Source: an uncultured Bacteroidia bacterium
GTDB taxonomy: Bacteria > Bacteroidota > Bacteroidia > Bacteroidales > ML635J-15
Direction: 5' to 3'
Length of the DNA stretch: 64,000 nt
NCBI GenBank assembly: GCA_902776565.1
Contig: CACYQN010000010.1
Span: 62,001-126,000 of the forward strand
Part shown: in pieces, positions 1 through 64,000 of the stretch
How the letters are laid out: every line of letters begins with the position of its first letter
Numbering within the stretch: position 1 is the first letter of the stretch
Made by a program: the position numbers and the translations under genes
The notes under the pieces: generated by a model
Database searches by the model: none
What the model was told of the DNA's origin: nothing
Seen by the model: the letters and a program-made list of their open reading frames with translations, nothing else

Positions 1-23
1 GGAAAATGCGGAGAAAAAAATAC

Positions 24-51
24 TTAATCTCCGCAAATTTGCGGAGATTAA
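24..51. promoter_or_regulatory. Perfect 28-bp palindrome (putative operator) upstream of fic
   Basis: Two exactly complementary 14-base arms with no spacer; the left arm contains TCTCCGCAAA. A further half-site, TGCGGAGA, lies near position 7-14. The palindrome ends a few bases before a good Bacteroidota -7 element (TATATTTG, 56-63), so a bound dimer would cover the -33 region. The regulator is not shown. Autoregulation by the Fic protein's C-terminal winged helix is an inference. Confidence 0.7.
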
Positions 52-55
52 TTCG

Positions 56-63
56 TATATTTG
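56..63 (+). promoter_or_regulatory. -7 promoter element of fic
   Basis: TATATTTG matches the Bacteroidota consensus TAnnTTTG. Transcription would begin about 6-7 bases downstream, leaving a leader of roughly 12 bases before the ATG at 82. Confidence 0.6.
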
Positions 64-81
64 CCGCATAATTTTTTCGGT

Positions 82-1191
82 ATGAGACCTATTTATATTT
101 GGCAACATAAAAATTGGACTGATTTCCAATGGGATAGCGGCAAAATTGAGAAATTGCTAGGCGAGGTAAGAAACATTCAAGGGAAAGTTTTCGGAACTTT
201 TTCCATGGTCGGATTTGAAACTCAAAGCAAAACTGCACTTGAAGCAATGACGCAAGATGTTGTAATGTCATCGGAAATAGAAGGAGAACGCTTGAAAGCA
301 GATTCGGTAAGGTCGTCACTTGCAAGACATTTGGGACTTGACTATGCAGGACTTCCCGAAAGCGACCATTATATAGAAGGTGTGGTTCAAGTGACAATTG
401 ATGCAGTAACCAATTGTAACAAACCTCTTACAGCAGAACGACTTTTCGACTGGCACGCAGCCCTATTCCCATACGGACGTAGCGGTGCATATAAAATTAC
501 AGTCGCCAACTGGCGACAAGGTGATGACGCAATGCTAATAGTTTCGGGAGCAATGGGTAAAGAGAAGGTACACTACCGTGCACCAGACTCTTGCCAAGTG
601 CCTGAAGAAATGGAAAAATTTCTTGCTTGGATAAATTCAGACACACAAACAGACAGCATACTGAAAGCTGCAGTCGCCCATCTCTGGTTCGTTGCAATTC
701 ACCCATTTGACGATGGCAACGGAAGATTAACCCGTACAATAACCGACCTGCTATTAGCCCGTTCCGACAATATGCAGCATCGGTACTACAGTCTATCGGC
801 AGAAATCCGAAACAACAGGAAGGAGTATTACGATATTCTGGAACGGACAACCTGCGGAAAACCTGAGATAACAGAGTGGCTTATATGGTTTCTCAACTGC
901 ACAAAACAAGCAATGGAGAAGTCTCTGGAGAAAGTAAAAACAATAGTGGAAAAGACAAAGTTCTGGGACATACATAAAGACACGCAACTAAACGAACGCC
1001 AACGCAAAATAATCAATATGCTGTGGGATGAGTTTTTCGGAAAACTTACCACCTCAAAGTGGGCAAAGATATGCAAATGCTCTCAGGACACTGCTCTCCG
1101 CGACATTCACGACCTAATTGAAAAGGGTATTCTAAAGCCATCCGAAGCAAGCGGACGCAGTAAAAATTACATTCTTGCATTTCTTGCATAA
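82..1191 (+). CDS. Fic family protein (DUF4172-Fic-winged helix)
   Basis: Fic enzymes transfer AMP or related groups from a nucleotide to a target protein. The 369-aa product starts with MRPIYIW, typical of the DUF4172 N-terminal domain. The inhibitory-helix motif SSEIEGE (about residues 63-69) would hold the enzyme in check through its Glu, as in class II Fic proteins. The core motif HPFDDGNGR (about 207-215) is intact with catalytic His and the Asn-Gly-Arg loop. The last 70 residues (from about NERQRKIINML) form a winged helix. The ATG at 82 is preferred to an upstream in-frame TTG at 61 because that TTG overlaps the -7 element. The gene stands alone, with its own promoter, palindrome and terminator. 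The cellular target is unknown. Confidence 0.9.
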   Translation: MRPIYIWQHKNWTDFQWDSGKIEKLLGEVRNIQGKVFGTFSMVGFETQSKTALEAMTQDVVMSSEIEGERLKADSVRSSLARHLGLDYAGLPESDHYIEGVVQVTIDAVTNCNKPLTAERLFDWHAALFPYGRSGAYKITVANWRQGDDAMLIVSGAMGKEKVHYRAPDSCQVPEEMEKFLAWINSDTQTDSILKAAVAHLWFVAIHPFDDGNGRLTRTITDLLLARSDNMQHRYYSLSAEIRNNRKEYYDILERTTCGKPEITEWLIWFLNCTKQAMEKSLEKVKTIVEKTKFWDIHKDTQLNERQRKIINMLWDEFFGKLTTSKWAKICKCSQDTALRDIHDLIEKGILKPSEASGRSKNYILAFLA

Positions 1192-1218
1192 AGAAGATGT
1201 CCTGTATGTGAATTTTAT

Positions 1219-1247
1219 TAAGGTGGGTCAAATGACCTGCTTTTTTT
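1219..1247 (+). terminator. Probable intrinsic terminator of fic
   Basis: A short hairpin (core GGTCA-AA-TGACC with extra outer AAG/CTT pairing) is followed by a run of seven T. It lies 28 bases after the fic stop. Confidence 0.5.
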
Positions 1248-1272
1248 GTTATGATGGAGGAGGTCTGGATAC

Positions 1273-1300
1273 AAAAAAAGCGAACCAAAGTTCGCTTTTT
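1273..1300 (-). terminator. Intrinsic terminator of tRNA-Leu(GAG)
   Basis: On the minus strand, the stem AGCGAAC/GTTCGCT with a 4-base loop is followed by a run of T. It lies directly downstream of the tRNA on the same strand. Confidence 0.75.
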
Positions 1301-1302
1301 CG

Positions 1303-1387
1303 TGCCCAGGACAGGACTTGAACCTGCACGCCCTTTGTGAGCACCAGCCCCTCAAGCTGGCGTGTCTACCAATTTCACCACCTGGGC
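1303..1387 (-). tRNA. tRNA-Leu (anticodon GAG)
   Basis: A cloverleaf can be drawn by eye. The acceptor pairs GCCCAGG with CCTGGGC perfectly and the discriminator is A. The anticodon stem is CCAGC/GCTGG with loop TTGAGGG, giving anticodon GAG. A long variable arm as expected for Leu and a T-arm with GGTTCAA are present. The 3' CCA is not encoded. Confidence 0.93.
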
Positions 1388-1565
1388 AAACACGGGCGCA
1401 AAGGTAATGCCTTTTTTTAGATTGGCAAAGGATTATTTGATTTTTTTTTGTCATGATTTGTCGCTGATTTACTGCGCTATATGACTGAGTTGGAAAAAAT
1501 AGAAAAAGCGGAAACAAAATTGCTCCCGCTTTTCTCGTTATGAAATCTGTTTTCCTTTGCCTAAA

Positions 1566-1859
1566 TCAAATCATCTGCTCGATGTTCCACACAAATGCCT
1601 TTACACCGACTTCACGGTTGCGGTTGTCAAGTTTCTTTACTGTTTCGAGAAGTTCGGGAACTTTCTCGTCGGGAACAACCGTAACTATTGCCGAGTTCAT
1701 TTCCGGCCAAGTGTGGGTGCCTCGGCGCGGTTCACCATTTTTGGTGCCTCGTCCCTGCACATTTTCCCAATATGTGAAGCCTCTGATGTTCAGTGCATCG
1801 AGAATATATTCAACACGCTCGGTGTTTGCCTGGTTATATACTATGAATACTGCTTTCAT
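1566..1859 (-). CDS. PG0541 family transporter-associated protein
   Basis: A 97-aa protein beginning MKAVFIVYNQ, with the small alpha/beta ferredoxin-like look of PII-type proteins. It matches the Bacteroidota PG0541 family, found at the end of RND efflux operons. It contains the RRGTHTWPEMNS stretch and a C-terminal GVKAFVWNIEQ strand. It follows the RND gene by 87 bases on the same strand, so it is probably the last gene of the efflux operon. A regulatory or accessory role for the pump is inferred from position only. No signal peptide is seen, so it should be cytoplasmic. Confidence 0.75.
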   Translation of the reverse strand: MKAVFIVYNQANTERVEYILDALNIRGFTYWENVQGRGTKNGEPRRGTHTWPEMNSAIVTVVPDEKVPELLETVKKLDNRNREVGVKAFVWNIEQMI

Positions 1860-1920
1860 TGTTAAATCGTTTATAAGTTTCTAAGTTTAACTTCGTTGAA
1901 GGCTTCGCCGTTCTCGTTGA

Positions 1921-1939
1921 GTAGTGGCGCGCCGCGACC
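1921..1939. repeat. Intergenic palindromic repeat with GGCGCGCC core
   Basis: This short unit, GTAGTGGCGCGCCGCGACC, between the RND gene and the PG0541 gene shares the GTGGCGCGCCGCG core with units at 24732-24759 and 55497-55514. The preceding bases (GGCTTCGCCGTTCTC) are also shared with other intergenic patches in this window. Confidence 0.6.
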
Positions 1940-1946
1940 TTACTAT

Positions 1947-4900
1947 CTATGATTTTATTTGTTCTTCATTCGTATTACCTGTTGTTTCTGCATTTTCTTC
2001 TTCCTTGTCGAGGTATTCGTAGTCGGCATTGTTGATGTCCATGAATACGAATGTCTTGCGGAGCTTAGCCTGGTCGTCGCGTTCGCCCTTGCGCGAGAAG
2101 ATTGCGTAAAGCACTGGGACGACAATCAAGGTTACGAAGGTCGATACGGTAAGACCGCCGATTACTACAACACCCATGCCGTGCCACAATTCGGAGCCTT
2201 CGCTGGTACTCATTGCCATTGGCACCATACCGAGGATTGTGGTGAACGCCGTCATAAGTACAGGACGCAGACGCGACTGTCCCGAAAGGGCAATTGCTTC
2301 CTTCAGTTCGTAGCCACGGTCGCGCATAAGGTTGATGTAATCGACGAGCACGATACCGTTCTTAACAACGATACCTATAAGAAGTATCAAGCCTAATGCG
2401 CCCATCATGTCGAGGGTTGCGCCAGTAATAAGCAATGCGAGGATAGTACCGGTTATTGCGAACGGGATTGACATCATTATGATGAACGGCTTGGAGAAAG
2501 ATTCGAACTGCGATGCCATTACAATGTAAACCAACATCATGATGAGCAGTGCCAAGGTAACCATATCCTTGAAGGTATCCTGCTGGGTTTCGTACGAACC
2601 GCCAAGTCGGGTAGAGATGCCAAGCGGAATATTTGTCTGGTCGATAACGCCCTGAATATCCTTTGCAAGGTCGCCCAACGAAGCATTGTAAGGAGTTACG
2701 CTTACGGTGAGGTAACGCTGACGGTTCTTGCGCTCGATGTTAGGAGGACACCAGTATTCGCTAATTTCGGCAAGTTCGCTCAACTTGATTTTTTCACCTC
2801 TCGGTCCCATTATGGTAAGTTCCTCGATGTCGGTTAGGCTGTTGCGGAATTCTTCCTTCAGTCGGACAACGATGTCGTATTCCTTACCGTCTTCCTTCAG
2901 GAATCCTGCAGTCATTCCGTTTACACGGTATCTTACATACATTGCGGCTTGAGATGTGCTAAGTCCGTGGCGTGCAAGCTTTTCCTTGTCGAAAACTATC
3001 TGAAGTTCAGCACGGTCTTCCTCACGGCTTATGGTCACGTCGCGTGCCGACGGCAGTTCCTTGAACTTATGTTTCAACTCGTTGGCAAGGATATTTGTTT
3101 CGTCGAAGTCGTAGCCGTAGATTTCAACCGAAACATTGTTGTTGCCCATACCGCCACCGCCGCCGCTGCTTGTCGAAACCGAATAGTTGATGATTTCGGG
3201 GTAACTCTTCAGTTCTTCACGGATAATTTCGGCCATTTCGAAGATTGTACGCTTACGCTCGTATTTCTTCGATGTTCTGACTGTCATGTTTATCTTGTTG
3301 TTGGTTGTTCCCGAGAACAATGCCGAAATACTTGATTCGTCGTTCGAACCTGCCGAAGTAGAGATAACCTTGGTTTCGGGGATAAGTTCATGAATCCTGC
3401 ACTCTATCCTACGGGCAGTTTTAAGTGTTTCTTCGATTCTTGTACCGCGCTGGAGTTCTATCTTGATTGACATGCTGCCATTGTCCTGCTGCTGCATGAA
3501 GTCGGTTCCGATTGTGCCGTTGGTAAACGGAATCAGCGAAACTACGAATATTGCAAGAGCAATAAGCATAGTGATAAGTTTATGGTTGAGGCATACGCGG
3601 AGCAGTTTCGAATACCAGAGGTCAATCTTGTCGAACAGCTTGCCGATAGTATTCTTGTGAGAGAAAATTTTCTTCTTCTGCTTTGCAAGGTATTCCTTTT
3701 CTTCCTCCTTGTTGACGAAGAACTTGTTAGCTTTCAGCATCTTTGAACAGAGCATCGGGATAAGCGTGATAGCTGTTGCCGTTGAGGTACATACTACTAT
3801 TGTAACAATCCATCCGAGTTCCTTGAACATGATACCTGCCATACCTGTAAGCATTGTAAGCGGGACGAACACGGCAACGATAACAAGGGTGGTCGCGATA
3901 ACAGATACCCATACCTCGTTGGTCGCGTAGATTGCAGCTTCGCGCGGGCTGGAGCCTCGTTCGATGTGCTTGGTAATGTTTTCAAGTACAACGATAGCAT
4001 CGTCCACCACCATACCGATTGCAATGGTAAGCGAAGCAAGCGAGACTATGTTGAGCGAGCTGTCGGCCATGAGCAGGTAGATGAATGATACGATAAGCGA
4101 AATAGGAATTGTCAAGCTGATAATCAATGTTGAACGCCAGTTGCCGAGGAATACTAGCACAACGAGTACCACGAACAGCAAAGCGTAGAATATTGAGTCG
4201 GCAAGACCGAAGATTGCATTCTTGATTTCTATTGAACCATCGCGGATTACGGTACATTTGATGTCTGGAGGAAGGATTTTCATGATTTTCTCCATTTCGG
4301 CGTTCACCTTCCTACATATTTCAACGGTGTTTGCGCCGGTCTGCTTGCTGATTTGCAAACGGACACCTTCCTTTCCGAGAACTTCCTGACCGTCTTCGAG
4401 GATGCTTATTCTTTCGTCGAGCGACAGGTCCTTGATGGTATCGCGCACTGTTGCAAGGTCGCGGACGAAAACCTGTTTGCCGTCGGGGGTGGTTGTTACA
4501 ACTATGTTGTTGATTTCGGAACTTTCAATGTATTCGCTTTCAACGCGGAGCTGGTACTGTTCCTTTCCCATCTTCACGGTTCCCGATGCAAGGTTGAGGT
4601 TGTTGCCTGCAATGGCATTTCCGACTACTTCAACCGAAAGGTTGTAGGCGTCGAGCTGGTTGGGGTCAAGGTCAACATACACATAACGGTCGGGGGCTCC
4701 CGAAAGCGAAATGTTTCCGATGCCGTCGATACGGTTCAGCGTATTTACTACATTGTCCTCCAATATTTTGTCCAAGCCTGCATAACTTTCCTCGGCAGTG
4801 AATCCGAGTTGCATGATTGGCATTGCGCTCGAGTTCAACTTGATAATCATTGGTCGGCTTACACCGTCGGGCAGGTTGTCGTAAACCAAATCGACATAGG

Positions 4901-5228
4901 AGCGGATGTCGTTCATCACATCGTCGATGTTGACTCCCCACTCAAATTCGAGCGTTACAATGGAAAGGTTATCCTTCGAGGTGGAAAACAAGTTCTTAAG
5001 TCCATCGACGGAGTTAAGTGCATTTTCGAGAATCTTGCTTATGTTGGTTTCGATTTCGCTGGCGTTTGCACCCGGATAGGTTGTCATAATGGTGACATAC
5101 GGCGGGTCGATTTCGGGGAACTGGTCGATTGGCAGTCGTGACAGCGAGAACAGACCCATCACAATTACGGCGACAAAGATAAGTCCCGTAGTGATAGGCT
5201 TTTGTATTGCGGTTTTGTAGATACTCAT
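1947..5228 (-). CDS. RND efflux transporter permease (HAE1/AcrB type)
   Basis: Inner-membrane proton antiporter of a tripartite efflux pump, 1093 aa, full family length. It starts MSIYKTAIQKPITTG with the first membrane helix, followed by a large periplasmic porter domain, helices 2-7, a second porter domain and helices 8-12. The proton-relay residues are visible: the double Asp in GMVVDDAIVV (TM4) and the Lys in GIVVKNGIVLVDY (TM10). A Gly-rich stretch (SSGGGGGMG) sits in the second porter domain. The C-terminal tail is acidic. It lies 18 bases after the adaptor gene in the TetR-TolC-MFP-RND operon. Substrate is not predictable; drugs or detergents are typical for HAE1 pumps. Confidence 0.95.
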   Translation of the reverse strand: MSIYKTAIQKPITTGLIFVAVIVMGLFSLSRLPIDQFPEIDPPYVTIMTTYPGANASEIETNISKILENALNSVDGLKNLFSTSKDNLSIVTLEFEWGVNIDDVMNDIRSYVDLVYDNLPDGVSRPMIIKLNSSAMPIMQLGFTAEESYAGLDKILEDNVVNTLNRIDGIGNISLSGAPDRYVYVDLDPNQLDAYNLSVEVVGNAIAGNNLNLASGTVKMGKEQYQLRVESEYIESSEINNIVVTTTPDGKQVFVRDLATVRDTIKDLSLDERISILEDGQEVLGKEGVRLQISKQTGANTVEICRKVNAEMEKIMKILPPDIKCTVIRDGSIEIKNAIFGLADSIFYALLFVVLVVLVFLGNWRSTLIISLTIPISLIVSFIYLLMADSSLNIVSLASLTIAIGMVVDDAIVVLENITKHIERGSSPREAAIYATNEVWVSVIATTLVIVAVFVPLTMLTGMAGIMFKELGWIVTIVVCTSTATAITLIPMLCSKMLKANKFFVNKEEEKEYLAKQKKKIFSHKNTIGKLFDKIDLWYSKLLRVCLNHKLITMLIALAIFVVSLIPFTNGTIGTDFMQQQDNGSMSIKIELQRGTRIEETLKTARRIECRIHELIPETKVISTSAGSNDESSISALFSGTTNNKINMTVRTSKKYERKRTIFEMAEIIREELKSYPEIINYSVSTSSGGGGGMGNNNVSVEIYGYDFDETNILANELKHKFKELPSARDVTISREEDRAELQIVFDKEKLARHGLSTSQAAMYVRYRVNGMTAGFLKEDGKEYDIVVRLKEEFRNSLTDIEELTIMGPRGEKIKLSELAEISEYWCPPNIERKNRQRYLTVSVTPYNASLGDLAKDIQGVIDQTNIPLGISTRLGGSYETQQDTFKDMVTLALLIMMLVYIVMASQFESFSKPFIIMMSIPFAITGTILALLITGATLDMMGALGLILLIGIVVKNGIVLVDYINLMRDRGYELKEAIALSGQSRLRPVLMTAFTTILGMVPMAMSTSEGSELWHGMGVVVIGGLTVSTFVTLIVVPVLYAIFSRKGERDDQAKLRKTFVFMDINNADYEYLDKEEENAETTGNTNEEQIKS

Positions 5229-5246
5229 CGTCTTGTCCTTTCTGCT

Positions 5247-6278
5247 TTATTTGGAAATGTTAAGTTTTACGCCATCGACGAGTTTTGCCTGACCGACAAC
5301 AACAAGTTCGTCGCCTTCCTTAATGTCGTTCGATATGATTTCAATCTTGTCGTCGAAACGCTTGCCCATTTCAACAACTACACGCTTTGCATAGCCGTCG
5401 TTGTTGATGAATACATATCTTTCGTTAGCCCCCTGCAGTTTAAGAACCGACTGGTAGGGAACTATTATTGCTTCGATGTTGTCGAGGTCGATGTTTACGC
5501 TCATATACATACCTGGACGAAGTTCCTCCTTTGCGTTAGGAATCCTTACCTTTGCCTGGAATGTGTGGGTATTGGGGTCGATGGTGGGGTATATGATTTC
5601 GATTGTTCCTTCGAAAGTGCGTCCCTTGTAGATGTCGGAACTGAGCTGAACTTTTGTTCCAGTCTTTATCATCGGGAAGTAGGCTTCGGGAATGTTTACT
5701 ATTGCCTTCAGCATGTTAATCTGTATCAATGTAAGTATTGGCATTCCGCTGTATAGTTCGCCCGACTCGAAGTTCTTTGCCGAAATTACACCCGAAAAGT
5801 CTGCCTTGACGTATGTGTTTTTCTCGAGGAACTCAAGGTTTTCCTTTGTAAGGTCGTACTGCACCTTGGTCTGGTCGTAGGTCTGCTGCGATACGCTTCC
5901 GCTCTTTAGCAAAGCTTCTACACGACCAAGTTCCTTTTCGAGGTTGGCAAACTGCAAACGCGTGGTTTTCAACTGCGTTTCGTCCATCTGCACAAGTGTC
6001 TGGCCTTTGCTGACACGCGATGCCACATCAACATTTATCTTCTTTATGATACCTGTTACCGACGGTGAAATGTTCATAGTCTCGTATGGTTGCAACACTG
6101 CCGAGATGCTTATGCTCTTGGAGATAGTCTCCTTTGCAAGTGTCTGTACCGAAACCAATTCCGTCTTTTCTTCCTGAACATTGGCAACATTTGTCTCTTC
6201 TTTCTTCTCTTTGCATCCAGTTGCCGTCAGCATCATTGCTGCGATTAAGGCAACACCTATCAAATTCTTTATATTCAT
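5247..6278 (-). CDS. Efflux RND periplasmic adaptor subunit (membrane fusion lipoprotein)
   Basis: 343 aa. A lipoprotein signal with lipobox ATGC (Cys at about residue 22) anchors it in a membrane. Then come the barrel-sandwich hybrid halves (ILQPYETMNISPSVTG... and YVKADFSGVISAKNF), separated by a short alpha-hairpin (about residues 95-150), a beta-barrel domain and a membrane-proximal domain ending KLVDGVKLNISK. The family bridges the RND pump to the TolC channel. It is 9 bases downstream of the TolC-family gene and 18 bases upstream of the pump gene. Confidence 0.93.
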   Translation of the reverse strand: MNIKNLIGVALIAAMMLTATGCKEKKEETNVANVQEEKTELVSVQTLAKETISKSISISAVLQPYETMNISPSVTGIIKKINVDVASRVSKGQTLVQMDETQLKTTRLQFANLEKELGRVEALLKSGSVSQQTYDQTKVQYDLTKENLEFLEKNTYVKADFSGVISAKNFESGELYSGMPILTLIQINMLKAIVNIPEAYFPMIKTGTKVQLSSDIYKGRTFEGTIEIIYPTIDPNTHTFQAKVRIPNAKEELRPGMYMSVNIDLDNIEAIIVPYQSVLKLQGANERYVFINNDGYAKRVVVEMGKRFDDKIEIISNDIKEGDELVVVGQAKLVDGVKLNISK

Positions 6279-6287
6279 TGTTTTGAC

Positions 6288-7586
6288 TTATTTTCTATTC
6301 AACAGTTGTTCAAATTCTATTTGTGCATTCACGAGGTTCAGCACGGCCGAAATGTAGTTGCTCTGTGCCGATATTATGTCGCTGCTAGCGGTTGTGAGTT
6401 CGAGGCTCGATGCCATTCCGTGTTCAAACTTGTTGGACACATTGGTAAATACGCGCTCGGTGACTTCGAGGTTAAGTTTCTGGGCCTCGTAGGTTTCGTA
6501 GTTTGATGTCACATTGTAGCGCAACTGGCGTTCCTGAACCAGCAGGGCATCGCGGGTTGTTTCGATTGTGTTCTGGAACTTCTCGTATTCGATTTTTGCC
6601 TGCTTCACATCCGACCAAGTCTTTCCGCTGCTCCATATCGGGACATTAAGCGTAAGACCGATGAGGTTTGGAGGGGTCATGTTGAAACCTTCCTTCTTTC
6701 CGAAATATGTTCTGCCCGAATACTGGTAGTATGCGCTCAAGGTCGGGACATAACCCATTATCTTGAGGTCAATCTGCTTTTTGAGCAGTTTGGAGTTTTC
6801 TTGTAGCAACTGGTAGTTGTAGTTGTTCTCCACATTGAAGGTTTCGTTTTGCAGAGCGAGAATTGCTTCCGGCTTCAGAATATCGTCAACAGTCTGTGTG
6901 AGAGTGAGTTTTGTGTTTACACCGCAGCCAAGTTGCAGGCGCATTGAGTTTTCGAGCATTTCGAGCGACCTGTTTGTAGAGCTTATGCTTGTGCGGAGCG
7001 ACAATACCTGAACCATCAACTTGTCGGCATCGGTCTGTTCGGCAGCACCTACATCAACGGCATTTTGCGTTGTTTCTTGCAGGCTTTCAAGGTTTTCGAG
7101 ACTGCGTTCAAGCAGTTCGGTGGTGTTCTGCATCACCAGAATCGACATATAGATTTTTGCCACCTGGTAGCGTATTTCGTCTTCGGACTGCTGGGTAGTA
7201 ATGTCGGCGAGAGTTTTAGACATTTCGGCCATTTGTATGCCAATGATTTGCTGTCCTGTGAGTGCAACCGAAGCGGTTATGCCGAGAGTTCCAGTTGCCG
7301 GCATCGACATCGACATTGGACCGAGATTCATTTCGTATCCGCAATAGTTTGAGTATCCGAGGCTTGCGCTTACCTGAGGAAGCATTGAGGCGATTGCTCC
7401 CCATTTTGCAGCTTCGGCCTTGCGTATGTCGAGACTCGAGTTTTTCAGTGTCTTGTTGTGCTCTATGGCGTAGTCCTGAGCCGATTTAAGCGAAATTGAT
7501 AACGCTCCGTCTTCGTTTTGTGCAAATGAATGTGCAGCCGACAGCAGCATAAGCACTGCGGTTGTAATTAATGCAATTCTTCTCAT
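6288..7586 (-). CDS. TolC family outer membrane efflux channel
   Basis: 432 aa with a cleavable signal peptide (MRRIALITTAVLMLLSAAHSFAQ) and two long alpha-helical coiled repeats of the outer-membrane efflux protein family. The strand motif LTLNVPIWSSGKTWSDV is typical of the beta-barrel transition. Its ATG overlaps the stop of the TetR gene by four bases (ATGA), so the two are translationally coupled. It provides the outer-membrane duct for the downstream MFP/RND pump. Confidence 0.93.
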   Translation of the reverse strand: MRRIALITTAVLMLLSAAHSFAQNEDGALSISLKSAQDYAIEHNKTLKNSSLDIRKAEAAKWGAIASMLPQVSASLGYSNYCGYEMNLGPMSMSMPATGTLGITASVALTGQQIIGIQMAEMSKTLADITTQQSEDEIRYQVAKIYMSILVMQNTTELLERSLENLESLQETTQNAVDVGAAEQTDADKLMVQVLSLRTSISSTNRSLEMLENSMRLQLGCGVNTKLTLTQTVDDILKPEAILALQNETFNVENNYNYQLLQENSKLLKKQIDLKIMGYVPTLSAYYQYSGRTYFGKKEGFNMTPPNLIGLTLNVPIWSSGKTWSDVKQAKIEYEKFQNTIETTRDALLVQERQLRYNVTSNYETYEAQKLNLEVTERVFTNVSNKFEHGMASSLELTTASSDIISAQSNYISAVLNLVNAQIEFEQLLNRK

Positions 7587-8212
7587 TTGTTATCTTTGCT
7601 TTTTATGAGTTTCTTTACCTTTTCGTTAATTATTTCCTGACCCTGAGGGGTTGATATTCCGAGCAGAATAGGAATTGTAAGTGTGTGATGGAAAGCTACC
7701 GGTGGCTTGCTCTTGACAAATTCCTGCTCGTTTTCGTAGATTTCGACAAGTTTCTGTAGTGTGAAAATCAGAATGTCGGTGTCAACGTCTTTTTTGAAGT
7801 AGTTTTCTATTTTGCCACGTTCAATAAGCTTGAATATTGTGGTGTAGGTTTCTTCTCTGATTTTCTTATAGGCGGACGAGTATATTGCTGGGTGGTATTT
7901 AATCAAATCCTCCAATGTCTTGGGGTTAGTCTTCGATTTTGCGCTGGCTTGTACCTTCTCCTCGGCAATGCTGAAGATAGCATCGAGTACATTGTCGCTT
8001 TCGGCAATGATTTTTTTGATTTTCTCGTCGGCCTTTTTCATCTCGTGTTGCATTACTTGCATCACAAGGTCGTCCTTGTCCTTGAAAATTTCGTAGAGAG
8101 TGCGCTTGGAGATTTTCATGTCCATCGATATGTAGTCCATAGTTACAGGCTTGATACCGTTGGCGTTGAACATCTTCGCGACTTCTTCCAATATGGTTTC
8201 CTTTTCAATCAT
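7583..8212 (-). CDS. TetR/AcrR family transcriptional regulator of the efflux operon
   Basis: 209 aa. The N-terminal TetR HTH spans about residues 8-50, with recognition helix region ISKRTLYEIFKDKDDL. The all-helical ligand-binding domain follows. As the first gene of the efflux operon and overlapping tolC, it most likely represses its own operon and releases it on ligand binding; this is the usual arrangement for the family. The ATG at 8212 is supported by the MIEKETILEEVAKMF start. Confidence 0.9.
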   Translation of the reverse strand: MIEKETILEEVAKMFNANGIKPVTMDYISMDMKISKRTLYEIFKDKDDLVMQVMQHEMKKADEKIKKIIAESDNVLDAIFSIAEEKVQASAKSKTNPKTLEDLIKYHPAIYSSAYKKIREETYTTIFKLIERGKIENYFKKDVDTDILIFTLQKLVEIYENEQEFVKSKPPVAFHHTLTIPILLGISTPQGQEIINEKVKKLIKSKDNK

Positions 8213-8243
8213 AAAAATCCAATTAAAATCGGCGCGAAATTAG

Positions 8244-8286
8244 AAAACTTTTACATAGTGGAAACGTTTTCTGTGGTTAAAGTTTT
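8244..8286. promoter_or_regulatory. Candidate operator upstream of the TetR efflux operon
   Basis: An inverted repeat, AAAACTTT (8244-8251) and AAAGTTTT (8279-8286), flanks a smaller GGAAACGTTTTC-like palindrome. Its position upstream of the regulator gene fits a TetR operator, but AT-rich inverted repeats are common and no footprint is implied. Confidence 0.3.
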
Positions 8287-8298
8287 GTTAATGGAAAG

Positions 8299-8360
8299 AG
8301 GCTTGCAGGCTCAAAGGCTAACAGGCTTAAAGTCTAAGCCTTTTCAAGGCTTCAACCTTT
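8299..8360. repeat. AGGCT/AGCCT intergenic repeat patch
   Basis: Between the TetR gene and cdaA lies a patch of short AGGCTnnnAGGCT / AAGCCTTT words on both strands, able to fold into overlapping small hairpins. Similar patches occur at about 13363-13396, 18003-18042 and 34975-35050. Confidence 0.5.
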
Positions 8361-8372
8361 AGCTCCACGAAG

Positions 8373-9215
8373 TTAAATTTTGGAGTCTTCAACTGTCTTG
8401 TTGGCTTCTTTCTCAGCCTTGTGTTCCTTTTTGCTGTCGGATTTTTTGCGCAGGTAGGCGAGGATTGTTTTTTGCAGGTAGTCGCGACCCGATGCCTTGT
8501 GTATTTGTGCGTTCTGCGCTATTGAAATGTTGCCCGACTGTTCCGACACGATTATTACCATCGCGTCGGAGGTTTCGGAAATGCCGAGTCCGGAGCGGTG
8601 GCGCAGACCGTATTCGTTTGGCAGGTTGGGGTTTTGTGATACTGGTAGAATGCACTTTGCTGCTACAATTCTGTTTTTCTCGATTATCATTGCTCCGTCG
8701 TGGAGAGGGGCGTTTTTGTAGAATATAGCCTTGATTAGCTGAGTGTTTATGTCGGCATTTACGGTTTCGCCAGTCTGTATGATTGTCTGTAGCGATGTTT
8801 CGCGAGTTATTACGATAAGAGCACCTGTTTTGCTTTCCGACATTTCCATACAGGCTTGCACTATGCTTTCGACGGCTTCGAGCGAAAAGTCGTTGCGCAG
8901 TTTCACCTTTCCGACAAGAAAGCCACGCTTGAAATATTTGTCGCCAAGCATAAGAAGGAACTGTCTGACTTCCTGCTGGAAAACCACAATCAGTGCAATG
9001 ACACCAACGCCAATTACCTGTCCCATAATCGATTCCACAAGTTCCATCTTGAGGGCTTTTACAATCAGCCACACAAGATATACAATGGCAATTCCGAAAA
9101 AAATCTTCATGGCTGCCGTACCTTTAATCATCTGGTAGAGCTTGTACAGCAGGAATGCGACAATGAGAATGTCGATTACATCAATGATGGTAATATGTAT
9201 CAGCGACAATAGCAC
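8373..9215 (-). CDS. cdaA: Diadenylate cyclase CdaA
   Basis: 280 aa. It makes the second messenger c-di-AMP from two ATP, usually linked to osmotic and cell-wall control. Three N-terminal membrane helices (about residues 5-75) are followed by the DisA_N catalytic domain with the DGA motif (NAPLHDGAMII) and RHR motif (YGLRHRSGLGISE). The C-terminus is a Lys/Glu-rich tail. The start is a GTG at 9215. No in-frame ATG lies nearby, and a -7 element (TACTTTTG on the minus strand, 9234-9241) just upstream leaves a leader of about 13 bases, which supports the GTG. Confidence 0.93.
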   Translation of the reverse strand: MLLSLIHITIIDVIDILIVAFLLYKLYQMIKGTAAMKIFFGIAIVYLVWLIVKALKMELVESIMGQVIGVGVIALIVVFQQEVRQFLLMLGDKYFKRGFLVGKVKLRNDFSLEAVESIVQACMEMSESKTGALIVITRETSLQTIIQTGETVNADINTQLIKAIFYKNAPLHDGAMIIEKNRIVAAKCILPVSQNPNLPNEYGLRHRSGLGISETSDAMVIIVSEQSGNISIAQNAQIHKASGRDYLQKTILAYLRKKSDSKKEHKAEKEANKTVEDSKI

Positions 9216-9233
9216 CTATTATATATTATGGCG

Positions 9234-9241
9234 CAAAAGTA
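9234..9241 (-). promoter_or_regulatory. -7 promoter element of cdaA
   Basis: TACTTTTG on the minus strand, 18 bases upstream of the GTG start of cdaA, matching TAnnTTTG. Confidence 0.5.
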
Positions 9242-9284
9242 AGAAATATTTACGAAGTACGATTTACGATTTTTGATTATTCCG

Positions 9285-9464
9285 CACGGCTCTTTCATTT
9301 AACCGCCCCCTGAGCCTGTCGAAGGGTAAGGTTAGTAGCATTATATCATTTCGTTACCTTGACTTCCCTTCGACCATGCTCAGTGCGGCGCGACAAGCTC
9401 AGCCAGCGGATTTATTCAGATGTTGTATCACAAATAACAATATGGTCCAAATGAAAGAGCCGTG
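9285..9464. repeat. 180-bp non-coding element bounded by a 16-bp perfect inverted repeat
   Basis: CACGGCTCTTTCATTT (9285-9300) is repeated in perfect inverted form at 9449-9464. The interior holds two copies, in opposite orientation, of a word related to CCCTGAGCCTGTCGAAGGG (9308-9326 and about 9366-9383). A related unit lies at 26404-26422. There is no ORF inside. The structure looks MITE- or REP-like; transposition is not shown. Confidence 0.65.
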
Positions 9465-9472
9465 TATAGTCA

Positions 9473-10411
9473 CTATTCCGTAAGCCCTACAATTATTTCC
9501 TTTATTGGTCTGATGCTATGAACATGTTCTATAGCAACACCTGCGCACCATACGGTCTTGTAGGTTGCCTTGAATGCCGAGTCGTAGAGTTTTTTCATTC
9601 CGGTCTTCATCATTACCGACTTGGCAAACTTTTTTAAAACAGAATTGCTATTTATAAGTCTTTCCCAGATGTTGGGCTTGTTGCCGATCTGTTGCAAGTA
9701 GGGGGTGTTTATCACTGCCGTCGGACTGCCCGAAAGTTTGCGCGTCATTACAATGTCCTTGGCTCCGTATTCTACGACGGCCTTCTTGTATTCGTCCGAA
9801 ACCTTGCATTCGTCGCTGGCTATAAATATGGTGCCTACCGAAACTCCTGCAGCCCCCATTCCCAATGCCTTGTCAACATCCTGCTTGCGGGCTATGCCAC
9901 CTGCATATATTATAGGTATGTGGCAATTGGCGACTAAGTTGGGCATTAATTCTTCGGGAGTGAGCATTCCAGAATGTCCGCCAGCAAGCGAGTTGACAGC
10001 GATAATTGCATCGGCACCAAGACTTTCGACTTTCTGCGCAAACTTCAAGTCAACCACATCGCAGAAAACCTTGATGCCATTTGCGTGGGCAATTTCTATT
10101 GCCTGTCTGGGACTTCCAAGCGATGTGATTACGAATGCAGGTTTTGCTTCAACTATTTCGGCAAGTTGCTGCTTGTAGCGCGTGTTCGACTTGTTTACCA
10201 CAAGGTTTATTCCGAAAGGCTTGTCTGTTTTCGCCTTGATGTTTGCAATTGCTGTGGCAATTTCGCCTTTTTTGCGGTAGTTGGCGGCCGGGATGGCGGC
10301 AGTAATTCCACATTGGAGTGCAGCTACAACCATTTCCTCGTTGCTGACGAGGAACATCGGAGCCATTATGATTGGGTGTTCGATATGCAATATGTCGCAG
10401 AGAGTTTGCAT
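9473..10411 (-). CDS. NAD(P)H-dependent flavin oxidoreductase (nitronate monooxygenase/FabK-like)
   Basis: 312 aa FMN-dependent TIM barrel. The N-terminus HPIIMAPMFLVSNEEMVVA, the central PFGINLVVNKSN and FMN-phosphate loops (IIYAGGIARKQDVDKALGMGAAGVSVGT) match the nitronate monooxygenase/2-nitropropane dioxygenase family. That family also contains enoyl-ACP reductase II (FabK), and the two cannot be separated here. It lies 2 bases downstream of rnhA and is probably co-transcribed with it. Confidence 0.88.
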   Translation of the reverse strand: MQTLCDILHIEHPIIMAPMFLVSNEEMVVAALQCGITAAIPAANYRKKGEIATAIANIKAKTDKPFGINLVVNKSNTRYKQQLAEIVEAKPAFVITSLGSPRQAIEIAHANGIKVFCDVVDLKFAQKVESLGADAIIAVNSLAGGHSGMLTPEELMPNLVANCHIPIIYAGGIARKQDVDKALGMGAAGVSVGTIFIASDECKVSDEYKKAVVEYGAKDIVMTRKLSGSPTAVINTPYLQQIGNKPNIWERLINSNSVLKKFAKSVMMKTGMKKLYDSAFKATYKTVWCAGVAIEHVHSIRPIKEIIVGLTE

Positions 10412-10413
10412 CG

Positions 10414-10917
10414 CTAAAGACCGAGAGTGTTGTTGTTTTCGCTTGCCTCGAAATAATCATCTACGAGCAGATTGGTGCCTGTAGCGGCGGCAACGGCAAG
10501 CTGGTCGCAACGGTTGTTGTATGGATTGTCGGCGTGACCTTTTACCCACACGAACTTTACGTTGTGTTGCTTGTATATGCGAACAAACCTTGACCATAGG
10601 TCGGGATTCTTAACTTTGTTGAACCCTTTTTGTATCCAGCCGTAGAGCCATTTCTGGTTTATTGCGTCGGCAACGTATTTTGAGTCGGTATAGACGGTTA
10701 CGTTGGAATTAGGAATCTTCAGCATTTCGAGGGCGGTTATGACACCTAGCAGTTCCATACGGTTGTTGGTGGTACGGCGGAATCCGCAGGCTACATCCTT
10801 GCGGTATTGTCCGCTCATAAGCACGATGCCAAATCCTCCCGGTCCCGGATTTCCTCGCGACGAGCCATCGGTGTAGATTGTTATAGTAGGCGGTGTAGCC
10901 GTTTTTTCTTCTGCCAT
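10414..10917 (-). CDS. rnhA: Ribonuclease HI
   Basis: 167 aa. It cleaves the RNA strand of RNA-DNA hybrids. Catalytic carboxylates are visible in order: IYTDGSSRGNPGPGG (Asp), MELLGVITAL (Glu), VYTDSKYV (Asp), and the late His/Asp region WVKGHADNPYNNRCDQLA. The ATG overlaps the stop of the upstream T9SS gene by one base (TAATG), implying coupling. No hybrid-binding N-terminal domain is present. Confidence 0.95.
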   Translation of the reverse strand: MAEEKTATPPTITIYTDGSSRGNPGPGGFGIVLMSGQYRKDVACGFRRTTNNRMELLGVITALEMLKIPNSNVTVYTDSKYVADAINQKWLYGWIQKGFNKVKNPDLWSRFVRIYKQHNVKFVWVKGHADNPYNNRCDQLAVAAATGTNLLVDDYFEASENNNTLGL

Positions 10918-12899
10918 TACCTTGCAATAAGAACCTTTTCGGTTACGCTGTGACCGTCGATGTTCATCCTGACGAAGTACAGCCCTTCGCTGAAGTCGCT
11001 GACATTAAGCTCGATGCTGCCTTCGCTACTGTTGTGGTTGCTGGTTGCGACATTTCTGCCGAGCATGTCGTAGATGTCAACGGTAATGTCCTTGCCGTAT
11101 TCAACCGAGCCGAGTTCGATGTTTACTATGCTGCTGGCTGGGTTGGGGTAGATGCTGATTTCGTGTTCTGTTGCATAGTCTTCGATGTCAACTATGCAGG
11201 TTACTGGACGCATTGCGGTAGAAGTCCTAACGCCGAATTTTTCGTAGGCAGTGTACCATGTGCTGTCTGTCCTGACATATAGGGTATTTGAGCCGGAGCC
11301 GCTTCTGTTTGGAGCTACGCTCACAACAAACCAGTCGCCGTTCCCACTTGAATTTGTGCCGTTGTAAGGAATCTTGTAGCCGGCATAAAATGGTCCGTTT
11401 ACTTCTACAGGTTCGTCAAACTCAACGACATAGTTGTAGTTTTCGGGAATATCGCGGATATATACTCTCTTTTCGGCGAGTACCGATTCGGGGAACTGCG
11501 AATTGCCGTCCCAGATGTAGAATGTTACCGAAGAGTTGTATGTGCCGGTCTGCGACTTGGAAACAGGTACGATTAACGCGCTGACCTGCTCGAATGAGTA
11601 CTGGTTGAACTTGTCGGCATAATATTTAACCTTCTGTCCGTTTTGTCCGCCGATATATCCCCACGAACCTGCTACTTGTGGGCTTGTCGGGATTTCATTC
11701 GGGAGGATGTTTGTAATTGTGTCGCAGTACATAGGCACTGGACCTGAAAATACCATGATGTAGTCTTCCTTTGTGATAGTTGTAACGCCACATTCATTTG
11801 ATACAGAATGGAATACATCGTAGAATCCTGCTGCATTGTATTCGATGCCGTTGATAATGTTGGCTGTTGCTGCAGTGTGTGGGTAACCGCCTTCAAATTC
11901 CCAAGTCCAAGCGGTGGGGTTGTTGGTTGACTGGTCTTCAAAATAGACTCTTGTTCCCGAAGTTATAAGTCTAGGATATGCTGTGAAATTGGCTTCGGGG
12001 ATTGCTACGCAGGGGTCGGATTCTGCTACGGTTATGTAGTTTTCGCGACGCAGTGTGTCGATGCCCATGTTACTTTCAATCACCAATTCTACATCGTAAG
12101 TTCCTGGCATTGGGAAGATTATTCCTGTTGGGTTTTGTGCATTGGAAGTTGTTGGAACTGCACCTTCGAAGAACCAGTGCCAGATGTATGGGGTGCCAAG
12201 GCTTCTGTCGGTAAAGTTTATGGCATCGCCGGGTGCAATATAGGTCCTGTCGGCCATGAAGTTAGCTTCGGGTCTGACTGTTGCTTCAGGAACTACGTTG
12301 ATATAGAAATTCTTGGTTTCGGTATCGCTGTTGCCGTTCATGTCGGTTACTGTGAGTTCTACGTTGTACTGACCTACATGCGGATATGTGATAGGGGTGG
12401 GGCGTTCGTCGGAAGATGTCGATGGCATTCCGCCTTCGAAAGTCCATTGGTACGATGCGAACGGTCCGTTTTGGGATATGCTTGTGAACTGCACGATGCT
12501 ATTGGCTGGGATTGTCGTGTGGTTGGCAGTGAAGTCTGCGATTGGCGTTTCGGTGTTGGGAAGCACTGTGATACATTCGGTCACGACTTCGGTGTTTACC
12601 ATTGCACCGTTCTGTACTTCAAGGATTACCGAATACACGCCGGGATGGTAGTAGCATATATTCTGCGGGTGCTGCTCGGTTGATGTTGGCGTTTGTGCGC
12701 CTTCGAATGTCCACTGCCAGTGGGTTGGATTGCCGGTGGTCATATCGGTGAAGTAAACGCAATCGCCTGCGGTTATTTCGTATGATGATACAAGAAATTG
12801 AGCATCAAGTCCTGCTTTGCTGTTTCCCTTTTGCGAAAAAGCATTTAACGATAGCACTATTAAAGTCAATACTGCTGTGATTTTCAATATGTTCTTCAT
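10917..12899 (-). CDS. PKD-repeat secreted protein with T9SS type A sorting domain
   Basis: 660 aa. A signal peptide (ends NAFSQ, about residue 23) is followed by four PKD-like beta-sandwich repeats, each with a WQWTFEGA / WTWEFEGG core and a PGxYxVxLxV strand (about residues 30-370). A region with no recognised domain follows (about 380-570). The C-terminal T9SS domain begins ISIYPNPASS and ends in the typical GLYFVRMNIDGHSVTEKVLIAR-type strand. The protein should be exported through the T9SS and attached or released at the surface. It is the first gene of a unit with rnhA and the flavin oxidoreductase, an odd mixture suggesting read-through rather than shared function. Confidence 0.9.
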   Translation of the reverse strand: MKNILKITAVLTLIVLSLNAFSQKGNSKAGLDAQFLVSSYEITAGDCVYFTDMTTGNPTHWQWTFEGAQTPTSTEQHPQNICYYHPGVYSVILEVQNGAMVNTEVVTECITVLPNTETPIADFTANHTTIPANSIVQFTSISQNGPFASYQWTFEGGMPSTSSDERPTPITYPHVGQYNVELTVTDMNGNSDTETKNFYINVVPEATVRPEANFMADRTYIAPGDAINFTDRSLGTPYIWHWFFEGAVPTTSNAQNPTGIIFPMPGTYDVELVIESNMGIDTLRRENYITVAESDPCVAIPEANFTAYPRLITSGTRVYFEDQSTNNPTAWTWEFEGGYPHTAATANIINGIEYNAAGFYDVFHSVSNECGVTTITKEDYIMVFSGPVPMYCDTITNILPNEIPTSPQVAGSWGYIGGQNGQKVKYYADKFNQYSFEQVSALIVPVSKSQTGTYNSSVTFYIWDGNSQFPESVLAEKRVYIRDIPENYNYVVEFDEPVEVNGPFYAGYKIPYNGTNSSGNGDWFVVSVAPNRSGSGSNTLYVRTDSTWYTAYEKFGVRTSTAMRPVTCIVDIEDYATEHEISIYPNPASSIVNIELGSVEYGKDITVDIYDMLGRNVATSNHNSSEGSIELNVSDFSEGLYFVRMNIDGHSVTEKVLIAR

Positions 12900-13399
12900 T
12901 TACACAAATTTTGATAATGAAACATAAAATATCAATTTGCAAATATAAAATTTTATTGTGAAATCGGAATGCGTTTTTGGAAGAAAATATTTTTGGACAT
13001 TTTTTGGTAGCTATATACGTGTTGACGCAATGTGCTTTTGTATTATACACTCTTAGTCATCCGCAACCTTTAGTTCACGAAACTTGCGAGTAAAACAGAA
13101 CGAACAGCATAAGGAACGTTGCTTGTGAGTTCGTTTATGCGGAATCTCCAATTGAAAACGTTTCTATAGGAGATTCCGCACAGTTGAACAATATTACGCT
13201 CCCCGTTCCGTATCGCGTTATTGTTCTAACTTGCGGAATGACTGTTCAGTAGTACAGTCTTTAGTCACTGAGTGAAATCGAAGTGTTGTGAAGTATCGAA
13301 GGGTGGCTGCGCAAAGGCTTCGCCGTTTCTGAGACGCAATGAATTTTGTCTGAACAAACGGCTTTTAGCCTTTCAGCCTTCCAGCCTGTTCGCCCTTTG
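12900..13399. other. 500-bp intergenic region made of repeat patches
   Basis: No supportable gene. The left part is AT-rich and holds the upstream region of the PKD protein gene. Positions 13096-13249 carry a MITE-like repeat (listed separately). Positions 13310-13330 hold an AAAGGCTTCGCCGTTT word, and 13363-13396 a TTAGCCTTTCAGCCTTCCAGCC patch, both recurring elsewhere in this window. Confidence 0.6.
13096..13249. repeat. MITE-like dispersed repeat (copy 1, junction of two half units)
   Basis: This copy contains TGCGGAATCTCC (13138-13149) and its perfect inverse GGAGATTCCGCA (13169-13180). The left flank, CAGAACGAACAGCATAAGG then GTGAGTTCGTTTATGC, and the right flank, GCTCCCCGTTCCGTATCGC then GCGGAATGAC, are both found in the copy at 31847-31994 but in the opposite order. 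So this looks like the end of one unit next to the start of another. Confidence 0.65.
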
Positions 13400-13996
13400 T
13401 TACTCGAAAGGTTTTCTGTTTTTGATTGCCTGAGTGAGTGTGATTTCGTCGGTGTACTGCAGTTCTTCGCCGACGGCGATTCCCTTGGCTATAACAGTGA
13501 CCTTTACGTCCGAAGCTTGTAGTTTTTTGTTGATGTAGTAGTTGGTGGTTTCCCCTTCCATTGTGGTTGGCAGGGCGAGGATTATTTCGCTTATTTCGCC
13601 CGATGAGGCTCTTTCGACGAGGTCGGCAATATGTAGGTCGGAGGGACTTATGCCGTCCATTGGTGAGATTACGCCGCCAAGTACGTGGTAGGTGCCGTTG
13701 TATTGCGCCGTGGCTTCAATCGCCATTACGTCGTTTATGTTTTCAACTACGCAGATGGTGGAATGGTCGCGGTTCGGGTTGGCACAGATTTCACAGATGT
13801 CGTTTTCGGATATGTTGTTGCATATTTTGCAGAACTTGACGTCTTCTTTCATGCGCTGTATGGTGGACGTGAAGTTTGTTACATCTTCAAACGATTTGCG
13901 AAGCAAGTGAAGCACAAAGCGTTGCGCTGTCTTGCGTCCAATTCCCGGCAGTGTCATGAACTGCTGTATAGATTCTTCTAGGAGTTTGTTTTCCAT
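13400..13996 (-). CDS. recR: Recombination mediator RecR
   Basis: 198 aa. RecR works with RecO and RecF to load RecA at gaps. The helix-hairpin-helix [17 protein letters not shown] is at the N-terminus. A four-Cys zinc site is C-KIC...CEIC (about residues 56-71). The TOPRIM domain has [13 protein letters not shown] and the Walker-like [17 protein letters not shown]. The start is a little shorter than many RecR proteins, but the gene begins only 7 bases after the S41 protease stop. The two are probably one operon. Confidence 0.95.
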
Positions 13997-14003
13997 GAAA
14001 ATC

Positions 14004-15605
14004 TTATTTCTTCTTCAGCAACGAATTGTACAGTTTGTCGTCGCCAATGATTTCGAAAGCGCGTTTTACGGTTGGGTCCTGCTGGTTGAAGATTACCCAG
14101 AATGCTGCATTTCCCCAGATGTCGCTTGCCATCGACGACTTGATGTGATTCTTCAGATAGATTTCCTGTGCTGGTGTGGCTTTCGGTAGCGAATCGACGT
14201 TGATTTTTGCATCCTTAGCCTTTGCAAGCATAGTTTTCATAAAGTCATCTGGAACAGTGAAATTCTGTGCAAAGTTTTCCACATCCTTGTATTTCTTCTT
14301 CAGCTCATCTTTATGCTTGTCGATGTACTCCGAAATGGTCGGGAAGAAAATGTTCTTGCGCTGCAATGCAAGATGATAGTCGGAACGCAATGTGGTGTCG
14401 AGCGGAACAAAGTCGTCGGGCATAACGCCACCACCGCCGTAAACTGTTCGCTTGTATTTCAGGGTGTTGTATTTCAAACTGTCGTTGAACTTGATGCTGT
14501 CCTTGTGGTAGTATTCGCCGTGGTTGTATCGGTTGAGCAGGTCCTTGTTGTATTCTTCGTAGCTGCTGTACGGCTTCTGTATGCAACGTCCCGACGGGGT
14601 GTAGTAGCGGGCAATCGTCAGGCGGACTATTGAGCCATCTGTGAGGTTCATTTCTCTCTGTACCAATCCTTTGCCAAACGAGCGGCGACCTACGATAACG
14701 CCTCTGTCCCAGTCCTGTATTGCTCCCGATGTGATTTCGCTTGCCGATGCGGAGTTCTCGTTGATAATGACAACCAGTTTCCCGTTGCGGTTAACTTTTT
14801 CTGCCGACATGTCCTTCGAATTGTAGTCGTAGCGAGGCATTTTTTCTCCCTTGGTGTAAACGATGGATTTGTTTGGCTCTATGAAACGGCTGCAAAGTGT
14901 CACTGCCTGGTCTAGGTAGCCACCGGTGTTGTCGCTGAGGTCGAGTATGATGTTCTTTACTTTTTTCTGGGTGAAATAAGTGAATGCCGAGTCCATTTCG
15001 GCTTCAGTGGTACGTGCAAACTTGTTGAGTTTCACATATCCTACATCGCCGACAGTGTAGAACGCATCAACGCTGTGGATTGGAATTTTGTCGCGGATAA
15101 TCTCGAAGTAAAGGAGGTCTTTTTCGCCTGGACGCAGGATTCCAACGGTGACTTTTGTGCCTTTTTTGCCACGCAGACGCTTTGCAACACCTGTATTGTC
15201 GATTTTTATGCCAGCAACGACTTCGTCGTTAACCTTCACTATGCGGTCGCCCGATTTCAGTCCTACCTTTTCCGACGGACCGCCAGAAATGACATCCTGT
15301 ATTACTATGGTATCCTGTATCAGACGGAACTGTACGCCAATTCCGTCGAAACTGCCGTCGAGCTGTTCCTTCGACTTTGCAACATCGTCGGCGCTGATGT
15401 ACGCCGAGTGCGGGTCGAGTTCCTGCAGCATCTTTACGATTGCGACTTCGGTAATTTTGGCTATGTCGGCGGTGTCAACGTACATTGCATCTATGTAGTT
15501 GAGCAGGCGTTCGAATTTCTTAGCTTGCTTTATAGGTTCTGTCTGTGCGAACAATGATGCGCTAAATATCAGTACGATGGCTAATAATGAGAATATCCGT
15601 TTCAT
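14004..15605 (-). CDS. S41 family C-terminal processing peptidase
   Basis: 533 aa from the ATG at 15605, which begins a signal peptide ([21 protein letters not shown]). An in-frame extension to 15740 is rejected because it would run through the -7 element. Domains: N-terminal helical part, PDZ domain (about residues 90-170, [21 protein letters not shown]... GDRIVKVND), S41 protease core with [17 protein letters not shown] containing the nucleophile Ser and FGKGLVQ with the catalytic Lys, then a C-terminal region. Periplasmic processing of protein C-termini is the expected role. A promoter (TAACTTTG, 15623-15630) lies directly upstream and recR directly downstream. Confidence 0.93.
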
Positions 15606-15622
15606 TTCTGTAGTATTTTTTG

Positions 15623-15630
15623 CAAAGTTA
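15623..15630 (-). promoter_or_regulatory. -7 promoter element of the S41 peptidase-recR unit
   Basis: TAACTTTG on the minus strand, 18 bases before the ATG at 15605. It matches TAnnTTTG and argues for the shorter protein start. Confidence 0.55.
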
Positions 15631-15679
15631 AGAATTATTAACGATGGAAAATGTTGTTTTGTTGTTAAATTTGTTTTTA

Positions 15680-15712
15680 TTACGAAAAGTTTCGTTACGA
15701 AATTTTTCGTAA
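15680..15712. repeat. 33-bp direct repeat, copy downstream of the ATPase gene
   Basis: A run of TTACGAAA half-sites containing the 18-bp palindrome TTACGAAATTTTTCGTAA. It differs from the copy at 16785-16817 at only four bases (AAAG for CTTT). It ends 3 bases from the ATPase stop codon. Confidence 0.85.
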
Positions 15713-15715
15713 TAA

Positions 15716-16783
15716 CTATGAGGCGAAGTCCAAAATCCATTTCTTGAAGAACGGGTCTTCGATTTCGTAACGGTTTGAATATATCACAAGTCCCTGCTTT
15801 TGCATTTTCTTTAGTGCGCTATATATCGTACTAGTGTGCAAGTCGGTCATTGTCAATTGAGTATCCGAAGCAAGACTTTGCAAAATTTTCTTGTCGGTAC
15901 GATTCAGTCGAATCCATATTCGTTCAAAATCTAAGTTGTGTGTTTCTTCAATTTGATGTAATGCTTTGGAAAATAAGTCTGTACATTCAGGATTAATAAT
16001 TGCCGTCTGCCAGATTTGCGAAGCAAGCTGTTGCGAATAATATGGGTGACAATCGGTATAATCAAGTATTTCCTTTGTGATTTCAGTGTAATTTTGTGGC
16101 AAAATACTCTTTAACCTTGATGATATGTATTGCTCGAACTCGTTTCTTGGCAATTTGCGCAATCGCATCAGTTGTCCGAAATGGTAGAATGGTGATTTCT
16201 TCTTTTCAAAAATATCTTCCATCATCGATTCCTGGCTACCAAGCAATATATAATTGATGTTCTTTTGTTCTTGCATAATAGCACGCAATTGCTTGTCCAA
16301 ACCAGTCTCTATTTCCAGTATCTCTTGAAACTCGTCGAGAATGACAACTAATCTATTGCTTTCATTTCCAATGTTTTCTAATGTTCCTAAAACATCTTCA
16401 AGCATCACATTTGCGTTTTTTGATGGTTGGAAACTGACTTCTACAGCACCTGTCAAGGCGTTGGTATTCAATGTCGGAATTATTCTAAAGTTGGAAATTA
16501 ATCCGCGAAGTTTTTCCCGTGTATTGTGCTTGTAAACTTCAGTGAGCAGTTTTGCAGCAAAATCTTGAACCGACATAACTTTTTGCAGGTTAAGATATAT
16601 GTATTTGCGTCCCGACTGTTTCACAGCCTTCAAAACGACACTGCTCTTTCCGAAACGGCGTGGGCTTATAAGAATCAAATGGTTCGCACTATTGATAAAC
16701 TGCTTTATATAAGCCACTTCCTCAACTCTGTCGGTAAAGAAGTCGCCTTCGACTATTGTCCCGAATTTGAATGGGTTTTCCAT
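15716..16783 (-). CDS. Stand-alone ATPase_2 (archaeal-type AAA) protein with C-terminal winged helix
   Basis: 355 aa STAND/AAA-type ATPase. Walker A is SPRRFGKSSVV (about residue 40), Walker B LVVILDEFQEI (about 145), and a sensor-like YILLGSQESMM follows. The C-terminal 70 residues (RTDKKILQSLASDTQLTMTDLHTSTIYSALKKMQKQGLVI) form a winged helix and end EDPFFKKWILDFAS, a tail typical of this family. Function of the family in bacteria is largely unknown. The gene is unrelated to its neighbours. The ORF is bracketed almost exactly by 33-bp direct repeats: one begins 1 base before the ATG, the other ends 3 bases after the stop. Confidence 0.85.
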   Translation of the reverse strand: MENPFKFGTIVEGDFFTDRVEEVAYIKQFINSANHLILISPRRFGKSSVVLKAVKQSGRKYIYLNLQKVMSVQDFAAKLLTEVYKHNTREKLRGLISNFRIIPTLNTNALTGAVEVSFQPSKNANVMLEDVLGTLENIGNESNRLVVILDEFQEILEIETGLDKQLRAIMQEQKNINYILLGSQESMMEDIFEKKKSPFYHFGQLMRLRKLPRNEFEQYISSRLKSILPQNYTEITKEILDYTDCHPYYSQQLASQIWQTAIINPECTDLFSKALHQIEETHNLDFERIWIRLNRTDKKILQSLASDTQLTMTDLHTSTIYSALKKMQKQGLVIYSNRYEIEDPFFKKWILDFAS

Positions 16784-16784
16784 A

Positions 16785-16817
16785 TTACGACTTTTTTCGT
16801 TACGAAATTTTTCGTAA
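16785..16817. promoter_or_regulatory. 33-bp direct repeat / operator-like palindromes at the ATPase start
   Basis: Same repeat as 15680-15712, containing TTACGAAATTTTTCGTAA plus one additional TTACGA half-site. It lies between a -7-like TACCTTTA (minus strand, 16815-16822) and the ATG at 16783, so it spans the transcription start and translation start region. A protein bound here would block expression. The binding protein is not known. Confidence 0.65.
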
Positions 16818-16853
16818 AGGTATGGAAGATTTTATTAATGGCAAAAATTTTCT

Positions 16854-17942
16854 TCACTTTTTTATCAGTCCATCGAAAGTTTCCACCACCTTGTCTTCCC
16901 AGGCGGTAACCGAGAAGCGTTCCTCGACGGTTTGTCTGGCGTTCTTGCCAATTTCGCGGCGAAGTTGTTCTGAATCAATGAGTGCCGACAATTTTTCCAC
17001 CCACTCGTCGTCGGTGGAGGCGAGGAAGCCGTTCTTGCCTTCGTCGATAATTTCTTTGTTTACTCCAACTGGCGACATTACCACCGGCAGTTCCAGAGCC
17101 ATGCACTGCAGTCCCTTGAAACCGCACTTTCCACGGCTCCACTTGTCGTCGGGCAGGGGCATAATGCCGATGTCGAACTCGCAAAGCTCGTCGATTTCAT
17201 TTTGTGCCGACCATTGCACGATTTTGGTATCGGGGATTTCGCTTTGCCAGGTTTTGGAGTTCATTATCACTTTGAAATACACTTTGTCGCCATACTTTTC
17301 CTTGATGCGCTTGAGTACGGGATATGCGGTTTCGTAGTGCTTGAGCGTAGGTTGTGTGCCTGTCCAGCCGATGCAAATACGGTCGTGAGGTTTGCGTTCT
17401 GTCGGCTTGTGGTAGTTGGTGTTTATTACTGTCGGTAGTATGAAAATGTTGCTGTTGAATTGTTTTGCATAGTCGGCAAGATATTGGTTGCCAATGCTTA
17501 CGAGCGTAGCATACTGGCAGATTTCGTTTGTCTTTTCGGTGCGTTTCAGCCAAGCAAGGTTCTGGTTGCCTTCGCTGGTGTCGTTCAGCCAGATGGAGTC
17601 GTCGAAATCGAAAATCATTGGAACTCCGCTCTTTGCAAACTTGCGCTCGAAGATTGTCGTACCAAGCATATATGCCTCGCGATAGACGAACACAAGGTCG
17701 AAATTCTTTGCTCTGCGGACATCCTTCATCCTATGGAAGAAACTCTTTATCACGAACATAAGTTTTCCAAAATAATGTCCGTGCGAGTAGAATGTCTTGT
17801 CGTCCTTTTCGCTGATGATGTTGGAGAAAGTGACTTCGTAGCCTGCTTTTTCGAGGCGTGGCAAAAACTGCTCGATTCGGAAGCGTTGTCCGGGAGAGCG
17901 GTTAGGTCTGTGGTGTACTATGAGCAGAAGCCGTTTTGTCAC
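16854..17942 (-). CDS. Glycosyltransferase family 4-like protein
   Basis: 362 aa GT-B fold enzyme. The N-terminal Rossmann half begins KRLLLIVHHRPNRSPGQRFRIEQFLP. The C-terminal half has RICIGWTGTQPTLKHYE, FDIGIMPLPDDKWSRGKCGFKGLQCMALELPVV and PVGVNKEIIDEGKNG, matching the sugar-nucleotide-binding region of GT4 enzymes. The usual Glu of the EX7E motif is replaced in the KCGFKGLQ stretch. Acceptor and sugar are unknown; cell-surface polysaccharide is likely because the next gene upstream is another GT4. Confidence 0.85.
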   Translation of the reverse strand: MTKRLLLIVHHRPNRSPGQRFRIEQFLPRLEKAGYEVTFSNIISEKDDKTFYSHGHYFGKLMFVIKSFFHRMKDVRRAKNFDLVFVYREAYMLGTTIFERKFAKSGVPMIFDFDDSIWLNDTSEGNQNLAWLKRTEKTNEICQYATLVSIGNQYLADYAKQFNSNIFILPTVINTNYHKPTERKPHDRICIGWTGTQPTLKHYETAYPVLKRIKEKYGDKVYFKVIMNSKTWQSEIPDTKIVQWSAQNEIDELCEFDIGIMPLPDDKWSRGKCGFKGLQCMALELPVVMSPVGVNKEIIDEGKNGFLASTDDEWVEKLSALIDSEQLRREIGKNARQTVEERFSVTAWEDKVVETFDGLIKK

Positions 17943-18002
17943 GATGAGTAAATTTGATGCAAAAATAAGAATAATTTACGATTTTGGATTTACGATTTAC
18001 GA

Positions 18003-18042
18003 TTGAGCCTGTTCGCCTGTCAGCCTTTTAGCCTTCCAGCCC
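18003..18042. repeat. GCCTGTTxGCC intergenic repeat patch
   Basis: Tandem words GCCTGTTCGCC, TGTCAGCC, TTTTAGCC and TTCCAGCC lie between the two glycosyltransferase genes and are similar to 13363-13396 and 35012-35050. No coding capacity. Confidence 0.5.
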
Positions 18043-19269
18043 CTTATAAACTTTCAAATATCTTTCTGCTCCGATTTTCAGCGAGAACAAGTCAAGTGAT
18101 ATTTTGCGCAAGTATTCGCGGTCGAGGTTCTGTAGGGTGTCGATTTGCGAAATGAGTTCTTTCATTGAGTCTTCGTCAAACTTGCTGGTAATCAGTCCAA
18201 AAGGAGTGCCGTGCATAAACTTGTCGAGGTCGCCGACATCGCCGTTGCAGATTACGGGCATTCCCATGCCAAGCAATTCGGCAAGTTTGGTTGGCGATGA
18301 GGCCTTTTTGGAGAAAACTGGCTTTATGAAGAACAGCGACACATTTCCTACGGCAATCATTGTCGGCACATTCTCGCGGTCGGCGGGATGCACTATCGCA
18401 TCGCTGTGACTGATGTCGTACTTGTCGCACAACGAGTGGATTATCTGTGGATTGTCGCGCGAGATGAAAAGAAATTTTGCATTGGGCTTGCTTGTTTTCA
18501 GTAGCTTGAAGAAGTGCATCATTTCTTCTGCCATATACCAGGTGCCGATTGAGCCGAGGTAGGTTACGACAAATTCATTTTCGGTAATTCCTAGTTCCTT
18601 GCGTTGCTGTTCAACTTTTGCCGTGTCAATTTTGTGGTAGTCAAAGAGTTCTGTGTCGGCACAGCATGGGATGACTTCTATAGGTATGTTTTCCAAGCCG
18701 GCAAAAGTGTGTATTATGTCGCGTCCTGCGTAGGTGAGGCTTATGGTGTGGTCGGCCTGTGTGAAGAAAAGCCGTTCCTTGCGCTTGAAATACTTGTAAA
18801 CGGCGTTGTAAATCGGATTGCTGCGGTTCCAGAGCTTTCCGTCAACGCGCTCGTCGGCGTAGAATCCGCGCATATCGAAGATGAACTTGGTGCCGAGCTT
18901 ACGTTTCATATAAATGCCAACGAATGCCGAAATGTATGAGCGACAATGTATTATGTTGAAATTGTACTGCTTGTGCAGACGGCGTGCTTCCTTCTTCATG
19001 CGGAAGACATCCTTCACTGTGGAAACTATTGGCGGTTTCTTGGTGTATGGAACGGGATGCCATTGTATGTTGTTGTCGGACAGAAGTTTGCCTATGAAAT
19101 CCTTGCGCTTTGCGTAGGCTTCGGGCTTTTCGGCAGAGAGTATGTGAATGTCGTAGCCGTTTTTGGAAAGCACTGTCAGATAAGGAATTACCTGCGACTG
19201 ACCAAGACTGTCGGTCATTCCGTCGTACGAAACGTAAAGAACTGATTTGTTGTGAGTTTCAATCGCCAT
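18028..19269 (-). CDS. Glycosyltransferase family 4 protein
   Basis: 413 aa GT-B glycosyltransferase. The N-terminal half has LYVSYDGMTDSLGQSQVIPYL and HCRSYISAFVGIY. The C-terminal half has VVTYLGSIGTWY, the donor-binding KFLFISRDNP and the SSPTKLAELLGMGMPVICNGDVGDLD segment, where a Glu of the EX7E motif sits in KLAELLGMG. It starts 12 bases after the secreted hypothetical gene ends and is followed by a second glycosyltransferase. It probably acts in surface glycan or LPS-type synthesis; the exact product is unknown. Confidence 0.88.
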   Translation of the reverse strand: MAIETHNKSVLYVSYDGMTDSLGQSQVIPYLTVLSKNGYDIHILSAEKPEAYAKRKDFIGKLLSDNNIQWHPVPYTKKPPIVSTVKDVFRMKKEARRLHKQYNFNIIHCRSYISAFVGIYMKRKLGTKFIFDMRGFYADERVDGKLWNRSNPIYNAVYKYFKRKERLFFTQADHTISLTYAGRDIIHTFAGLENIPIEVIPCCADTELFDYHKIDTAKVEQQRKELGITENEFVVTYLGSIGTWYMAEEMMHFFKLLKTSKPNAKFLFISRDNPQIIHSLCDKYDISHSDAIVHPADRENVPTMIAVGNVSLFFIKPVFSKKASSPTKLAELLGMGMPVICNGDVGDLDKFMHGTPFGLITSKFDEDSMKELISQIDTLQNLDREYLRKISLDLFSLKIGAERYLKVYKGLEG

Positions 19270-19280
19270 TTTTTTGTTTG

Positions 19281-20249
19281 TTAGTATTCAATCGAATTTG
19301 CCACTTTCCTGAACATTTCCAGACATTTCGCTTCGTCGCCGTACGAAATGCCAGTGAGGACAAAATATCTGTCCTTGTCGAACAGCACAAGCTGGTAGAT
19401 GAATTCGGTTTTCAGGAATTTGCTTACACCGCTTGCATAAATTTCGTAGCCAGAAAGTTTACTTGTGCTGTATTTTTGCGGTGTTAGGTCGCTTTTTTCG
19501 TCCCAAGTGAGCGGATAAAGGCCTATTCTGTGCGAACAGATGTCCTTTTTCTGTTCTTCGGTTAACTGTATTCCGCTGTGTGCTTCGTGGATGGTGAGCG
19601 AAGTCATGTCGTCGGTTTTAGAGGGCAGGTTGCCGTCATCGGTGAAGGTGCGGGTGTCGCCCATGGGAGGACATTCGATTAGACCGGTTCCTTCAAGGTT
19701 TACCTTGTACGAGAACGATTCGCCTATAGGCTTTGTTTCCATCTTCGGGTCAAAAATTACGCTCAGCAACGAGTTGGTAATTTCGATGTTCATGTTGTTC
19801 TGTATTGGCTTGGGCGTTGAACCCATAATGAGGAACGCTTCGGTGCAGTTGCCGATAATGAGTATCGAGACGGCAAATTCCTTGTCGTTGATGAACTGGT
19901 CGCCATCAATCATCATTGCTTCGAAGCCGTTGATTTTGAAAAAAGTTTCCTTCATTACCACAATTCCCGCCTGAAACATCGATTTCTTATCGAAAGTGTA
20001 GAAGTTGCGGTTTACGTCGCCATCTAGCGGCTGGACGGAAATATAGCTTTCGGCAAGCATATTTTCGTAGGTGGTGGCGTTGCGGCGAGTGAAAGTTTTT
20101 GGAAGTTTCAGTCTAAGTTTTGTTGTTTCGATGGTGGTGTAGTCGTCCGAATCGACATTTGTAATTTCTATTGCCTTGGAGTTAATTCCTTGACATACAG
20201 CGATTACGCTTGCAATAATTAGTAATATGACGACAAAAATACGTTTCAT
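19281..20249 (-). CDS. Secreted protein of unknown function
   Basis: 322 aa, not recognised. A signal peptide (MKRIFVVILLIIASVIAVCQG) is followed by a mixed alpha/beta domain with KLRLKLPKTFTRRNATTYENMLAESYISVQPLDG at the start and SYGDEAKCLEMFRKVANSIEY at the end. The latter resembles the last helix of small proteins that score surface stress or lipoprotein-like PsbP folds, but this is weak. It is divergent from the T9SS plug gene and upstream of two glycosyltransferase genes. Confidence 0.7.
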   Translation of the reverse strand: MKRIFVVILLIIASVIAVCQGINSKAIEITNVDSDDYTTIETTKLRLKLPKTFTRRNATTYENMLAESYISVQPLDGDVNRNFYTFDKKSMFQAGIVVMKETFFKINGFEAMMIDGDQFINDKEFAVSILIIGNCTEAFLIMGSTPKPIQNNMNIEITNSLLSVIFDPKMETKPIGESFSYKVNLEGTGLIECPPMGDTRTFTDDGNLPSKTDDMTSLTIHEAHSGIQLTEEQKKDICSHRIGLYPLTWDEKSDLTPQKYSTSKLSGYEIYASGVSKFLKTEFIYQLVLFDKDRYFVLTGISYGDEAKCLEMFRKVANSIEY

Positions 20250-20310
20250 TGTCAGAAAAAATTTCCCAAATATAAATATTTTGTGTTACTTCGTGAAAAA
20301 TTTTATTGCG

Positions 20311-21609
20311 ATGAAATTTCATTTTGCAAGATTGCCGATAGTGCTGCTATTCGTATTGCTAGGCTTGAAGTCGTTTGCGTTCGACTTCGACCGCGATACC
20401 GTCAGTTGCGTTGACCGTGTGTACGAAAAGAGCCTGAAAACAGTTCGCCTGCATCTGCACGACTGGGAAGTTTCGTCACCTGTGATGGAACTTTACGGCG
20501 AGGTAGGACTCGAATTTTCGTTCGACCAGGTAGAGTCGCAGCCACAGGACTACTATTACACAGTAATGCATTGCACCTACGACTGGAAGCCCTCGAATTT
20601 GATGTTTGTTGATTATGCCGATGGTTTTGAGGAAAATGAAATTCGCAACTACGAGGAATCGCAGAGCACCTACGTTCAGTACACGCATTTTTCGCTCAAC
20701 CTTCCAAACGATGATTTGCAACTGAAACTCTCTGGAAATTACTTGCTTATAGTTTTCGTGAAGGAGCCTGAGGAACGGATTGTCTGCACTAAAAGATTTA
20801 TGGTTTACGAGAACATTGTCGAGGTGGAAGGGCGTGTAAATTCCAATGTGTTCGGCGAGTTCAAGAAGGAATTCCAGAAGGTTGACTTTGTAATTAAACC
20901 GAAAAAGTATCCCATCTACAATCCGCTTGACGAACTGAAGGTTACGCTTGTGCAGAACAATCAGTGGGACGAGGCCTACACCGAGATGAAACCGTCGTTT
21001 GTTAGCGGAGATGCCATAACTTTCGACTGGGAGGACAAGTATCTGTTCAATGCCGGCAACGAGTATAGGTACTTCAATTTCAACAACTTGGAGCTAAATT
21101 CCGAGTACGTTGAAAACATTGAGTATCACAAGCCGTACTATTATATCGACCTTGTTGCGGGCAAGACAAAGTATTTCGAGCCTTATGCAAGCGCCGAGGA
21201 CATAAATGGCGGTTATGTTATAAAGACCAACCGTCGCAACAACAACAATTTCCCCGAAATACAGTCGGAGTATGCCATTGTGCATTTCCGTCTGAACAAT
21301 CCGTCGATGCTCGGCAATGCCAGTGTATATCTTTATGGCGAACTGACAAATTATGAAATTTCGCCTCAGTACAAGATGAAATACAATATGAAGGCGCATT
21401 GCTACGAGCTGCTTATGTTCCTGAAGCAGGGATATTACAATTATAGGTATGTAGTTGTTCCGGAAGGCGAGGGGGCGGCTATTGACAGGAATTTCTTCGA
21501 GGGTAGCCATCGTCAGACCGAAAACGATTACCAGTTGTTTGTGTATCACCGCAATCCGAGCGAGTCGTACGACAGATTGATAAATTACACGAAATTCAAT
21601 AGCAAGTAG
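20311..21609 (+). CDS. Type IX secretion system plug protein (DUF5103)
   Basis: 432 aa from the ATG at 20311, which opens a signal peptide (MKFHFARLPIVLLFVLLGLKSFAF). An in-frame extension from 20227 is rejected because it lacks signal-peptide character and runs into the divergent gene's start. The family (DUF5103) was identified as the Plug that closes the SprA translocon pore on the periplasmic side. Sequence features include EVSSPVMELYGEVGLEFSFDQ, YYYTVMHCTYDWKPSNLMFVDYADGF and the C-terminal YGELTNYEISPQYKM. Its presence agrees with the two T9SS cargo proteins in this window. Confidence 0.88.
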   Translation: MKFHFARLPIVLLFVLLGLKSFAFDFDRDTVSCVDRVYEKSLKTVRLHLHDWEVSSPVMELYGEVGLEFSFDQVESQPQDYYYTVMHCTYDWKPSNLMFVDYADGFEENEIRNYEESQSTYVQYTHFSLNLPNDDLQLKLSGNYLLIVFVKEPEERIVCTKRFMVYENIVEVEGRVNSNVFGEFKKEFQKVDFVIKPKKYPIYNPLDELKVTLVQNNQWDEAYTEMKPSFVSGDAITFDWEDKYLFNAGNEYRYFNFNNLELNSEYVENIEYHKPYYYIDLVAGKTKYFEPYASAEDINGGYVIKTNRRNNNNFPEIQSEYAIVHFRLNNPSMLGNASVYLYGELTNYEISPQYKMKYNMKAHCYELLMFLKQGYYNYRYVVVPEGEGAAIDRNFFEGSHRQTENDYQLFVYHRNPSESYDRLINYTKFNSK

Positions 21610-21642
21610 AACTTTTTTTTGCGGATACAAAAAAAAGTTCTA
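21607..21642. terminator. 14-bp perfect inverted repeat between plug gene and tRNA-Leu
   Basis: TAGAACTTTTTTTT (21607-21620), beginning with the plug gene's own stop codon, is perfectly inverted at 21629-21642 with an 8-base loop. It can act as a terminator for the plug gene. It overlaps the tRNA promoter, whose -7 element TACCTTTG is at 21641-21648. Confidence 0.6.
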
Positions 21643-21648
21643 CCTTTG
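21641..21648 (+). promoter_or_regulatory. -7 promoter element of tRNA-Leu(CAG)
   Basis: TACCTTTG, with TTTGC 18 bases upstream (21618-21622) as a candidate -33 element. It lies 12 bases before the first tRNA base. Confidence 0.6.
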
Positions 21649-21660
21649 CAACCGCAAAAT

Positions 21661-21744
21661 GCCCAAGTGGCGGAATTGGTAGACGCGCTGGTTTCAGGGA
21701 CCAGTGTTCGCAAGGACGTGCAGGTTCGAGCCCTGTCTCGGGCA
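21661..21744 (+). tRNA. tRNA-Leu (anticodon CAG)
   Basis: The acceptor GCCCAAG pairs with CTCGGGC except for an A5-C68 mismatch. The anticodon stem is CTGGT/ACCAG with loop TTCAGGG, giving CAG. A long variable arm (TGTTCGCAAGGACGT) and T-arm with GGTTCGAGC are present. The discriminator base is A and CCA is not encoded. Confidence 0.93.
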
Positions 21745-21747
21745 CAG

Positions 21748-21776
21748 AAAGACGAAATTTTCGTCTTTTTTTTTGT
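21748..21776 (+). terminator. Intrinsic terminator of tRNA-Leu(CAG)
   Basis: AAGACGAAA and TTTTCGTCTT form a hairpin followed by a long T run, directly after the tRNA. Confidence 0.8.
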
Positions 21777-21805
21777 TTTAAACCAATTGTATCACAAAAA
21801 ATTCT

Positions 21806-21813
21806 TATTTTTG
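21806..21813 (+). promoter_or_regulatory. -7 promoter element of the lipoprotein pair
   Basis: TATTTTTG, with TTG at 21787-21789 as possible -33. It lies 18 bases upstream of the ATG at 21832. Confidence 0.5.
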
Positions 21814-21831
21814 TAATTTATTTTAAATGCT

Positions 21832-22293
21832 ATGCGTAGATTAATAGCTGTATTGTTGGTCGTTATCTTGTCGGTCGCAACGTTCGAATCGTGCGGAAGA
21901 TACGAGAATGGACCTGAAATTTCACTTCGGTCGGCAAAATCGAGAATAGTCGGGGAGTGGCATCTCGCCGATTTGCTGGTTAACGACAAGCGCGAGCAGA
22001 CATTGTTCGACATGGAATCGTCATCGGAATTGACTTTTAATGACGATGGTACATATTTATATAATAAGGTTCAGTCTGTGAAATTTCCACAGGAACTAGT
22101 TGGTGAATGGTCGTTTGGCGAGGATAAGACCGAATTGCTGTTGATTCAGCGCGACAGCATCAATGGTGATAGCGAACGTATGTACAAGATTACTCGCCTG
22201 TCGAAGGACGAGTTGTGGCTTGTAAACGGTAGTGAGGAATATTCAGGATACGACGACCTTATCGAACGCCATTTTGAAAAGAAACAGGAATAA
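21832..22293 (+). CDS. Lipocalin-like lipoprotein, unknown function
   Basis: 153 aa. The signal sequence ends in a lipobox-like ATFESC (Cys at about residue 21). The KSRIVGEWHLADLLVND opening and LVGEWSFGEDKTELLL strands look like small lipocalin-like beta-barrels common in Bacteroidota. It is followed after 12 bases by a related lipoprotein (KGRLVGTWKIMQLD), so the two are probably a duplicated pair in one operon. Ligand unknown. Confidence 0.7.
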   Translation: MRRLIAVLLVVILSVATFESCGRYENGPEISLRSAKSRIVGEWHLADLLVNDKREQTLFDMESSSELTFNDDGTYLYNKVQSVKFPQELVGEWSFGEDKTELLLIQRDSINGDSERMYKITRLSKDELWLVNGSEEYSGYDDLIERHFEKKQE

Positions 22294-22305
22294 AAAGATA
22301 TTGCT

Positions 22306-22869
22306 ATGAAAAGACATATTTTAATTATTGGAATTGTGGCACTTGTGTTGTGCATGGTATATTCGTCGTGCAAGAAGTACGAGGAAGATTATGGTTTGAT
22401 GATGAAATCGCCGAAAGGCCGTCTGGTTGGAACATGGAAAATTATGCAACTCGATTCCGATACTGCTTCGTTAAAACTTTCCGACTATGCAATGTTCGGT
22501 GAGTTGCAGATGATATTCAACAAGGATAATTCCGGCGCTGTAAAGTTTAGCGACAAGGGTTTGGGCGAATTGTTGGAAGACATCGACTGGGAGGAAATGA
22601 TGGGCGATATGCAGGATTCCACCATGAATGCCGACAGCATCCAGGCTGGGCTCGAAGGTCTTGACTTTTCTTCGATGCTTAACGAAGGGTTCAATTTCAA
22701 CTGGGCTTTCGACGACAAGAAGGAATATTTGAAATTCAAAATGTATGATTCTACATCAAACGCTTATTTTGAGATTGCCAGCATGAGGATTCTCTCGCTC
22801 TGCAAGTCCGACTGCAAGCTGCGCTACGAGGAAGATTCTACAAAGGTGGATATTTCGATGCAGAAGTAA
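22306..22869 (+). CDS. Lipocalin-like lipoprotein, paralogue of the preceding gene
   Basis: 187 aa with lipoprotein signal (VYSSC, Cys at about residue 21). It shares the KSPKGRLVGTWKIMQLDSD opening with its neighbour but has an acidic helical insertion rich in Asp, Met and Leu (LLEDIDWEEMMGDMQDSTMNADSIQ). It ends in a strand with two Cys (SLCKSDCKLRY), which may form a disulfide. Unknown function; an intrinsic terminator follows. Confidence 0.7.
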   Translation: MKRHILIIGIVALVLCMVYSSCKKYEEDYGLMMKSPKGRLVGTWKIMQLDSDTASLKLSDYAMFGELQMIFNKDNSGAVKFSDKGLGELLEDIDWEEMMGDMQDSTMNADSIQAGLEGLDFSSMLNEGFNFNWAFDDKKEYLKFKMYDSTSNAYFEIASMRILSLCKSDCKLRYEEDSTKVDISMQK

Positions 22870-22890
22870 GACTATTTGATTAAAAGACAT

Positions 22891-22924
22891 AAAGTTGCAT
22901 TAATTTTTGGTGCAACTTTTTTTT
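22891..22924 (+). terminator. Intrinsic terminator after the lipoprotein pair
   Basis: The stem AAAGTTGCA/TGCAACTTT with an 11-base loop is followed by a T run. Confidence 0.8.
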
Positions 22925-22947
22925 GTCCATAAAGTTCTTCTAATCAT

Positions 22948-24042
22948 TTATTCCCCCAATATCGCCACTCGTGGCCAAACATCGCCATCAAGCCACGACA
23001 AGAATTTCAACTGAATAGGAATCAGAATGTTGCCTATGCGTTGCAATTGGGTAGGTTCTTCTGTGGGAACCTCGTAGGATTTCAGACAATGCAAATCGTC
23101 GGCAGCAAGCGCAAAATAGCGAAGCTGGTCGCCCGATGAAACGCTTACCGTCCAGTCGTGGAAGTTGCCAATTATCATCATTCCATCGGTTTCGGGATTG
23201 AAATCGGGTATTTCTGCTTTCCGAAATCCATAATTCTTGGCATCAAGCATCCAGAAACGATTTTCAGTGTCGCTAATGAACGCCAAGGAACGCTGATTGC
23301 GGAACTCGGTGACAAAAATGTGCTTCGGCACTATGCCATCGGGCAACTCGATAGGCCGCAAGTAAGGTCGCCCGCGCTGCATTTTCAGGTGGAAAAGCTT
23401 GTCGTTTGAATCGGTGATAAGATAACCGTTGTCGTATTCCTTCTTAGTTGTCGGATTTCCCGAAATAATATGCGCAGGGAAGTCAAAACCTTTCTGTACA
23501 AACATTTTAGTAAACAAATCGGATTTTGTCTCGTCAACCGAATTTGTTGCCATATCAACAAATTCGATGGCATTTTCCGTAATGCGGAATACATCGGTCG
23601 GCATTTCCAAATCGACACGCCCCGACATCGATTCCATCAGCGGATAAAGCGCAATTTCCCTCTTATTCACAGTAGCAGGGGCAGTCTTGAATGTAAAGTT
23701 TTCGTTCTGTATGAATTTCGCACTTACTGGACGACCATACAGGGTGTCGGGCAATTTCTCATTCACAATCAACTGCTTGCAGTAGAATGTCGGTAGCATT
23801 TCGTAAAACTGTGCCTCGGTGTATTCGTTGGCGTGGGCATCATAGTAATGTTTTCCCGAATCCTCGTTCTTGAACATTGCAAAGTCATCAATGCCGGCGC
23901 TATACAAGGTGAATGGTGGTTTGTCGGAAGTGTCGGCTGCGAAATGGAACGCCCAAGTAAGAATCCACACGACAAGAAAAGCGCATACGCAGACGAAAAA
24001 TGTGCGTCCAACAATCACCAAAAGTTTCTCTATCTTATTCAT
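22948..24042 (-). CDS. DUF4857 domain-containing membrane-anchored protein
   Basis: 364 aa. One N-terminal membrane helix (about residues 10-32, FFVCVCAFLVVWILTWAFHF) is followed by a large extracytoplasmic domain of the DUF4857 family. Motifs include KLPDTLYGRPVSAKFIQNENF, VNKREIALYPLMESMSGRVDLEMP and a late sensor-like MMIIGNFHDWTVSVSS. The family is restricted to Bacteroidota and sits beside ABC transporter genes, as here (2 bases after the permease). Its role is not known. Confidence 0.8.
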   Translation of the reverse strand: MNKIEKLLVIVGRTFFVCVCAFLVVWILTWAFHFAADTSDKPPFTLYSAGIDDFAMFKNEDSGKHYYDAHANEYTEAQFYEMLPTFYCKQLIVNEKLPDTLYGRPVSAKFIQNENFTFKTAPATVNKREIALYPLMESMSGRVDLEMPTDVFRITENAIEFVDMATNSVDETKSDLFTKMFVQKGFDFPAHIISGNPTTKKEYDNGYLITDSNDKLFHLKMQRGRPYLRPIELPDGIVPKHIFVTEFRNQRSLAFISDTENRFWMLDAKNYGFRKAEIPDFNPETDGMMIIGNFHDWTVSVSSGDQLRYFALAADDLHCLKSYEVPTEEPTQLQRIGNILIPIQLKFLSWLDGDVWPRVAILGE

Positions 24043-24044
24043 AA

Positions 24045-24701
24045 CTACTCCTTTCCTTCCTTAAAACGAACAACCGACAAAAGTGGCAATGCCAAACTCA
24101 CTACGACAAGCACCATTAGCCACGGCAACAGCCTATTGTATGCTTCGGGTGCTGGCGACATATAGAAAACTCGCAGGCAGGCAATGGAAATCAAGATGTT
24201 GAGAATCCGTCTGCGCCAAACTGGTTCGAGGCAAATCCAAGCCACTAGTATGTACGCCGCCAAGCCTGCCAGATACCACGGCAAGGCAGTAAGAACAATG
24301 TGCCAGACTATTTCGTTGGCAAAAAAAGTCTGCAAGCCCAGCAGAAGCATAACAAGATTGCCGCAGAACAGCAATGCAAGGCATCCGAAGCCAAACAGAA
24401 GCATCTCCATTACCGAACGCACATATCCGCGAGGAAGGTGCATTGTGAGTTTCAGCCGCTTATGAACCAGTTCGGGAACAAACTGAACCACCGCAGCCAC
24501 AATCCCCACCAACAGCGGAACATACCGCAGCATATCAATGAAAATGGCATCGCGAAACATCGCAACCTCCCACAGATGGGCGGCACCTTTCAGCGACACC
24601 AGCCTGTTGATGTTCAAAAGCACATATCCGCAAAGTGCAAAAGTTGTCAGCAATGCAACCGCATAAAACCAACGAGTTTTTATCCATTCCTTGTAAAGCA
24701 T
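24045..24701 (-). CDS. ABC transporter permease-like membrane protein
   Basis: 218 aa with about six hydrophobic helices and no signal peptide. It starts MLYKEWIKTRWFYAVALL, a beginning typical of ABC-2-type permeases that dock to a single ATPase. It lies between the ATPase gene and DUF4857 on the same strand and overlaps neither. No specific family is recognised. The transported molecule is unknown. Confidence 0.75.
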   Translation of the reverse strand: MLYKEWIKTRWFYAVALLTTFALCGYVLLNINRLVSLKGAAHLWEVAMFRDAIFIDMLRYVPLLVGIVAAVVQFVPELVHKRLKLTMHLPRGYVRSVMEMLLFGFGCLALLFCGNLVMLLLGLQTFFANEIVWHIVLTALPWYLAGLAAYILVAWICLEPVWRRRILNILISIACLRVFYMSPAPEAYNRLLPWLMVLVVVSLALPLLSVVRFKEGKE

Positions 24702-24710
24702 AGCGAGATT

Positions 24711-24808
24711 TGTTATTTGATGATTTGATTTGTAGCGACGTGGCGCGCCGCGTCGCCACTAATTATCAATTATCCATTGTTAATTATCAATTGTCCATTA
24801 TCCATTCT
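24711..24808. repeat. Composite intergenic palindromic repeat, copy in the ABC operon (1)
   Basis: A TTTGATGATTTGATTTG stretch leads into a palindrome, GTAGCGACGTGGCGCGCCG... (24732-24759, arms GCGACG(T/C)GGC and GCC(G/A)CGTCGC), then AATTATCAATTATCCATTG-type tandem words. The same three-part order occurs at 25700-25805. It separates the ATPase and permease genes. Confidence 0.75.
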
Positions 24809-25684
24809 TTAATATTTCCCCGTCAACCCAATAAATGCATCCTCCAAATTAACCTTTTGTGAAGAAAAATCCTCGAAAGCAACACCTTTTGCCGTCAACC
24901 GTGATTTCAGTTCGTCGGCATCCAGGAACGAGCCCAGTTCTACATTGCCACGGATTACCGTAGGATGATAAACATCTGCCATTTCGGGCAAAGTGCAGTT
25001 TTCTGCCAACTTGAAATTGTACTGACGATATTTGCCAAGCAATTCGTCAACAGGCATCTGCAAGATAATCTTGCCATAGTCCATCATTATGCAGTCGTCG
25101 ATGAGCCGCTCCATATCCTGTATGATGTGCGATGTCAGGAAAACTGTCTTTCCCGACGATTTCACAAAATCGCGAAGGTAGTCGATGAACAGACGACGGT
25201 AGCCAGGGTCAAGTCCGAGCGAAAAGTCGTCCAGTATCAGCAACTTGGGATTCTGCGCCATCAAAAGTCCGAGTGCCACCTGTGAGCGCTGTCCGCACGA
25301 CATTCGCGAAATGCGCTGGTTCGGTGCAACTTTCAGCATCGACATCAGGTCGTAATACACATTCTTGTCCCATTGCGGATAGAATCGGGCATAAAAGCGT
25401 TCTATCTGGCGGATAGTCATAAAGCTGTACTGAATATGCCCTTCGATGAGCAGACCGATGTCGCGGCTAAGTTCAGGATCCATACCGATTATGTTCTGCC
25501 CGAAAATACGGCATTCGCCGCTTCGTGGCTTCAGAAAACCGCTGAGAATGTTTATCGTCGTGGTCTTGCCGGTTCCGTTCTTGCCCAAAAGTCCAAGTAT
25601 GCGACCTTGTGGCACGCTAAAGCTAAGGTTTTCGTATATGCACCTTTTGCCGTAGTAATGGGTTAGGTTTATGCAATCAATCAT
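24809..25684 (-). CDS. ABC transporter ATP-binding protein
   Basis: 291 aa. Walker A GLLGKNGTGKTTTINILSG (about residue 33), an unusual ABC signature MSCGQRSQVALGL, and Walker B LLILDDFSLGLDP, where the usual catalytic Glu after the Asp is an Asp. The H-loop is FLTSHIIQDMERL. The C-terminal 80 residues (KLAENCTLPEMADV... VNLEDAFIGLTGKY) match DrrA/CcmA-type exporters. Partner genes are the downstream permease and DUF4857. Two repeat elements on either side may lower coupling within the operon. Confidence 0.88.
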   Translation of the reverse strand: MIDCINLTHYYGKRCIYENLSFSVPQGRILGLLGKNGTGKTTTINILSGFLKPRSGECRIFGQNIIGMDPELSRDIGLLIEGHIQYSFMTIRQIERFYARFYPQWDKNVYYDLMSMLKVAPNQRISRMSCGQRSQVALGLLMAQNPKLLILDDFSLGLDPGYRRLFIDYLRDFVKSSGKTVFLTSHIIQDMERLIDDCIMMDYGKIILQMPVDELLGKYRQYNFKLAENCTLPEMADVYHPTVIRGNVELGSFLDADELKSRLTAKGVAFEDFSSQKVNLEDAFIGLTGKY

Positions 25685-25699
25685 GGGAGATTCGATGAT

Positions 25700-25805
25700 T
25701 CAAAGATTTGATAATTTGAAAATTCGATGATTTGATGATTTGATTTGTAGCGACGCGCCATGGCACGTCGCTACAGATTATCAATTATCCATTATTCATT
25801 GTCAA
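25700..25805. repeat. Composite intergenic palindromic repeat, copy in the ABC operon (2)
   Basis: Repeated GATTTGATAATTTG / CGATGATTTGATGATTTG words come first. Then follows a 30-bp palindrome with one mismatch (25746-25775, arms TGTAGCGACGCGCCA and TGGCACGTCGCTACA), then ATTATCAATTATCCATTATTC. It lies directly between the lipoprotein and ATPase genes. Confidence 0.75.
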
Positions 25806-26370
25806 TTACATTATATTCCACCGCATCTATATGATAGAACGACAAATACGCCTTGCCTTCCTTTGCATTGCGTTCTGCAATTTTGGCGCGGAAATCGGCA
25901 ATGCGAGCTTCGGGGGTATTGGCTGTTTCCTGACGCGACTGCTTTTCGGCTCCGCAACCCTCGGCACCTTCGCCGTGCTGTTCCATTCCTGCGAGTTCCT
26001 TTTCCCATTCGTTCAGGTAGTCCTCGTCAATGCGCTCCTCTCGGACAATGCCCTTTACATAAACAACATGCTCAAGACATTCCTGCTTGAAAGGTTCGCC
26101 AAGTTCAACACTTTCAACACGCAAAATCTGCGTATCGTCGCTACCCATAAGGAACATCTTGCGTCCGCTGTGACGGCACAAATGCATACACACGCCCTCG
26201 ACCTCAACCGTATCGCCGACCATTGCATCAATCTTTGCAAGCGCATCGTCAACCTGCATTACCTTTGCTTCGGGAGCTTCTTGTTCAACCTCGGCATTTT
26301 TCTTTCCATCGCAGGAAAAAAGAGCAAATGCCATCATTATTACTGCTAAAAGTTCAAATATTCTTTTCAT
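25792..26370 (-). CDS. Lipoprotein with CxHLCRHSGRK motif, unknown function
   Basis: 192 aa. The lipoprotein signal ends FALFSC (Cys at about residue 20). A small OB-fold-like domain follows (GDTVEVEGVCMHLCRHSGRKMFLMGSDDTQ... VVYVKGIVREERI), then a Glu-rich helical tail with QHGEGAEGCGAEKQ. The Cys and His cluster CMHLCRH could bind metal or form a disulfide, but neither is shown. It is first in the operon with the ABC ATPase, permease and DUF4857. Confidence 0.7.
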   Translation of the reverse strand: MKRIFELLAVIMMAFALFSCDGKKNAEVEQEAPEAKVMQVDDALAKIDAMVGDTVEVEGVCMHLCRHSGRKMFLMGSDDTQILRVESVELGEPFKQECLEHVVYVKGIVREERIDEDYLNEWEKELAGMEQHGEGAEGCGAEKQSRQETANTPEARIADFRAKIAERNAKEGKAYLSFYHIDAVEYNVIDNE

Positions 26371-26403
26371 ATACTTAAATTATTTCGTTTCTACTCACAT
26401 CGA

Positions 26404-26422
26404 CCCTTCGACAAGCTCAGGG
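26404..26422. repeat. CCCTTCGACAAGCTCAGGG palindromic repeat unit
   Basis: A 19-bp unit with imperfect dyad symmetry, the same word in inverse orientation as at 9308-9326. It lies in the intergenic space between the T9SS protein gene end and the lipoprotein gene start. Confidence 0.6.
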
Positions 26423-26466
26423 TGCGGGTTAGTTCTTTTTATTTGTCAATTATTTACATTCAACAA

Positions 26467-26520
26467 AAAAGCGTCGGGGCACGAAACATAAAAGAATATG
26501 AACAACATCTGCCCCGACAT
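26467..26520 (-). terminator. Intrinsic terminator with long loop after the T9SS/B-repeat gene
   Basis: GTCGGGGCA (26473-26481) and its inverse TGCCCCGAC (26510-26518) are separated by 28 bases. On the minus strand the stem is followed by GC and six T. The long loop is unusual but the position right after the stop codon fits a terminator. Confidence 0.65.
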
Positions 26521-26540
26521 AGGAAATTTAACAAAAAGTC

Positions 26541-28856
26541 TTAACGAACGAGTATCTTTTCAGTATTATTATCACCAACTTTCACGATGTACATACCCTG
26601 TGGCAAATTGTGTCTTTCTACATCGCTTACAACGGCAAACGATTCCACAACCTGACCTAACATATTATATACCATAACATTCAATCCTTCTGCGCCAGAA
26701 ATCACCAATTCGCTTTCGTATGAATAGATTTCGATGTTCCTTGCTTCGTCAGACAAAACGGAAGTGGCAAGTTTGAATGTGACATCAATAGTTGCATCGG
26801 CTGTAACGGTAAGCGTATATGTGTTGTTTTCAACGGCAACTGCTTCACCGTCAACCTTGAATTCGTCAAGTTCGTAGCCTTCCGCTGGAGAAATTGTGAA
26901 AACAACTTCCGTGTCGGCAAGCAAGTCGGTCAAAGATTCTGGTTCGGTAGTAACCGTGCCATTCTCACCGACATTCAAGGTAATGGTGTAGGTTTCAGGT
27001 TCTACAGGTATCAACTTGAAAGTGACATCAACCGTTGCATCGGCAGTAACGGTGAGCGTATAGGTGTTGTTTTCAACGGCAATTGCCTCGCCATCAACCT
27101 TGAATTCGTCAAGTTCGTAGCCTTCCGCAGGAGAAATTGTGAAAACAACTTCTGTGTCGGCAAGCAAGTCGGTCAAAGTTTCGGGTTCGGTAGTAACCGT
27201 GCCGTTTTCACCAACATTAAGCGTAATAGTGTAGGTTTGCGGTGCTGGAGCTGTAAATTCATATCCGGGGAATGTGTATTTTGCGACAACGCCCTGCCAC
27301 GAATATGTTGATGTGTAAGAAGTTGCAGTTTCTACAAAAGCAAAATCCAAAGCCTTGTTTGCCTGTACGCGTGCTGCAATCAAGAGCGAATCGCCTTTTA
27401 CAGCGCACGAATTTGCAGTTATCGAACCAGTTGATTCGCCTAAAATGTGCGATGCAGAAGTTTCAAGATTGTGGTTGAACGAATCGAAGTAGAGCGATTT
27501 TGGCGTAGTTGCCCAGTTGTAGCCGTAAACGAAAACGCTGTCGGCATTCACGGCAAGTCCGAAACTATTTGATATTCCGCTTGTCTGCTTTACAAAACCC
27601 TTGTCGGCAACACCAGTAGCGGAATTGCAACGGAAAACAAAGCCTGCATACATAGTTCCCTGTGCCGACACTGTATCCTGTCCAATCTTGAAACCGCCCT
27701 GAATGCCACCTGCGACAAAGAAGCTTGAATTGTCGGGAGCGATTTCGAGTGCATTCAACTGCATAAAGTTCTTGTTGTTGACCTGTGCGCCTTGTACCAG
27801 CGACAAATAATCGACCGACAAATCGGAAGCATTAACCCTTGCTGTCCAGAAACTGTACTTGTCATCGGGTGTAACCTGCGCCTCGCCAAGCGATACAACT
27901 GCATTGCTACCTTTCAGATAACCAGCAATATACAATTTTCCATCCTTGTATTTCATTTGCTTTGCTGTTTCGCCAACCGACGAGCCACCCGTAACGATAT
28001 GACTATTATAGGTAAGGTCGCTGTTGAGTTTCAACACAAATGCCGAGCCTGCAAATCCTGAGCCGCCATCCCAGTCGGCGACATTGTGAGCCAGAATCTC
28101 ATTCTCGCCAATGTGCATAGTGCGTCTGAGGTTGCCCGTAACGAAGAAATTTCCGTTGGCATCCTGTGCTGTTCCGTAAAGCGAAAATCCATCCGAAATG
28201 CCCCAAGTATAACTTGATGCAGGATTGTCAACAGGGTTCCAATCGACTGTAGCACGGACTGCACTGCTAATGTTTCCATCGGCATCAACCTTTACGAAAA
28301 CTGGCTGATACACATTATGATACTCGGCATCGGGAAATGAAAACGAAATTGTTGTCTCGGTACCATTGTTGCCAACCAGTTGCAACAAAATGTCGTTTCC
28401 ATAGAAATTTGCGCTTGTGTGGCGGGCTTTCAGTGCGAGGAATGCGCCGCCGTCGGCAGTTGGCGTGTAGTCGCTCGACGACACATCAACATCACCGTTC
28501 TTGGAGTATATCTTCCACAAGGCATTTCCGCTGAAATCGTGCTTTACCAGCATTATGTTGCTGTTGTAGCTTGTTCCCGAATATGGAGCGCCCGTCATAT
28601 CCTCGCCCAGCAAATGTCCCTGCGTAGCAGCCACATTGCCGGTTGTGTCGGCATCGGAGCCCATACTTGCCAAAGTATATACATACCCAGCATCATCCAC
28701 CTTTGTGCCATATACGGTGGTCTGGGCCTTGTTCTGCGCGTTTGCCTCGGCAACAGCAGCCGAATACCAGTCAAAACTTATTTCCTGCGTCTGCGCACCG
28801 ACGGCAAACGACAACCCAATAAAAAACAAAAACAATGATAAAACTTTACAATTCAT
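26541..28856 (-). CDS. T9SS-exported surface protein with two InlB B-repeat-like domains
   Basis: 771 aa. A signal peptide (MNCKVLSLFLFFIGLSFAVGAQ) is followed by a long beta-rich region of SBBP/beta-propeller type (about 25-540, words such as GTKVDDAGYVYTLASM and TAQDANGNFFVTGNL). Two nearly identical 81-aa units then begin TYTITLNVGENGTVTTEPE and carry SPAEGYELDEFKVDGEA (divergent InlB B-repeat family). The C-terminal T9SS sorting domain is IEIYSYESELVISG... GMYIVKVGDNNTEKILVR. The two B-repeats differ at only a few residues, indicating recent duplication. Confidence 0.88.
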   Translation of the reverse strand: MNCKVLSLFLFFIGLSFAVGAQTQEISFDWYSAAVAEANAQNKAQTTVYGTKVDDAGYVYTLASMGSDADTTGNVAATQGHLLGEDMTGAPYSGTSYNSNIMLVKHDFSGNALWKIYSKNGDVDVSSSDYTPTADGGAFLALKARHTSANFYGNDILLQLVGNNGTETTISFSFPDAEYHNVYQPVFVKVDADGNISSAVRATVDWNPVDNPASSYTWGISDGFSLYGTAQDANGNFFVTGNLRRTMHIGENEILAHNVADWDGGSGFAGSAFVLKLNSDLTYNSHIVTGGSSVGETAKQMKYKDGKLYIAGYLKGSNAVVSLGEAQVTPDDKYSFWTARVNASDLSVDYLSLVQGAQVNNKNFMQLNALEIAPDNSSFFVAGGIQGGFKIGQDTVSAQGTMYAGFVFRCNSATGVADKGFVKQTSGISNSFGLAVNADSVFVYGYNWATTPKSLYFDSFNHNLETSASHILGESTGSITANSCAVKGDSLLIAARVQANKALDFAFVETATSYTSTYSWQGVVAKYTFPGYEFTAPAPQTYTITLNVGENGTVTTEPETLTDLLADTEVVFTISPAEGYELDEFKVDGEAIAVENNTYTLTVTADATVDVTFKLIPVEPETYTITLNVGENGTVTTEPESLTDLLADTEVVFTISPAEGYELDEFKVDGEAVAVENNTYTLTVTADATIDVTFKLATSVLSDEARNIEIYSYESELVISGAEGLNVMVYNMLGQVVESFAVVSDVERHNLPQGMYIVKVGDNNTEKILVR

Positions 28857-28918
28857 ATTCTTAACTTTTTAATTATTAATCAAATCCATAAAATTTTCTC
28901 CGTTTTGAAACGACATTG

Positions 28919-28926
28919 CAAATTTA
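28919..28926 (-). promoter_or_regulatory. -7 promoter element of the T9SS/B-repeat protein gene
   Basis: TAAATTTG on the minus strand, about 63 bases upstream of the ATG at 28856, matching TAnnTTTG. It implies a leader of about 55 bases. Confidence 0.45.
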
Positions 28927-29036
28927 CCCTAGCGCACACATACGCTCCTATCCCCATTTGTCGTAGTTTTTGCCACCCCAAATCCCTATTTGTTGTGATT
29001 GACTGACAGCACCGTGACATCGTACCTTTGCAAACG

Positions 29037-31808
29037 ATGAAAAAAGCGGTCGCCATATTGTGCCTTGTCACCTTGTTTGCAAGTTGTCTTGCGAACAACA
29101 CCCTGACAATAAAGCTATTCGACAAAACAAACAAGGAGCCTGTTGCCGATGCATACATATACGCTTCGGATAGCAACGGCAAATCGACTGGCGCGGTAAG
29201 CGACGACAACGGCACGGCAAAACTGATACTCGGTAACGGCGAATACACCATATACATTTCGCACATACAGTACGAAACGCAGCAAACAAGCATAAGGTTG
29301 GAAAAAGACCTCACCTTGACATTCTACTTGCAAAAAAAGAACTATCAGCTCGGTGAAGTCGTTGTGACGGCCTCCGAATCGAAGAAAATCGGTTCTGTTT
29401 CGACCATTGGTCGCGATGCGATGGGCCATCTGCAACCTACTAGCATCGGCGATCTTATGGAACTTTTGCCAGGCGGTGTTTCACAGACACCATCGCTCAC
29501 CCAGGGGAACTCCATATCGCTGCGCGAAACTGGCTCGCTCGGCTCCAGCGGACAGAAAACGAACAGTTCGCAGTACTCTACCAATTCGCTCGGTACTTTG
29601 TTCGTGGTCGATGGCGCACCAATAAACACCGATGCAAATATGCAGTATATGCAGGACGGTGGCTTCGACGGTATGGATATGACAAACCGCGGCGTCGATA
29701 TGCGAACCATCAGCACCGACGACATCGAAAGTATAGAAGTTTTGCGCGGAATACCGTCGGTTGAATACGGAAACCTTACGAGCGGCGTGGTGAACATCAA
29801 GAAGATAAGGAAGCCGACAAAACTAAACGCCCGCTTCAAGGCAGATGACAAAAGCCAGCTTCTTTCGCTGGGAAAAGGTTTTGCTCTCGATTCAAGCAAA
29901 TCGCACATCCTAAACATTGACGGCGGTCTGCTGAACGCATACGCCGACATTCGCAATCCACTCGAAGAGTACAAGCGTGCAAACCTCTCGGCACGACTGA
30001 CAAGCACACTAAATAAAGAAAAGGTAACGCTGAAAATCACACCGTCGGCGGAATATACAGGTTCGTTCGACAACTACAAGACCGACGAAAACCTCAGTTA
30101 TTCGGGCATAAACACCTTCAAATCGACCTACCACAAGCTGGCAGTCGGCAACGGCATCAGCATTTTGCCCAACGCGAATGGCCATTACCAGAAAACTGTC
30201 ATCAATATGCAGGTAACACAGGAGTTCGACAACCTTGAACGCCGTGTGCTTGTAGCACCGTCGCGGGCTGGCATAGCGCCAAGCAGCAACGAACCGGGCG
30301 AATACGACGCTTACTTGCTTTTCAGCGAATATGTTGCCAACTATAGGGTCGATGGCAAGCCGTTCACCGCGTTTGCAAAAACAACCACCGACTTCGAGTT
30401 CAACAGCCAGCACATAGTGAACGCTCTGAAATTCGGTGCGGAATGGAATATGTCGAAGAATTTCGGCAAAGGACAGATATACGACCTTTCGCACCCGCTA
30501 TCGACCAAGGGCTGGGGCAGCCGTCCTCGCCAGTACAACGAAATTCCCGCTTCGCACACGCTGTCGCTTTATGTTCAGGACTACATAACCGCCCGAATCG
30601 GCAAACATCTGCTGGAAGCACGGATAGGTGCGCGTTCTACCTCAATTCTCGGATTGACAAAGGAATACGCAATGCACGGAAAATTCTACCTCGACCCGCG
30701 CATAAATCTGCAATGGACACTGCCTCACTTCGGCGAAAAGCAATGGAGCATATCGTTTTCGGGCGGAATCGGACGCACAACCAAAATGCCAACAATGAAC
30801 TACCTCTACCCAGATGCCAACTACATCGACATCATACAGTTAGCATACTACAACCAGAGCAACCCTGCGGAGTTCAGCCGATACAACATATTGAGCTACA
30901 AGGAAGATGCGACCAACCACGCGCTTCAACCGGCACGAAACCTAAAAGGCGAGTTCCGCGTTGACTTCGAAATTGAAGGCTATCGGCTTTGGGTGTGCGT
31001 TTTCGACGAAAAAATGTCGTCGGGATTCCGCTATTCAAGCACCTACACGGCATTCGACTACAAGGACTACGACGAGACATCCATCGATGTCAACCTTGCC
31101 GCCCGTCCCGAACTTGTCGACATCAGCTACGAAGCACGAAGAATACTTGGCGGATACAGTTTTGTCGAAAATGGCAGCCGTCAGGACAAAGTCGGGATTG
31201 AATGGGAATTTTCGTCGCCAAGGATAAAACCGCTATGTACGGCCATAAAGTTCAGCGGAGCGTGGTTCCGTAGCATTTATGTCAACAGCCGTCCGATGTT
31301 TTATCCCGTCAGCAGTGTGGTCGACAATGTGGTGATTTCCAACAATTACATCGGTCTTTACGACTGGAACGACGGACGCATAAACGAGCAATTAAGCACC
31401 AATTTGTTCCTTGATACGCAAATCCCGAAACTGAAACTTATTTTCTCGACATCGGTGCAGGCAATGTGGTTCGTCTCAACAAAGCGTATGGAACAGAACT
31501 GCATTCCAGTGCAATATCTTTCGGTAGCCGACGGTCAGCTGCACGACTACACCGACGAAGCCGTTGCCGAAAATCCATTGTTGCGCCACCTCGTCTATAA
31601 CCTCAGCGAATCGGCCTACGAGAAATACACGATTCCACCTGCGATATACATAAACCTGAAAGTCACGAAGAACATTGGCAAATGGTTGAGTATGTCGCTT
31701 TTTGTAAACAAACTGCTCGACTATACACCCGACTTCAGACGCAACGATGTGCTTATCAGGCGCAATGCAACGCCTTATTTCGGCATGGAAATAAATATGA
31801 AAATTTAA
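29037..31808 (+). CDS. TonB-dependent receptor with carboxypeptidase-like N-terminal domain
   Basis: 923 aa outer-membrane receptor. Signal peptide MKKAVAILCLVTLFASCLA, then a CarboxypepD_reg-like domain (LTIKLFDKTNKEPVADAYIYAS...), then the plug domain (GEVVVTASESKKIGSVSTIGRDAM... FVVDGAPINTDANM... IESIEVLRGIPSVEYGNLTSGVVNI), then a 22-strand barrel ending in the C-terminal strand TPYFGMEINMKI. It heads an operon with DUF4876 and DUF6850 genes, a recurring Bacteroidota trio whose ligand is not established. A -7 element ends about 6 bases before the ATG, suggesting a leaderless mRNA. Confidence 0.93.
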   Translation: MKKAVAILCLVTLFASCLANNTLTIKLFDKTNKEPVADAYIYASDSNGKSTGAVSDDNGTAKLILGNGEYTIYISHIQYETQQTSIRLEKDLTLTFYLQKKNYQLGEVVVTASESKKIGSVSTIGRDAMGHLQPTSIGDLMELLPGGVSQTPSLTQGNSISLRETGSLGSSGQKTNSSQYSTNSLGTLFVVDGAPINTDANMQYMQDGGFDGMDMTNRGVDMRTISTDDIESIEVLRGIPSVEYGNLTSGVVNIKKIRKPTKLNARFKADDKSQLLSLGKGFALDSSKSHILNIDGGLLNAYADIRNPLEEYKRANLSARLTSTLNKEKVTLKITPSAEYTGSFDNYKTDENLSYSGINTFKSTYHKLAVGNGISILPNANGHYQKTVINMQVTQEFDNLERRVLVAPSRAGIAPSSNEPGEYDAYLLFSEYVANYRVDGKPFTAFAKTTTDFEFNSQHIVNALKFGAEWNMSKNFGKGQIYDLSHPLSTKGWGSRPRQYNEIPASHTLSLYVQDYITARIGKHLLEARIGARSTSILGLTKEYAMHGKFYLDPRINLQWTLPHFGEKQWSISFSGGIGRTTKMPTMNYLYPDANYIDIIQLAYYNQSNPAEFSRYNILSYKEDATNHALQPARNLKGEFRVDFEIEGYRLWVCVFDEKMSSGFRYSSTYTAFDYKDYDETSIDVNLAARPELVDISYEARRILGGYSFVENGSRQDKVGIEWEFSSPRIKPLCTAIKFSGAWFRSIYVNSRPMFYPVSSVVDNVVISNNYIGLYDWNDGRINEQLSTNLFLDTQIPKLKLIFSTSVQAMWFVSTKRMEQNCIPVQYLSVADGQLHDYTDEAVAENPLLRHLVYNLSESAYEKYTIPPAIYINLKVTKNIGKWLSMSLFVNKLLDYTPDFRRNDVLIRRNATPYFGMEINMKI

Positions 31809-31846
31809 AATGACAATCTGTAATTACAACATAATGAATACAAAGG

Positions 31847-31994
31847 AGATTTCGGATAGGTTAATTCACACTGCTCCCCGTTCCGTATCGCAGGTTCATT
31901 ATACCTTCCGAAATGACGGTGGGGAGTCATTCCACAAAGCAGAACGAACAGGCGCAGGTACGAGCCTTGTGAGTTCGCTTATGCGGAATCTCCT
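31847..31994. repeat. MITE-like dispersed repeat (copy 2, complete unit)
   Basis: About 148 bp bounded by GGAGATTTCGGATA and TATGCGGAATCTCC, which are near-perfect inverses. Inside are GCTCCCCGTTCCGTATCGC, CGAAATGACGG...GTCATTCC and CAGAACGAACAGGCGCAGG. It shares both halves with the copy at 13096-13249. It has no ORF and lies in the operon between the TonB receptor and DUF4876 genes. Confidence 0.7.
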
Positions 31995-32032
31995 TCTATA
32001 ATTAAGACTATACATTTAAACAAATAATAAAA

Positions 32033-33316
32033 ATGAACAGAAAAGTATTATTAATGATTCTTGCGACAATCCTCGCATTCACATCCTGCAAGAAGGACAA
32101 TGTAAACTTTGTTTTCCCGACAGGCAACATAAGGATTATCCTTCCTGAAAATGCCAACATAACCGCGCGGAACAACCAGACCGTAAAGTTCACCAACCGC
32201 ACCACAAACGAAGTGAAAACCGTCAGTTACGGCGATGAAGTGGAACTCACCAAAGGTCTGTACGACTGCGACTATACCGCCGAAGTGGAATACATAGTCG
32301 ATGGTGTAACCTGCAACGCAATGCTGAGCGGCAGTGTAAGTTCGGTAAACATTATCGATGAAACGGGCTTTCCAATCACAACCTACCTTATGGTTTCGTG
32401 CAACGATTTCATAATCGAAGAGATATTCTTCACTGGCACACTGCGACCATCGGGCACAACCTACAACGGCGACAGTTACATAAAATTGTACAACAATACC
32501 GACAAGGTGCTGTATGCCGATGGCGTTGCAATTTTGGAATCGGAGTTCACCTCGACTACAAAATACGACTACTCGCCCGACATTCAGGCAACTACGATGA
32601 CGGTAGAAGCCATTTATGTAATCCCCGGTAGCGGAACCGAACACCCCGTTCAACCCGGTGAAAGCATAGTAATATGTGATGTCGGCATCGACCACCGCGA
32701 CGCAAATCCCAACTCGTTCGACCTTAGCCACGCCGACTTCGAGTGGTACGACGAATCTACATCGCCACAAAACCTCGACATTGACGGAGCAACCGTACCC
32801 AATATGGACAAATGGTACTGCTACACGGCAAGCTACTGGATTTTGCACAACCGCGGTTTCAGGTCGTACGCCATAGCAAGGATTCCAATCGCCAAGGAAG
32901 CCTACCTGCAGAGCTATTCGTACACCTACAACTACACGATGCACCTTGCCGCCGGTGACTTTGATATGCAACGCACCGCCTACCAGATTCCTAACGAATG
33001 GATTATTGACGGCGTGAACTGTAGTGTGGAAGCAGAACGCAAATGGAACATCCTGCCGCCAAACATCGATGCTGGCTGGACTCACTGCGGAACAATCGAC
33101 CACGACCAGACACGCTATTTCAAGAGCGTTCGCCGCAAAATGCTGTCGCTCACATCTGACGGCCGAAGAGTGCTGAAGGACACCAACAATTCCACCGACG
33201 ACTTCAACACCGAGTGCGTGCCTTCGCTCATCGAGCAGCAAGGAACCGCCACCGATGCCAACGGCACACCAGCAACAACTAGAACCTACGATGGAGTAAC
33301 ACCGATGAATAATTAA
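32033..33316 (+). CDS. DUF4876 domain-containing lipoprotein
   Basis: 427 aa. The lipoprotein signal is MNRKVLLMILATILAFTSCKKD (Cys at about residue 19). The N-terminal part is a beta domain (NIRIILPENANITARNNQTVKFTNRTT). The DUF4876 region has EIFFTGTLRPSGTTYNGDSYIKLYNNTDKVLYADGVAI and VIPGSGTEHPVQPGESIVICDVGIDHRDANPNSFDLSHADFEW, resembling lamin-tail/LTD-type beta-sandwiches. The long antisense ORF here is a shadow. It is in an operon with the TonB receptor upstream and DUF6850 downstream and is probably a surface-exposed partner. Confidence 0.85.
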   Translation: MNRKVLLMILATILAFTSCKKDNVNFVFPTGNIRIILPENANITARNNQTVKFTNRTTNEVKTVSYGDEVELTKGLYDCDYTAEVEYIVDGVTCNAMLSGSVSSVNIIDETGFPITTYLMVSCNDFIIEEIFFTGTLRPSGTTYNGDSYIKLYNNTDKVLYADGVAILESEFTSTTKYDYSPDIQATTMTVEAIYVIPGSGTEHPVQPGESIVICDVGIDHRDANPNSFDLSHADFEWYDESTSPQNLDIDGATVPNMDKWYCYTASYWILHNRGFRSYAIARIPIAKEAYLQSYSYTYNYTMHLAAGDFDMQRTAYQIPNEWIIDGVNCSVEAERKWNILPPNIDAGWTHCGTIDHDQTRYFKSVRRKMLSLTSDGRRVLKDTNNSTDDFNTECVPSLIEQQGTATDANGTPATTRTYDGVTPMNN

Positions 33317-33346
33317 CAATTGATAATTGACAATGGATAATGGACA

Positions 33347-33405
33347 AATCCTTCCTTTTTTTTGTCATCCTGAACTTGTTTCAGGATCTTAAAAAAGGAA
33401 GGATT
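33347..33405. repeat. 59-bp nested palindromic repeat
   Basis: The outer arms AATCCTTCCTTTTTT (33347-33361) and AAAAAAGGAAGGATT (33391-33405) are perfect inverses. The inner arms ATCCTGAA (33367-33374) and TTCAGGAT (33380-33387) form a second hairpin. It is preceded by AATTGATAATTGACAATGG-type words seen in other repeats. The GTCATCCTGAACTTGTTTCAG word is of a kind seen dispersed in many bacterial genomes. Confidence 0.65.
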
Positions 33406-33453
33406 AACTAAACGGATGCTGAAACGAATTCAGCATAACTATAAAAAACAGAA

Positions 33454-34956
33454 ATGTTCCACATGCGCACATTTTTAACCAACATATTAATTCTTCTGTC
33501 TGCCCTCGCCAATGCAACCAACGACACCATTCCCGTTGCAACAAGGATAAACGACGGCACGGAAAAATACGGCAATTTCATACCATTTGAAAAGCCGTCC
33601 ATAAAGGTTTTGAAACGCAAATACTCGCTGACAAGCGTTTCGGTCGGTGCAACATTAAGAAACGAAAGTCGAGCCGTTATGCCTCAGCTCGGCAAAGGTG
33701 AGATTTCTGGCAAATTCAACGCCAATACATTTATAACCAACAAGAAGGGCGCCACTTGGGGAAATGCCTCTTACACCAATGGCAAGATTGCCGATGTGCA
33801 GTTCAACGAGACAAGCGACTACGCAATGCTCTACCCCTACACGCTCGGTGATTCGGTTGGAGGCGACCTGCGCTTTCAGAACTACCGTTTCGGCGGTGGA
33901 GTGAACACCGCACTTAACAGCAACTGGAAATTAGGCATCGAAGCCCAATACCGCGCCGACCTTGCCTATCGCCAGATTGACCCGCGTCCCAAAAACCTTG
34001 TCACCGACCTCGACGCCACCATCGGAGCATCGCGCAGAATTGCTGGCAAATACATTGTCGGCCTCGACCTCAACGCTGGAAGGTACAAGCAAACTAACAG
34101 CCTTAGGTTTTTCAGCGAGCTTGGCGTTCCGAATGTCGTGCATTTCACAGGACTTGGCACACAATACTATCGTTTCCAAGGAAGCAACTACAGCACCTAC
34201 TACAAGGGTTATCGCGTGGGCGGTTCGCTCGGCATTGTCCCCGACGGAAGCGGATGGCTCGGCAATATTGCATACAACTACTTCGCATTCACCAAAATAA
34301 TATCTTCGCTCAACGAACTGCCGATGGCTCGGGCTGGCGAACACCAGACTTCGGGCGAAATCGCATACTTGAACACTGAACCAACCGCGTGGGGCATAAA
34401 GCTAAATGCAGACTACAGCCGAAAGTCGGGAACCGAAAACATTTTTGGCGATGCAGCCGACAATGTATATCCACAGATAATGAGCCTTGAGCAGTTCTCG
34501 GCAGAAAACCTAAACCTGCAAATTTCTGCATTATATGGAAAAACCGCAGAAATCCACGACTGGAACATTACCGCACAAGCATGTTATTTGTCGCATAACG
34601 AGAAATATAATTCACCGGAGCAGCACCTGACATTAGCCCACGCAGGCGTAAAAGTCGGCGGACTATACGGCTACAAAGGCAAATCGCTGCACGTTGGCAT
34701 TTCGACTGACCTCGGTTTCTACGCCAGCACCCACCACGACCTGCTTCTTTACGGAAACACCATCTGGCAAAGCCCCGTACGGCAAACCTACGAAATTATT
34801 TCGGGACATTTCCTTCAAAGCAACACAAGTTTCCGCATATCGTACGCCTTCGGCAACGACATTGCAATATTTCTTGATTTAAGATACTCGTATTCGCGTT
34901 TTTTCAGCGGCAGCGACATCCATCAGGGTAACATTTCGGTGGGGATGATGTTGTAG
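33454..34956 (+). CDS. DUF6850 family outer-membrane beta-barrel protein
   Basis: 500 aa. A signal peptide (MRTFLTNILILLSALANA) is followed by alternating-residue beta strands to the end. The last strand, HQGNISVGMML, lacks a terminal aromatic. Recognisable family stretches include GTEKYGNFIPFEKPSIKVLKRKYSLTSVSVGATL and NYRFGGGVNTALNSNWKLGIEAQYRADL. The A-rich run before the ATG at 33454 favours that start over the second ATG at 33463. It is third in the TonB receptor-DUF4876-DUF6850 operon. Confidence 0.85.
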   Translation: MFHMRTFLTNILILLSALANATNDTIPVATRINDGTEKYGNFIPFEKPSIKVLKRKYSLTSVSVGATLRNESRAVMPQLGKGEISGKFNANTFITNKKGATWGNASYTNGKIADVQFNETSDYAMLYPYTLGDSVGGDLRFQNYRFGGGVNTALNSNWKLGIEAQYRADLAYRQIDPRPKNLVTDLDATIGASRRIAGKYIVGLDLNAGRYKQTNSLRFFSELGVPNVVHFTGLGTQYYRFQGSNYSTYYKGYRVGGSLGIVPDGSGWLGNIAYNYFAFTKIISSLNELPMARAGEHQTSGEIAYLNTEPTAWGIKLNADYSRKSGTENIFGDAADNVYPQIMSLEQFSAENLNLQISALYGKTAEIHDWNITAQACYLSHNEKYNSPEQHLTLAHAGVKVGGLYGYKGKSLHVGISTDLGFYASTHHDLLLYGNTIWQSPVRQTYEIISGHFLQSNTSFRISYAFGNDIAIFLDLRYSYSRFFSGSDIHQGNISVGMML

Positions 34957-35265
34957 AATGGTGCTAAAAGAAGAAAAGGCTAAAAGCCAGAAAGAATACC
35001 AGTCGAGCAGTTTGGCTGTTAGCCTTCGTGCCTGTTAGCCTTTTAGCCCCAAACATTTGTTTAATTTGGATAATATTTGTAAGATTTCTGCTCAAAGAGC
35101 ACTCAAAAATAAGCCTATACACTTCCTGCGTAAGCATTTATAGTGATTTCTTTCCCGATAATCGCCATTTGTGGGGATTGTGTGGCCTTTCCGAATGCAG
35201 GAACTTTGCAGTGTAAAAGTTGATAAGAGAGAATAAACAGGAAAAACAATAAAAAATACAATAAA
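34957..35265. other. 309-bp intergenic region with AGCC repeat patch
   Basis: Positions 34975-35050 hold GGCTAAAAGCC, GGCTGTTAGCC, TGCCTGTTAGCC and TTTTAGCCCC words, able to form short hairpins and shared with other intergenic patches. The rest is leader for the methyltransferase gene, ending in an A-rich run before its ATG. No RNA gene is recognised. Confidence 0.5.
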
Positions 35266-36045
35266 ATGGATTTGAAAATAGGTGATATTCAGGAAACGGC
35301 ACTGATAACGCTGGCAATTCGCGCCAGTGAGACAAGCCGTCCGAACGCACGAATCAAGGATTCGATGGCGAAGGAAATTATCGACACGCTTGGCGTGGAT
35401 GTGAGCAAGTACGATCCGTTTATGTCGCACGAAGGCGTTGTGGCACGTACCATAATGTACAAGAACCAGTTGGAAGAACTCATCAGTCAATATCCCGATG
35501 CGCTGTGCATAAATCTTGGCTGCGGTTTCGACGACAAGTTTGTGCAGGTGGACAATGGCAAAATCTCGTGGCTCGATGTCGATTTGCCCGACATTATGTC
35601 GGTTAGACGCAAGATATACCAGGATCGCGACCGCTGCCTTATGAAGGACGGCAGTGCTTTCGATGCAGAGTGGACAAATGGACTGCCCAAACGCTCCATG
35701 ACCATCGTCGTTATGGAAGGTGTGCTGGAATATTTCACGAAAGAGCAAGTAAAGACTTGTCTCAACATGTTGTGCGATTCGTTTGAACATGGCTACCTGC
35801 TGGCCGAACTGCATCATCCGCTACTTGGCAAGAACACCAAGCATCACGATGCCGTGAAATACACCAATGCCGAGTTCCAATGGGGGACAAAGTCGGGTAG
35901 GGAATATCTTGAGTTGGAACAGCGTATGAGTTTGGTTTCGGAACGGAGCTACAACGAGGAAATGCGGAAATATTCCCTTCGTGCAAAGTTGTTCGCTCTG
36001 TTTTTCCCACATCTGAACAATAGATTGGCAGTGTATAAGTGGTAA
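35266..36045 (+). CDS. Class I SAM-dependent methyltransferase (leucine carboxyl methyltransferase family)
   Basis: 259 aa of the LCM/O-methyltransferase family. The SAM-binding motif is LCINLGCGFDDKFVQVDNG (about residues 84-102), preceded by an SRPNARIKDSMA segment with the Arg typical of the family, then WLDVDLPDIMSVRRK and VMEGVLEYFTKEQV. The substrate is probably a small molecule or carboxyl group. Two membrane-protein genes follow on the same strand after a repeat-containing gap, so co-function is uncertain. Confidence 0.85.
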   Translation: MDLKIGDIQETALITLAIRASETSRPNARIKDSMAKEIIDTLGVDVSKYDPFMSHEGVVARTIMYKNQLEELISQYPDALCINLGCGFDDKFVQVDNGKISWLDVDLPDIMSVRRKIYQDRDRCLMKDGSAFDAEWTNGLPKRSMTIVVMEGVLEYFTKEQVKTCLNMLCDSFEHGYLLAELHHPLLGKNTKHHDAVKYTNAEFQWGTKSGREYLELEQRMSLVSERSYNEEMRKYSLRAKLFALFFPHLNNRLAVYKW

Positions 36046-36538
36046 AAAGTTATTGAATTATGGTTGATTTTTCTTCTGTAGTAATAACATTTCCGCTTAT
36101 GCCGCGGGGGCAGTTCCTTGTTATTCGCCCCAACAAATGATTTTCAGCGGTGCTCATGATTGTCTTCGACAATTGTTGGCAAAAAGGAACCAAAAACCAT
36201 GTCCGCTGAGTCTGATTCGCTAAAAATCGGCTACACTTCGCTAAAAATCAGAAACTTACCGTATGTGATGGTTGCGTTTTAGACGCGAACCATCACAACG
36301 GTTTCAAACAGACTGATTTTTTTACGCTCCGTTCCACCGATTTTCTTAACGCTCACCAGCCAAGGCGGCAATCAAGGTATACTTCGCTCCGCTTCGTATT
36401 TGTTTAAAAGGTCGAGGGAATCAGTCTTCGAGAAATTAGTGACCGCCTATGGCTCATTATTTATTGGGAGAAAATTATTCAAAAGTTGAAGGATTAGTGT
36501 TTCGTAACAAAAGTGTTGAATTTTAATAAGTTAACGTA
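36046..36538. other. 493-bp intergenic region with hairpins and degenerate repeats
   Basis: No supportable gene. It holds a strong hairpin at 36265-36296 (stem GTGATGGTT/AACCATCAC with an inner GCG/CGC). A direct repeat TTCGCTAAAAATC lies on its left (36208-36252), with looser inverse forms (GATTTTTTTACGCTCC, CGATTTTCTTAACGCTC) on its right. Together they form an inverted-repeat array about the hairpin, looking like a decayed mobile or palindromic element. Confidence 0.55.
36265..36296. repeat. Strong hairpin in intergenic region
   Basis: A 9-bp perfect stem (GTGATGGTT with AACCATCAC) with inner 3-bp GCG/CGC pairing. It lacks a T run, so it is not a classical terminator. Confidence 0.6.
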
Positions 36539-37105
36539 ATGAAAACAGCATTTAAAATTATTCTTATGGCAATTGCCTATTTTGCCTTGTTTATTGTAGG
36601 CGGGGCAAGCGGTATGATTCATCCGATGTGCTATGCGTACATTGGTGCGATTCTACCCATATTTTTTGCTTTCGTGTATCTTTATTCGGCAAGTCTGTTG
36701 CGTTGTTTTGGCGTGGCAACAATTCTCAATGGAACTTTCCTTGTCGTAGCTTTACTGGCAGGTGAGGCCGACATCTCATTCATCATAGGAATAGCGATTC
36801 TTACGGCACTTTCCGAAATAATCAGGATGGTATGTGGTTACGATACGCGGAAAGGCGTCCGTTGGAGTTTCCTGCCGTTTGCATTTTCGTTTTTTGCCTT
36901 CACTGCCCACTGGTGGACCGATACCGAAGGGTCGCTAGCTGCTGCAGTTGAAGAAATGCCGATAGGCTACGACAAACTGATGATGCCTGTCATTGACAAT
37001 GTGCCTATGCTTATTATAGTACTGCTTCTGACCATACCAATTTCCATACTTGCAATGCGGTTGGCAGAGCGTGTGCTGAAAAAACAAACGGCAGTATTGA
37101 AATAA
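36539..37105 (+). CDS. Probable MptD/Trep_Strep family ECF transporter S component
   Basis: 188 aa with about five to six membrane helices and a charged central stretch (EIIRMVCGYDTRKGVRWSF). The helix order and the late AHWWTDTEGSLAAAVEEMPIGYDKLMMP segment suggest the MptD family of putative energy-coupling-factor substrate-binding membrane proteins, but the match is by recollection and moderate. No ECF ATPase gene is adjacent. If the call is right it must share a general ECF module elsewhere. The next gene (28 bases on) encodes another membrane protein. Confidence 0.55.
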   Translation: MKTAFKIILMAIAYFALFIVGGASGMIHPMCYAYIGAILPIFFAFVYLYSASLLRCFGVATILNGTFLVVALLAGEADISFIIGIAILTALSEIIRMVCGYDTRKGVRWSFLPFAFSFFAFTAHWWTDTEGSLAAAVEEMPIGYDKLMMPVIDNVPMLIIVLLLTIPISILAMRLAERVLKKQTAVLK

Positions 37106-37133
37106 CAATTCGTTTAATCGTAATTTTTTAGCA

Positions 37134-37532
37134 ATGGATAACAAAATTTCAAAAGTGTCCCTTTTATGGGTAATTATTATGGTGGGCTTTATGGCTCATA
37201 TTGCAGCCGACCTTCTTCCTGCATTCTGGGGAGCAAATATCGCAATGCCCGATTCTACGGGTGAAGCCTCAATGGGTATGATAATGTTTATGATGACTAT
37301 GGCATTCTTCGTTCCGATGTGCGGATTGCTATGCATGAATTACCGTAAATTCAAGGTTATGCGTGTCATAAATCTTGTTTTGGCAACGGTGATGATGCTG
37401 TTCAATTTCTTCCACACAAGCGAATTGTTCATGGAGTTCAATCCCGTGCAACTGATAATCCTTCTTGCAATGGCAGTTCTGGGGGTATATCTGTTTGTAT
37501 ATTCGCTGCGTATGGTGAAACAGAAAGACTAA
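37134..37532 (+). CDS. Four-helix membrane protein of unknown function
   Basis: 132 aa with four predicted membrane helices (starting near residues 8, 46, 77 and 105) and many Met residues (MGMIMFMMTMAFF). It is not recognised. It follows the MptD-like gene by 28 bases and is closed by an intrinsic terminator, so the pair is probably one transcript. Confidence 0.7.
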   Translation: MDNKISKVSLLWVIIMVGFMAHIAADLLPAFWGANIAMPDSTGEASMGMIMFMMTMAFFVPMCGLLCMNYRKFKVMRVINLVLATVMMLFNFFHTSELFMEFNPVQLIILLAMAVLGVYLFVYSLRMVKQKD

Positions 37533-37571
37533 ACTGAAAATTTCAAAAGCATACAAAAATCATCGTAAAAC

Positions 37572-37603
37572 TGGCTGTATCGTGAGATGCAGCCTGTTTT
37601 TTC
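37572..37603 (+). terminator. Intrinsic terminator after the membrane-protein pair
   Basis: The stem GGCTGTATC/GATGCAGCC (one wobble pair) with a 4-base loop is followed by six T. It lies between converging genes. Confidence 0.75.
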
Positions 37604-37608
37604 GTGGG

Positions 37609-38697
37609 TTACTTTAATTCTTTCAGCATTTCTATTGCTTTTGGGTCTCCTTGTTCTGCAGCCTTTGTTAGCCATTTCACACATTCTGCAAGGTCTTTGT
37701 TGACACCATCGCCATGCTTGTAGAACATTGCAATATTAAATTGTGCTTCGGGCATTCCCTGTTCCGCAGCTTTGATGTACCATTCGGCAGCTTTTTCATA
37801 ATTCTGCTCAATGCCTTCACCACACTCATAACATACACCTATATAAAATTGAGCATTCATGTTGCCTTGTTCTGCAGCTTTGGTGAACCATTCTACCGCT
37901 TTCTCAAGGTCAATCTCTACGCCTTCTCCCTTTCTATAGCACATTGCCAGTATTTGTTGAGACTTGGCAATTCCTTGCTCTGCCGCTTTGCTAAATAATT
38001 CGAATGCCTTTTGGTAATCTTTGCTTATGCCATCGCCGTATTTATAACAACAAGCAAGATTGTGTTGCGCCTCCGAATCTCCTTGTTCAGCCGCTTTAGA
38101 AAACCATTCAAAAGCCTTCTTGCGATTTTTTCTGACACCTTCACCAAACATATAACTTAAACCAAGATTATTCTGGGCTACTGAATATCCTTGCTTTGCG
38201 GCTTTTGTGAACCATGCCACAGCTTTCGACGAATTTTTTTCAACACCGTATCCATTATCATAACAAAAGCCTACCTCATTTTGTGCCACATAATCGCCTT
38301 GTTCTGCGGCTTTAGTGAACCATTCTACAGCTTTTGCATAATCCTGCTTTACGCCATCACCGTATTTATAACAATAACCAAGATTGCATTGTGCACCCAT
38401 TGCCCCTTGTTCTGCGGACTTTGTGTACCATTCAACAGCTTTCTCAAGATTTATCTCTACGCCTTTGCCTTTTTTATAACATACAGCAAGATTATTCTGC
38501 GCTCCTGCATATCCCTGTTCTGCAGCTTTGGTGTACCATTCTACTGTTTTAGTTAAATCTTTTTCCACGCCATCGCCTTTTTCGTAGCGGCGAGCCAGTG
38601 TGAATTGAGCCTTAACATCTCCTTGTTCCTCCAATTCCCTTAGTTCTTCAAACGGTAATTTTGAATATTGAACTTCCTTCTGTTGTTTTTCTTCCAT
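37609..38697 (-). CDS. Sel1-like repeat protein
   Basis: 362 aa from the ATG at 38697; a longer in-frame start at 38772 would overlap the upstream gene and adds no domain. It consists of nine tandem 36-residue Sel1 (TPR-like) repeats of the form AQxxLxxCYKxGxGVxxDxxKAVEWFTKAAEQG, capped by AIEMLKELK. There is no signal peptide, so it is cytoplasmic. Such solenoids are protein-interaction scaffolds; the partner is unknown. The near-identical repeat units suggest expansion by slippage or recombination. It lies 65 bases after the deiminase gene on the same strand. Confidence 0.88.
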   Translation of the reverse strand: MEEKQQKEVQYSKLPFEELRELEEQGDVKAQFTLARRYEKGDGVEKDLTKTVEWYTKAAEQGYAGAQNNLAVCYKKGKGVEINLEKAVEWYTKSAEQGAMGAQCNLGYCYKYGDGVKQDYAKAVEWFTKAAEQGDYVAQNEVGFCYDNGYGVEKNSSKAVAWFTKAAKQGYSVAQNNLGLSYMFGEGVRKNRKKAFEWFSKAAEQGDSEAQHNLACCYKYGDGISKDYQKAFELFSKAAEQGIAKSQQILAMCYRKGEGVEIDLEKAVEWFTKAAEQGNMNAQFYIGVCYECGEGIEQNYEKAAEWYIKAAEQGMPEAQFNIAMFYKHGDGVNKDLAECVKWLTKAAEQGDPKAIEMLKELK

Positions 38698-38761
38698 AAT
38701 TCTAAATTTTATATTCCACGATATGCAATGAGTGGACATCTCTTGACTGGTCAAAAATCCC

Positions 38762-39724
38762 TCATCTAACAACCCAAGTCGTACAATTTAGCAAACCGCC
38801 TTCCTTGGCAACATCGTTGTAGTCGATTGTCTCAATTATCTTGTTCGGAAATGTCCTTTGTAAGATTTCAAGAACTTGTCTGTCTTCGTCCCGATTAAAT
38901 ATTGGCATCACAATCAAATCATTAACTTCCAAAAAGTTCACATATATTCCAATCGCACTGTCAGGATGTTTCGGGTCTTTGATGTCAGTTAAGAATGGCA
39001 CATCAATGTAAGTAAGGTTGTATGTGTCAATGACTTTTTGCATTCCTTTCTGCCAATATTTGTATTCGTATGCCAATTTGTTTCCCAGAATAGTGTTTCT
39101 GTCCACAAACCTTACCATACCATCGGCGTGACCAGTATAATCGCCTTTTTGCGCAGGTATGATAATAATCTCGCATTCAAGCAGTTTTGATAGTTCGTTT
39201 ATCAGTGAATCCTTTTCGTAATCTGGATTTTCTGAAAAAATCCTGTCCGACAATATTGCCCGTCCATCACAGATAAGAACATTTCCACCGTCCAAGTTTA
39301 TGTCCGAAAATGTTGCGTCAATATTATTCAACCGGCAAACTTCCTTCACATCGGAACGCGAATCTTCCCATTCCTTTTTGCCTTTCAAATAGCTTGGCTC
39401 GTACCTGAACTGGATAAATTTTCCAGATTCGGTTTGTACCGGCATATAGTCGCGGCACCAAATGTCCTTTGTCCCTTTAATGAACGAGTATTTCACATGG
39501 TGCTTTTCGAGAATGGCAATCAAATTCTTGCAAGTTTCTGGGTATTTGTCCATTAGCAGTTCCGACAAATAGACGGTTTGTTCGCTGTGCGGGTTGTTGT
39601 CTTTCATTTCAAACATAGGTTCATTTATTAAGTTGTTCTTTTTGTAAAATTCGTTACCAGTTGCCGCATCTGTGGATATGAAACAGACGATAATTCCAAT
39701 TAGTAATCCGAATGTAATTCTCAT
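38762..39724 (-). CDS. Secreted agmatine deiminase/peptidylarginine deiminase family protein
   Basis: 320 aa. An N-terminal signal peptide (MRITFGLLIGIIVCFISTDAATG) makes it extracytoplasmic, unlike metabolic agmatine deiminases. The guanidino-modifying fold is supported by WCRDYMPVQ (Asp), NLDGGNVLICDGRAILSDR, GHADGMVRFVD (His and Asp) and the nucleophile Cys in GLLNCTTWVVR at the C-terminus. Peptidylarginine or free agmatine/arginine as substrate cannot be told apart. The ATG overlaps the stop of the 224-aa unknown gene (ATGA), implying coupled translation. Confidence 0.85.
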   Translation of the reverse strand: MRITFGLLIGIIVCFISTDAATGNEFYKKNNLINEPMFEMKDNNPHSEQTVYLSELLMDKYPETCKNLIAILEKHHVKYSFIKGTKDIWCRDYMPVQTESGKFIQFRYEPSYLKGKKEWEDSRSDVKEVCRLNNIDATFSDINLDGGNVLICDGRAILSDRIFSENPDYEKDSLINELSKLLECEIIIIPAQKGDYTGHADGMVRFVDRNTILGNKLAYEYKYWQKGMQKVIDTYNLTYIDVPFLTDIKDPKHPDSAIGIYVNFLEVNDLIVMPIFNRDEDRQVLEILQRTFPNKIIETIDYNDVAKEGGLLNCTTWVVR

Positions 39725-40395
39725 TTTATTGTTTTTAATCCTACTAGTCTAAATTGCCACAATCTTTCTCCTTCTATATTTATTCGTTTTCCCTGCTCAA
39801 TGTCGCCACCTTTATTATATTCTACCCATTTTATAGCATTTGTACCCATGAACGATAGTAGGCCAGAATAATACAAATCATCATAAAGATGAGATGAGCA
39901 ATAGTCGTACAATATAATATCTTTATTTGGGTCATCCTTCTTAAACATTCTATAAGAGCGAATAAGAAATGATGCTCTATACTTGTCGTTTTTGTTGTCA
40001 TCATTTTCAAATGTTACATCTATACCTGATTGGTGAAGGTTGAAACTACCTCTTTTAAAATACGGATATCCGTCATTCTCTTTTAATTCTTTATAAAAAA
40101 TAGGTAATTGTTCGATTGGATATTTTTTCAACCTTTCCTTAAAAACATTAGGCAACTTATCGTTGGTATGATACATCTTGGGGTCTTTTATGGAGCCATC
40201 CTCTTCATGATAATACAATTCTATAGACCCCAAATCAATAATGTATTTACCATTGATAAGAAAATAACCATTACATAGAATTTCCCTAGCACAAGATTTA
40301 AAACATTCTGCTACAGCATCTTCATCCCATTTGCCATTTTTTAATTCTTTTCTTTTGTTGTCAAATTTTTCTAAAATTTTAATCAAAGCTTCCAT
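39721..40395 (-). CDS. Protein of unknown function, coupled to the deiminase
   Basis: 224 aa, not recognised. No signal peptide. Notable stretches are NGYFLINGKYIIDLGSIELYYHEE, FKRGSFNLHQSGIDVTFENDDN and YRASFLIRSYRMF. This order of a short strand, His-containing SGIDVTFE and IRS motif is reminiscent of small nuclease- or glycosylase-like families, but that is a weak impression. The gene is more AT-rich than most neighbours. It overlaps the secreted deiminase gene by four bases. Confidence 0.7.
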   Translation of the reverse strand: MEALIKILEKFDNKRKELKNGKWDEDAVAECFKSCAREILCNGYFLINGKYIIDLGSIELYYHEEDGSIKDPKMYHTNDKLPNVFKERLKKYPIEQLPIFYKELKENDGYPYFKRGSFNLHQSGIDVTFENDDNKNDKYRASFLIRSYRMFKKDDPNKDIILYDYCSSHLYDDLYYSGLLSFMGTNAIKWVEYNKGGDIEQGKRINIEGERLWQFRLVGLKTIK

Positions 40396-40758
40396 AGTTA
40401 CAATTATTTATTTGTTTCACTCCGCAAAAGTCCCCCGAAAAATTCACACCGCCAAAAATTTTTTGTTAAAATTTGTTAAAGAATGGAGAAAAAGTTATTT
40501 ATTATTTTGTTTAATATTTGAAAAATATAATTTAATAAAGTTTTTAAAATATAATAAAGTATTAGCCGTTATGCCATTCGATACTTCGACATAGCTCTGT
40601 AATCATAGGCTCGTGGGGCTAATATGCTCTTGTTGCACATCATCGTAAAATCACAGTCTTCTGGATAGCATCACCTTTCCTCCCTTTGTTGATAAAAACA
40701 CAAAAAATCAATTCGTTCCGAAATGCTTTTTTTACTAATTTTACAGCCATATTTTTAA
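40396..40758. other. 363-bp AT-rich intergenic region
   Basis: It lies between divergent genes (the 224-aa unknown and hutU). It is very AT-rich at 40480-40560 and contains an ACACCGCCAAAAATTTTTTG word also seen near the AlbA_2 genes (about 59845). No ORF or RNA gene is recognised. Promoters for both flanking genes must lie here, with no clear TAnnTTTG near hutU. Confidence 0.5.
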
Positions 40759-40770
40759 ATGTATAACACT

Positions 40771-42783
40771 ATGATTACAAAGGAAGAATTTCAGAAGTTA
40801 ATTTTGCAGGGTATTCCTGATGAACTGCCGGAACCTGCTGTATATGAACCCGAAATAAATCATGCTCCTATAAGGAAGCAGATTCTTACAAACGACGAAA
40901 AGAAACTTGCAATAAGGAACGCTCTCCGCTATTTCCCGGCTAAATTCCACAAGACTCTCGCTCCCGAATTCAAGAACGAGTTGGAAACCTATGGCAGAAT
41001 CTACATGTACCGCTTCCGCCCGAAATACAAGATGTTCGCACGCGACATAACCTGGTTCCCTCATAAGAGCACTCAGGCTGCTGCAATTATGCTTATGATT
41101 TCCAATAACTTGGATTACGCTGTTGCCCAGCATCCGCACGAACTTATCACATACGGCGGCAATGGCGCTGTTTTCCAGAACTGGGCTCAGTACCTGCTCA
41201 CAATGCAGTATCTTGCAAACATGACCGACGAGCAGACTTTGGTAATGTATTCGGGTCACCCGATGGGACTTTATCCGTCGCACAAGGATGCTCCGCGCGT
41301 GGTTGTAACAAACGGTATGGTAATTCCAAACTACTCGAAGCCAGACCACTGGGAGAAATTCAACGCAATGGGCGTTTCGCAGTACGGACAGATGACTGCA
41401 GGTTCGTATATGTATATAGGTCCGCAGGGTATCGTTCACGGAACAACCATCACGGTGCTCAACGCTTGCCGTAAGATTGCAAAACATGGCGAAGGTCCCG
41501 AAGGCCGTCTGTTTGTGACTGCTGGCTTGGGTGGTATGAGCGGTGCTCAGCCGAAGGCAGCAAACATTGCAGGCGTTGTAAGCATTTGTGCCGAAATCAA
41601 CCCCAAGGCTGCCAACAAGCGCTTCGAGCAGGGCTGGGTTGACGAAATCATCGACGATGTTGACAAGGCTATCGATGCTGCTCTCGAATGGCAGAAGAAG
41701 AAACAGGCTCACTCGATTGCATATCTTGGCAATGTCGTTGACTTGTGGGAACGCCTTGCCGCACGCGGCATAAAAGTTGACCTCGGCAGCGACCAGACTT
41801 CGCTTCACAATCCGTGGGCTGGCGGCTACTATCCAGTAGGACTTTCGTACGAGCAATCAATTGAAATGATGGCTCACAGTCCCGAAAAGTTCAAGGAAGC
41901 AGTTCAGGCTTCGTTGAGAAGACAGGTTGCAGCAATCAACAAGCTTACCGCCAAGGGAATGTACTTCTTCGACTACGGAAACGCCTTCCTGCTCGAAAGT
42001 TCGCGCGCTGGTGCCGACATTATGGCTCCCAATGGCATCGACTTCCGCTATCCATCTTATGTTCAGGATATTATGGGACCAATGTGCTTCGACTATGGTT
42101 TCGGACCTTTCCGCTGGGTTTGCACATCGAGCCTTCCCGAAGATTTGGAAGTCACCGACAACCTTGCAATGCAGGTTTTGGAAGACATCGCAAAGGACGC
42201 TCCTGCAGAAATTTCGCAGCAGATGCGCGACAATATCCGCTGGATTAGCGAAGCTAAGAAGAATAAACTAGTTGTCGGTTCGCAGGCTCGTATCCTTTAC
42301 GCCGATGCCGAAGGTCGTATCAAGATTGCAAAGGCATTCAACGATGCTATCCGCGACGGTCGCCTGAAACAGCCCGTTGTGCTTGGTCGCGACCACCACG
42401 ATGTTTCGGGTACCGACTCGCCATTCCGTGAGACTTCAAACATCTACGACGGCAGTAAGTTCACAGCCGACATGGCAATCCAGAATGTAATTGGTGACTC
42501 GTTCCGCGGTGCAACTTGGGTTTCAATCCACAACGGCGGTGGTGTTGGTTGGGGCGAAGTTATCAATGGTGGCTTCGGTATGGTTCTCGACGGCAGCCCA
42601 GAGGCAGAGCGCAGGTTGAAACTTATGCTTCTGTGGGATGTCAACAATGGAATCAGCCGCCGCAGCTGGGCTCGCAACGAGGGCGCAATGTTTGCCATCA
42701 AGCGTGCTATGGAGGAATATCCCGAAATGAAGGTTACAGTTCCGAATCTGGCGGACGATGATTTGATAAATTCGTTGTATTAA
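40771..42783 (+). CDS. hutU: Urocanate hydratase
   Basis: 670 aa. It converts urocanate to imidazolonepropionate in histidine breakdown, using tightly bound NAD. Family landmarks: MYSGHPMGLYPSHKDAPRVVVTNG, NAD-loop GGMSGAQPKAANIAG, DFRYPSYVQDIMGPMCFDYGFGPFRWVCTS and the C-terminal WARNEGAMFAIKRAMEEYPEM. The length is that of the longer Bacteroidota form. The ATG at 40771 (MITKEEFQKLI) fits relatives better than the in-frame ATG four codons upstream (40759). No other hut gene is nearby. Confidence 0.93.
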   Translation: MITKEEFQKLILQGIPDELPEPAVYEPEINHAPIRKQILTNDEKKLAIRNALRYFPAKFHKTLAPEFKNELETYGRIYMYRFRPKYKMFARDITWFPHKSTQAAAIMLMISNNLDYAVAQHPHELITYGGNGAVFQNWAQYLLTMQYLANMTDEQTLVMYSGHPMGLYPSHKDAPRVVVTNGMVIPNYSKPDHWEKFNAMGVSQYGQMTAGSYMYIGPQGIVHGTTITVLNACRKIAKHGEGPEGRLFVTAGLGGMSGAQPKAANIAGVVSICAEINPKAANKRFEQGWVDEIIDDVDKAIDAALEWQKKKQAHSIAYLGNVVDLWERLAARGIKVDLGSDQTSLHNPWAGGYYPVGLSYEQSIEMMAHSPEKFKEAVQASLRRQVAAINKLTAKGMYFFDYGNAFLLESSRAGADIMAPNGIDFRYPSYVQDIMGPMCFDYGFGPFRWVCTSSLPEDLEVTDNLAMQVLEDIAKDAPAEISQQMRDNIRWISEAKKNKLVVGSQARILYADAEGRIKIAKAFNDAIRDGRLKQPVVLGRDHHDVSGTDSPFRETSNIYDGSKFTADMAIQNVIGDSFRGATWVSIHNGGGVGWGEVINGGFGMVLDGSPEAERRLKLMLLWDVNNGISRRSWARNEGAMFAIKRAMEEYPEMKVTVPNLADDDLINSLY

Positions 42784-42790
42784 CAATATT

Positions 42791-42832
42791 GGTTTTCGGC
42801 TGTGCTTAGAAGTGCAACCGAAAACTTTTTAT
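42791..42832 (+). terminator. Intrinsic terminator of hutU
   Basis: GTTTTCGG (42792-42799) pairs with CCGAAAAC (42818-42825), followed by TTTTT, directly after the stop. Confidence 0.75.
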
Positions 42833-42866
42833 AGAACGATAGGATTCTCTAATCAAAACATATATT

Positions 42867-44189
42867 ATGAAACAATATACCCGTATATTAATAGCGTTTA
42901 CACTTCTAATATTAAGTGGTGGCGTATTTGCACAAAATCTTTTCGACAGGGCAAAGTTGGACAATTACTTCGATAAACTTGAAGAAAACAACAAGTTTAT
43001 GGGAAGTGTTGCCGTTGCGAAGAACGGTGAGATTATCTACACAAAAGCAATCGGCTATGCTGATGTCGAAAACAAGGTTAAAGCAACCGAAAAATCCAAA
43101 TATAGAATCGGTTCTACCTCGAAATCGTTTACGGCGGTTCTGGTTTTGAAGGCTGTTGAAGAAAAGAAAATAGACCTTGACCAAACTATTGACAAATGGT
43201 TTCCTACAATAGCAAATTCACAGAAAATAACTGTAAGGCATTTGCTAAGTCATAGGAGCGGAATACACGATTTTACACACGACGATGACTATCTGGATTG
43301 GTGTACACAGCCAAAGACGGAAAACGAAATGCTGGCGATTATCGAAAAAGGCGGCAGCGATTTTGAGCCTGACAGCAAGTCCGACTACAGCAATTCGAAC
43401 TATGTGTTATTGACCTACATGCTTGAAAAGACTTTCTCGAAACCATATTCCGACTTGTTGCAGGAATACATTGTCAAGCCAATTGGTCTGACCGACACAT
43501 ATATTTTTGGAAAAACCAACCCGAACAACAACGAATGCAGGTCATACCGCTTCTTGGGTTCTTGGAAGGTAGAAAACGAAACAGACTGGACTGTTCCGAT
43601 GGGTGCGGGTGCAATAGTGTCAACACCTACCGACTTGACAAAATTCGCTGACGCTTTGTTTGGTGGAAGGCTTCTGACTGATGAAAGTCTCAAAATAATG
43701 AAAACCATTAAGGACGACTATGGTCTCGGGCTGTTCGAGATTCCTTTTGGCGAAAACATTGGTTTGGGACACACGGGGGCAATAGATGGTTTTGTTTCTG
43801 TTTATTCGCATTTTGACGACGGAAATATTTCGTATGCCATGACTTCTAACGGGCGTAATTTTAAAATCGGAGATATTAAAAAGGCGGTTTTAAGCGCAGT
43901 TTACGGCAAACCTTACGAATTACCAGAATTCTATAATGTGGCTTCGGAGGATTTGGACATTTATTTGGGCGTGTATGTTTCCAAGAAAATTGGTTTGGAT
44001 TTTATTGTCACAAAAGAAGGAAACACATTGATTGGGCAGATTGGAGATGATGCTTTTTCGTTTGAGGCAGTTGACAAGGACAAATTTAAGTGCGACCAGT
44101 TAGGTGCAAAATTTGAATTTAATCCGAAAAAGAATGCAATGACTTTATTCCAGAATGGAGCGAAATTAGTTTTACGAAAGAAAAAGTAA
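42867..44189 (+). CDS. Serine hydrolase of the beta-lactamase/class C family
   Basis: 440 aa. Signal peptide MKQYTRILIAFTLLILSGGVFAQ. The active-site SxxK is STSK (residues 83-86), the second motif is YSN (DYSNSNYVLLTYM), and the third is HTG (LGHTGAIDGF). A C-terminal lipocalin-like beta domain follows (about residues 340-440, DIYLGVYVSKKIGLDFIVTKEGN). Family members include DD-peptidases, esterases and D-aminopeptidases; resistance is not implied. It is periplasmic or secreted. It is followed after 29 bases by a lipoprotein metallopeptidase gene. Confidence 0.9.
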   Translation: MKQYTRILIAFTLLILSGGVFAQNLFDRAKLDNYFDKLEENNKFMGSVAVAKNGEIIYTKAIGYADVENKVKATEKSKYRIGSTSKSFTAVLVLKAVEEKKIDLDQTIDKWFPTIANSQKITVRHLLSHRSGIHDFTHDDDYLDWCTQPKTENEMLAIIEKGGSDFEPDSKSDYSNSNYVLLTYMLEKTFSKPYSDLLQEYIVKPIGLTDTYIFGKTNPNNNECRSYRFLGSWKVENETDWTVPMGAGAIVSTPTDLTKFADALFGGRLLTDESLKIMKTIKDDYGLGLFEIPFGENIGLGHTGAIDGFVSVYSHFDDGNISYAMTSNGRNFKIGDIKKAVLSAVYGKPYELPEFYNVASEDLDIYLGVYVSKKIGLDFIVTKEGNTLIGQIGDDAFSFEAVDKDKFKCDQLGAKFEFNPKKNAMTLFQNGAKLVLRKKK

Positions 44190-44218
44190 ATAATATAGCA
44201 AAATAAAAAGTATCGATT

Positions 44219-46282
44219 ATGAAAAGAATAGTTTTCCCATTAATTGTTTTGGCAATGGTAGCGTTTGTTTCGTGCAAGGATTCAAGCAAGGAGAATGGCG
44301 CAGTGGTCGCCGAATTTAGGATTCCGCAGAACGACATCGAAAGGACTGTGCGCAGCTTGAAGGAATTCTGCAACGGACAGGAGTCTGACCGCATCGAAAA
44401 GGGCGTAACACAGGTGGCGGCCTTGTGGCAGGAACAGGATGGTTCGCTCGACGACTTCTACGATTTCTGTATGACAAACTTTGTGCTTGACTCGGCAAAG
44501 CGCTTCGAGACCTACAAGAAAATCGAGCGTGACCTTGAAATCCTTTACGGCTATGGCAACACAATGACCATCAAGTTGATGGAGCCTCTGCACCTTGATA
44601 TGGGCGAAGTCGATTTTGTCGATGAGGCTATGGGCGCATATTCAACTACGGCGCATATTGCCGACGATTTGTTCGCCAACAAGATGGCGTTCTACATCGT
44701 GCTTAACTTCCCGTCGTACTCGCTTGCCGAGAAGAATGCCCTCTGCGACAAGTGGACGCGTCAAGACTGGGCGTATGCTCGTCTGGGTGACAAGTTTACA
44801 TCGCGCATCCCGGCCGAATACGAGCAGGCTGCCAATGTCGCAATGACTAACGCCGACAATTATATTTCGAGCTACAACATTTATATGGGAAATCTCGTGG
44901 ATAACAATGGACAGACATTGTTCCCAAAGGACATGAAACTCATCAGCCACTGGAATCTGCGCGACGAACTGAAGTCTGACTATTCAGATTCGGAGCACGG
45001 ACTCGAGAAGCAGCAGATGATTTATGATGTGATGCTGCATATTGTTAATCAGGACATTCCGCAGGATGTAATCAACTCCGACAAGTACCAGTGGAATCCG
45101 CGCACAAACAAGCTTTACAAGGATGGGGCAGAGGTTTCAAGTCCTGCCGAACCATATACCCGCTACGAACATATATTGTACAATTTCAAGGCTTTATCGG
45201 CAATGGACAAGTTCAATTCGGTTTATCCAACCTATATCGAAAGGGCTTTCGATGAGACAATGGAACTTACGCAGGATGAGGTGGAAAAGTTGTTCATCGA
45301 CTTTATTTCCGCACCCGAAATTGCACAGGTCGGTCAGTTGGTTTCAAGTCGTCTTGGTCGTCCGTTGCAGCCATACGACATCTGGTACAATGGGTTTACC
45401 GCCCGCAACGACATGAACGAGGCTGAACTTGACCGCATAACCCGTCAGCGTTATCCGAATCCGTCGGCATTTGGCCGTGATATTCCGCGAATCCTTACCG
45501 ATTTGGGCTGGTCGCGCGAAAAGGCAAACTCTATCGCAGCAAAAATCAGTGTTGACCCTGCCCGTGGTGCTGGTCACGCTTGGGGAAGCGAAATGAAGGG
45601 CGATGTGGCTCACCTGCGTACAAGGATTGCAAAAAGCGGTATGGACTACAAGGGCTACAATATTGCTGTTCACGAGCTTGGACATTGCGTAGAGCAGACA
45701 ATAACTCTTTACGACATTGACTACTATATGCTGAAAGGCATTCCTAACACCGCATTTACCGAGGCAGTTGCATTTATGTTCCAAGGTCGCGACCTGAAGT
45801 TGCTCGGACAGGCAAAGGGCGACGCTTCGGAGGAGAAGGAAGCAATGGCGGCATTGGAAAACTGCTGGTCGGCATACGAGATTATGGGTGTTTCGCTTGT
45901 TGATTTATATACTTGGCGCTGGATGTACGAAAATCAGGATGCCAATGCTCAGGAACTCCGCGATGCAGTGGTTTCAATCGCCAAGGATGTGTGGAACAAG
46001 TATTATGCACCAGTTTTCGGTGTGAAGGATTCTCCGATACTCGCAATCTACTCGCACATGATTGATTCTCCGCTTTATTTGGCGAATTATCCTGTAGGAC
46101 ATCTTATTGACTATCAGATAGAAACCTATATGGCCGACAAGCCGTTCTCGGAGGAACTTACAAGAATGCTTCTGCAAGGTTCCATCACTCCGCAGGCTTG
46201 GATGAAGGGCGCTGTAGGAAGCGAAATCTCCGGCGAACCGACTTTGGCAGGAGTAAGAAAGGCATTGACTATAGTAAAGTAA
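44219..46282 (+). CDS. Lipoprotein zinc metallopeptidase (HELGH type)
   Basis: 687 aa. The lipoprotein signal is MKRIVFPLIVLAMVAFVSCKDS (Cys at about residue 19). A long helical N-terminal part leads to the zinc site HELGH at about residue 485, with a downstream Glu in NTAFTEAVAFMFQG as likely third ligand. The spacing of about 27 residues resembles M3-like gluzincins. The rest of the protein is helical and ends PTLAGVRKALTIVK. Probably periplasmic or surface-attached; substrate unknown. A terminator follows. Confidence 0.8.
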   Translation: MKRIVFPLIVLAMVAFVSCKDSSKENGAVVAEFRIPQNDIERTVRSLKEFCNGQESDRIEKGVTQVAALWQEQDGSLDDFYDFCMTNFVLDSAKRFETYKKIERDLEILYGYGNTMTIKLMEPLHLDMGEVDFVDEAMGAYSTTAHIADDLFANKMAFYIVLNFPSYSLAEKNALCDKWTRQDWAYARLGDKFTSRIPAEYEQAANVAMTNADNYISSYNIYMGNLVDNNGQTLFPKDMKLISHWNLRDELKSDYSDSEHGLEKQQMIYDVMLHIVNQDIPQDVINSDKYQWNPRTNKLYKDGAEVSSPAEPYTRYEHILYNFKALSAMDKFNSVYPTYIERAFDETMELTQDEVEKLFIDFISAPEIAQVGQLVSSRLGRPLQPYDIWYNGFTARNDMNEAELDRITRQRYPNPSAFGRDIPRILTDLGWSREKANSIAAKISVDPARGAGHAWGSEMKGDVAHLRTRIAKSGMDYKGYNIAVHELGHCVEQTITLYDIDYYMLKGIPNTAFTEAVAFMFQGRDLKLLGQAKGDASEEKEAMAALENCWSAYEIMGVSLVDLYTWRWMYENQDANAQELRDAVVSIAKDVWNKYYAPVFGVKDSPILAIYSHMIDSPLYLANYPVGHLIDYQIETYMADKPFSEELTRMLLQGSITPQAWMKGAVGSEISGEPTLAGVRKALTIVK

Positions 46283-46304
46283 GAAGTGAAATATTTCGAT
46301 TTGC

Positions 46305-46334
46305 AAAAGGGTGGCATTTGTGTCACCCTTTGTT
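46305..46334 (+). terminator. Intrinsic terminator of the metallopeptidase gene
   Basis: AAAGGGTG (46306-46313) pairs with CACCCTTT (46324-46331). Confidence 0.7.
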
Positions 46335-46346
46335 GTTAAATTTTCG

Positions 46347-46354
46347 TATTTTTG
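46347..46354 (+). promoter_or_regulatory. -7 promoter element of the 51-aa gene
   Basis: TATTTTTG, 20 bases before the ATG at 46375; it fits TAnnTTTG. Confidence 0.55.
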
Positions 46355-46374
46355 CCTCAGAAAAAATAAGCGAG

Positions 46375-46530
46375 ATGGACAACAGGAACACAAAGAACTC
46401 AAAATATAAGTTCGACTACGACGAAGTAGCCGGCATAATCCACGTCACAAACCTTGAAACAGGAGAGGAATACGACCTTCTGAAAGAAGACACTGGCTGG
46501 TACGACCCCGACTACGAATTCAGCGTATAA
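46375..46530 (+). CDS. Small conserved-looking protein, 51 aa
   Basis: It starts MDNRNTKNSKYKFDYDEVAG and ends acidic and aromatic (LKEDTGWYDPDYEFSV). It has its own promoter directly upstream and a terminator directly downstream. A much longer in-frame start at 46198 is rejected because it lies inside the metallopeptidase gene and its terminator. No domain is recognised. The standalone promoter-ORF-terminator layout supports a real gene. Confidence 0.65.
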   Translation: MDNRNTKNSKYKFDYDEVAGIIHVTNLETGEEYDLLKEDTGWYDPDYEFSV

Positions 46531-46536
46531 ATACAA

Positions 46537-46564
46537 AAAACTCACCGAAAATTCGATGAGTTTT
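46537..46564. terminator. Bidirectional intrinsic terminator
   Basis: AAAACTCA (46537-46544) and TGAGTTTT (46557-46564) pair, with additional CGA/TCG inside. A runs on the left and T runs on the right serve the 51-aa gene on the plus strand and tRNA-Arg on the minus strand. Confidence 0.65.
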
Positions 46565-46566
46565 CG

Positions 46567-46638
46567 TAGCCCGACCGGGAATCGAACCCGAATCTACGGT
46601 TTAGGAAACCGCCATTCTATCCATTGAACTATCAGGCC
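46567..46638 (-). tRNA. tRNA-Arg (anticodon CCT)
   Basis: The acceptor GGCCTGA pairs with TCGGGCT through two G-U pairs. The anticodon stem GCGGT/ACCGT has loop TTCCTAA, giving anticodon CCT. The T-arm is CGGGTTCGATTCCCG. The discriminator is A; CCA is not encoded. Confidence 0.9.
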
Positions 46639-46724
46639 ATCCAATTTTGCGGTTGCAAAGATAATACTTTTTCCTGTATGGCGCAAATGTCTGCAATTTT
46701 TATCAAAATGAAATTATTGGGTTT

Positions 46725-47438
46725 TTAGCGATTCGTCAGATACTCAACGCACGCATACGCACACATACAGCCGAAAACCACTGGAATATAGCTGATTGTA
46801 CCCACATTCGACTTCTTGTTGACACTTTCTTCCTCCACAATCGCACTTTTATCGACCAGTTCGGGCGAAAATACAACGGTTATACCTTTATATATACCTA
46901 ATCGGTGTAGTCGCTTGCGGAGCATCAGTGCAAGACGGCAGTTGTAAGTCTTTGATATGTCGGTAATCTGGATTAACTGCGGATTGCGTTTTCCGCCCGA
47001 ACCCATACAACTTACCGAAGGTATGCCGTTCTGGTGGCAGATTCGCATCAGGTGCATCTTGGGTGAAAGCGTGTCGATGGCATCAACCACGAAGTCCCAG
47101 TTGCCGTCTTTTAAGGTAGATTCCAGAAACTCATCACGGAGATATTCGCCTATCACTGTTAAGTTTATATCGGGATTGATGGCGCGGAAACGCTTGGCGA
47201 ATTCTTCTGCCTTTGGTTTACCGATATTTTCGTGAGTGGCAATGAGTTGCCTGTTGATGTTGGTTTCGGAAACGCAGTCGGCATCGACTATTGTAAGGTT
47301 CTGTATGCCAGCGCGGACAAGTTGTTCGGCAGCAGCACCGCCCACACCGCCAAGTCCGCAGACAAGCACCTTTGCCGAGCGCAGTTTTTTCATTTTTTCG
47401 TCGCCGAGAAGCAGTTCGGTGCGTTCTTGCCAACTCAT
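46725..47438 (-). CDS. tcdA: tRNA threonylcarbamoyladenosine dehydratase TcdA (ThiF/E1-like)
   Basis: 237 aa. It cyclises t6A37 in tRNA to ct6A using ATP. The Rossmann loop is LVCGLGGVGGAAAEQLVRAGI (about residues 25-45), then VDADCVSETNINRQ with the E1-type Arg, DAIDTLSPK, and the TcdA/YgdL-specific CMGSGGKRNPQLIQI. A C-terminal hydrophobic helix (YIPVVFGCMCAYACVEYL) is normal for the family. The ATG overlaps the TatD gene stop by four bases. Downstream, tRNA-Arg lies on the same strand. Confidence 0.92.
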   Translation of the reverse strand: MSWQERTELLLGDEKMKKLRSAKVLVCGLGGVGGAAAEQLVRAGIQNLTIVDADCVSETNINRQLIATHENIGKPKAEEFAKRFRAINPDINLTVIGEYLRDEFLESTLKDGNWDFVVDAIDTLSPKMHLMRICHQNGIPSVSCMGSGGKRNPQLIQITDISKTYNCRLALMLRKRLHRLGIYKGITVVFSPELVDKSAIVEEESVNKKSNVGTISYIPVVFGCMCAYACVEYLTNR

Positions 47439-48070
47439 AAGTTTATGGATTTCAAGTTTTTGTCAATTATTTCGCAGAGTTCTTCGAGCGAAATGTTCAT
47501 CCAGCGTGTTGCCGACTTATAGACATTTTCCACTGGGAAATTGCCGTCGTCGGTTTCGAAGAACAGTCTTTCGCTTGGCACAAACGAGAAGAATTTTGAT
47601 GACTTCTTGTCCTTCGACAGCAGCGAGTGCGATATTGAAAAGTAGATTCCGCTGTCGATTAGGGGGCTTACCTGCGATAGTTTTCCGCAGAATCCGTGCA
47701 AAATCCACGGCATAGTGGGCTGCAATTTCTTCTTTTCGGCAATCAGGTGCTGGAACTGCTTTACGCAATGTATAATCAGCGGTTTCTGCAGTTTTTCCGA
47801 CAATGCCACATGGGCTTCAAAAATTTCTGTCTGTCCTGCAAGGTCAAGTCCCGACTTCTTGTCGAAGCCTGTTTCGCCGATGGCTACCACCTGCGGATTT
47901 TCGGCTGCCTTTGCGATTTCAGCCATCTTGTGGATGGAGTTCTTGTCGCAGTACCACGGGTGAAGCCCTATCGAATACTTTTTGCCTTCGGTAAAGTTGG
48001 CGTATTCGCTTATGCTTATTATGCCCGATGTCTCCGATGGATTGTGTGTATGGAAATTGAAAAAGTTCAT
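47435..48070 (-). CDS. TatD family metal-dependent hydrolase
   Basis: 211 aa from the ATG at about 48070 (MNFFNFHTHNP). A longer in-frame start lies upstream but adds no family sequence. The metal site begins FHTH, then GLHPWY, ETGFD, IHCVKQFQHL and ETDDGNFP match TatD-type deoxyribonucleases, although the C-terminus is short for a full TatD (about 255 aa). Some metal ligands late in the protein look weak. It overlaps tcdA by four bases, so the two are co-translated. Confidence 0.85.
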   Translation of the reverse strand: MNFFNFHTHNPSETSGIISISEYANFTEGKKYSIGLHPWYCDKNSIHKMAEIAKAAENPQVVAIGETGFDKKSGLDLAGQTEIFEAHVALSEKLQKPLIIHCVKQFQHLIAEKKKLQPTMPWILHGFCGKLSQVSPLIDSGIYFSISHSLLSKDKKSSKFFSFVPSERLFFETDDGNFPVENVYKSATRWMNISLEELCEIIDKNLKSINL

Positions 48071-48335
48071 AATGTTGTTTTGGTATAACATCAAAAATTT
48101 TGAACCAGAGAAGAAAGCATACATTTGCCAATAGTCTGGTATTCAATGGCGTTTCTTCTGTCATTTCTGCTGGCATAAAAAATACCAGTAATATTATGGT
48201 CAAACACTGTTTCCATATCGCTTGCAAATATACGAATAATTTTCTACCAGAATCGTTTCGTGGGAAAAAATGATTTTTGCGATGCTCTTAAACTCATAAT
48301 CTAAATCATTGTTCAAAAATATTTCATTTTGTGCA

Positions 48336-48364
48336 TTGACTAATTGATTTGTTTTATATTTTTG
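48336..48364 (+). promoter_or_regulatory. Promoter of the AAA_14/DUF4143 ATPase gene
   Basis: The -33 TTG (48336-48338) and -7 TATTTTTG (48357-48364) have an 18-base spacer, a good Bacteroidota promoter. The leader of about 80 bases carries the palindromes described separately. Confidence 0.65.
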
Positions 48365-48383
48365 CGAAGTAAAAAAAGTGCAA

Positions 48384-48441
48384 AAATCGGAACCGTACTC
48401 CCGATTTTCTTAAAAAAATCGGGAGTGTATTTCCCAATTTT
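48384..48441. promoter_or_regulatory. Cluster of palindromic half-sites in the ATPase gene leader
   Basis: Main hairpin or operator: ACTCCCGATTTT (48397-48408) and its perfect inverse AAAATCGGGAGT (48415-48426). Extra half-sites AAAATCGG (near 48384) and TTCCCAATTTTT (near 48430) continue the pattern. It is located between promoter and ATG, where a bound protein or RNA hairpin could block expression. Confidence 0.65.
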
Positions 48442-48449
48442 TAAGGTTT

Positions 48450-49589
48450 ATGTATAGGAGATTTTTTGACATAGAGAACAAGTTGGACGAAGGAATGTTC
48501 TTGTTTGGCGCGCGTCAGACTGGGAAATCCACCCTTTTGAAAGAACGATTTAAAGATGCAATTTATTATGATTTGCTCAATCCAAATGTGCGGAGAGCAT
48601 TCAAGTTAAATCCCAATTCCTTTTGGGAGGCTCTTCAGGACAAACCTGCTGGTACGCTTGTAATAGTAGACGAAATCCAGAAAGTTCCGGAACTACTGGA
48701 TATAGTCCATTCTCTGATGGTGGATAGAAATTTATTCTTCATCCTCAGTGGCTCCAGTGCAAGAAAACTCAAACGTTCGGGTGCCAATACTCTCGGAGGT
48801 CGTGCTATACCCGAAACGCTCTATCCCCTTGTGTGGCCAGAGGTTACTGATTTCCAGATTGATCGTGCGGTTCAGAATGGTATGATTCCCCGCCATTATA
48901 TGGTAGAGGATGCAACAAAGCGTCTTTCTGGCTATGTGAAAGTGTACCTTGATGAAGAAATTAGGGAAGAAGGCGAAGTTCGGGAACTTGATGCATTTGA
49001 ACGCTTTATGGAGGTTGCTGCAATTTCCGATGGAGAAATGCTGAACTATTCAAATATTGCTTCCGACTGTGGTGTTTCTGCAAAAACGGTCAAGTCTTAT
49101 TTCCAGATTCTTTATGATACGCTTATCGGGTATGAAATACCTGCATTTAGGAAAGAAATTAAACGAAAAGTTGTACAGTCTCCAAGGTTCTACTATTTTG
49201 ATGTTGGTCTTGCTAACTACTTGATGGGGCGTCATTCCTTGAAGCGTGGCACTGATGATTATGGGCATGCCTTTGAACACTTTGTAATGCAGGAAATCCT
49301 TGCATATAAAGGTTACAACGATAAGCAGGATGTCATTTCGTATTGGCACACCTACGACAAAAAAGAGGTGGATGCTATTATCGGTGATGCAAAAGTGGCT
49401 ATTGAAATTAAATCCACAGAGCATGTTGAGAACAAGCATAAAAAAGGACTCAAGGCTTTTAAGGAGGAGCATCCAGACTGTCGTTTGATTCTCGTGTCCC
49501 TTGACCCTATTACCCGCAAATCTGGAGACGAAGAACTGATATATGTATTGGACTTTTTGAAGATGCTATGGAGTGGTGAAATATTTTGA
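48450..49589 (+). CDS. AAA_14/DUF4143 ATP-binding protein
   Basis: 379 aa. Walker A LFGARQTGKSTLL (about residues 18-30), Walker B LVIVDEIQKVPEL (about 71-83) and sensor FILSGSSARKL. An HTH-like segment (MLNYSNIASDCGVSAKTVKSYFQIL) links to the DUF4143 C-terminal domain, which has a PD-(D/E)xK-like signature VDAIIGDAKVAIEIKS. Family role is unclear; a nuclease-like or self-regulating ATPase is inferred from motifs. It is more AT-rich than its neighbours and unrelated to them. The ATG at 48450 follows an AAGGTTT run. Confidence 0.88.
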   Translation: MYRRFFDIENKLDEGMFLFGARQTGKSTLLKERFKDAIYYDLLNPNVRRAFKLNPNSFWEALQDKPAGTLVIVDEIQKVPELLDIVHSLMVDRNLFFILSGSSARKLKRSGANTLGGRAIPETLYPLVWPEVTDFQIDRAVQNGMIPRHYMVEDATKRLSGYVKVYLDEEIREEGEVRELDAFERFMEVAAISDGEMLNYSNIASDCGVSAKTVKSYFQILYDTLIGYEIPAFRKEIKRKVVQSPRFYYFDVGLANYLMGRHSLKRGTDDYGHAFEHFVMQEILAYKGYNDKQDVISYWHTYDKKEVDAIIGDAKVAIEIKSTEHVENKHKKGLKAFKEEHPDCRLILVSLDPITRKSGDEELIYVLDFLKMLWSGEIF

Positions 49590-49635
49590 AAACACAATCC
49601 GTAGTAATTAAGTCTGGTGCTTTGGTTGCGGATTT

Positions 49636-51711
49636 TTAATACCCTCCCCAGAATTTTCTTAAAAACCATTCCGCAGTAGCGAACAGCAGTATGCAGATGA
49701 ACAGATACCAGAAATCCATTATCGACGACAACGATTCTTTTTCGTATGCAACATTCTGGATGTCAGGGTTCGATGTCAGGTCATCCTTTATCTTCGACAT
49801 TTCGGCAGGATAATATACCTTGCCTCCGTTTGCGTTTGCAATGGCGAAAAGCACATTGTGGTTTGCCGTGAGGTTCTGTGCTTCAAGGTTCATATTCCTA
49901 ACCATTATGGCTATGTTGGTTTCGTATTTGTTTCCGTCGAATTCGGTGGCGAACTTGCAGGTGTACGAGCCTTTTGCAAGCCGTCCGAGGTCGATGCGGT
50001 AGGCATTGCCGTTGGGTTCCATTATGTACTTGAACTCGTTGTCGGCGCTGTCCTTGAGCGTAGCTTCGATTTCAAGGTCGGGGACAAGCTCGTAGGCATC
50101 GTTGTAGAATTCAGCGGTGATAATTATGTTCTCGTTGTCGGTGTAAAGTCGCTTTGCCTCAACACTCAGCTTGTTCTTCTGCTGCTTGGTGATTGTGAAA
50201 CGCACAATCTTGTTTATCAGCGTGTTGAAATTTTCGTTGCTCGACGACTGTTTGTAGTCGTAGATTCTCCAGCGCCACAGACCTTCGCCCATTACGAAAC
50301 AGCACTTGCGGTTGTCCCTGTCGGTAAAGAAGACTAAGGGCTTGTCGGTTTTGATTCCGTTAATGGTTTGGTACAAAAGGACTTTCGATTCTCCCGAAAT
50401 CTTTGGCGAGCAGTAGGGCACCTTTAGCGGTGGAAGCTGTTGCAGGAACTCTGGCGATTCTATCGAGAACGAGTTGAATGCCGAATTTAGCGCAGGAACA
50501 GCATCGTCGAATGAGTTGAAGTTCGAGTTGACTTTCAGGTCGGTGCCAAGCTTGTCGAAATCGTTGTACGATGTGTTTGTTCCTAGGATTATAATTTGCG
50601 GAATTGCGAATTTCTCAATTTCGGCAAAAATGCCCTGTGCCTTGTTCTTCACCGATGGCAACTGGTGGGTAATTACAAGGTCGTAGCCCTTTGCAGTTAT
50701 ATTGCTTTCGTACAGGTATTTAGCATCGACTTCGAGGTCGGGGTTGCTTTTCAGGGCTGCTCTTATAGCACCGACATCGGGGTGGGGGGCATCGGCGAGA
50801 ATCAGAATCTTGCTTCGCTTGTCGATGACTTCGATGTAGAATTCTGCATCGTTGTTCTCGTAGCTTGTTTCGTTGTCGAGATGCTGCAGAGAAACTTTGT
50901 ATTGCTGCAATCCGATGAGGTCGGCGGTAAGTTCTACTTCGACGCTCCTTGTGGTGCCGTTTTCAGGTAGGTCGATGGTCTGCGAATAGACATTTGCGCC
51001 CTTTCTGGTGATTTTTATCTGAGCCTGCTTTTCGGTGCATTTGTCGGCTGAAACAAGAATTCTTACGGGGAACTTGTTGCCGAGGAATGTAACGCTATTG
51101 TGTACTATGTCCCTTATCTGCAAGTCCTTGCGAGGCATAGTGTCGCCCATTGCAATGCACATTACGGGATATTTGGCAGGGTGTGCGTACTGCGGATTCT
51201 GTCCCTTGTTGTAGATTCCATCGGTGGCGAGGATTACCGCACCCATGTTTGCACCAGCGTAACGCGATGATATTTCGTTGAATACCGATGAAATGTTGGT
51301 CGCATCGCCAGTGAAGTTGATGCTGTCGTTGTTTTCGACGCCATCGGAAAATGGTAGCAGGCAGACATCGTACTTTTCCGACAAGTCTTCGGAAAGTTTT
51401 GCAATGTTTTCCCTGTATTCGTTCTTGTAAAAAGCAGAATCCTTGTTGTAAAGTATTGATTTTGAGTTGTCTTGCGCAATTACAACAATAGGTTTGCGAA
51501 TGTCGCGTGTGATGTGCTTTACAATCGGGTTGAGCAGAAGTGCGAGTGTGAGGAAGATGAATATTGCCCTGAGTGCCGTCATCAGGCGTTTTTTCCATGG
51601 CTCTATTTCTGCGAAGGTCTTGTCCTTGTGGTATAGGAAAATCGCTATTGCGACGGCGACAATCACCATCGGAATCAGCAGCCAGGGGGAATATTCAAAG
51701 TAGAATTTCAT
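49636..51711 (-). CDS. VWA-like membrane protein (BatA-type architecture)
   Basis: 691 aa. Two N-terminal membrane helices (about 13-28 and 42-62), a periplasmic VWA-like domain with a near-complete MIDAS motif (QDNSKS, then VILATDGIYNKG), beta-sandwich modules, a glutamine-amidotransferase-like middle (LILADAPHPDVGAIRAALKSNPDLEV) and a C-terminal membrane helix (FWYLFICILLFATAEWFLRKFW). It resembles the large BatA-type/VWA membrane proteins of Bacteroidota. Its ATG lies 1 base after the fabG stop, so the two are co-transcribed. Its function is not established. Confidence 0.8.
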   Translation of the reverse strand: MKFYFEYSPWLLIPMVIVAVAIAIFLYHKDKTFAEIEPWKKRLMTALRAIFIFLTLALLLNPIVKHITRDIRKPIVVIAQDNSKSILYNKDSAFYKNEYRENIAKLSEDLSEKYDVCLLPFSDGVENNDSINFTGDATNISSVFNEISSRYAGANMGAVILATDGIYNKGQNPQYAHPAKYPVMCIAMGDTMPRKDLQIRDIVHNSVTFLGNKFPVRILVSADKCTEKQAQIKITRKGANVYSQTIDLPENGTTRSVEVELTADLIGLQQYKVSLQHLDNETSYENNDAEFYIEVIDKRSKILILADAPHPDVGAIRAALKSNPDLEVDAKYLYESNITAKGYDLVITHQLPSVKNKAQGIFAEIEKFAIPQIIILGTNTSYNDFDKLGTDLKVNSNFNSFDDAVPALNSAFNSFSIESPEFLQQLPPLKVPYCSPKISGESKVLLYQTINGIKTDKPLVFFTDRDNRKCCFVMGEGLWRWRIYDYKQSSSNENFNTLINKIVRFTITKQQKNKLSVEAKRLYTDNENIIITAEFYNDAYELVPDLEIEATLKDSADNEFKYIMEPNGNAYRIDLGRLAKGSYTCKFATEFDGNKYETNIAIMVRNMNLEAQNLTANHNVLFAIANANGGKVYYPAEMSKIKDDLTSNPDIQNVAYEKESLSSIMDFWYLFICILLFATAEWFLRKFWGGY

Positions 51712-51712
51712 A

Positions 51713-52459
51713 TTATGTCAGCATTGCACCGCAAACATTAATCACCTGACCTGAAATGTATTGCGACATATCCGAGGCGAGGAAGAGTGCTGCGTTGGCA
51801 ACATCTTCGGGACGGCCTGCGCGTTTTAGCGGAATTGCATCGATTATGGCTTTCTTCTGGTCGTCGTTCAGTGCGGCGGTCATATCGGTTTCAATGAAGC
51901 CGGGGGCAATGGCGTTGCAGCGTATGTTTCTGCTGCCCAGTTCCTTGGCAACCGACTTTGTAAAGCCAACAATTCCAGCCTTCGATGCGGCGTAGTTTGA
52001 CTGACCTGCATTGCCCGACAGTCCAACCACCGAGCTGAGGTTGATGATTGAACCTTCGCGCTGCTTGAGCATAATGCGCTGTACGGCCTTGGTGTAGTTG
52101 AAAGCCGACTTGAGGTTGGTGGCGATTACGCTGTCCCATTGTTCTTCGCTCATACGCATAAGCAAGGTATCGGCGGTAATGCCTGCATTGTTGACAAGTA
52201 TGTCGATGCGGGTGAATTTTTTCACTGTCTCGTCGGCTATTTCGGCTGCACGGTTGAAGTCCTTGGCGTCGGCTTCGAAGTAGATAAATTCAACGCCTAG
52301 TGCCGAAAGTTCCTTTACGAGCGAATCTACATTTTCGTTGCGGTGCGTGGATGTAAATGCGATATTTGCGCCAGCCTTGGCAAATTCAACGGCAATAGCC
52401 CTGCCGATTCCGCGTGAAGCACCTGTGATGAGTGCGGTTTTTCCTGTTAGTAAACCCAT
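51713..52459 (-). CDS. fabG: 3-oxoacyl-[acyl-carrier-protein] reductase FabG
   Basis: 248 aa short-chain dehydrogenase/reductase of the fatty-acid elongation cycle. NADPH-binding TGASRGIG (about residues 12-19), NNAGIT, catalytic Ser (INLSSVVGL) and YxxxK (NYAASKAG), then APGFIETDMTAAL, all match FabG. It is the first gene of a unit with the VWA membrane protein. Confidence 0.95.
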   Translation of the reverse strand: MGLLTGKTALITGASRGIGRAIAVEFAKAGANIAFTSTHRNENVDSLVKELSALGVEFIYFEADAKDFNRAAEIADETVKKFTRIDILVNNAGITADTLLMRMSEEQWDSVIATNLKSAFNYTKAVQRIMLKQREGSIINLSSVVGLSGNAGQSNYAASKAGIVGFTKSVAKELGSRNIRCNAIAPGFIETDMTAALNDDQKKAIIDAIPLKRAGRPEDVANAALFLASDMSQYISGQVINVCGAMLT

Positions 52460-52585
52460 AATTATAATGGTGTCAAATTTTGGGCAAAAATAAAAATTAT
52501 TTACGATTTGGCAAAGCCGAGCTAAAGGTTACGAGGTACGATTTACGAATGGGGATTTTGATAATTTGTATGGGGGATTTTGTTG

Positions 52586-52605
52586 AATCGCACCATGGTG
52601 CGATT
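52586..52605. repeat. 20-bp perfect palindrome in intergenic repeat
   Basis: AATCGCACCATGGTGCGATT, flanked by GATTTTGATAATTTG and AATATTTGAATATTC words. It has the layout of the composite repeats at 24711-24808 and 25700-25805 with a different palindromic core. Confidence 0.55.
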
Positions 52606-52737
52606 GTACAATATTTGAATATTCAATATTTGTTGTGTTGCAATGTTTTGCGTCAAGATAAATAGTCAAAGAATCAAGGTCCGAAAATATCTCTAATGCC
52701 GAGTGAGTGGTTGATAATTTGAAGGGATTTAGGTGGT

Positions 52738-55314
52738 TTAGTCCTGTATGCATCTTATGCTCAGCCCGATATGCTTGTTGTTGTGAGACCTTGTGCAATG
52801 TGCCCTGCTGAAATAAAGGTATCTGTCCCAGCCGTTACCGTTTTCATAATATCCTGTCGCCCACCAAGCTGCACTTTCGTTTATATGTTTGAACAGTCCG
52901 TTCAGATGTTTCCAACCTGCTGGTTTTCCGTTGAATCCGCTTGAATTGTTCTTCTGCTGCAGTCTGCCCGGTGAATTGCTGATGTCGGAAACCGTCCAGT
53001 TGCTTTGCGAAGCCATCGACTTGCCAATCACATTATGTGTGTCACGGTCGTTGTCGGAGTCGATGTAGCCGTCGAAATTGTATCCATGGTTTTCAAGATA
53101 GATTTCCAGTTCAGTCCATTCGGAGTCGCTTGGTAGATGCCATCCTGCAGGACAGGCGGTTTGTGCGGCAATGTTGTTGTACAATACGCCGTATTCGTTG
53201 TAGTTGTATGTGTCCTTTGCTTCTTCAACATTGTTGCCTTGGTAGTCGTAAACATAGTAGCGGCTTTCGGTGTACGACTCCTGGTTGCTCCTATATACGC
53301 TCGGCAGGTATCTAAGGTTCTCTGCCATCCATACCTGGTCGCCGATTGTGATTGTGCAGTACGAATTTCCGTCGCGTTGGTCGGTGAAACCGTTGCCGAC
53401 GGTAAGGGCAAGCGACACTAAGCTGTCGCATCCGTGAACCGATGTGTACATCCGCTGGTAGATTCCGCTTTCTGTGTAGGTAATTCCATCCCAAGTGTAG
53501 CTTTCATCGCAGGTTTGGACAACAATCTCATTGAAAATCTGGTTTCGAATGTCAATGTCGAGGATTACAACGCTGTCGCAGTGGTAGCTGGTTTCCTGAT
53601 GCTCAATTTCGTAGTGTCCGCTTTGTGTATAGGTTACTCCGTTGTATGTGATTGGCTCGCAGTCTGTTAGCTCGATATGGACATAGAAGTCGTCGCAGAA
53701 TGGAATTTCAAACATGAACTGCAAGGTTTCTGAGCGAAGATAATGTTGTGTTTGTTGCTGATATACTCTTCCTCGATAAGAAGTGTATCCTGTGTAAGTC
53801 ATCTGGTCGTTAGTGCTGGCGTTGCCTTCAATGTTTAATCTTGAACCGTTTGCAAGGTCAACGTTCATGACAGTATCGGGGAAGATTAATGTCCTAGTCC
53901 AGTTTCTTGTGCGGTTTTGGACCTTTACGCTGTCGAGAGGTATGTACAGGTACAGCCATTGGTAGTTTGTGCTGTGTCCCCGGCTGGAGAAATTTACTGT
54001 AATGTCGTGTGTCTCTGGAGTTTCTTCTGTTGTGAAATTTCGTATTTCGCCAATGTCTGAACCTGCACTATTTGTTGCGTATGCTTGATAATAGTATGTG
54101 GTGTTTGGGGTCAAGTTCGATAGCGTGTATGCAAATTCTTGATTATATATTGATGTGGCTGTGACATTGTACTGAAGGTTGTTGGAATTTGTTCCGTACA
54201 TAAAGCCCAGTATTGTATTTTGTATGTTTTGTATGCCATTTGTCAGTGCTCCCTTTATGGTTGCAGTAGTCGAACCTACCGGTGCTGCTTGCAAGGTAAC
54301 CACTTCGGGAAGTGTTGGTGCCGATTGTGAACCTGTTGTGAAATTTAGTGTTTCTCCTGTGTCTGTTCCTGCCGAGTTTGTCGCGTAAGCCTTGTAGTAA
54401 TAGGTTGTGTTTGGCGTTAAGCCAGTAAGTTGTCGCGAAAACTCTTCGGTAAGCGTAGTTGTGGCTATGACATTGTATTGCAGGTTGTCGGGCGACGTGC
54501 CGTATAGGAATCCTGCCTGGGTTTGTCCTGTTGCCCAGCCCCTTACGGTGGCTGTTGTGGAGCCTATTGCGCTTGCAGGTAATGTTGTGACTTCGGGAAG
54601 AGTGGTCTGCGAACTGAAATTCAAGGTTATGTATTGGTCGGCAATCTGTTGTTGGACTACTGTGCTGCTTGCTGTTGCTGTTCCGTTTATGGTAGTGTAG
54701 CCTATGTAGCCCATGTTGTCGCCTATGCTGAACTGGTTGAGGCATTCGAGTTTTGCCGTTATGTCCTGCGATTCGCCGATGTATCTGATTGCATTGCCGC
54801 ATCCGTTTCCGACATTTACCATTCGTATAGAATATGATTTTGCGCCGGCTTTTGCATTGAGCAGGTATGTCTGAGGTTTTTCTGCCGAAATTTCAAACTT
54901 GTGGACTCCAGCGTTCAGTGTGCCATTATAAGTGGTTAATATTCTGCCATTTACGTCGAGAAGTTGAATGTTTACAGCAGATTGGCTTGATATTGCAAGT
55001 TCGGCGGTTGTTGCGCAGTCGAATGGATTGGGGGCATTCTGGTATAGTGCGTCACTGTAGGATGTGATTGTGCCTAAGCTGTTTGTCTGGCTGAGTATTG
55101 CAATTGTGTCGGGGTAATATACCGTTTCTGTCCAACCTTTGCTTATGTCGGTGACTTTTACACTGTCGAGGCGCTGGTATGCCGAGCCGTCAAGTTGTCC
55201 CGAAAATCTGACAGTTATCGATGCCTGAGAAAACCCGAGTATGCTGTATGCTGTCAGCAGAAGTATTGCAGAAAAGCATTTCGTTAATGTTGATATTATA
55301 TGCGGTCGCTCCAT
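52738..55314 (-). CDS. FISUMP-domain surface protein with fibronectin-like modules
   Basis: 858 aa. After a signal peptide (ends SILGFSQ, about residue 29) there is a T9SS-sorting-like beta domain (about 88-170, YQNAPNPFDCATTAELAI... GVHKFEISAEKPQ) near the N-terminus rather than at the end. Two Fn3-like modules follow (LTGLTPNTTYYYKAYATNSAG and LSNLTPNTTYYYQAYATNSAG), then repeats with GVTYTQSGHYE / GITYTESGIYQ and HCDSVV / GCDSLV. The C-terminal FISUMP domain (Fibrobacter succinogenes major paralogous) runs from YCTITIGDQVWMAENLRYLPS to HIGLSIRCIQD. Surface adhesin-like role inferred. Confidence 0.85.
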   Translation of the reverse strand: MERPHIISTLTKCFSAILLLTAYSILGFSQASITVRFSGQLDGSAYQRLDSVKVTDISKGWTETVYYPDTIAILSQTNSLGTITSYSDALYQNAPNPFDCATTAELAISSQSAVNIQLLDVNGRILTTYNGTLNAGVHKFEISAEKPQTYLLNAKAGAKSYSIRMVNVGNGCGNAIRYIGESQDITAKLECLNQFSIGDNMGYIGYTTINGTATASSTVVQQQIADQYITLNFSSQTTLPEVTTLPASAIGSTTATVRGWATGQTQAGFLYGTSPDNLQYNVIATTTLTEEFSRQLTGLTPNTTYYYKAYATNSAGTDTGETLNFTTGSQSAPTLPEVVTLQAAPVGSTTATIKGALTNGIQNIQNTILGFMYGTNSNNLQYNVTATSIYNQEFAYTLSNLTPNTTYYYQAYATNSAGSDIGEIRNFTTEETPETHDITVNFSSRGHSTNYQWLYLYIPLDSVKVQNRTRNWTRTLIFPDTVMNVDLANGSRLNIEGNASTNDQMTYTGYTSYRGRVYQQQTQHYLRSETLQFMFEIPFCDDFYVHIELTDCEPITYNGVTYTQSGHYEIEHQETSYHCDSVVILDIDIRNQIFNEIVVQTCDESYTWDGITYTESGIYQRMYTSVHGCDSLVSLALTVGNGFTDQRDGNSYCTITIGDQVWMAENLRYLPSVYRSNQESYTESRYYVYDYQGNNVEEAKDTYNYNEYGVLYNNIAAQTACPAGWHLPSDSEWTELEIYLENHGYNFDGYIDSDNDRDTHNVIGKSMASQSNWTVSDISNSPGRLQQKNNSSGFNGKPAGWKHLNGLFKHINESAAWWATGYYENGNGWDRYLYFSRAHCTRSHNNKHIGLSIRCIQD

Positions 55315-55664
55315 AACTATCAGTTTGTAAATCGCAAATTTAATGAATTTTTCTATATGACAACAGAAATGTCGATTTCGTTGCCTGAATTATCAAATTT
55401 TTGAATTTTTGAATCTCGACGCAAAGCATTGCGTCGCTACAATCCTCAAATCATCGAATCTTTGAACTTTAAACATTGAACTCTGGAACTTGTACAGTCG
55501 TGGCGCGCCGCGACCACTACAACTTTAAACTAGAAACCAGAAACTTGAAACGGCGTAGCCATTGAAACCTGAAACGGGCTTTAGCCCATAGAACGGCGAA
55601 GCCCTCAACGAAGTTAAACGTGCGTAGCACATCAAACGCCGCATGCATTCAAACGGCCTTCGCC
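55315..55664. repeat. 350-bp intergenic mosaic of palindromic repeats
   Basis: Palindromes at 55417-55436 (arms CGACGCAA/TTGCGTCG) and 55497-55514 (GTCGTGGCGCGCCGCGAC). TGAATTTTTGAATCTCGACG and CATCGAATCTTTGAACTTT words lie around the first. A run of AACGGCGTAGCC, GGGCTTTAGCCC and AACGGCGAAGCC words (55550-55600) follows. No ORF or RNA gene. It is a concentrated sample of the repeat families scattered in the window. Confidence 0.6.
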
Positions 55665-58124
55665 CTACAGCGTCAGCGTCCACGTCAGCTTGAATGCCCA
55701 GTTGTTTATTTCCTTGTCGGTGAAGCGGTAGTGACCGTAGCGGTAGTAAACGCCCAGACCGAAGCCTTCAATCGAGAGGCAGAGCAGGTTGTTGAGTTGT
55801 ATGCCCGATTCGAAGAAGCCCTTGTTCATCTTGCGGGCATAGTCGCTGCCGTCAACATCTTGCGTAAGCTTGCAGTCGCCCCAGCCGAGGCTTGTGGTGA
55901 TGGCTATGCTCGGACGCGAAAATTTCTTCTTGTAGAGTATGTTGCCGAAGTCGTGCATGAAATGGAAAGTGACGAACTTGTCGGAGATGAACTCGTTGGG
56001 ACGCATTGTGTTGAAGGTGTGGTCGATGTTGAGCCACGAGTCGGTTCCCGAGGCGTAGTACAGTTCGCTGTAGCGCGGATTTCCGCCGATATATCCGCCC
56101 GTGAGAATCAGGTAGGTGTCGCCGACTTTCCTTATGACGAAATGCTTGTATATTTGCGCTTCGAGCTTGTAGTAGTCGTTGGCGTTTGGCGTTACAGGCA
56201 CCGACTTTATGAAGTTGAAATACATTATCGGGTACTTTGTTCCGAGGCTGACCTTTGTTCCGCGCGGTGTCTGGAAGAATTTCTCCTTATAGGCGTAGCG
56301 CAGGTAAATGCCCGCTTCGGCGGCTGTGTAGTGCTTGTCGATTGTGCCTGTGAAATTGTATCTGTCGGTGTTGATGATGTCCTTGGTGTAGTGGCGGAAC
56401 TGCAGTCGTGCCGTAAGGTAGCGCAGAGCCCTGAATTCAACATACGCCTTGTGCTCCGAAATGGAGTCCATCTCGCTGAGGAACCATTCGTAAACCGACT
56501 GCGACGACAGTTTTGTCGTCCGCTTGTTGAACGACATTCCGTCGCTGAAGTCGAGGTCGCGCTTGTAGGTGACGCCTAGTTTCAGCTCGTGTTTCGGCCA
56601 TAGGTTAAACTGCACCTTTGCACCGTATTTCCAAGCCTTGTCGCCGAATCCGTATGCACCGTAGCCGCCCAAAGTCACCCATTTCGTAAGCTTTTCGTTT
56701 GTTTCTATGCCAAGACCGAGGCGCACTTTTTCGTATTCGTTGAACCAGATTATTGAGCCGAGGTCGAAATTGATGAATTTCCACGGAATGTAGCCTGCAG
56801 CTAGGATTTCGAGAACTTCAATTTTCTTGTCGAGGTTTATTTCCTTGCCAAGGCTGTCGATGACGCGGTATGTTTCAAGGTCTTTGCTTGTGAGCGAATC
56901 CTTGCGGTACTGGTTCCAGAAGTCGTCGTCCTGCTTGTTTGCCTTGTCGTTTACCTGCACGCCCTGATTGCTGAACTCACGCCTTTTGATGTCGGGGTTG
57001 AGGCTGATGTCGGAAATGTAGCTTTTGCCTATGCCGACAATCGGAACATATTTCTGTCTTTCGCCTTCGGCTGGCTTTGTGCCGTCGGGAACTTGCAGTA
57101 TGTTGAAAATTAGGTTGGTATTCAATTGCACTGGGAACCATTGTATGCTGTCAACAAGTTCGTATTTCTGCTGTATGGAAACATTGAACACTTCCGACGG
57201 TTCGTTTGGCTCGGCGGTGATGCTTTCGATGGCGTAGCCGTTGGTGTTGATGTTCATTACGCCTTTAAGCCCTTCGAACACCTTGTTTTTCAGAGGAATG
57301 AACGAAATTACAAACACGGTGTCCATTGCTGTGTTGTACATCGTGTCCTCGATTTGGAAGAAGTATTTCGAGGTGCTACCCTTGCTAATCGGGCTAAGGA
57401 AGCGCTTGTCGAGCAACGAGATGTAGTCGCTGTAGAACGACATCGACTGGAATTGCGTAGCAAGTAGCGTAAATGCCGGGTTTTTCATTCCCGACATACG
57501 GTGGGCGAGGACATTCTCCTTGTTGTTGTCGGGGTGTCTGAAAATGCGCTCCGTAACCGATTCGATGAGCAGAATGTGCTGTCGTGCAAGCAGTTGGCTG
57601 AACGAAGAGTCGTTGTCGTTCCCATAGGCGGAAGTATCTTCTGGAGGCTTTACATCGGCGGTGAAGTACATCTTGTTGTACGACACATACGAGAACGAGC
57701 GCATTTTCTCTGGGTTGTTCCTGTTGGCGTTGGCAATCACGAGGTTTACGATTCGGTGGGCGGGGTTTTCGCCCGGAAGCACCGTTACTTCGGCAAGGCT
57801 TGTAACATCTTCGTCGAGAGCAATTTCGATGTAATGTTTGGCTCCAAGTTCGTCCTTGCTTACAATCTTGGTTGTGTATCCGAGGTACGAAATGCGCAGG
57901 AATTCGATTTTCGAGTAGTCGTCAATCTTGAAGTATCCGTCGAGGTCGGTTGAAGTGCCTTGATTCTTGGCGTTGTATATTATGTTGACGAAGGCTAGCG
58001 GCTCCTTTGTTTTTGCATCTGTCACGCGCCCTGCGAACTTGCCTTGGGCGAAAGAGGTGAGGGCAAGCAGTAGTGCTGCCAGCAGGAATAACAGGTGTTT
58101 CGATATGTAGGAGGAGTGTGGCAT
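55665..58124 (-). CDS. DUF5686 family outer-membrane protein with carboxypeptidase-like domain
   Basis: 819 aa. A signal peptide (ends LALTSFAQ) is followed by a CarboxypepD_reg-like domain (GKFAGRVTDAKTKEPLAFVNIIYNAKNQGTSTDLDGYFKI), then the DUF5686 region with many beta strands (VLPGENPAHRIVNLVIANANRNNPEKM... SFVTLGGYGAYGF...) to a C-terminal FKLTWTLTL strand typical of outer-membrane barrels. Function is unknown. Abundant in Bacteroidota, often alone as here. Confidence 0.88.
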   Translation of the reverse strand: MPHSSYISKHLLFLLAALLLALTSFAQGKFAGRVTDAKTKEPLAFVNIIYNAKNQGTSTDLDGYFKIDDYSKIEFLRISYLGYTTKIVSKDELGAKHYIEIALDEDVTSLAEVTVLPGENPAHRIVNLVIANANRNNPEKMRSFSYVSYNKMYFTADVKPPEDTSAYGNDNDSSFSQLLARQHILLIESVTERIFRHPDNNKENVLAHRMSGMKNPAFTLLATQFQSMSFYSDYISLLDKRFLSPISKGSTSKYFFQIEDTMYNTAMDTVFVISFIPLKNKVFEGLKGVMNINTNGYAIESITAEPNEPSEVFNVSIQQKYELVDSIQWFPVQLNTNLIFNILQVPDGTKPAEGERQKYVPIVGIGKSYISDISLNPDIKRREFSNQGVQVNDKANKQDDDFWNQYRKDSLTSKDLETYRVIDSLGKEINLDKKIEVLEILAAGYIPWKFINFDLGSIIWFNEYEKVRLGLGIETNEKLTKWVTLGGYGAYGFGDKAWKYGAKVQFNLWPKHELKLGVTYKRDLDFSDGMSFNKRTTKLSSQSVYEWFLSEMDSISEHKAYVEFRALRYLTARLQFRHYTKDIINTDRYNFTGTIDKHYTAAEAGIYLRYAYKEKFFQTPRGTKVSLGTKYPIMYFNFIKSVPVTPNANDYYKLEAQIYKHFVIRKVGDTYLILTGGYIGGNPRYSELYYASGTDSWLNIDHTFNTMRPNEFISDKFVTFHFMHDFGNILYKKKFSRPSIAITTSLGWGDCKLTQDVDGSDYARKMNKGFFESGIQLNNLLCLSIEGFGLGVYYRYGHYRFTDKEINNWAFKLTWTLTL

Positions 58125-58228
58125 CTTGTGCAGTTAAATATATTTATATTGCATTTGACGGCAAACCGAGCCTATTTTGTACTTGCTCGATAATTGTACG
58201 TTGCTGTGGTTGTGATAGTGTAAAGAAA

Positions 58229-58831
58229 TCAGTCATACAAGTCGGTGATTAGTTGGCGAATCCAGTTTGGCATCAGTCGCATATCGGCATTTGAGAAATG
58301 AAGTTGACTATTGATAAGTTGCTTTATTTTCAGTTTCTGTTCTTCTGTGACATTTCCATTTCCGATTTCCTTAAGTGCAATGGTTATAAGTTGAGCCAAC
58401 GAATTGGAAAATGCGAAAATGCGTGGTGCGACATGCTTGAAAAAAATGCTATGACCATCGTGTATTGTTATTTTTCTGCGCTCGCCGTCTGTCAGATAAA
58501 CAACATTCATAGGTACTTGGGTACTTAGTCCCAATAAGTTCAGTGCGTATGCCCCTGCGGGAATTATTCTGGTTTTATCGCGTTTGGCTATGCTTTTTGC
58601 AATCTCGTCGAAAGAGGGGTAAAGTATGCCTAGTCCGAGTTTCCTGTCTATTTTGGGATAACAATATATGCCGTTGGCAAGACGAATAATAATGCCTTCG
58701 TTTGTCATGCGCTCCATTGCTTTGCTGATGGTTTTGGCTTGTGCGTAGTGTAAAAATGATGTGGAAAAGAATATTGTTCCTCTTCCGCATTTTTTTAAAG
58801 AAGCAATTATTTTATCATCAATAGATTGCAT
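58229..58831 (-). CDS. DUF6088 family protein (AbiEi-like antitoxin), orphan
   Basis: 200 aa from the ATG at 58831 (MQSIDDKIIASL). A longer TTG start overlaps the promoter. An N-terminal winged helix (GRGTIFFSTSFLHYAQAKTISKAMERMTNEGIIIRLANGIYCYP) is followed by the AbiEi-type C-terminal domain with PAGAYALNLLGLSTQVPMNVVYLTDGERRKI. AbiEi proteins normally pair with an AbiEii nucleotidyltransferase toxin and repress their own operon. No such partner gene follows within 100 bases here (DUF5686 is next). The palindrome at 58851-58881 covers its promoter. Confidence 0.8.
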   Translation of the reverse strand: MQSIDDKIIASLKKCGRGTIFFSTSFLHYAQAKTISKAMERMTNEGIIIRLANGIYCYPKIDRKLGLGILYPSFDEIAKSIAKRDKTRIIPAGAYALNLLGLSTQVPMNVVYLTDGERRKITIHDGHSIFFKHVAPRIFAFSNSLAQLITIALKEIGNGNVTEEQKLKIKQLINSQLHFSNADMRLMPNWIRQLITDLYD

Positions 58832-58850
58832 CTGTTTTTTGTAATTAATT

Positions 58851-58881
58851 TTGTCGCAAAAATACAATATTTTTTCGACAA
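58851..58881. promoter_or_regulatory. Palindrome overlapping the DUF6088 gene promoter
   Basis: TTGTCGCAAAAATA and TATTTTTTCGACAA pair as 13 of 14 positions around a 3-base centre. On the minus strand the right arm contains a -7-like TATTTTTG, so binding here would block transcription. AbiEi-type proteins are known to bind inverted repeats at their own promoter. Confidence 0.6.
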
Positions 58882-58969
58882 TGAGAAATTTAGGGAGAAA
58901 AATGTTATTCTATTTTTTCCCGTGTCTTTCCATCACCCCCCCATCCCTCTGTGGTTTTTTGGATTTATG

Positions 58970-59223
58970 CATCGAGAAGATTCCAATAATTTGTCCTGTA
59001 ATACTTTTTTCTTCATTTGCGGAGAAAATTTTGCACCGCCATCCGATAAAAACAGATTTTCTCCATCATTTTTTTCCATCATTTACAGGCTCACTTCATT
59101 TATTGTGTCATTTATTGTGTCATTTACAGGCTCATTTATCGGCTCAGATTCGTCTTGTTTTGGATTTATCGGCTCATTTACACCGACATTTATACCGACA
59201 TTTACAGGGACATTACTAATGCG
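58970..59223 (-). pseudogene. Remnant of an AlbA_2 protein linker after the deleted paralogue
   Basis: Reading on in frame after the TAA of the 182-aa gene, 46 codons are open (59083-59223), giving repetitive NVPVNVGINVGVNEPIN... and NEPVNDTINDTIN motifs. Then come a stop and a fragment MEKNDGENLF. The full-length gene encodes a similar linker (VPVNDEENDGENRIEPVNE). So this looks like the linker of a third, otherwise lost copy. It is not proposed to be translated. Confidence 0.5.
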
Positions 59224-59772
59224 TTATTTGTTGCTTTGTTCAATGATTTCCCAGTGACCGCCCTTGTCGGGACCTACGCGACGAATGATGCCTTGAATTT
59301 GAAGCTTGCGAAGATGTTCCTGCACATTCCGAGGTGCGATGCCTATTTCTTCTGAAATAGACTGTGCCGAGGCATAGGGATTTTTCCACACAATCTTTAC
59401 AATACGCCCACGCATCGTAGATAATTTTTCTACGATGTTTTCTACGATGCTTTCTGCGATGTTTTCTGAGATGTTGTTTTCCATACATTTAATTTTCTTA
59501 TTGGACATTTTATTGGACATTGTGTCCGATACTTCTTTATTCTGTCCAATATCATCTGCGTTCTTCAAGTTCACATTGTTCCTCTGGAACGTCACCAAGA
59601 CACCTCCTTGCTTGGATTCAATCGTTGGTTTGGGCAAGCCTGCGGCAACAAAACCATCGCAGATTTTCTTCCAGCCTCGTCCCCACGACTCAATGAAGCC
59701 AGCTTTGTAGAAAGCAAAAGCCAAATTCTTATTGCGAGGATATTCCTTATATTCTATATTCTGTGACTCCAT
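59224..59772 (-). CDS. Internally deleted AlbA_2 (Schlafen-type) paralogue, linker and winged helix only
   Basis: 182 aa. The first nine residues, MESQNIEYK, match the start of the full-length neighbour. The sequence then jumps to the last part of the ATPase domain (PRNKNLAFAFYKAGFIESWGRGWKKI, equivalent to about residue 330 of the neighbour). A repeat linker (NIAESIVENIVEKL) and winged helix (TMRGRIVKIVWKNPYASAQSISEEIGIAPRNVQEHLRKLQ) follow, ending EIIEQSNK as in the neighbour. The reading frame is intact and the promoter region is conserved. It could be a real DNA-binding derivative or a decaying gene. Confidence 0.7.
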   Translation of the reverse strand: MESQNIEYKEYPRNKNLAFAFYKAGFIESWGRGWKKICDGFVAAGLPKPTIESKQGGVLVTFQRNNVNLKNADDIGQNKEVSDTMSNKMSNKKIKCMENNISENIAESIVENIVEKLSTMRGRIVKIVWKNPYASAQSISEEIGIAPRNVQEHLRKLQIQGIIRRVGPDKGGHWEIIEQSNK

Positions 59773-59802
59773 ACCCGATGTTTTTATTCTTTAGGGGATT
59801 TG

Positions 59803-59810
59803 CAAAGGTA
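59803..59810 (-). promoter_or_regulatory. -7 element of the deleted AlbA_2 paralogue
   Basis: TACCTTTG on the minus strand in the same sequence context (GCAAATCCCCTAAA) and at about the same distance from the ATG as in the full-length copy (61542-61549). Confidence 0.55.
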
Positions 59811-59888
59811 ATATAAATTGTTATTAAAATTTCAGACAATGAAAATTTTGCACCGCCAAAATATGTAGTTGTGTCGGATTTGCAACCT

Positions 59889-59996
59889 TTAGCTCGCTGT
59901 CCCTAAGACAACAATCCGACAAGATTGAATATCAGCTTTTGTAATGCGGAAATAAACGACATTTACACCGACATTTTGAGTGACATTACTATTGCG
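59889..59996 (-). other. In-frame linker-like extension after the stop of the full-length AlbA_2 gene
   Basis: After the TAA there are 35 open codons in frame, starting RNSNVTQNVGVNVVYF, closely similar in DNA to the segment after the deleted copy's stop. It suggests both genes derive from an array with repeated tail or linker pieces. Confidence 0.45.
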
Positions 59997-61514
59997 TTAT
60001 TTGTTGCTTTGTTCAATGATTTCCCAGTGACCTTTTGTGTCGCTGCCGATTCGTTTTATGAACTTGTCTCGCAAAAGTGCTATGTGGTTTTTTACCGTTC
60101 GTGGTGATATTCCGAGAGTTTCGCTCAATCTTGCAATGGTTGCGTATGGATCTTCTACAATTGCTTGGTATGTTCTCTGGGCAATTTTGGGAATTTCTCT
60201 GGGCAATCTCTGGGCAATCTCTGGGCAATTTTGGGAATTTCTCTGGGCAATAATAGGTTCACCAATCGTGGTTATACCATTTATTTTTTTGTTTTCTCCA
60301 TCATTTAGAGGCTCATTTACAGGCTCAATTCTGTTTTCTCCATCATTTTCTTCATCATTTACAGGGACATCCGTAGCAATTTTCCCTTTGTTCCTTTCTG
60401 CTTCCAGGTATTCTTGGCTTGGGAGACATTCAACTGCCAGTCCGCCACAATTTTCTTCGGGCAAGGGAAGCACTGCGTTTCTGAACTCACAGATTTCGGT
60501 TATGTTTTTGTAGCCTCTTCCCCAGCTTTCAACATATCCTGCCTTGAAAAATACATTGGCAATGTTGGGATTCCTCGGTTCGGATGAGTGCGGCTCGAAA
60601 AGTTTCTCGGCAGGGACATCTGCAGGCATTTTCCCTATGTTCCAGATTCTGATTTTGTGTTCGTAAATCCTTATCTGGATAGGAGTGGGGCGCATATAGT
60701 CGCGATGGATTACGGCGTTTAACAGCAACTCGCGGAACGCCTCTTTCGGGAAGAAGAAAGTTTCCTTGCGGTGTATGCCTTCGTAACTGATAAGTGCTTT
60801 CATGTATTTGGTGAAAATCAAGTCCATAGCCTTCTCAACCTGCATAATCAGTGAGCCGTGAATCTCGTCTTGATAAAGAATGTCGGCATCGTTGTCGGCA
60901 AAGAAACCTATTTTTATGTATGCGTTGGTTACATATTTTTCGGGGTCGGGATGAAAGCACATTACGGCAGCCTTGGTGAGATAGTCGTTTTCGAAAAGCC
61001 GAAGATTTCTGATTAGCATTTCGTTTGAAACATCTACCGATGCCTTGTCAAGTCGGTTATGGTCTAGTGCCATACGCTTGAAGATTTTTATGGAATCGTT
61101 GTCCAAATCCTCAACTTTTGCTCCAGGAACTGGTACGCTGTCCCAAGTGCGCCCTTGAACTGCAAGTATCATTTTGTCGAGTTCGTAGCCGGTGACTTCC
61201 ATAGTGGTAGAACCCGAGCGTTTGTAATATCTTCCGTGATAACTTACAGGGAACGGATATTTCTCGACAATGATTTGCAAATATTCCTTTCCGTCCTTTT
61301 CCAGCAGATTTACTTCGCAGATTAAACCCATTGTATGGAGTATCTTGTTAGGAATTGTTTCCGACAGTTGATGGCTGTTGTCCACACCGCAAATTTCTCC
61401 TTTGTCGTTTATTCCTATGTAAAGTGTACCTCCATCGGTGTTGGCAAAGGCGCATATCCACTTCAAATATTCATCCTTCCAACTTTGCTTGTATTCAATA
61501 TTCTGTGACTCCAT
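59997..61514 (-). CDS. AlbA_2 (Schlafen-type) / GHKL-like ATP-binding protein with winged helix
   Basis: 505 aa from the ATG at 61514 (MESQNIEYKQSWKDEYLKWICAFANTDGGTLYIG), the canonical AlbA_2 start; a longer in-frame start lies five codons upstream. A GHKL-like ATP domain follows (about residues 225-345, EAFRELLLNAVIHRDY). A linker comes next with NDGEN/NEP words, then tandem IAQR words (IIAQRNSQNCPEIAQRLPREIPKIAQ) coded by DNA repeats at about 60175-60250. The C-terminal winged helix is DPYATIARLSETLGISPRTVKNHIALL. The family is accessory and often found near defence genes; no biochemical role is assigned. Confidence 0.85.
   Translation of the reverse strand: MESQNIEYKQSWKDEYLKWICAFANTDGGTLYIGINDKGEICGVDNSHQLSETIPNKILHTMGLICEVNLLEKDGKEYLQIIVEKYPFPVSYHGRYYKRSGSTTMEVTGYELDKMILAVQGRTWDSVPVPGAKVEDLDNDSIKIFKRMALDHNRLDKASVDVSNEMLIRNLRLFENDYLTKAAVMCFHPDPEKYVTNAYIKIGFFADNDADILYQDEIHGSLIMQVEKAMDLIFTKYMKALISYEGIHRKETFFFPKEAFRELLLNAVIHRDYMRPTPIQIRIYEHKIRIWNIGKMPADVPAEKLFEPHSSEPRNPNIANVFFKAGYVESWGRGYKNITEICEFRNAVLPLPEENCGGLAVECLPSQEYLEAERNKGKIATDVPVNDEENDGENRIEPVNEPLNDGENKKINGITTIGEPIIAQRNSQNCPEIAQRLPREIPKIAQRTYQAIVEDPYATIARLSETLGISPRTVKNHIALLRDKFIKRIGSDTKGHWEIIEQSNK
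60175..60250 (-). repeat. Coding tandem repeat in the AlbA_2 linker
   Basis: Imperfect tandem words CTCTGGGCAAT(TTTGGGAA) encode IAQRxxxx units. They can expand or contract by slippage. Confidence 0.65.
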
Positions 61515-61541
61515 CGATGTTTTTATCATTTAGGGGATTTG

Positions 61542-61549
61542 CAAAGGTA
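61542..61549 (-). promoter_or_regulatory. -7 element of the full-length AlbA_2 gene
   Basis: TACCTTTG on the minus strand, 28 bases before the ATG at 61514. Confidence 0.55.
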
Positions 61550-61599
61550 ATACAAATTGATTCAGGCAGATTTCTTACTAATTGTGTGGAAAATTATTG

Positions 61600-62175
61600 T
61601 CAATCCAATGATTCAGGTTCGTCATCTTCAATACTTTCTACAGGCGATGCATCAAATGCCAGAAATATTTCAAGAAATGCAGTCTCTCTGAAGAAATAGT
61701 TCGGGTCATCGGTTAATTTGTCTTCCATAAAATGAAATCCCCAATTTGCATATTCTTCCATTGTTTGCATTAGCATATCGACTGCTTTGCGAGTTGTTAT
61801 TTCTCCTTTTTCTAATGCAATGAAATCAATGTCTGTTCTTGCTATGAGTGCGATAAAAATATATTCGCGAAGTTTCGGATAGGCTTTTCGTCCTTTTACA
61901 GAATCAAGATTTCCCCAATATTGTATAGGTTGACCAAATATCTTACGTTTTTGTGTGTCATCAATTAGTGGTCGTTTTTCATTGAAATATAAACCGATAA
62001 AAAATGCGATAATAAATATTTCATAACCACCGCCAAAGACTTTACCCCTGTCTTCTCGTAAAGAGGTTGCCCCGCGGCCATAATCACAGAAATTTTTAAT
62101 GATACTATCTTCGTATCTTTTTTCCCATTGAGGATTACGTGTTGCCCACAAATCATATAGTTTTTCTGCTGCCAT
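61600..62175 (-). CDS. Unknown protein, partner of the SMC-like ATPase
   Basis: 191 aa. It starts MAAEKLYDLWATRNPQWEKRYED and is mainly helical. A hydrophobic helix EIFIIAFFIGLYFNEKRPL sits near residue 52, and the C-terminus is acidic (ESIEDDEPESLD). No family is recognised with confidence. The 5-base gap to the ATPase gene shows a shared operon. Small helical partners of this sort accompany coiled-coil ATPases in several phage-defence operons (for example LmuC-like proteins of Lamassu), but the sequence does not prove membership. Confidence 0.65.
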   Translation of the reverse strand: MAAEKLYDLWATRNPQWEKRYEDSIIKNFCDYGRGATSLREDRGKVFGGGYEIFIIAFFIGLYFNEKRPLIDDTQKRKIFGQPIQYWGNLDSVKGRKAYPKLREYIFIALIARTDIDFIALEKGEITTRKAVDMLMQTMEEYANWGFHFMEDKLTDDPNYFFRETAFLEIFLAFDASPVESIEDDEPESLD

Positions 62176-62180
62176 AATTT

Positions 62181-64000
62181 TTACCTTATTTGTTTAACAA
62201 CTGTTTGAATGGTTGCCAAGTCTTTGTCATTAAATGGTTCTACTTTCTCGATTCGATAAACAGAACAAGAAAGTTTGTTAATAGTGTCATAATCCAATGT
62301 TTTCTGTCCTGTTGCCTTATCAATATTTAGCAAATCCTTTGTAACAATAATACATTGCTTATCAATTGTATCAATTACATTGTAGAATGTATCTTCCTTG
62401 AATCCGCCAAATGATGAAGTAGGAGCATCAAAAATTAACGGATAATCCTGTTCCCGTTTCAAAGTTGTAATTTGTGAAATTGCAAATAGAACTGACATAT
62501 ACATTGTGGTTTTCAATGCTCCATTAGGATTTTCAATGCGAGAACCATTGTCACTGTATAGTTCAATACGTGCGGAATTGTTTATTGTTTTGCGGATTCT
62601 TATTATTCCGTAGAAATCATTCTTGTTAAGTTTTTGCAAATATTTATTAGCTTCAGTTTCAAGCATTTGTAGGAAATTGTTAATATTTTGCTCTTTGGCG
62701 TTTGAGAATGCTTTAGTTATTTTCTCAAATGCAGCATGAACGCGTTGATATACTTGTGTCATTGAACTTGTAGGTTCAAGTTTATCTAGTTGTTCCTGTA
62801 TTTCTTTTTTTGCATTCTCTTTGAATTTCAGAGTGGTTTTCAATTCAGACACACGACTTTCTGCACGACTTTTAGCATCAAAGAAACCTCTCAAGTCGGA
62901 TATGCTTTTATCAAGAAGTTCTGCGCTTAGTCCTGACTGCATTAGCAAATCGTTTTGCTCTGTTTTTAATTCTTGTAATTGCTTATCAACTTCTGCCAAT
63001 TCACTTTTCCTTTTACTGACGAAATCCAATTCGTCAGAAATTTGTGTTGCAATATTTGAAATTTCTTGTTCCGTTTCGCCACTAAGTTTTATTTGGCGAT
63101 TGTGTAACTCGTTGATGAATGAATTTTGGAATAGTGGTTTGTCTTCTTCTGTTGCACTTGATTTTTTATTGGCTTCTGCTGTTATATGTGCAAGATATTC
63201 ATTCAGTTTATTACACATAAACTCATACGCTTCCGAACCTTTAGGTGCTGGACGACCACAAACTTTGCAAATTTCATCATCAATCATTTCTTTCATTGTC
63301 GATTCATCTGGCAAGTTCCATGGTAGAGGAACCGCATCGTTTGCAAGTTTCTGAATCTTTGAAATTGTTTCGCGTTCTCCTGCTTCTTTTGCACGGCGTT
63401 CGGTTTCCTGTTTGTCAAGTCTTCTTTTTTCTTTGCTTAATGCGGAAACTTTTTTAGAAAACTCTTGTATAATTGGTGGAAAAGAGCGTAAAATCCATTG
63501 TCTGTCTAACAAATTTGTGCTATATTCGCACATTGCTTGTCCTGCTAATTTTGCTCGTTTGTCAGTAAGACCTTTTAGGCGTTCTTTTATTGCTTGATAG
63601 CGTTCCGATGTTTCTTGATTCTTTTCTAATAATTCTAATTTTGATGAAAATTCTGATATGGAGATTTTCTTTTGTTCGAGTTCTCGTTCTATGTTCTTAA
63701 TGTCTGTTAAGGCATCATTTAATTTCGTATTCAGTTCTTTCGCCTGATTTGAAACTTTTTTATCGTTTTGCAATTCACGGTTTGCGGCATTGGCTGATTT
63801 CTGTTCGAACCCAGAAGTCAATTCAACTAGTTTGTCAAAATCTCTGATTCCAGAAAACGTATCAACAAGTATTTTCAATGCTGTGTCATCTTGGTCGAAT
63901 ACATTCAATTTGTCTTCTCCCTTGAACATACAATAGTTGCGAATTACAGGTTCAAAACACATATTCAACAATCTGTCTCCAGAAATTACATTACGCTCAG
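62181..64000 (-). CDS. SMC-like coiled-coil ATPase, N-terminus beyond the window
   Basis: At least 606 codons, open to the right edge. The 5' end, including any Walker A, is missing. Visible: NYCMFKGEDKL, which resembles the FFFDGE motif of DndD-type ATPases, two long coiled-coil arms (about residues 55-240 and 320-420), a zinc-hook-like CKVCGRPAPKGSEAY between them, and a C-terminal ATPase half with the signature-like NGALKTTMYMSVLFAI and Walker B PLIFDAPTSSF. It is AT-rich. It resembles RecN/SMC-like defence ATPases. The next gene in the same operon is a 191-aa unknown. Confidence 0.78.
   Translation of the reverse strand, partial: ERNVISGDRLLNMCFEPVIRNYCMFKGEDKLNVFDQDDTALKILVDTFSGIRDFDKLVELTSGFEQKSANAANRELQNDKKVSNQAKELNTKLNDALTDIKNIERELEQKKISISEFSSKLELLEKNQETSERYQAIKERLKGLTDKRAKLAGQAMCEYSTNLLDRQWILRSFPPIIQEFSKKVSALSKEKRRLDKQETERRAKEAGERETISKIQKLANDAVPLPWNLPDESTMKEMIDDEICKVCGRPAPKGSEAYEFMCNKLNEYLAHITAEANKKSSATEEDKPLFQNSFINELHNRQIKLSGETEQEISNIATQISDELDFVSKRKSELAEVDKQLQELKTEQNDLLMQSGLSAELLDKSISDLRGFFDAKSRAESRVSELKTTLKFKENAKKEIQEQLDKLEPTSSMTQVYQRVHAAFEKITKAFSNAKEQNINNFLQMLETEANKYLQKLNKNDFYGIIRIRKTINNSARIELYSDNGSRIENPNGALKTTMYMSVLFAISQITTLKREQDYPLIFDAPTSSFGGFKEDTFYNVIDTIDKQCIIVTKDLLNIDKATGQKTLDYDTINKLSCSVYRIEKVEPFNDKDLATIQTVVKQIR

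Follow-up and report, generated by a model that had tools for sequence, protein, structure and literature searches.

An ATPase gene bracketed by 33-bp direct repeats is a candidate single-gene mobile cassette in Bacteroidales

The window analyzed here, a 64,000-nucleotide stretch of DNA from an uncultured Bacteroidia bacterium, contains an ATPase gene enclosed by two copies of a 33-bp direct repeat (R). Because the block appears to have been transferred alone, because its site is found empty with a single R and is occupied in a scattered fashion among related genomes, and because its architecture is shared across the gene family, we favor, with somewhat better than even confidence, the interpretation that R-gene-R forms a mobile cassette of one gene, with ends that are both the predicted binding sites of the ATPase and its operator, and that it is subject to recombination between the two Rs. 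The first-pass annotation had suggested a mobile unit, a duplicated operator, or both; empty sites and block transfer support the former, the frequent occurrence of an upstream R only fits an operator, and “both” describes the data best.

The repeats and the ATPase

The 3′ copy of R (TTACGAAAAGTTTCGTTACGAAATTTTTCGTAA) is located at positions 15680-15712 and the promoter-side copy (TTACGACTTTTTTCGTTACGAAATTTTTCGTAA) at 16785-16817, with 4 mismatches between them, and the only substantial gene between the copies (15716..16783, minus strand) encodes a 355 aa ATPase. The bracketing described from the first reading of the sequence is exact: the direct repeats are identical at 29/33 positions, a single base (16784) separates the promoter-side copy from the ATG (16783-16781, minus strand), and the stop codon is followed by three bases (15713-15715) and then the 3′ copy. 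The palindromes reported within both repeats are likewise present, as two tandem ACGA-N6-TCGT dyads in each copy (15682-15695 and 15697-15710; 16787-16800 and 16802-16815), and R as a whole follows the pattern TTACGA-N6-TCGT-W-ACGA-N6-TCGTAA, i.e., two 14-bp dyads with a spacing of 15 bp. The near self-complementarity of R leaves its orientation only weakly defined, and the two copies also match each other as inverted repeats (83%).

A chance origin of the repeats was excluded by the expectation for the window, a genome-wide search and a bracket score. Allowing ≤2 mismatches, TTACGAAANNTTTCGTAA occurs three times in the window, always inside the two R copies (chance expectation, 0.01). The exact R palindrome is present only at this locus in the 3.36-Mb genome, and a search of that whole genome with the full 30-bp pattern returned only these two copies (backward control, 0). 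The dyads of the window's R score 22 at lag 15, a value reached by 0/30 shuffles. The bracket score of the ATPase gene (26) ranks second among the 44 ORFs of the window, the rest scoring 6-13 except for an ABC-transporter gene (54). Bracketing alone was rejected as proof of mobility because this ABC-transporter ATPase gene (24809-25684) is also bracketed, by copies of a dispersed repeat at 24715-24792 and 25730-25807. The dispersed repeat reads GATTTGATTTGTAGCGACG...CGTCGC...ATTATCAATTATCCATTGTTAATTATC, and runs similar to its TCAATTATCCATTGTC adjoin several ATPase paralogs.

By sequence and fold, the ATPase is an ordinary member of PF01637. It matches the Pfam ATPase_2 profile with E=6.6e-11 and 42.9 bits, above the gathering cutoff of 33.2, contains Walker A (SPRRFGKSS) and Walker B (VVILDEF) motifs, and has R42, R43, G45, K46, D150 and E151 in invariant alignment columns. 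In an AF2 model (pLDDT 89), the AAA+ core is followed by a C-terminal winged helix (residues about 295-354), which is predicted to be the likely DNA reader, and the overall fold is that of SSO1545-like PF01637 proteins. A structure search with the model placed PDB 2qen (Z 23.7, rmsd 3.8, 322 residues) and 2fna (Z 23.5, rmsd 3.6, 323 residues) ahead of the Orc1/Cdc6-DNA complex 2qby (Z 17.5). PADLOC gave only weak, partial matches (PDC-S01, 3.7e-6 over 60 aa; PDC-S27, 2.2e-4), too little to read the ATPase as an anti-phage defense protein. Scans of the ATPase, the only substantial gene product of the cassette, with Pfam, NCBIfam and PHROGs detected no transposase domain. ATPase_2 genes, to which no function has been assigned, are often present in multiple copies in these Bacteroidales, and the genome of the window contains 14 matches to the ATPase protein.

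Occupied sites, empty sites and exchange of the block

The block lies between genes encoding an S41 peptidase on the left (14004..15605, minus strand; PF03572, E=5.4e-50) and a group 1 glycosyltransferase on the right (16854..17942, minus strand; PF00534, E=1.2e-9). Using orthologs of the peptidase as the anchor for occupied and empty sites, with the glycosyltransferase gene as the other flank, we read this junction in ten genomes, plus one more (G005) by eye. The genome of the window (G000), G022 and G023 carry R-gene-R. The first-pass annotation had proposed looking in related genomes for a gene-free site with a single 33-bp repeat, and exactly this state was found in six siblings from the rumen (G007, G017, G002, G014, G016 and G021) and, by eye in the fetched sequence L203, in G005 as a seventh. 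The two states that it had named as arguing against a mobile unit, paired repeats without the gene and the gene without repeats, were not seen at this site. The junction of G006 is without R; there (L145), a different palindrome, CGACTTCTCCGAAGTCG, is present in several spaced copies where the siblings carry R.

The comparison genomes are mostly metagenome assemblies, one per species, such that an empty allele could reflect the assembler's choice of strain; this is unlikely to be the general cause, because empty sites recur in several genomes and in four repeat families. The S41 tree assigns G000 and G022 to separate clades, each of which also includes empty genomes; in the sequences compared, occupancy of the site is thus scattered and in conflict with the tree of its flank.

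A block spanning 15649..16824 differs between G000 and G022 by only 8 mismatches in 1176 bp (99.3% identical), vs. a divergence of 13-27% across the S41 gene and the intergenic flank, and about 85% identity in the flanking gene. The near-identity ends 7 bp outside the right R and 31 bp outside the left R, in a stretch that is conserved among most siblings, and the left breakpoint of the transfer is resolved to no better than 31 bp. The alignments indicate that the block was passed by itself, and recently, between the two species. Given that one site exists in both occupied and empty form and that the transfer was independent of the flanks, we consider it highly probable that the R-gene-R block is a mobile or exchangeable unit.

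Movement between unrelated places is suggested by gene pairs that are 88-95% identical and have no detectable similarity in their flanks, some of which are short (e.g., L070/L075, L087/L097 and L086/L097). Homology in such pairs extends from just before the promoter box through the stop codon, indicating that what relocates is a unit of about 1.1 kb, in most cases one that has no downstream R. In L088, the left flank of L086 is joined to the right flank of L087, an arrangement that may be an assembly chimera. The window's R family occupies ≤2-3 places per genome with ≤1 intact gene, and there is therefore no sign of an increase in copy number.

A second genomic site bears on whether R or the gene came first. 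A lone R is present there in G022 and G006 and missing in G023. At C36 of G006, the last 29 codons of such an ATPase gene remain together with one R, and the lone R of G022 is preceded by TTCATAATCC, which is close to the join between gene end and R in the G006 remnant (CTCATAATTC) and looks like the last bases of a gene. Because G023 represents an R-free state and G022 retains this apparent remnant, the lone R at the second site fits a scar rather than a pre-existing target, which suggests that R arrives together with the gene unit. Alternatively, R could have been in the host first, as a regulatory or attB-like site into which the gene was inserted in the manner of integrating elements. A lone R at the S41-glycosyltransferase junction of most siblings, and the filling of that site by near-identical cassettes in two separate lineages, are what such a target would produce; however, R is absent from the other 15 members of the genus, as it is from 5 genomes that belong to other genera of the family, the second site displays both the R-free state and a lone R with an apparent gene remnant, and every paralog has its own R. 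We consider an older host site improbable.

A probable operator and an architecture shared by the family

The outer edge of the promoter-side R is overlapped by TAccTTTa (16816..16823, minus strand), one mismatch from the Bacteroidetes -7 box TAnnTTTG, which, from established knowledge of Bacteroidetes promoters, we take to be the promoter of the ATPase gene. TAnnTTTG occurs ≤75 nt upstream in 63/80 homologs vs. 10/313 background windows. By inspection, nearly all of the 80 homologs from other genomes have a dyad element just upstream of the start codon; the strict dyad pattern is found upstream in 58/80, with a downstream copy too in 11/80, vs. 1 match in 407 kb of other flank, and most homologs in wider relatives keep the upstream R only. 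The promoter-side R is therefore a good candidate for the gene's own operator, and its position, dyad architecture and the fold of the protein make it probable that the ATPase binds R.

A role for R solely in the transcript, as a terminator or a stabilizer of the mRNA end, would agree with the folding of the 3′ copy into a long RNA hairpin (-14.8 kcal/mol, z -5.4). The promoter-side copy, however, folds weakly (-7.8), a search for terminator-like sites with a T-run gave none, and the most constant feature is the pair of dyads, spaced at 15 bp, that precedes the start codon, and we consider this role highly improbable. An Rfam search returned only sub-threshold matches.

The first-pass annotation had proposed searching for the repeat beside other ATPase_2 genes. 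Repeats do accompany such genes, each paralog with its own; the full pattern of the window's R occurs nowhere else in its genome. Both sides are flanked in the paralogs L007, L015, L017 and L018 of this genome and L036, L037 and L044 of sibling genomes. The L007 repeat (TGCGAAAAATTTCGCAACG...) has a layout like that of the window's R and, in part, a similar sequence; those of L015, L017, L018 and L037 are unlike it. For L007, which has unrelated surroundings and a different R, a single-R empty site is present in G007, and the boundary R and promoter R of the unit are separate copies. For L018 (unrelated R), single-R empty sites occur in G016, G002, G023 and G005; in the latter two, the sequence on either side matches that of the occupied site, and R is one 14-bp unit short. 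For L037 (unrelated R), G000, G016 and G023 have a single R and G002 and G007 are occupied, with about 98 extra bp on the left side of the empty site. Empty sites of L010, L011 and L013 are untidy, and no clean single-R empty site was found for L015 or L017. Together with the window's family, then, L007, L018 and L037 bring to four the repeat families for which sequence comparison shows single-R empty sites.

The main rival to a mobile cassette is passive loss from a duplicated operator: the ATPase acts as its own repressor through R on both sides, the direct Rs recombine or slip, and the gene spreads by ordinary horizontal transfer and homologous recombination. R does overlap the promoter in nearly all homologs and is often missing downstream, the modeled fold would suit a DNA-binding regulator, and the shortened L018 junctions of G023 and G005 are what slippage would give. 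A duplicated operator alone, however, leaves unexplained why the match between G000 and G022 breaks off near each repeat, why closely related genes lie in unrelated places, and why L007 has a boundary R besides its promoter R, and we regard it as a rather unlikely account of the whole. Counting against a mobile cassette are the lack of a recombinase or transposase in the unit, the presence of a downstream R in just 11/80 homologs, and the untidiness of some paralog empty sites. No target-site duplication was evident by eye outside R at occupied sites of three families.

The paired-dyad arrangement was compared with shuffled sequences in 33 family members (30 shuffles each, spacings of 10-23 bp allowed). 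In 20/33 members the score beat every shuffle, and in 19 of these 20 the lag was exactly 15 bp, although several members are interrelated and do not represent 19 independent events. Tandem 14-bp dyads at 15-bp spacing beside the promoter, with a sequence that differs per lineage, are thus an architecture shared across the family. We do not extend it to other phyla because eight distant loci (seven plasmid records and one phage-labeled) had no 15-bp dyads above shuffles. Carriage by plasmids or phages was considered and set aside, as these yielded only distant homologs (≤27% identity among the matches listed). One of them, L206 on plasmid pSD of Geobacter anodireducens, is flanked on both sides by a roughly 30-bp direct repeat, CTATTTTGTCCACATGGACGGATTAGG, and the plasmid has two such matches.

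Several observations at individual loci are recorded here. Residue 328, where the predicted recognition helix ends, is Q in proteins whose sites are of the TTACGA type, whereas M, V, C, I or S mostly takes its place in those with GCGA-type sites. This possible covariation of site and protein was read by eye from an alignment; relatedness confounds it, and we do not use it as evidence. The L018 site of G007 (L197, near 664-683) lacks R and contains a different short palindrome, CCGCAATTTTGCGG, which may be the scar of a further family. L011 (G000:C16:70862-71719) stops 3 bp ahead of the ATG of the next gene; because that gene has a TAnnTTTG box at this place in genomes empty at the site (L188 and L189), the L011 unit seems to have replaced its promoter and may be co-transcribed with its neighbor. 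At L076 and L101, TTGATTATATTTG occurs before R and again right after the stop codon, beside the promoter of the same downstream gene, a possible target duplication at a promoter box.

A proposed cassette and its relation to known systems

In the mechanism that we propose, each R is a dyad pair that is most likely bound by the Orc1/Cdc6-like ATPase through its winged helix. The promoter-side R, covering the presumed transcription start, would act as the operator, and both Rs would serve as cassette ends, between which recombination would remove the gene and leave one R; that R-R recombination is how the gene is lost seems likely. Gain would occur when a block enters a lone-R site by transfer. 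Excision and insertion could be the work of the ATPase together with host enzymes, or of a recombinase that acts in trans, and participation of the ATPase itself is a tentative suggestion. We class the block as a mobile gene cassette, a known kind of element, and it could be moved by a familiar enzyme supplied in trans.

More speculatively, Bacteroidales may harbor a class of minimal, transposase-free elements, each consisting of one Orc1/Cdc6-like ATPase and paired-dyad sites that double as operator and recombination ends, with lineage-specific ATPase-site pairs in which the ATPase joins the ends when the element is excised and when it enters a lone site. We found no description of such ATPase cassettes in the open-licence literature searched. 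The comparison offers a testable role for many multi-copy ATPase_2 genes, that of mobile cassettes that each have cognate DNA sites; it also specifies the predicted binding sites (14-bp dyads, 15 bp apart), and it makes lone-repeat scars a record of past cassette residence. If the ATPase does act on its own ends, it would constitute a recombination system without a known recombinase.

The closest structural relatives are archaeal AAA+ ATPases of the SSO1545/PAB2304 type (PF01637; PDB 2fna and 2qen), which share the full-length fold (Z 23.5-23.7 over 322-323 residues) and the profile match over positions 13-349, but only 16-20% identity; to our knowledge, repeat-bracketed cassette behavior is not known for these proteins, to which the ATPase is likened here by fold and profile. 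Orc1/Cdc6 initiators bind repeats near their own genes. They have the same AAA+ and winged-helix arrangement (Z 17.5 to the DNA-bound structure), but are 13% identical, there is no evidence of an initiator role for the cassette ATPase, and the cassette's sites bracket the gene, one being lost with it. The transposition ATPases TnsC, MuB and IstB belong to the same AAA+ class and act on DNA in mobile elements (TnsC structures, Z 14-16); they work, however, with a transposase of their own element, which the ATPase cassette lacks. Integron gene cassettes are alike in outline, consisting of a single gene with recombination-site-like repeats and having an empty state that retains one site. The ATPase unit, whose R has inverted box-like halves, differs in standing alone rather than in an array, in having no integrase and no demonstrated attC core, in the distinct repeat sequence of each ATPase family, and in bringing its own promoter-side repeat. 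Finally, although R is only 33 bp and the unit has one gene and neither reverse transcriptase nor integrase, it shares with LTR elements and solo LTRs both terminal direct repeats and a mode of loss that leaves one repeat behind.
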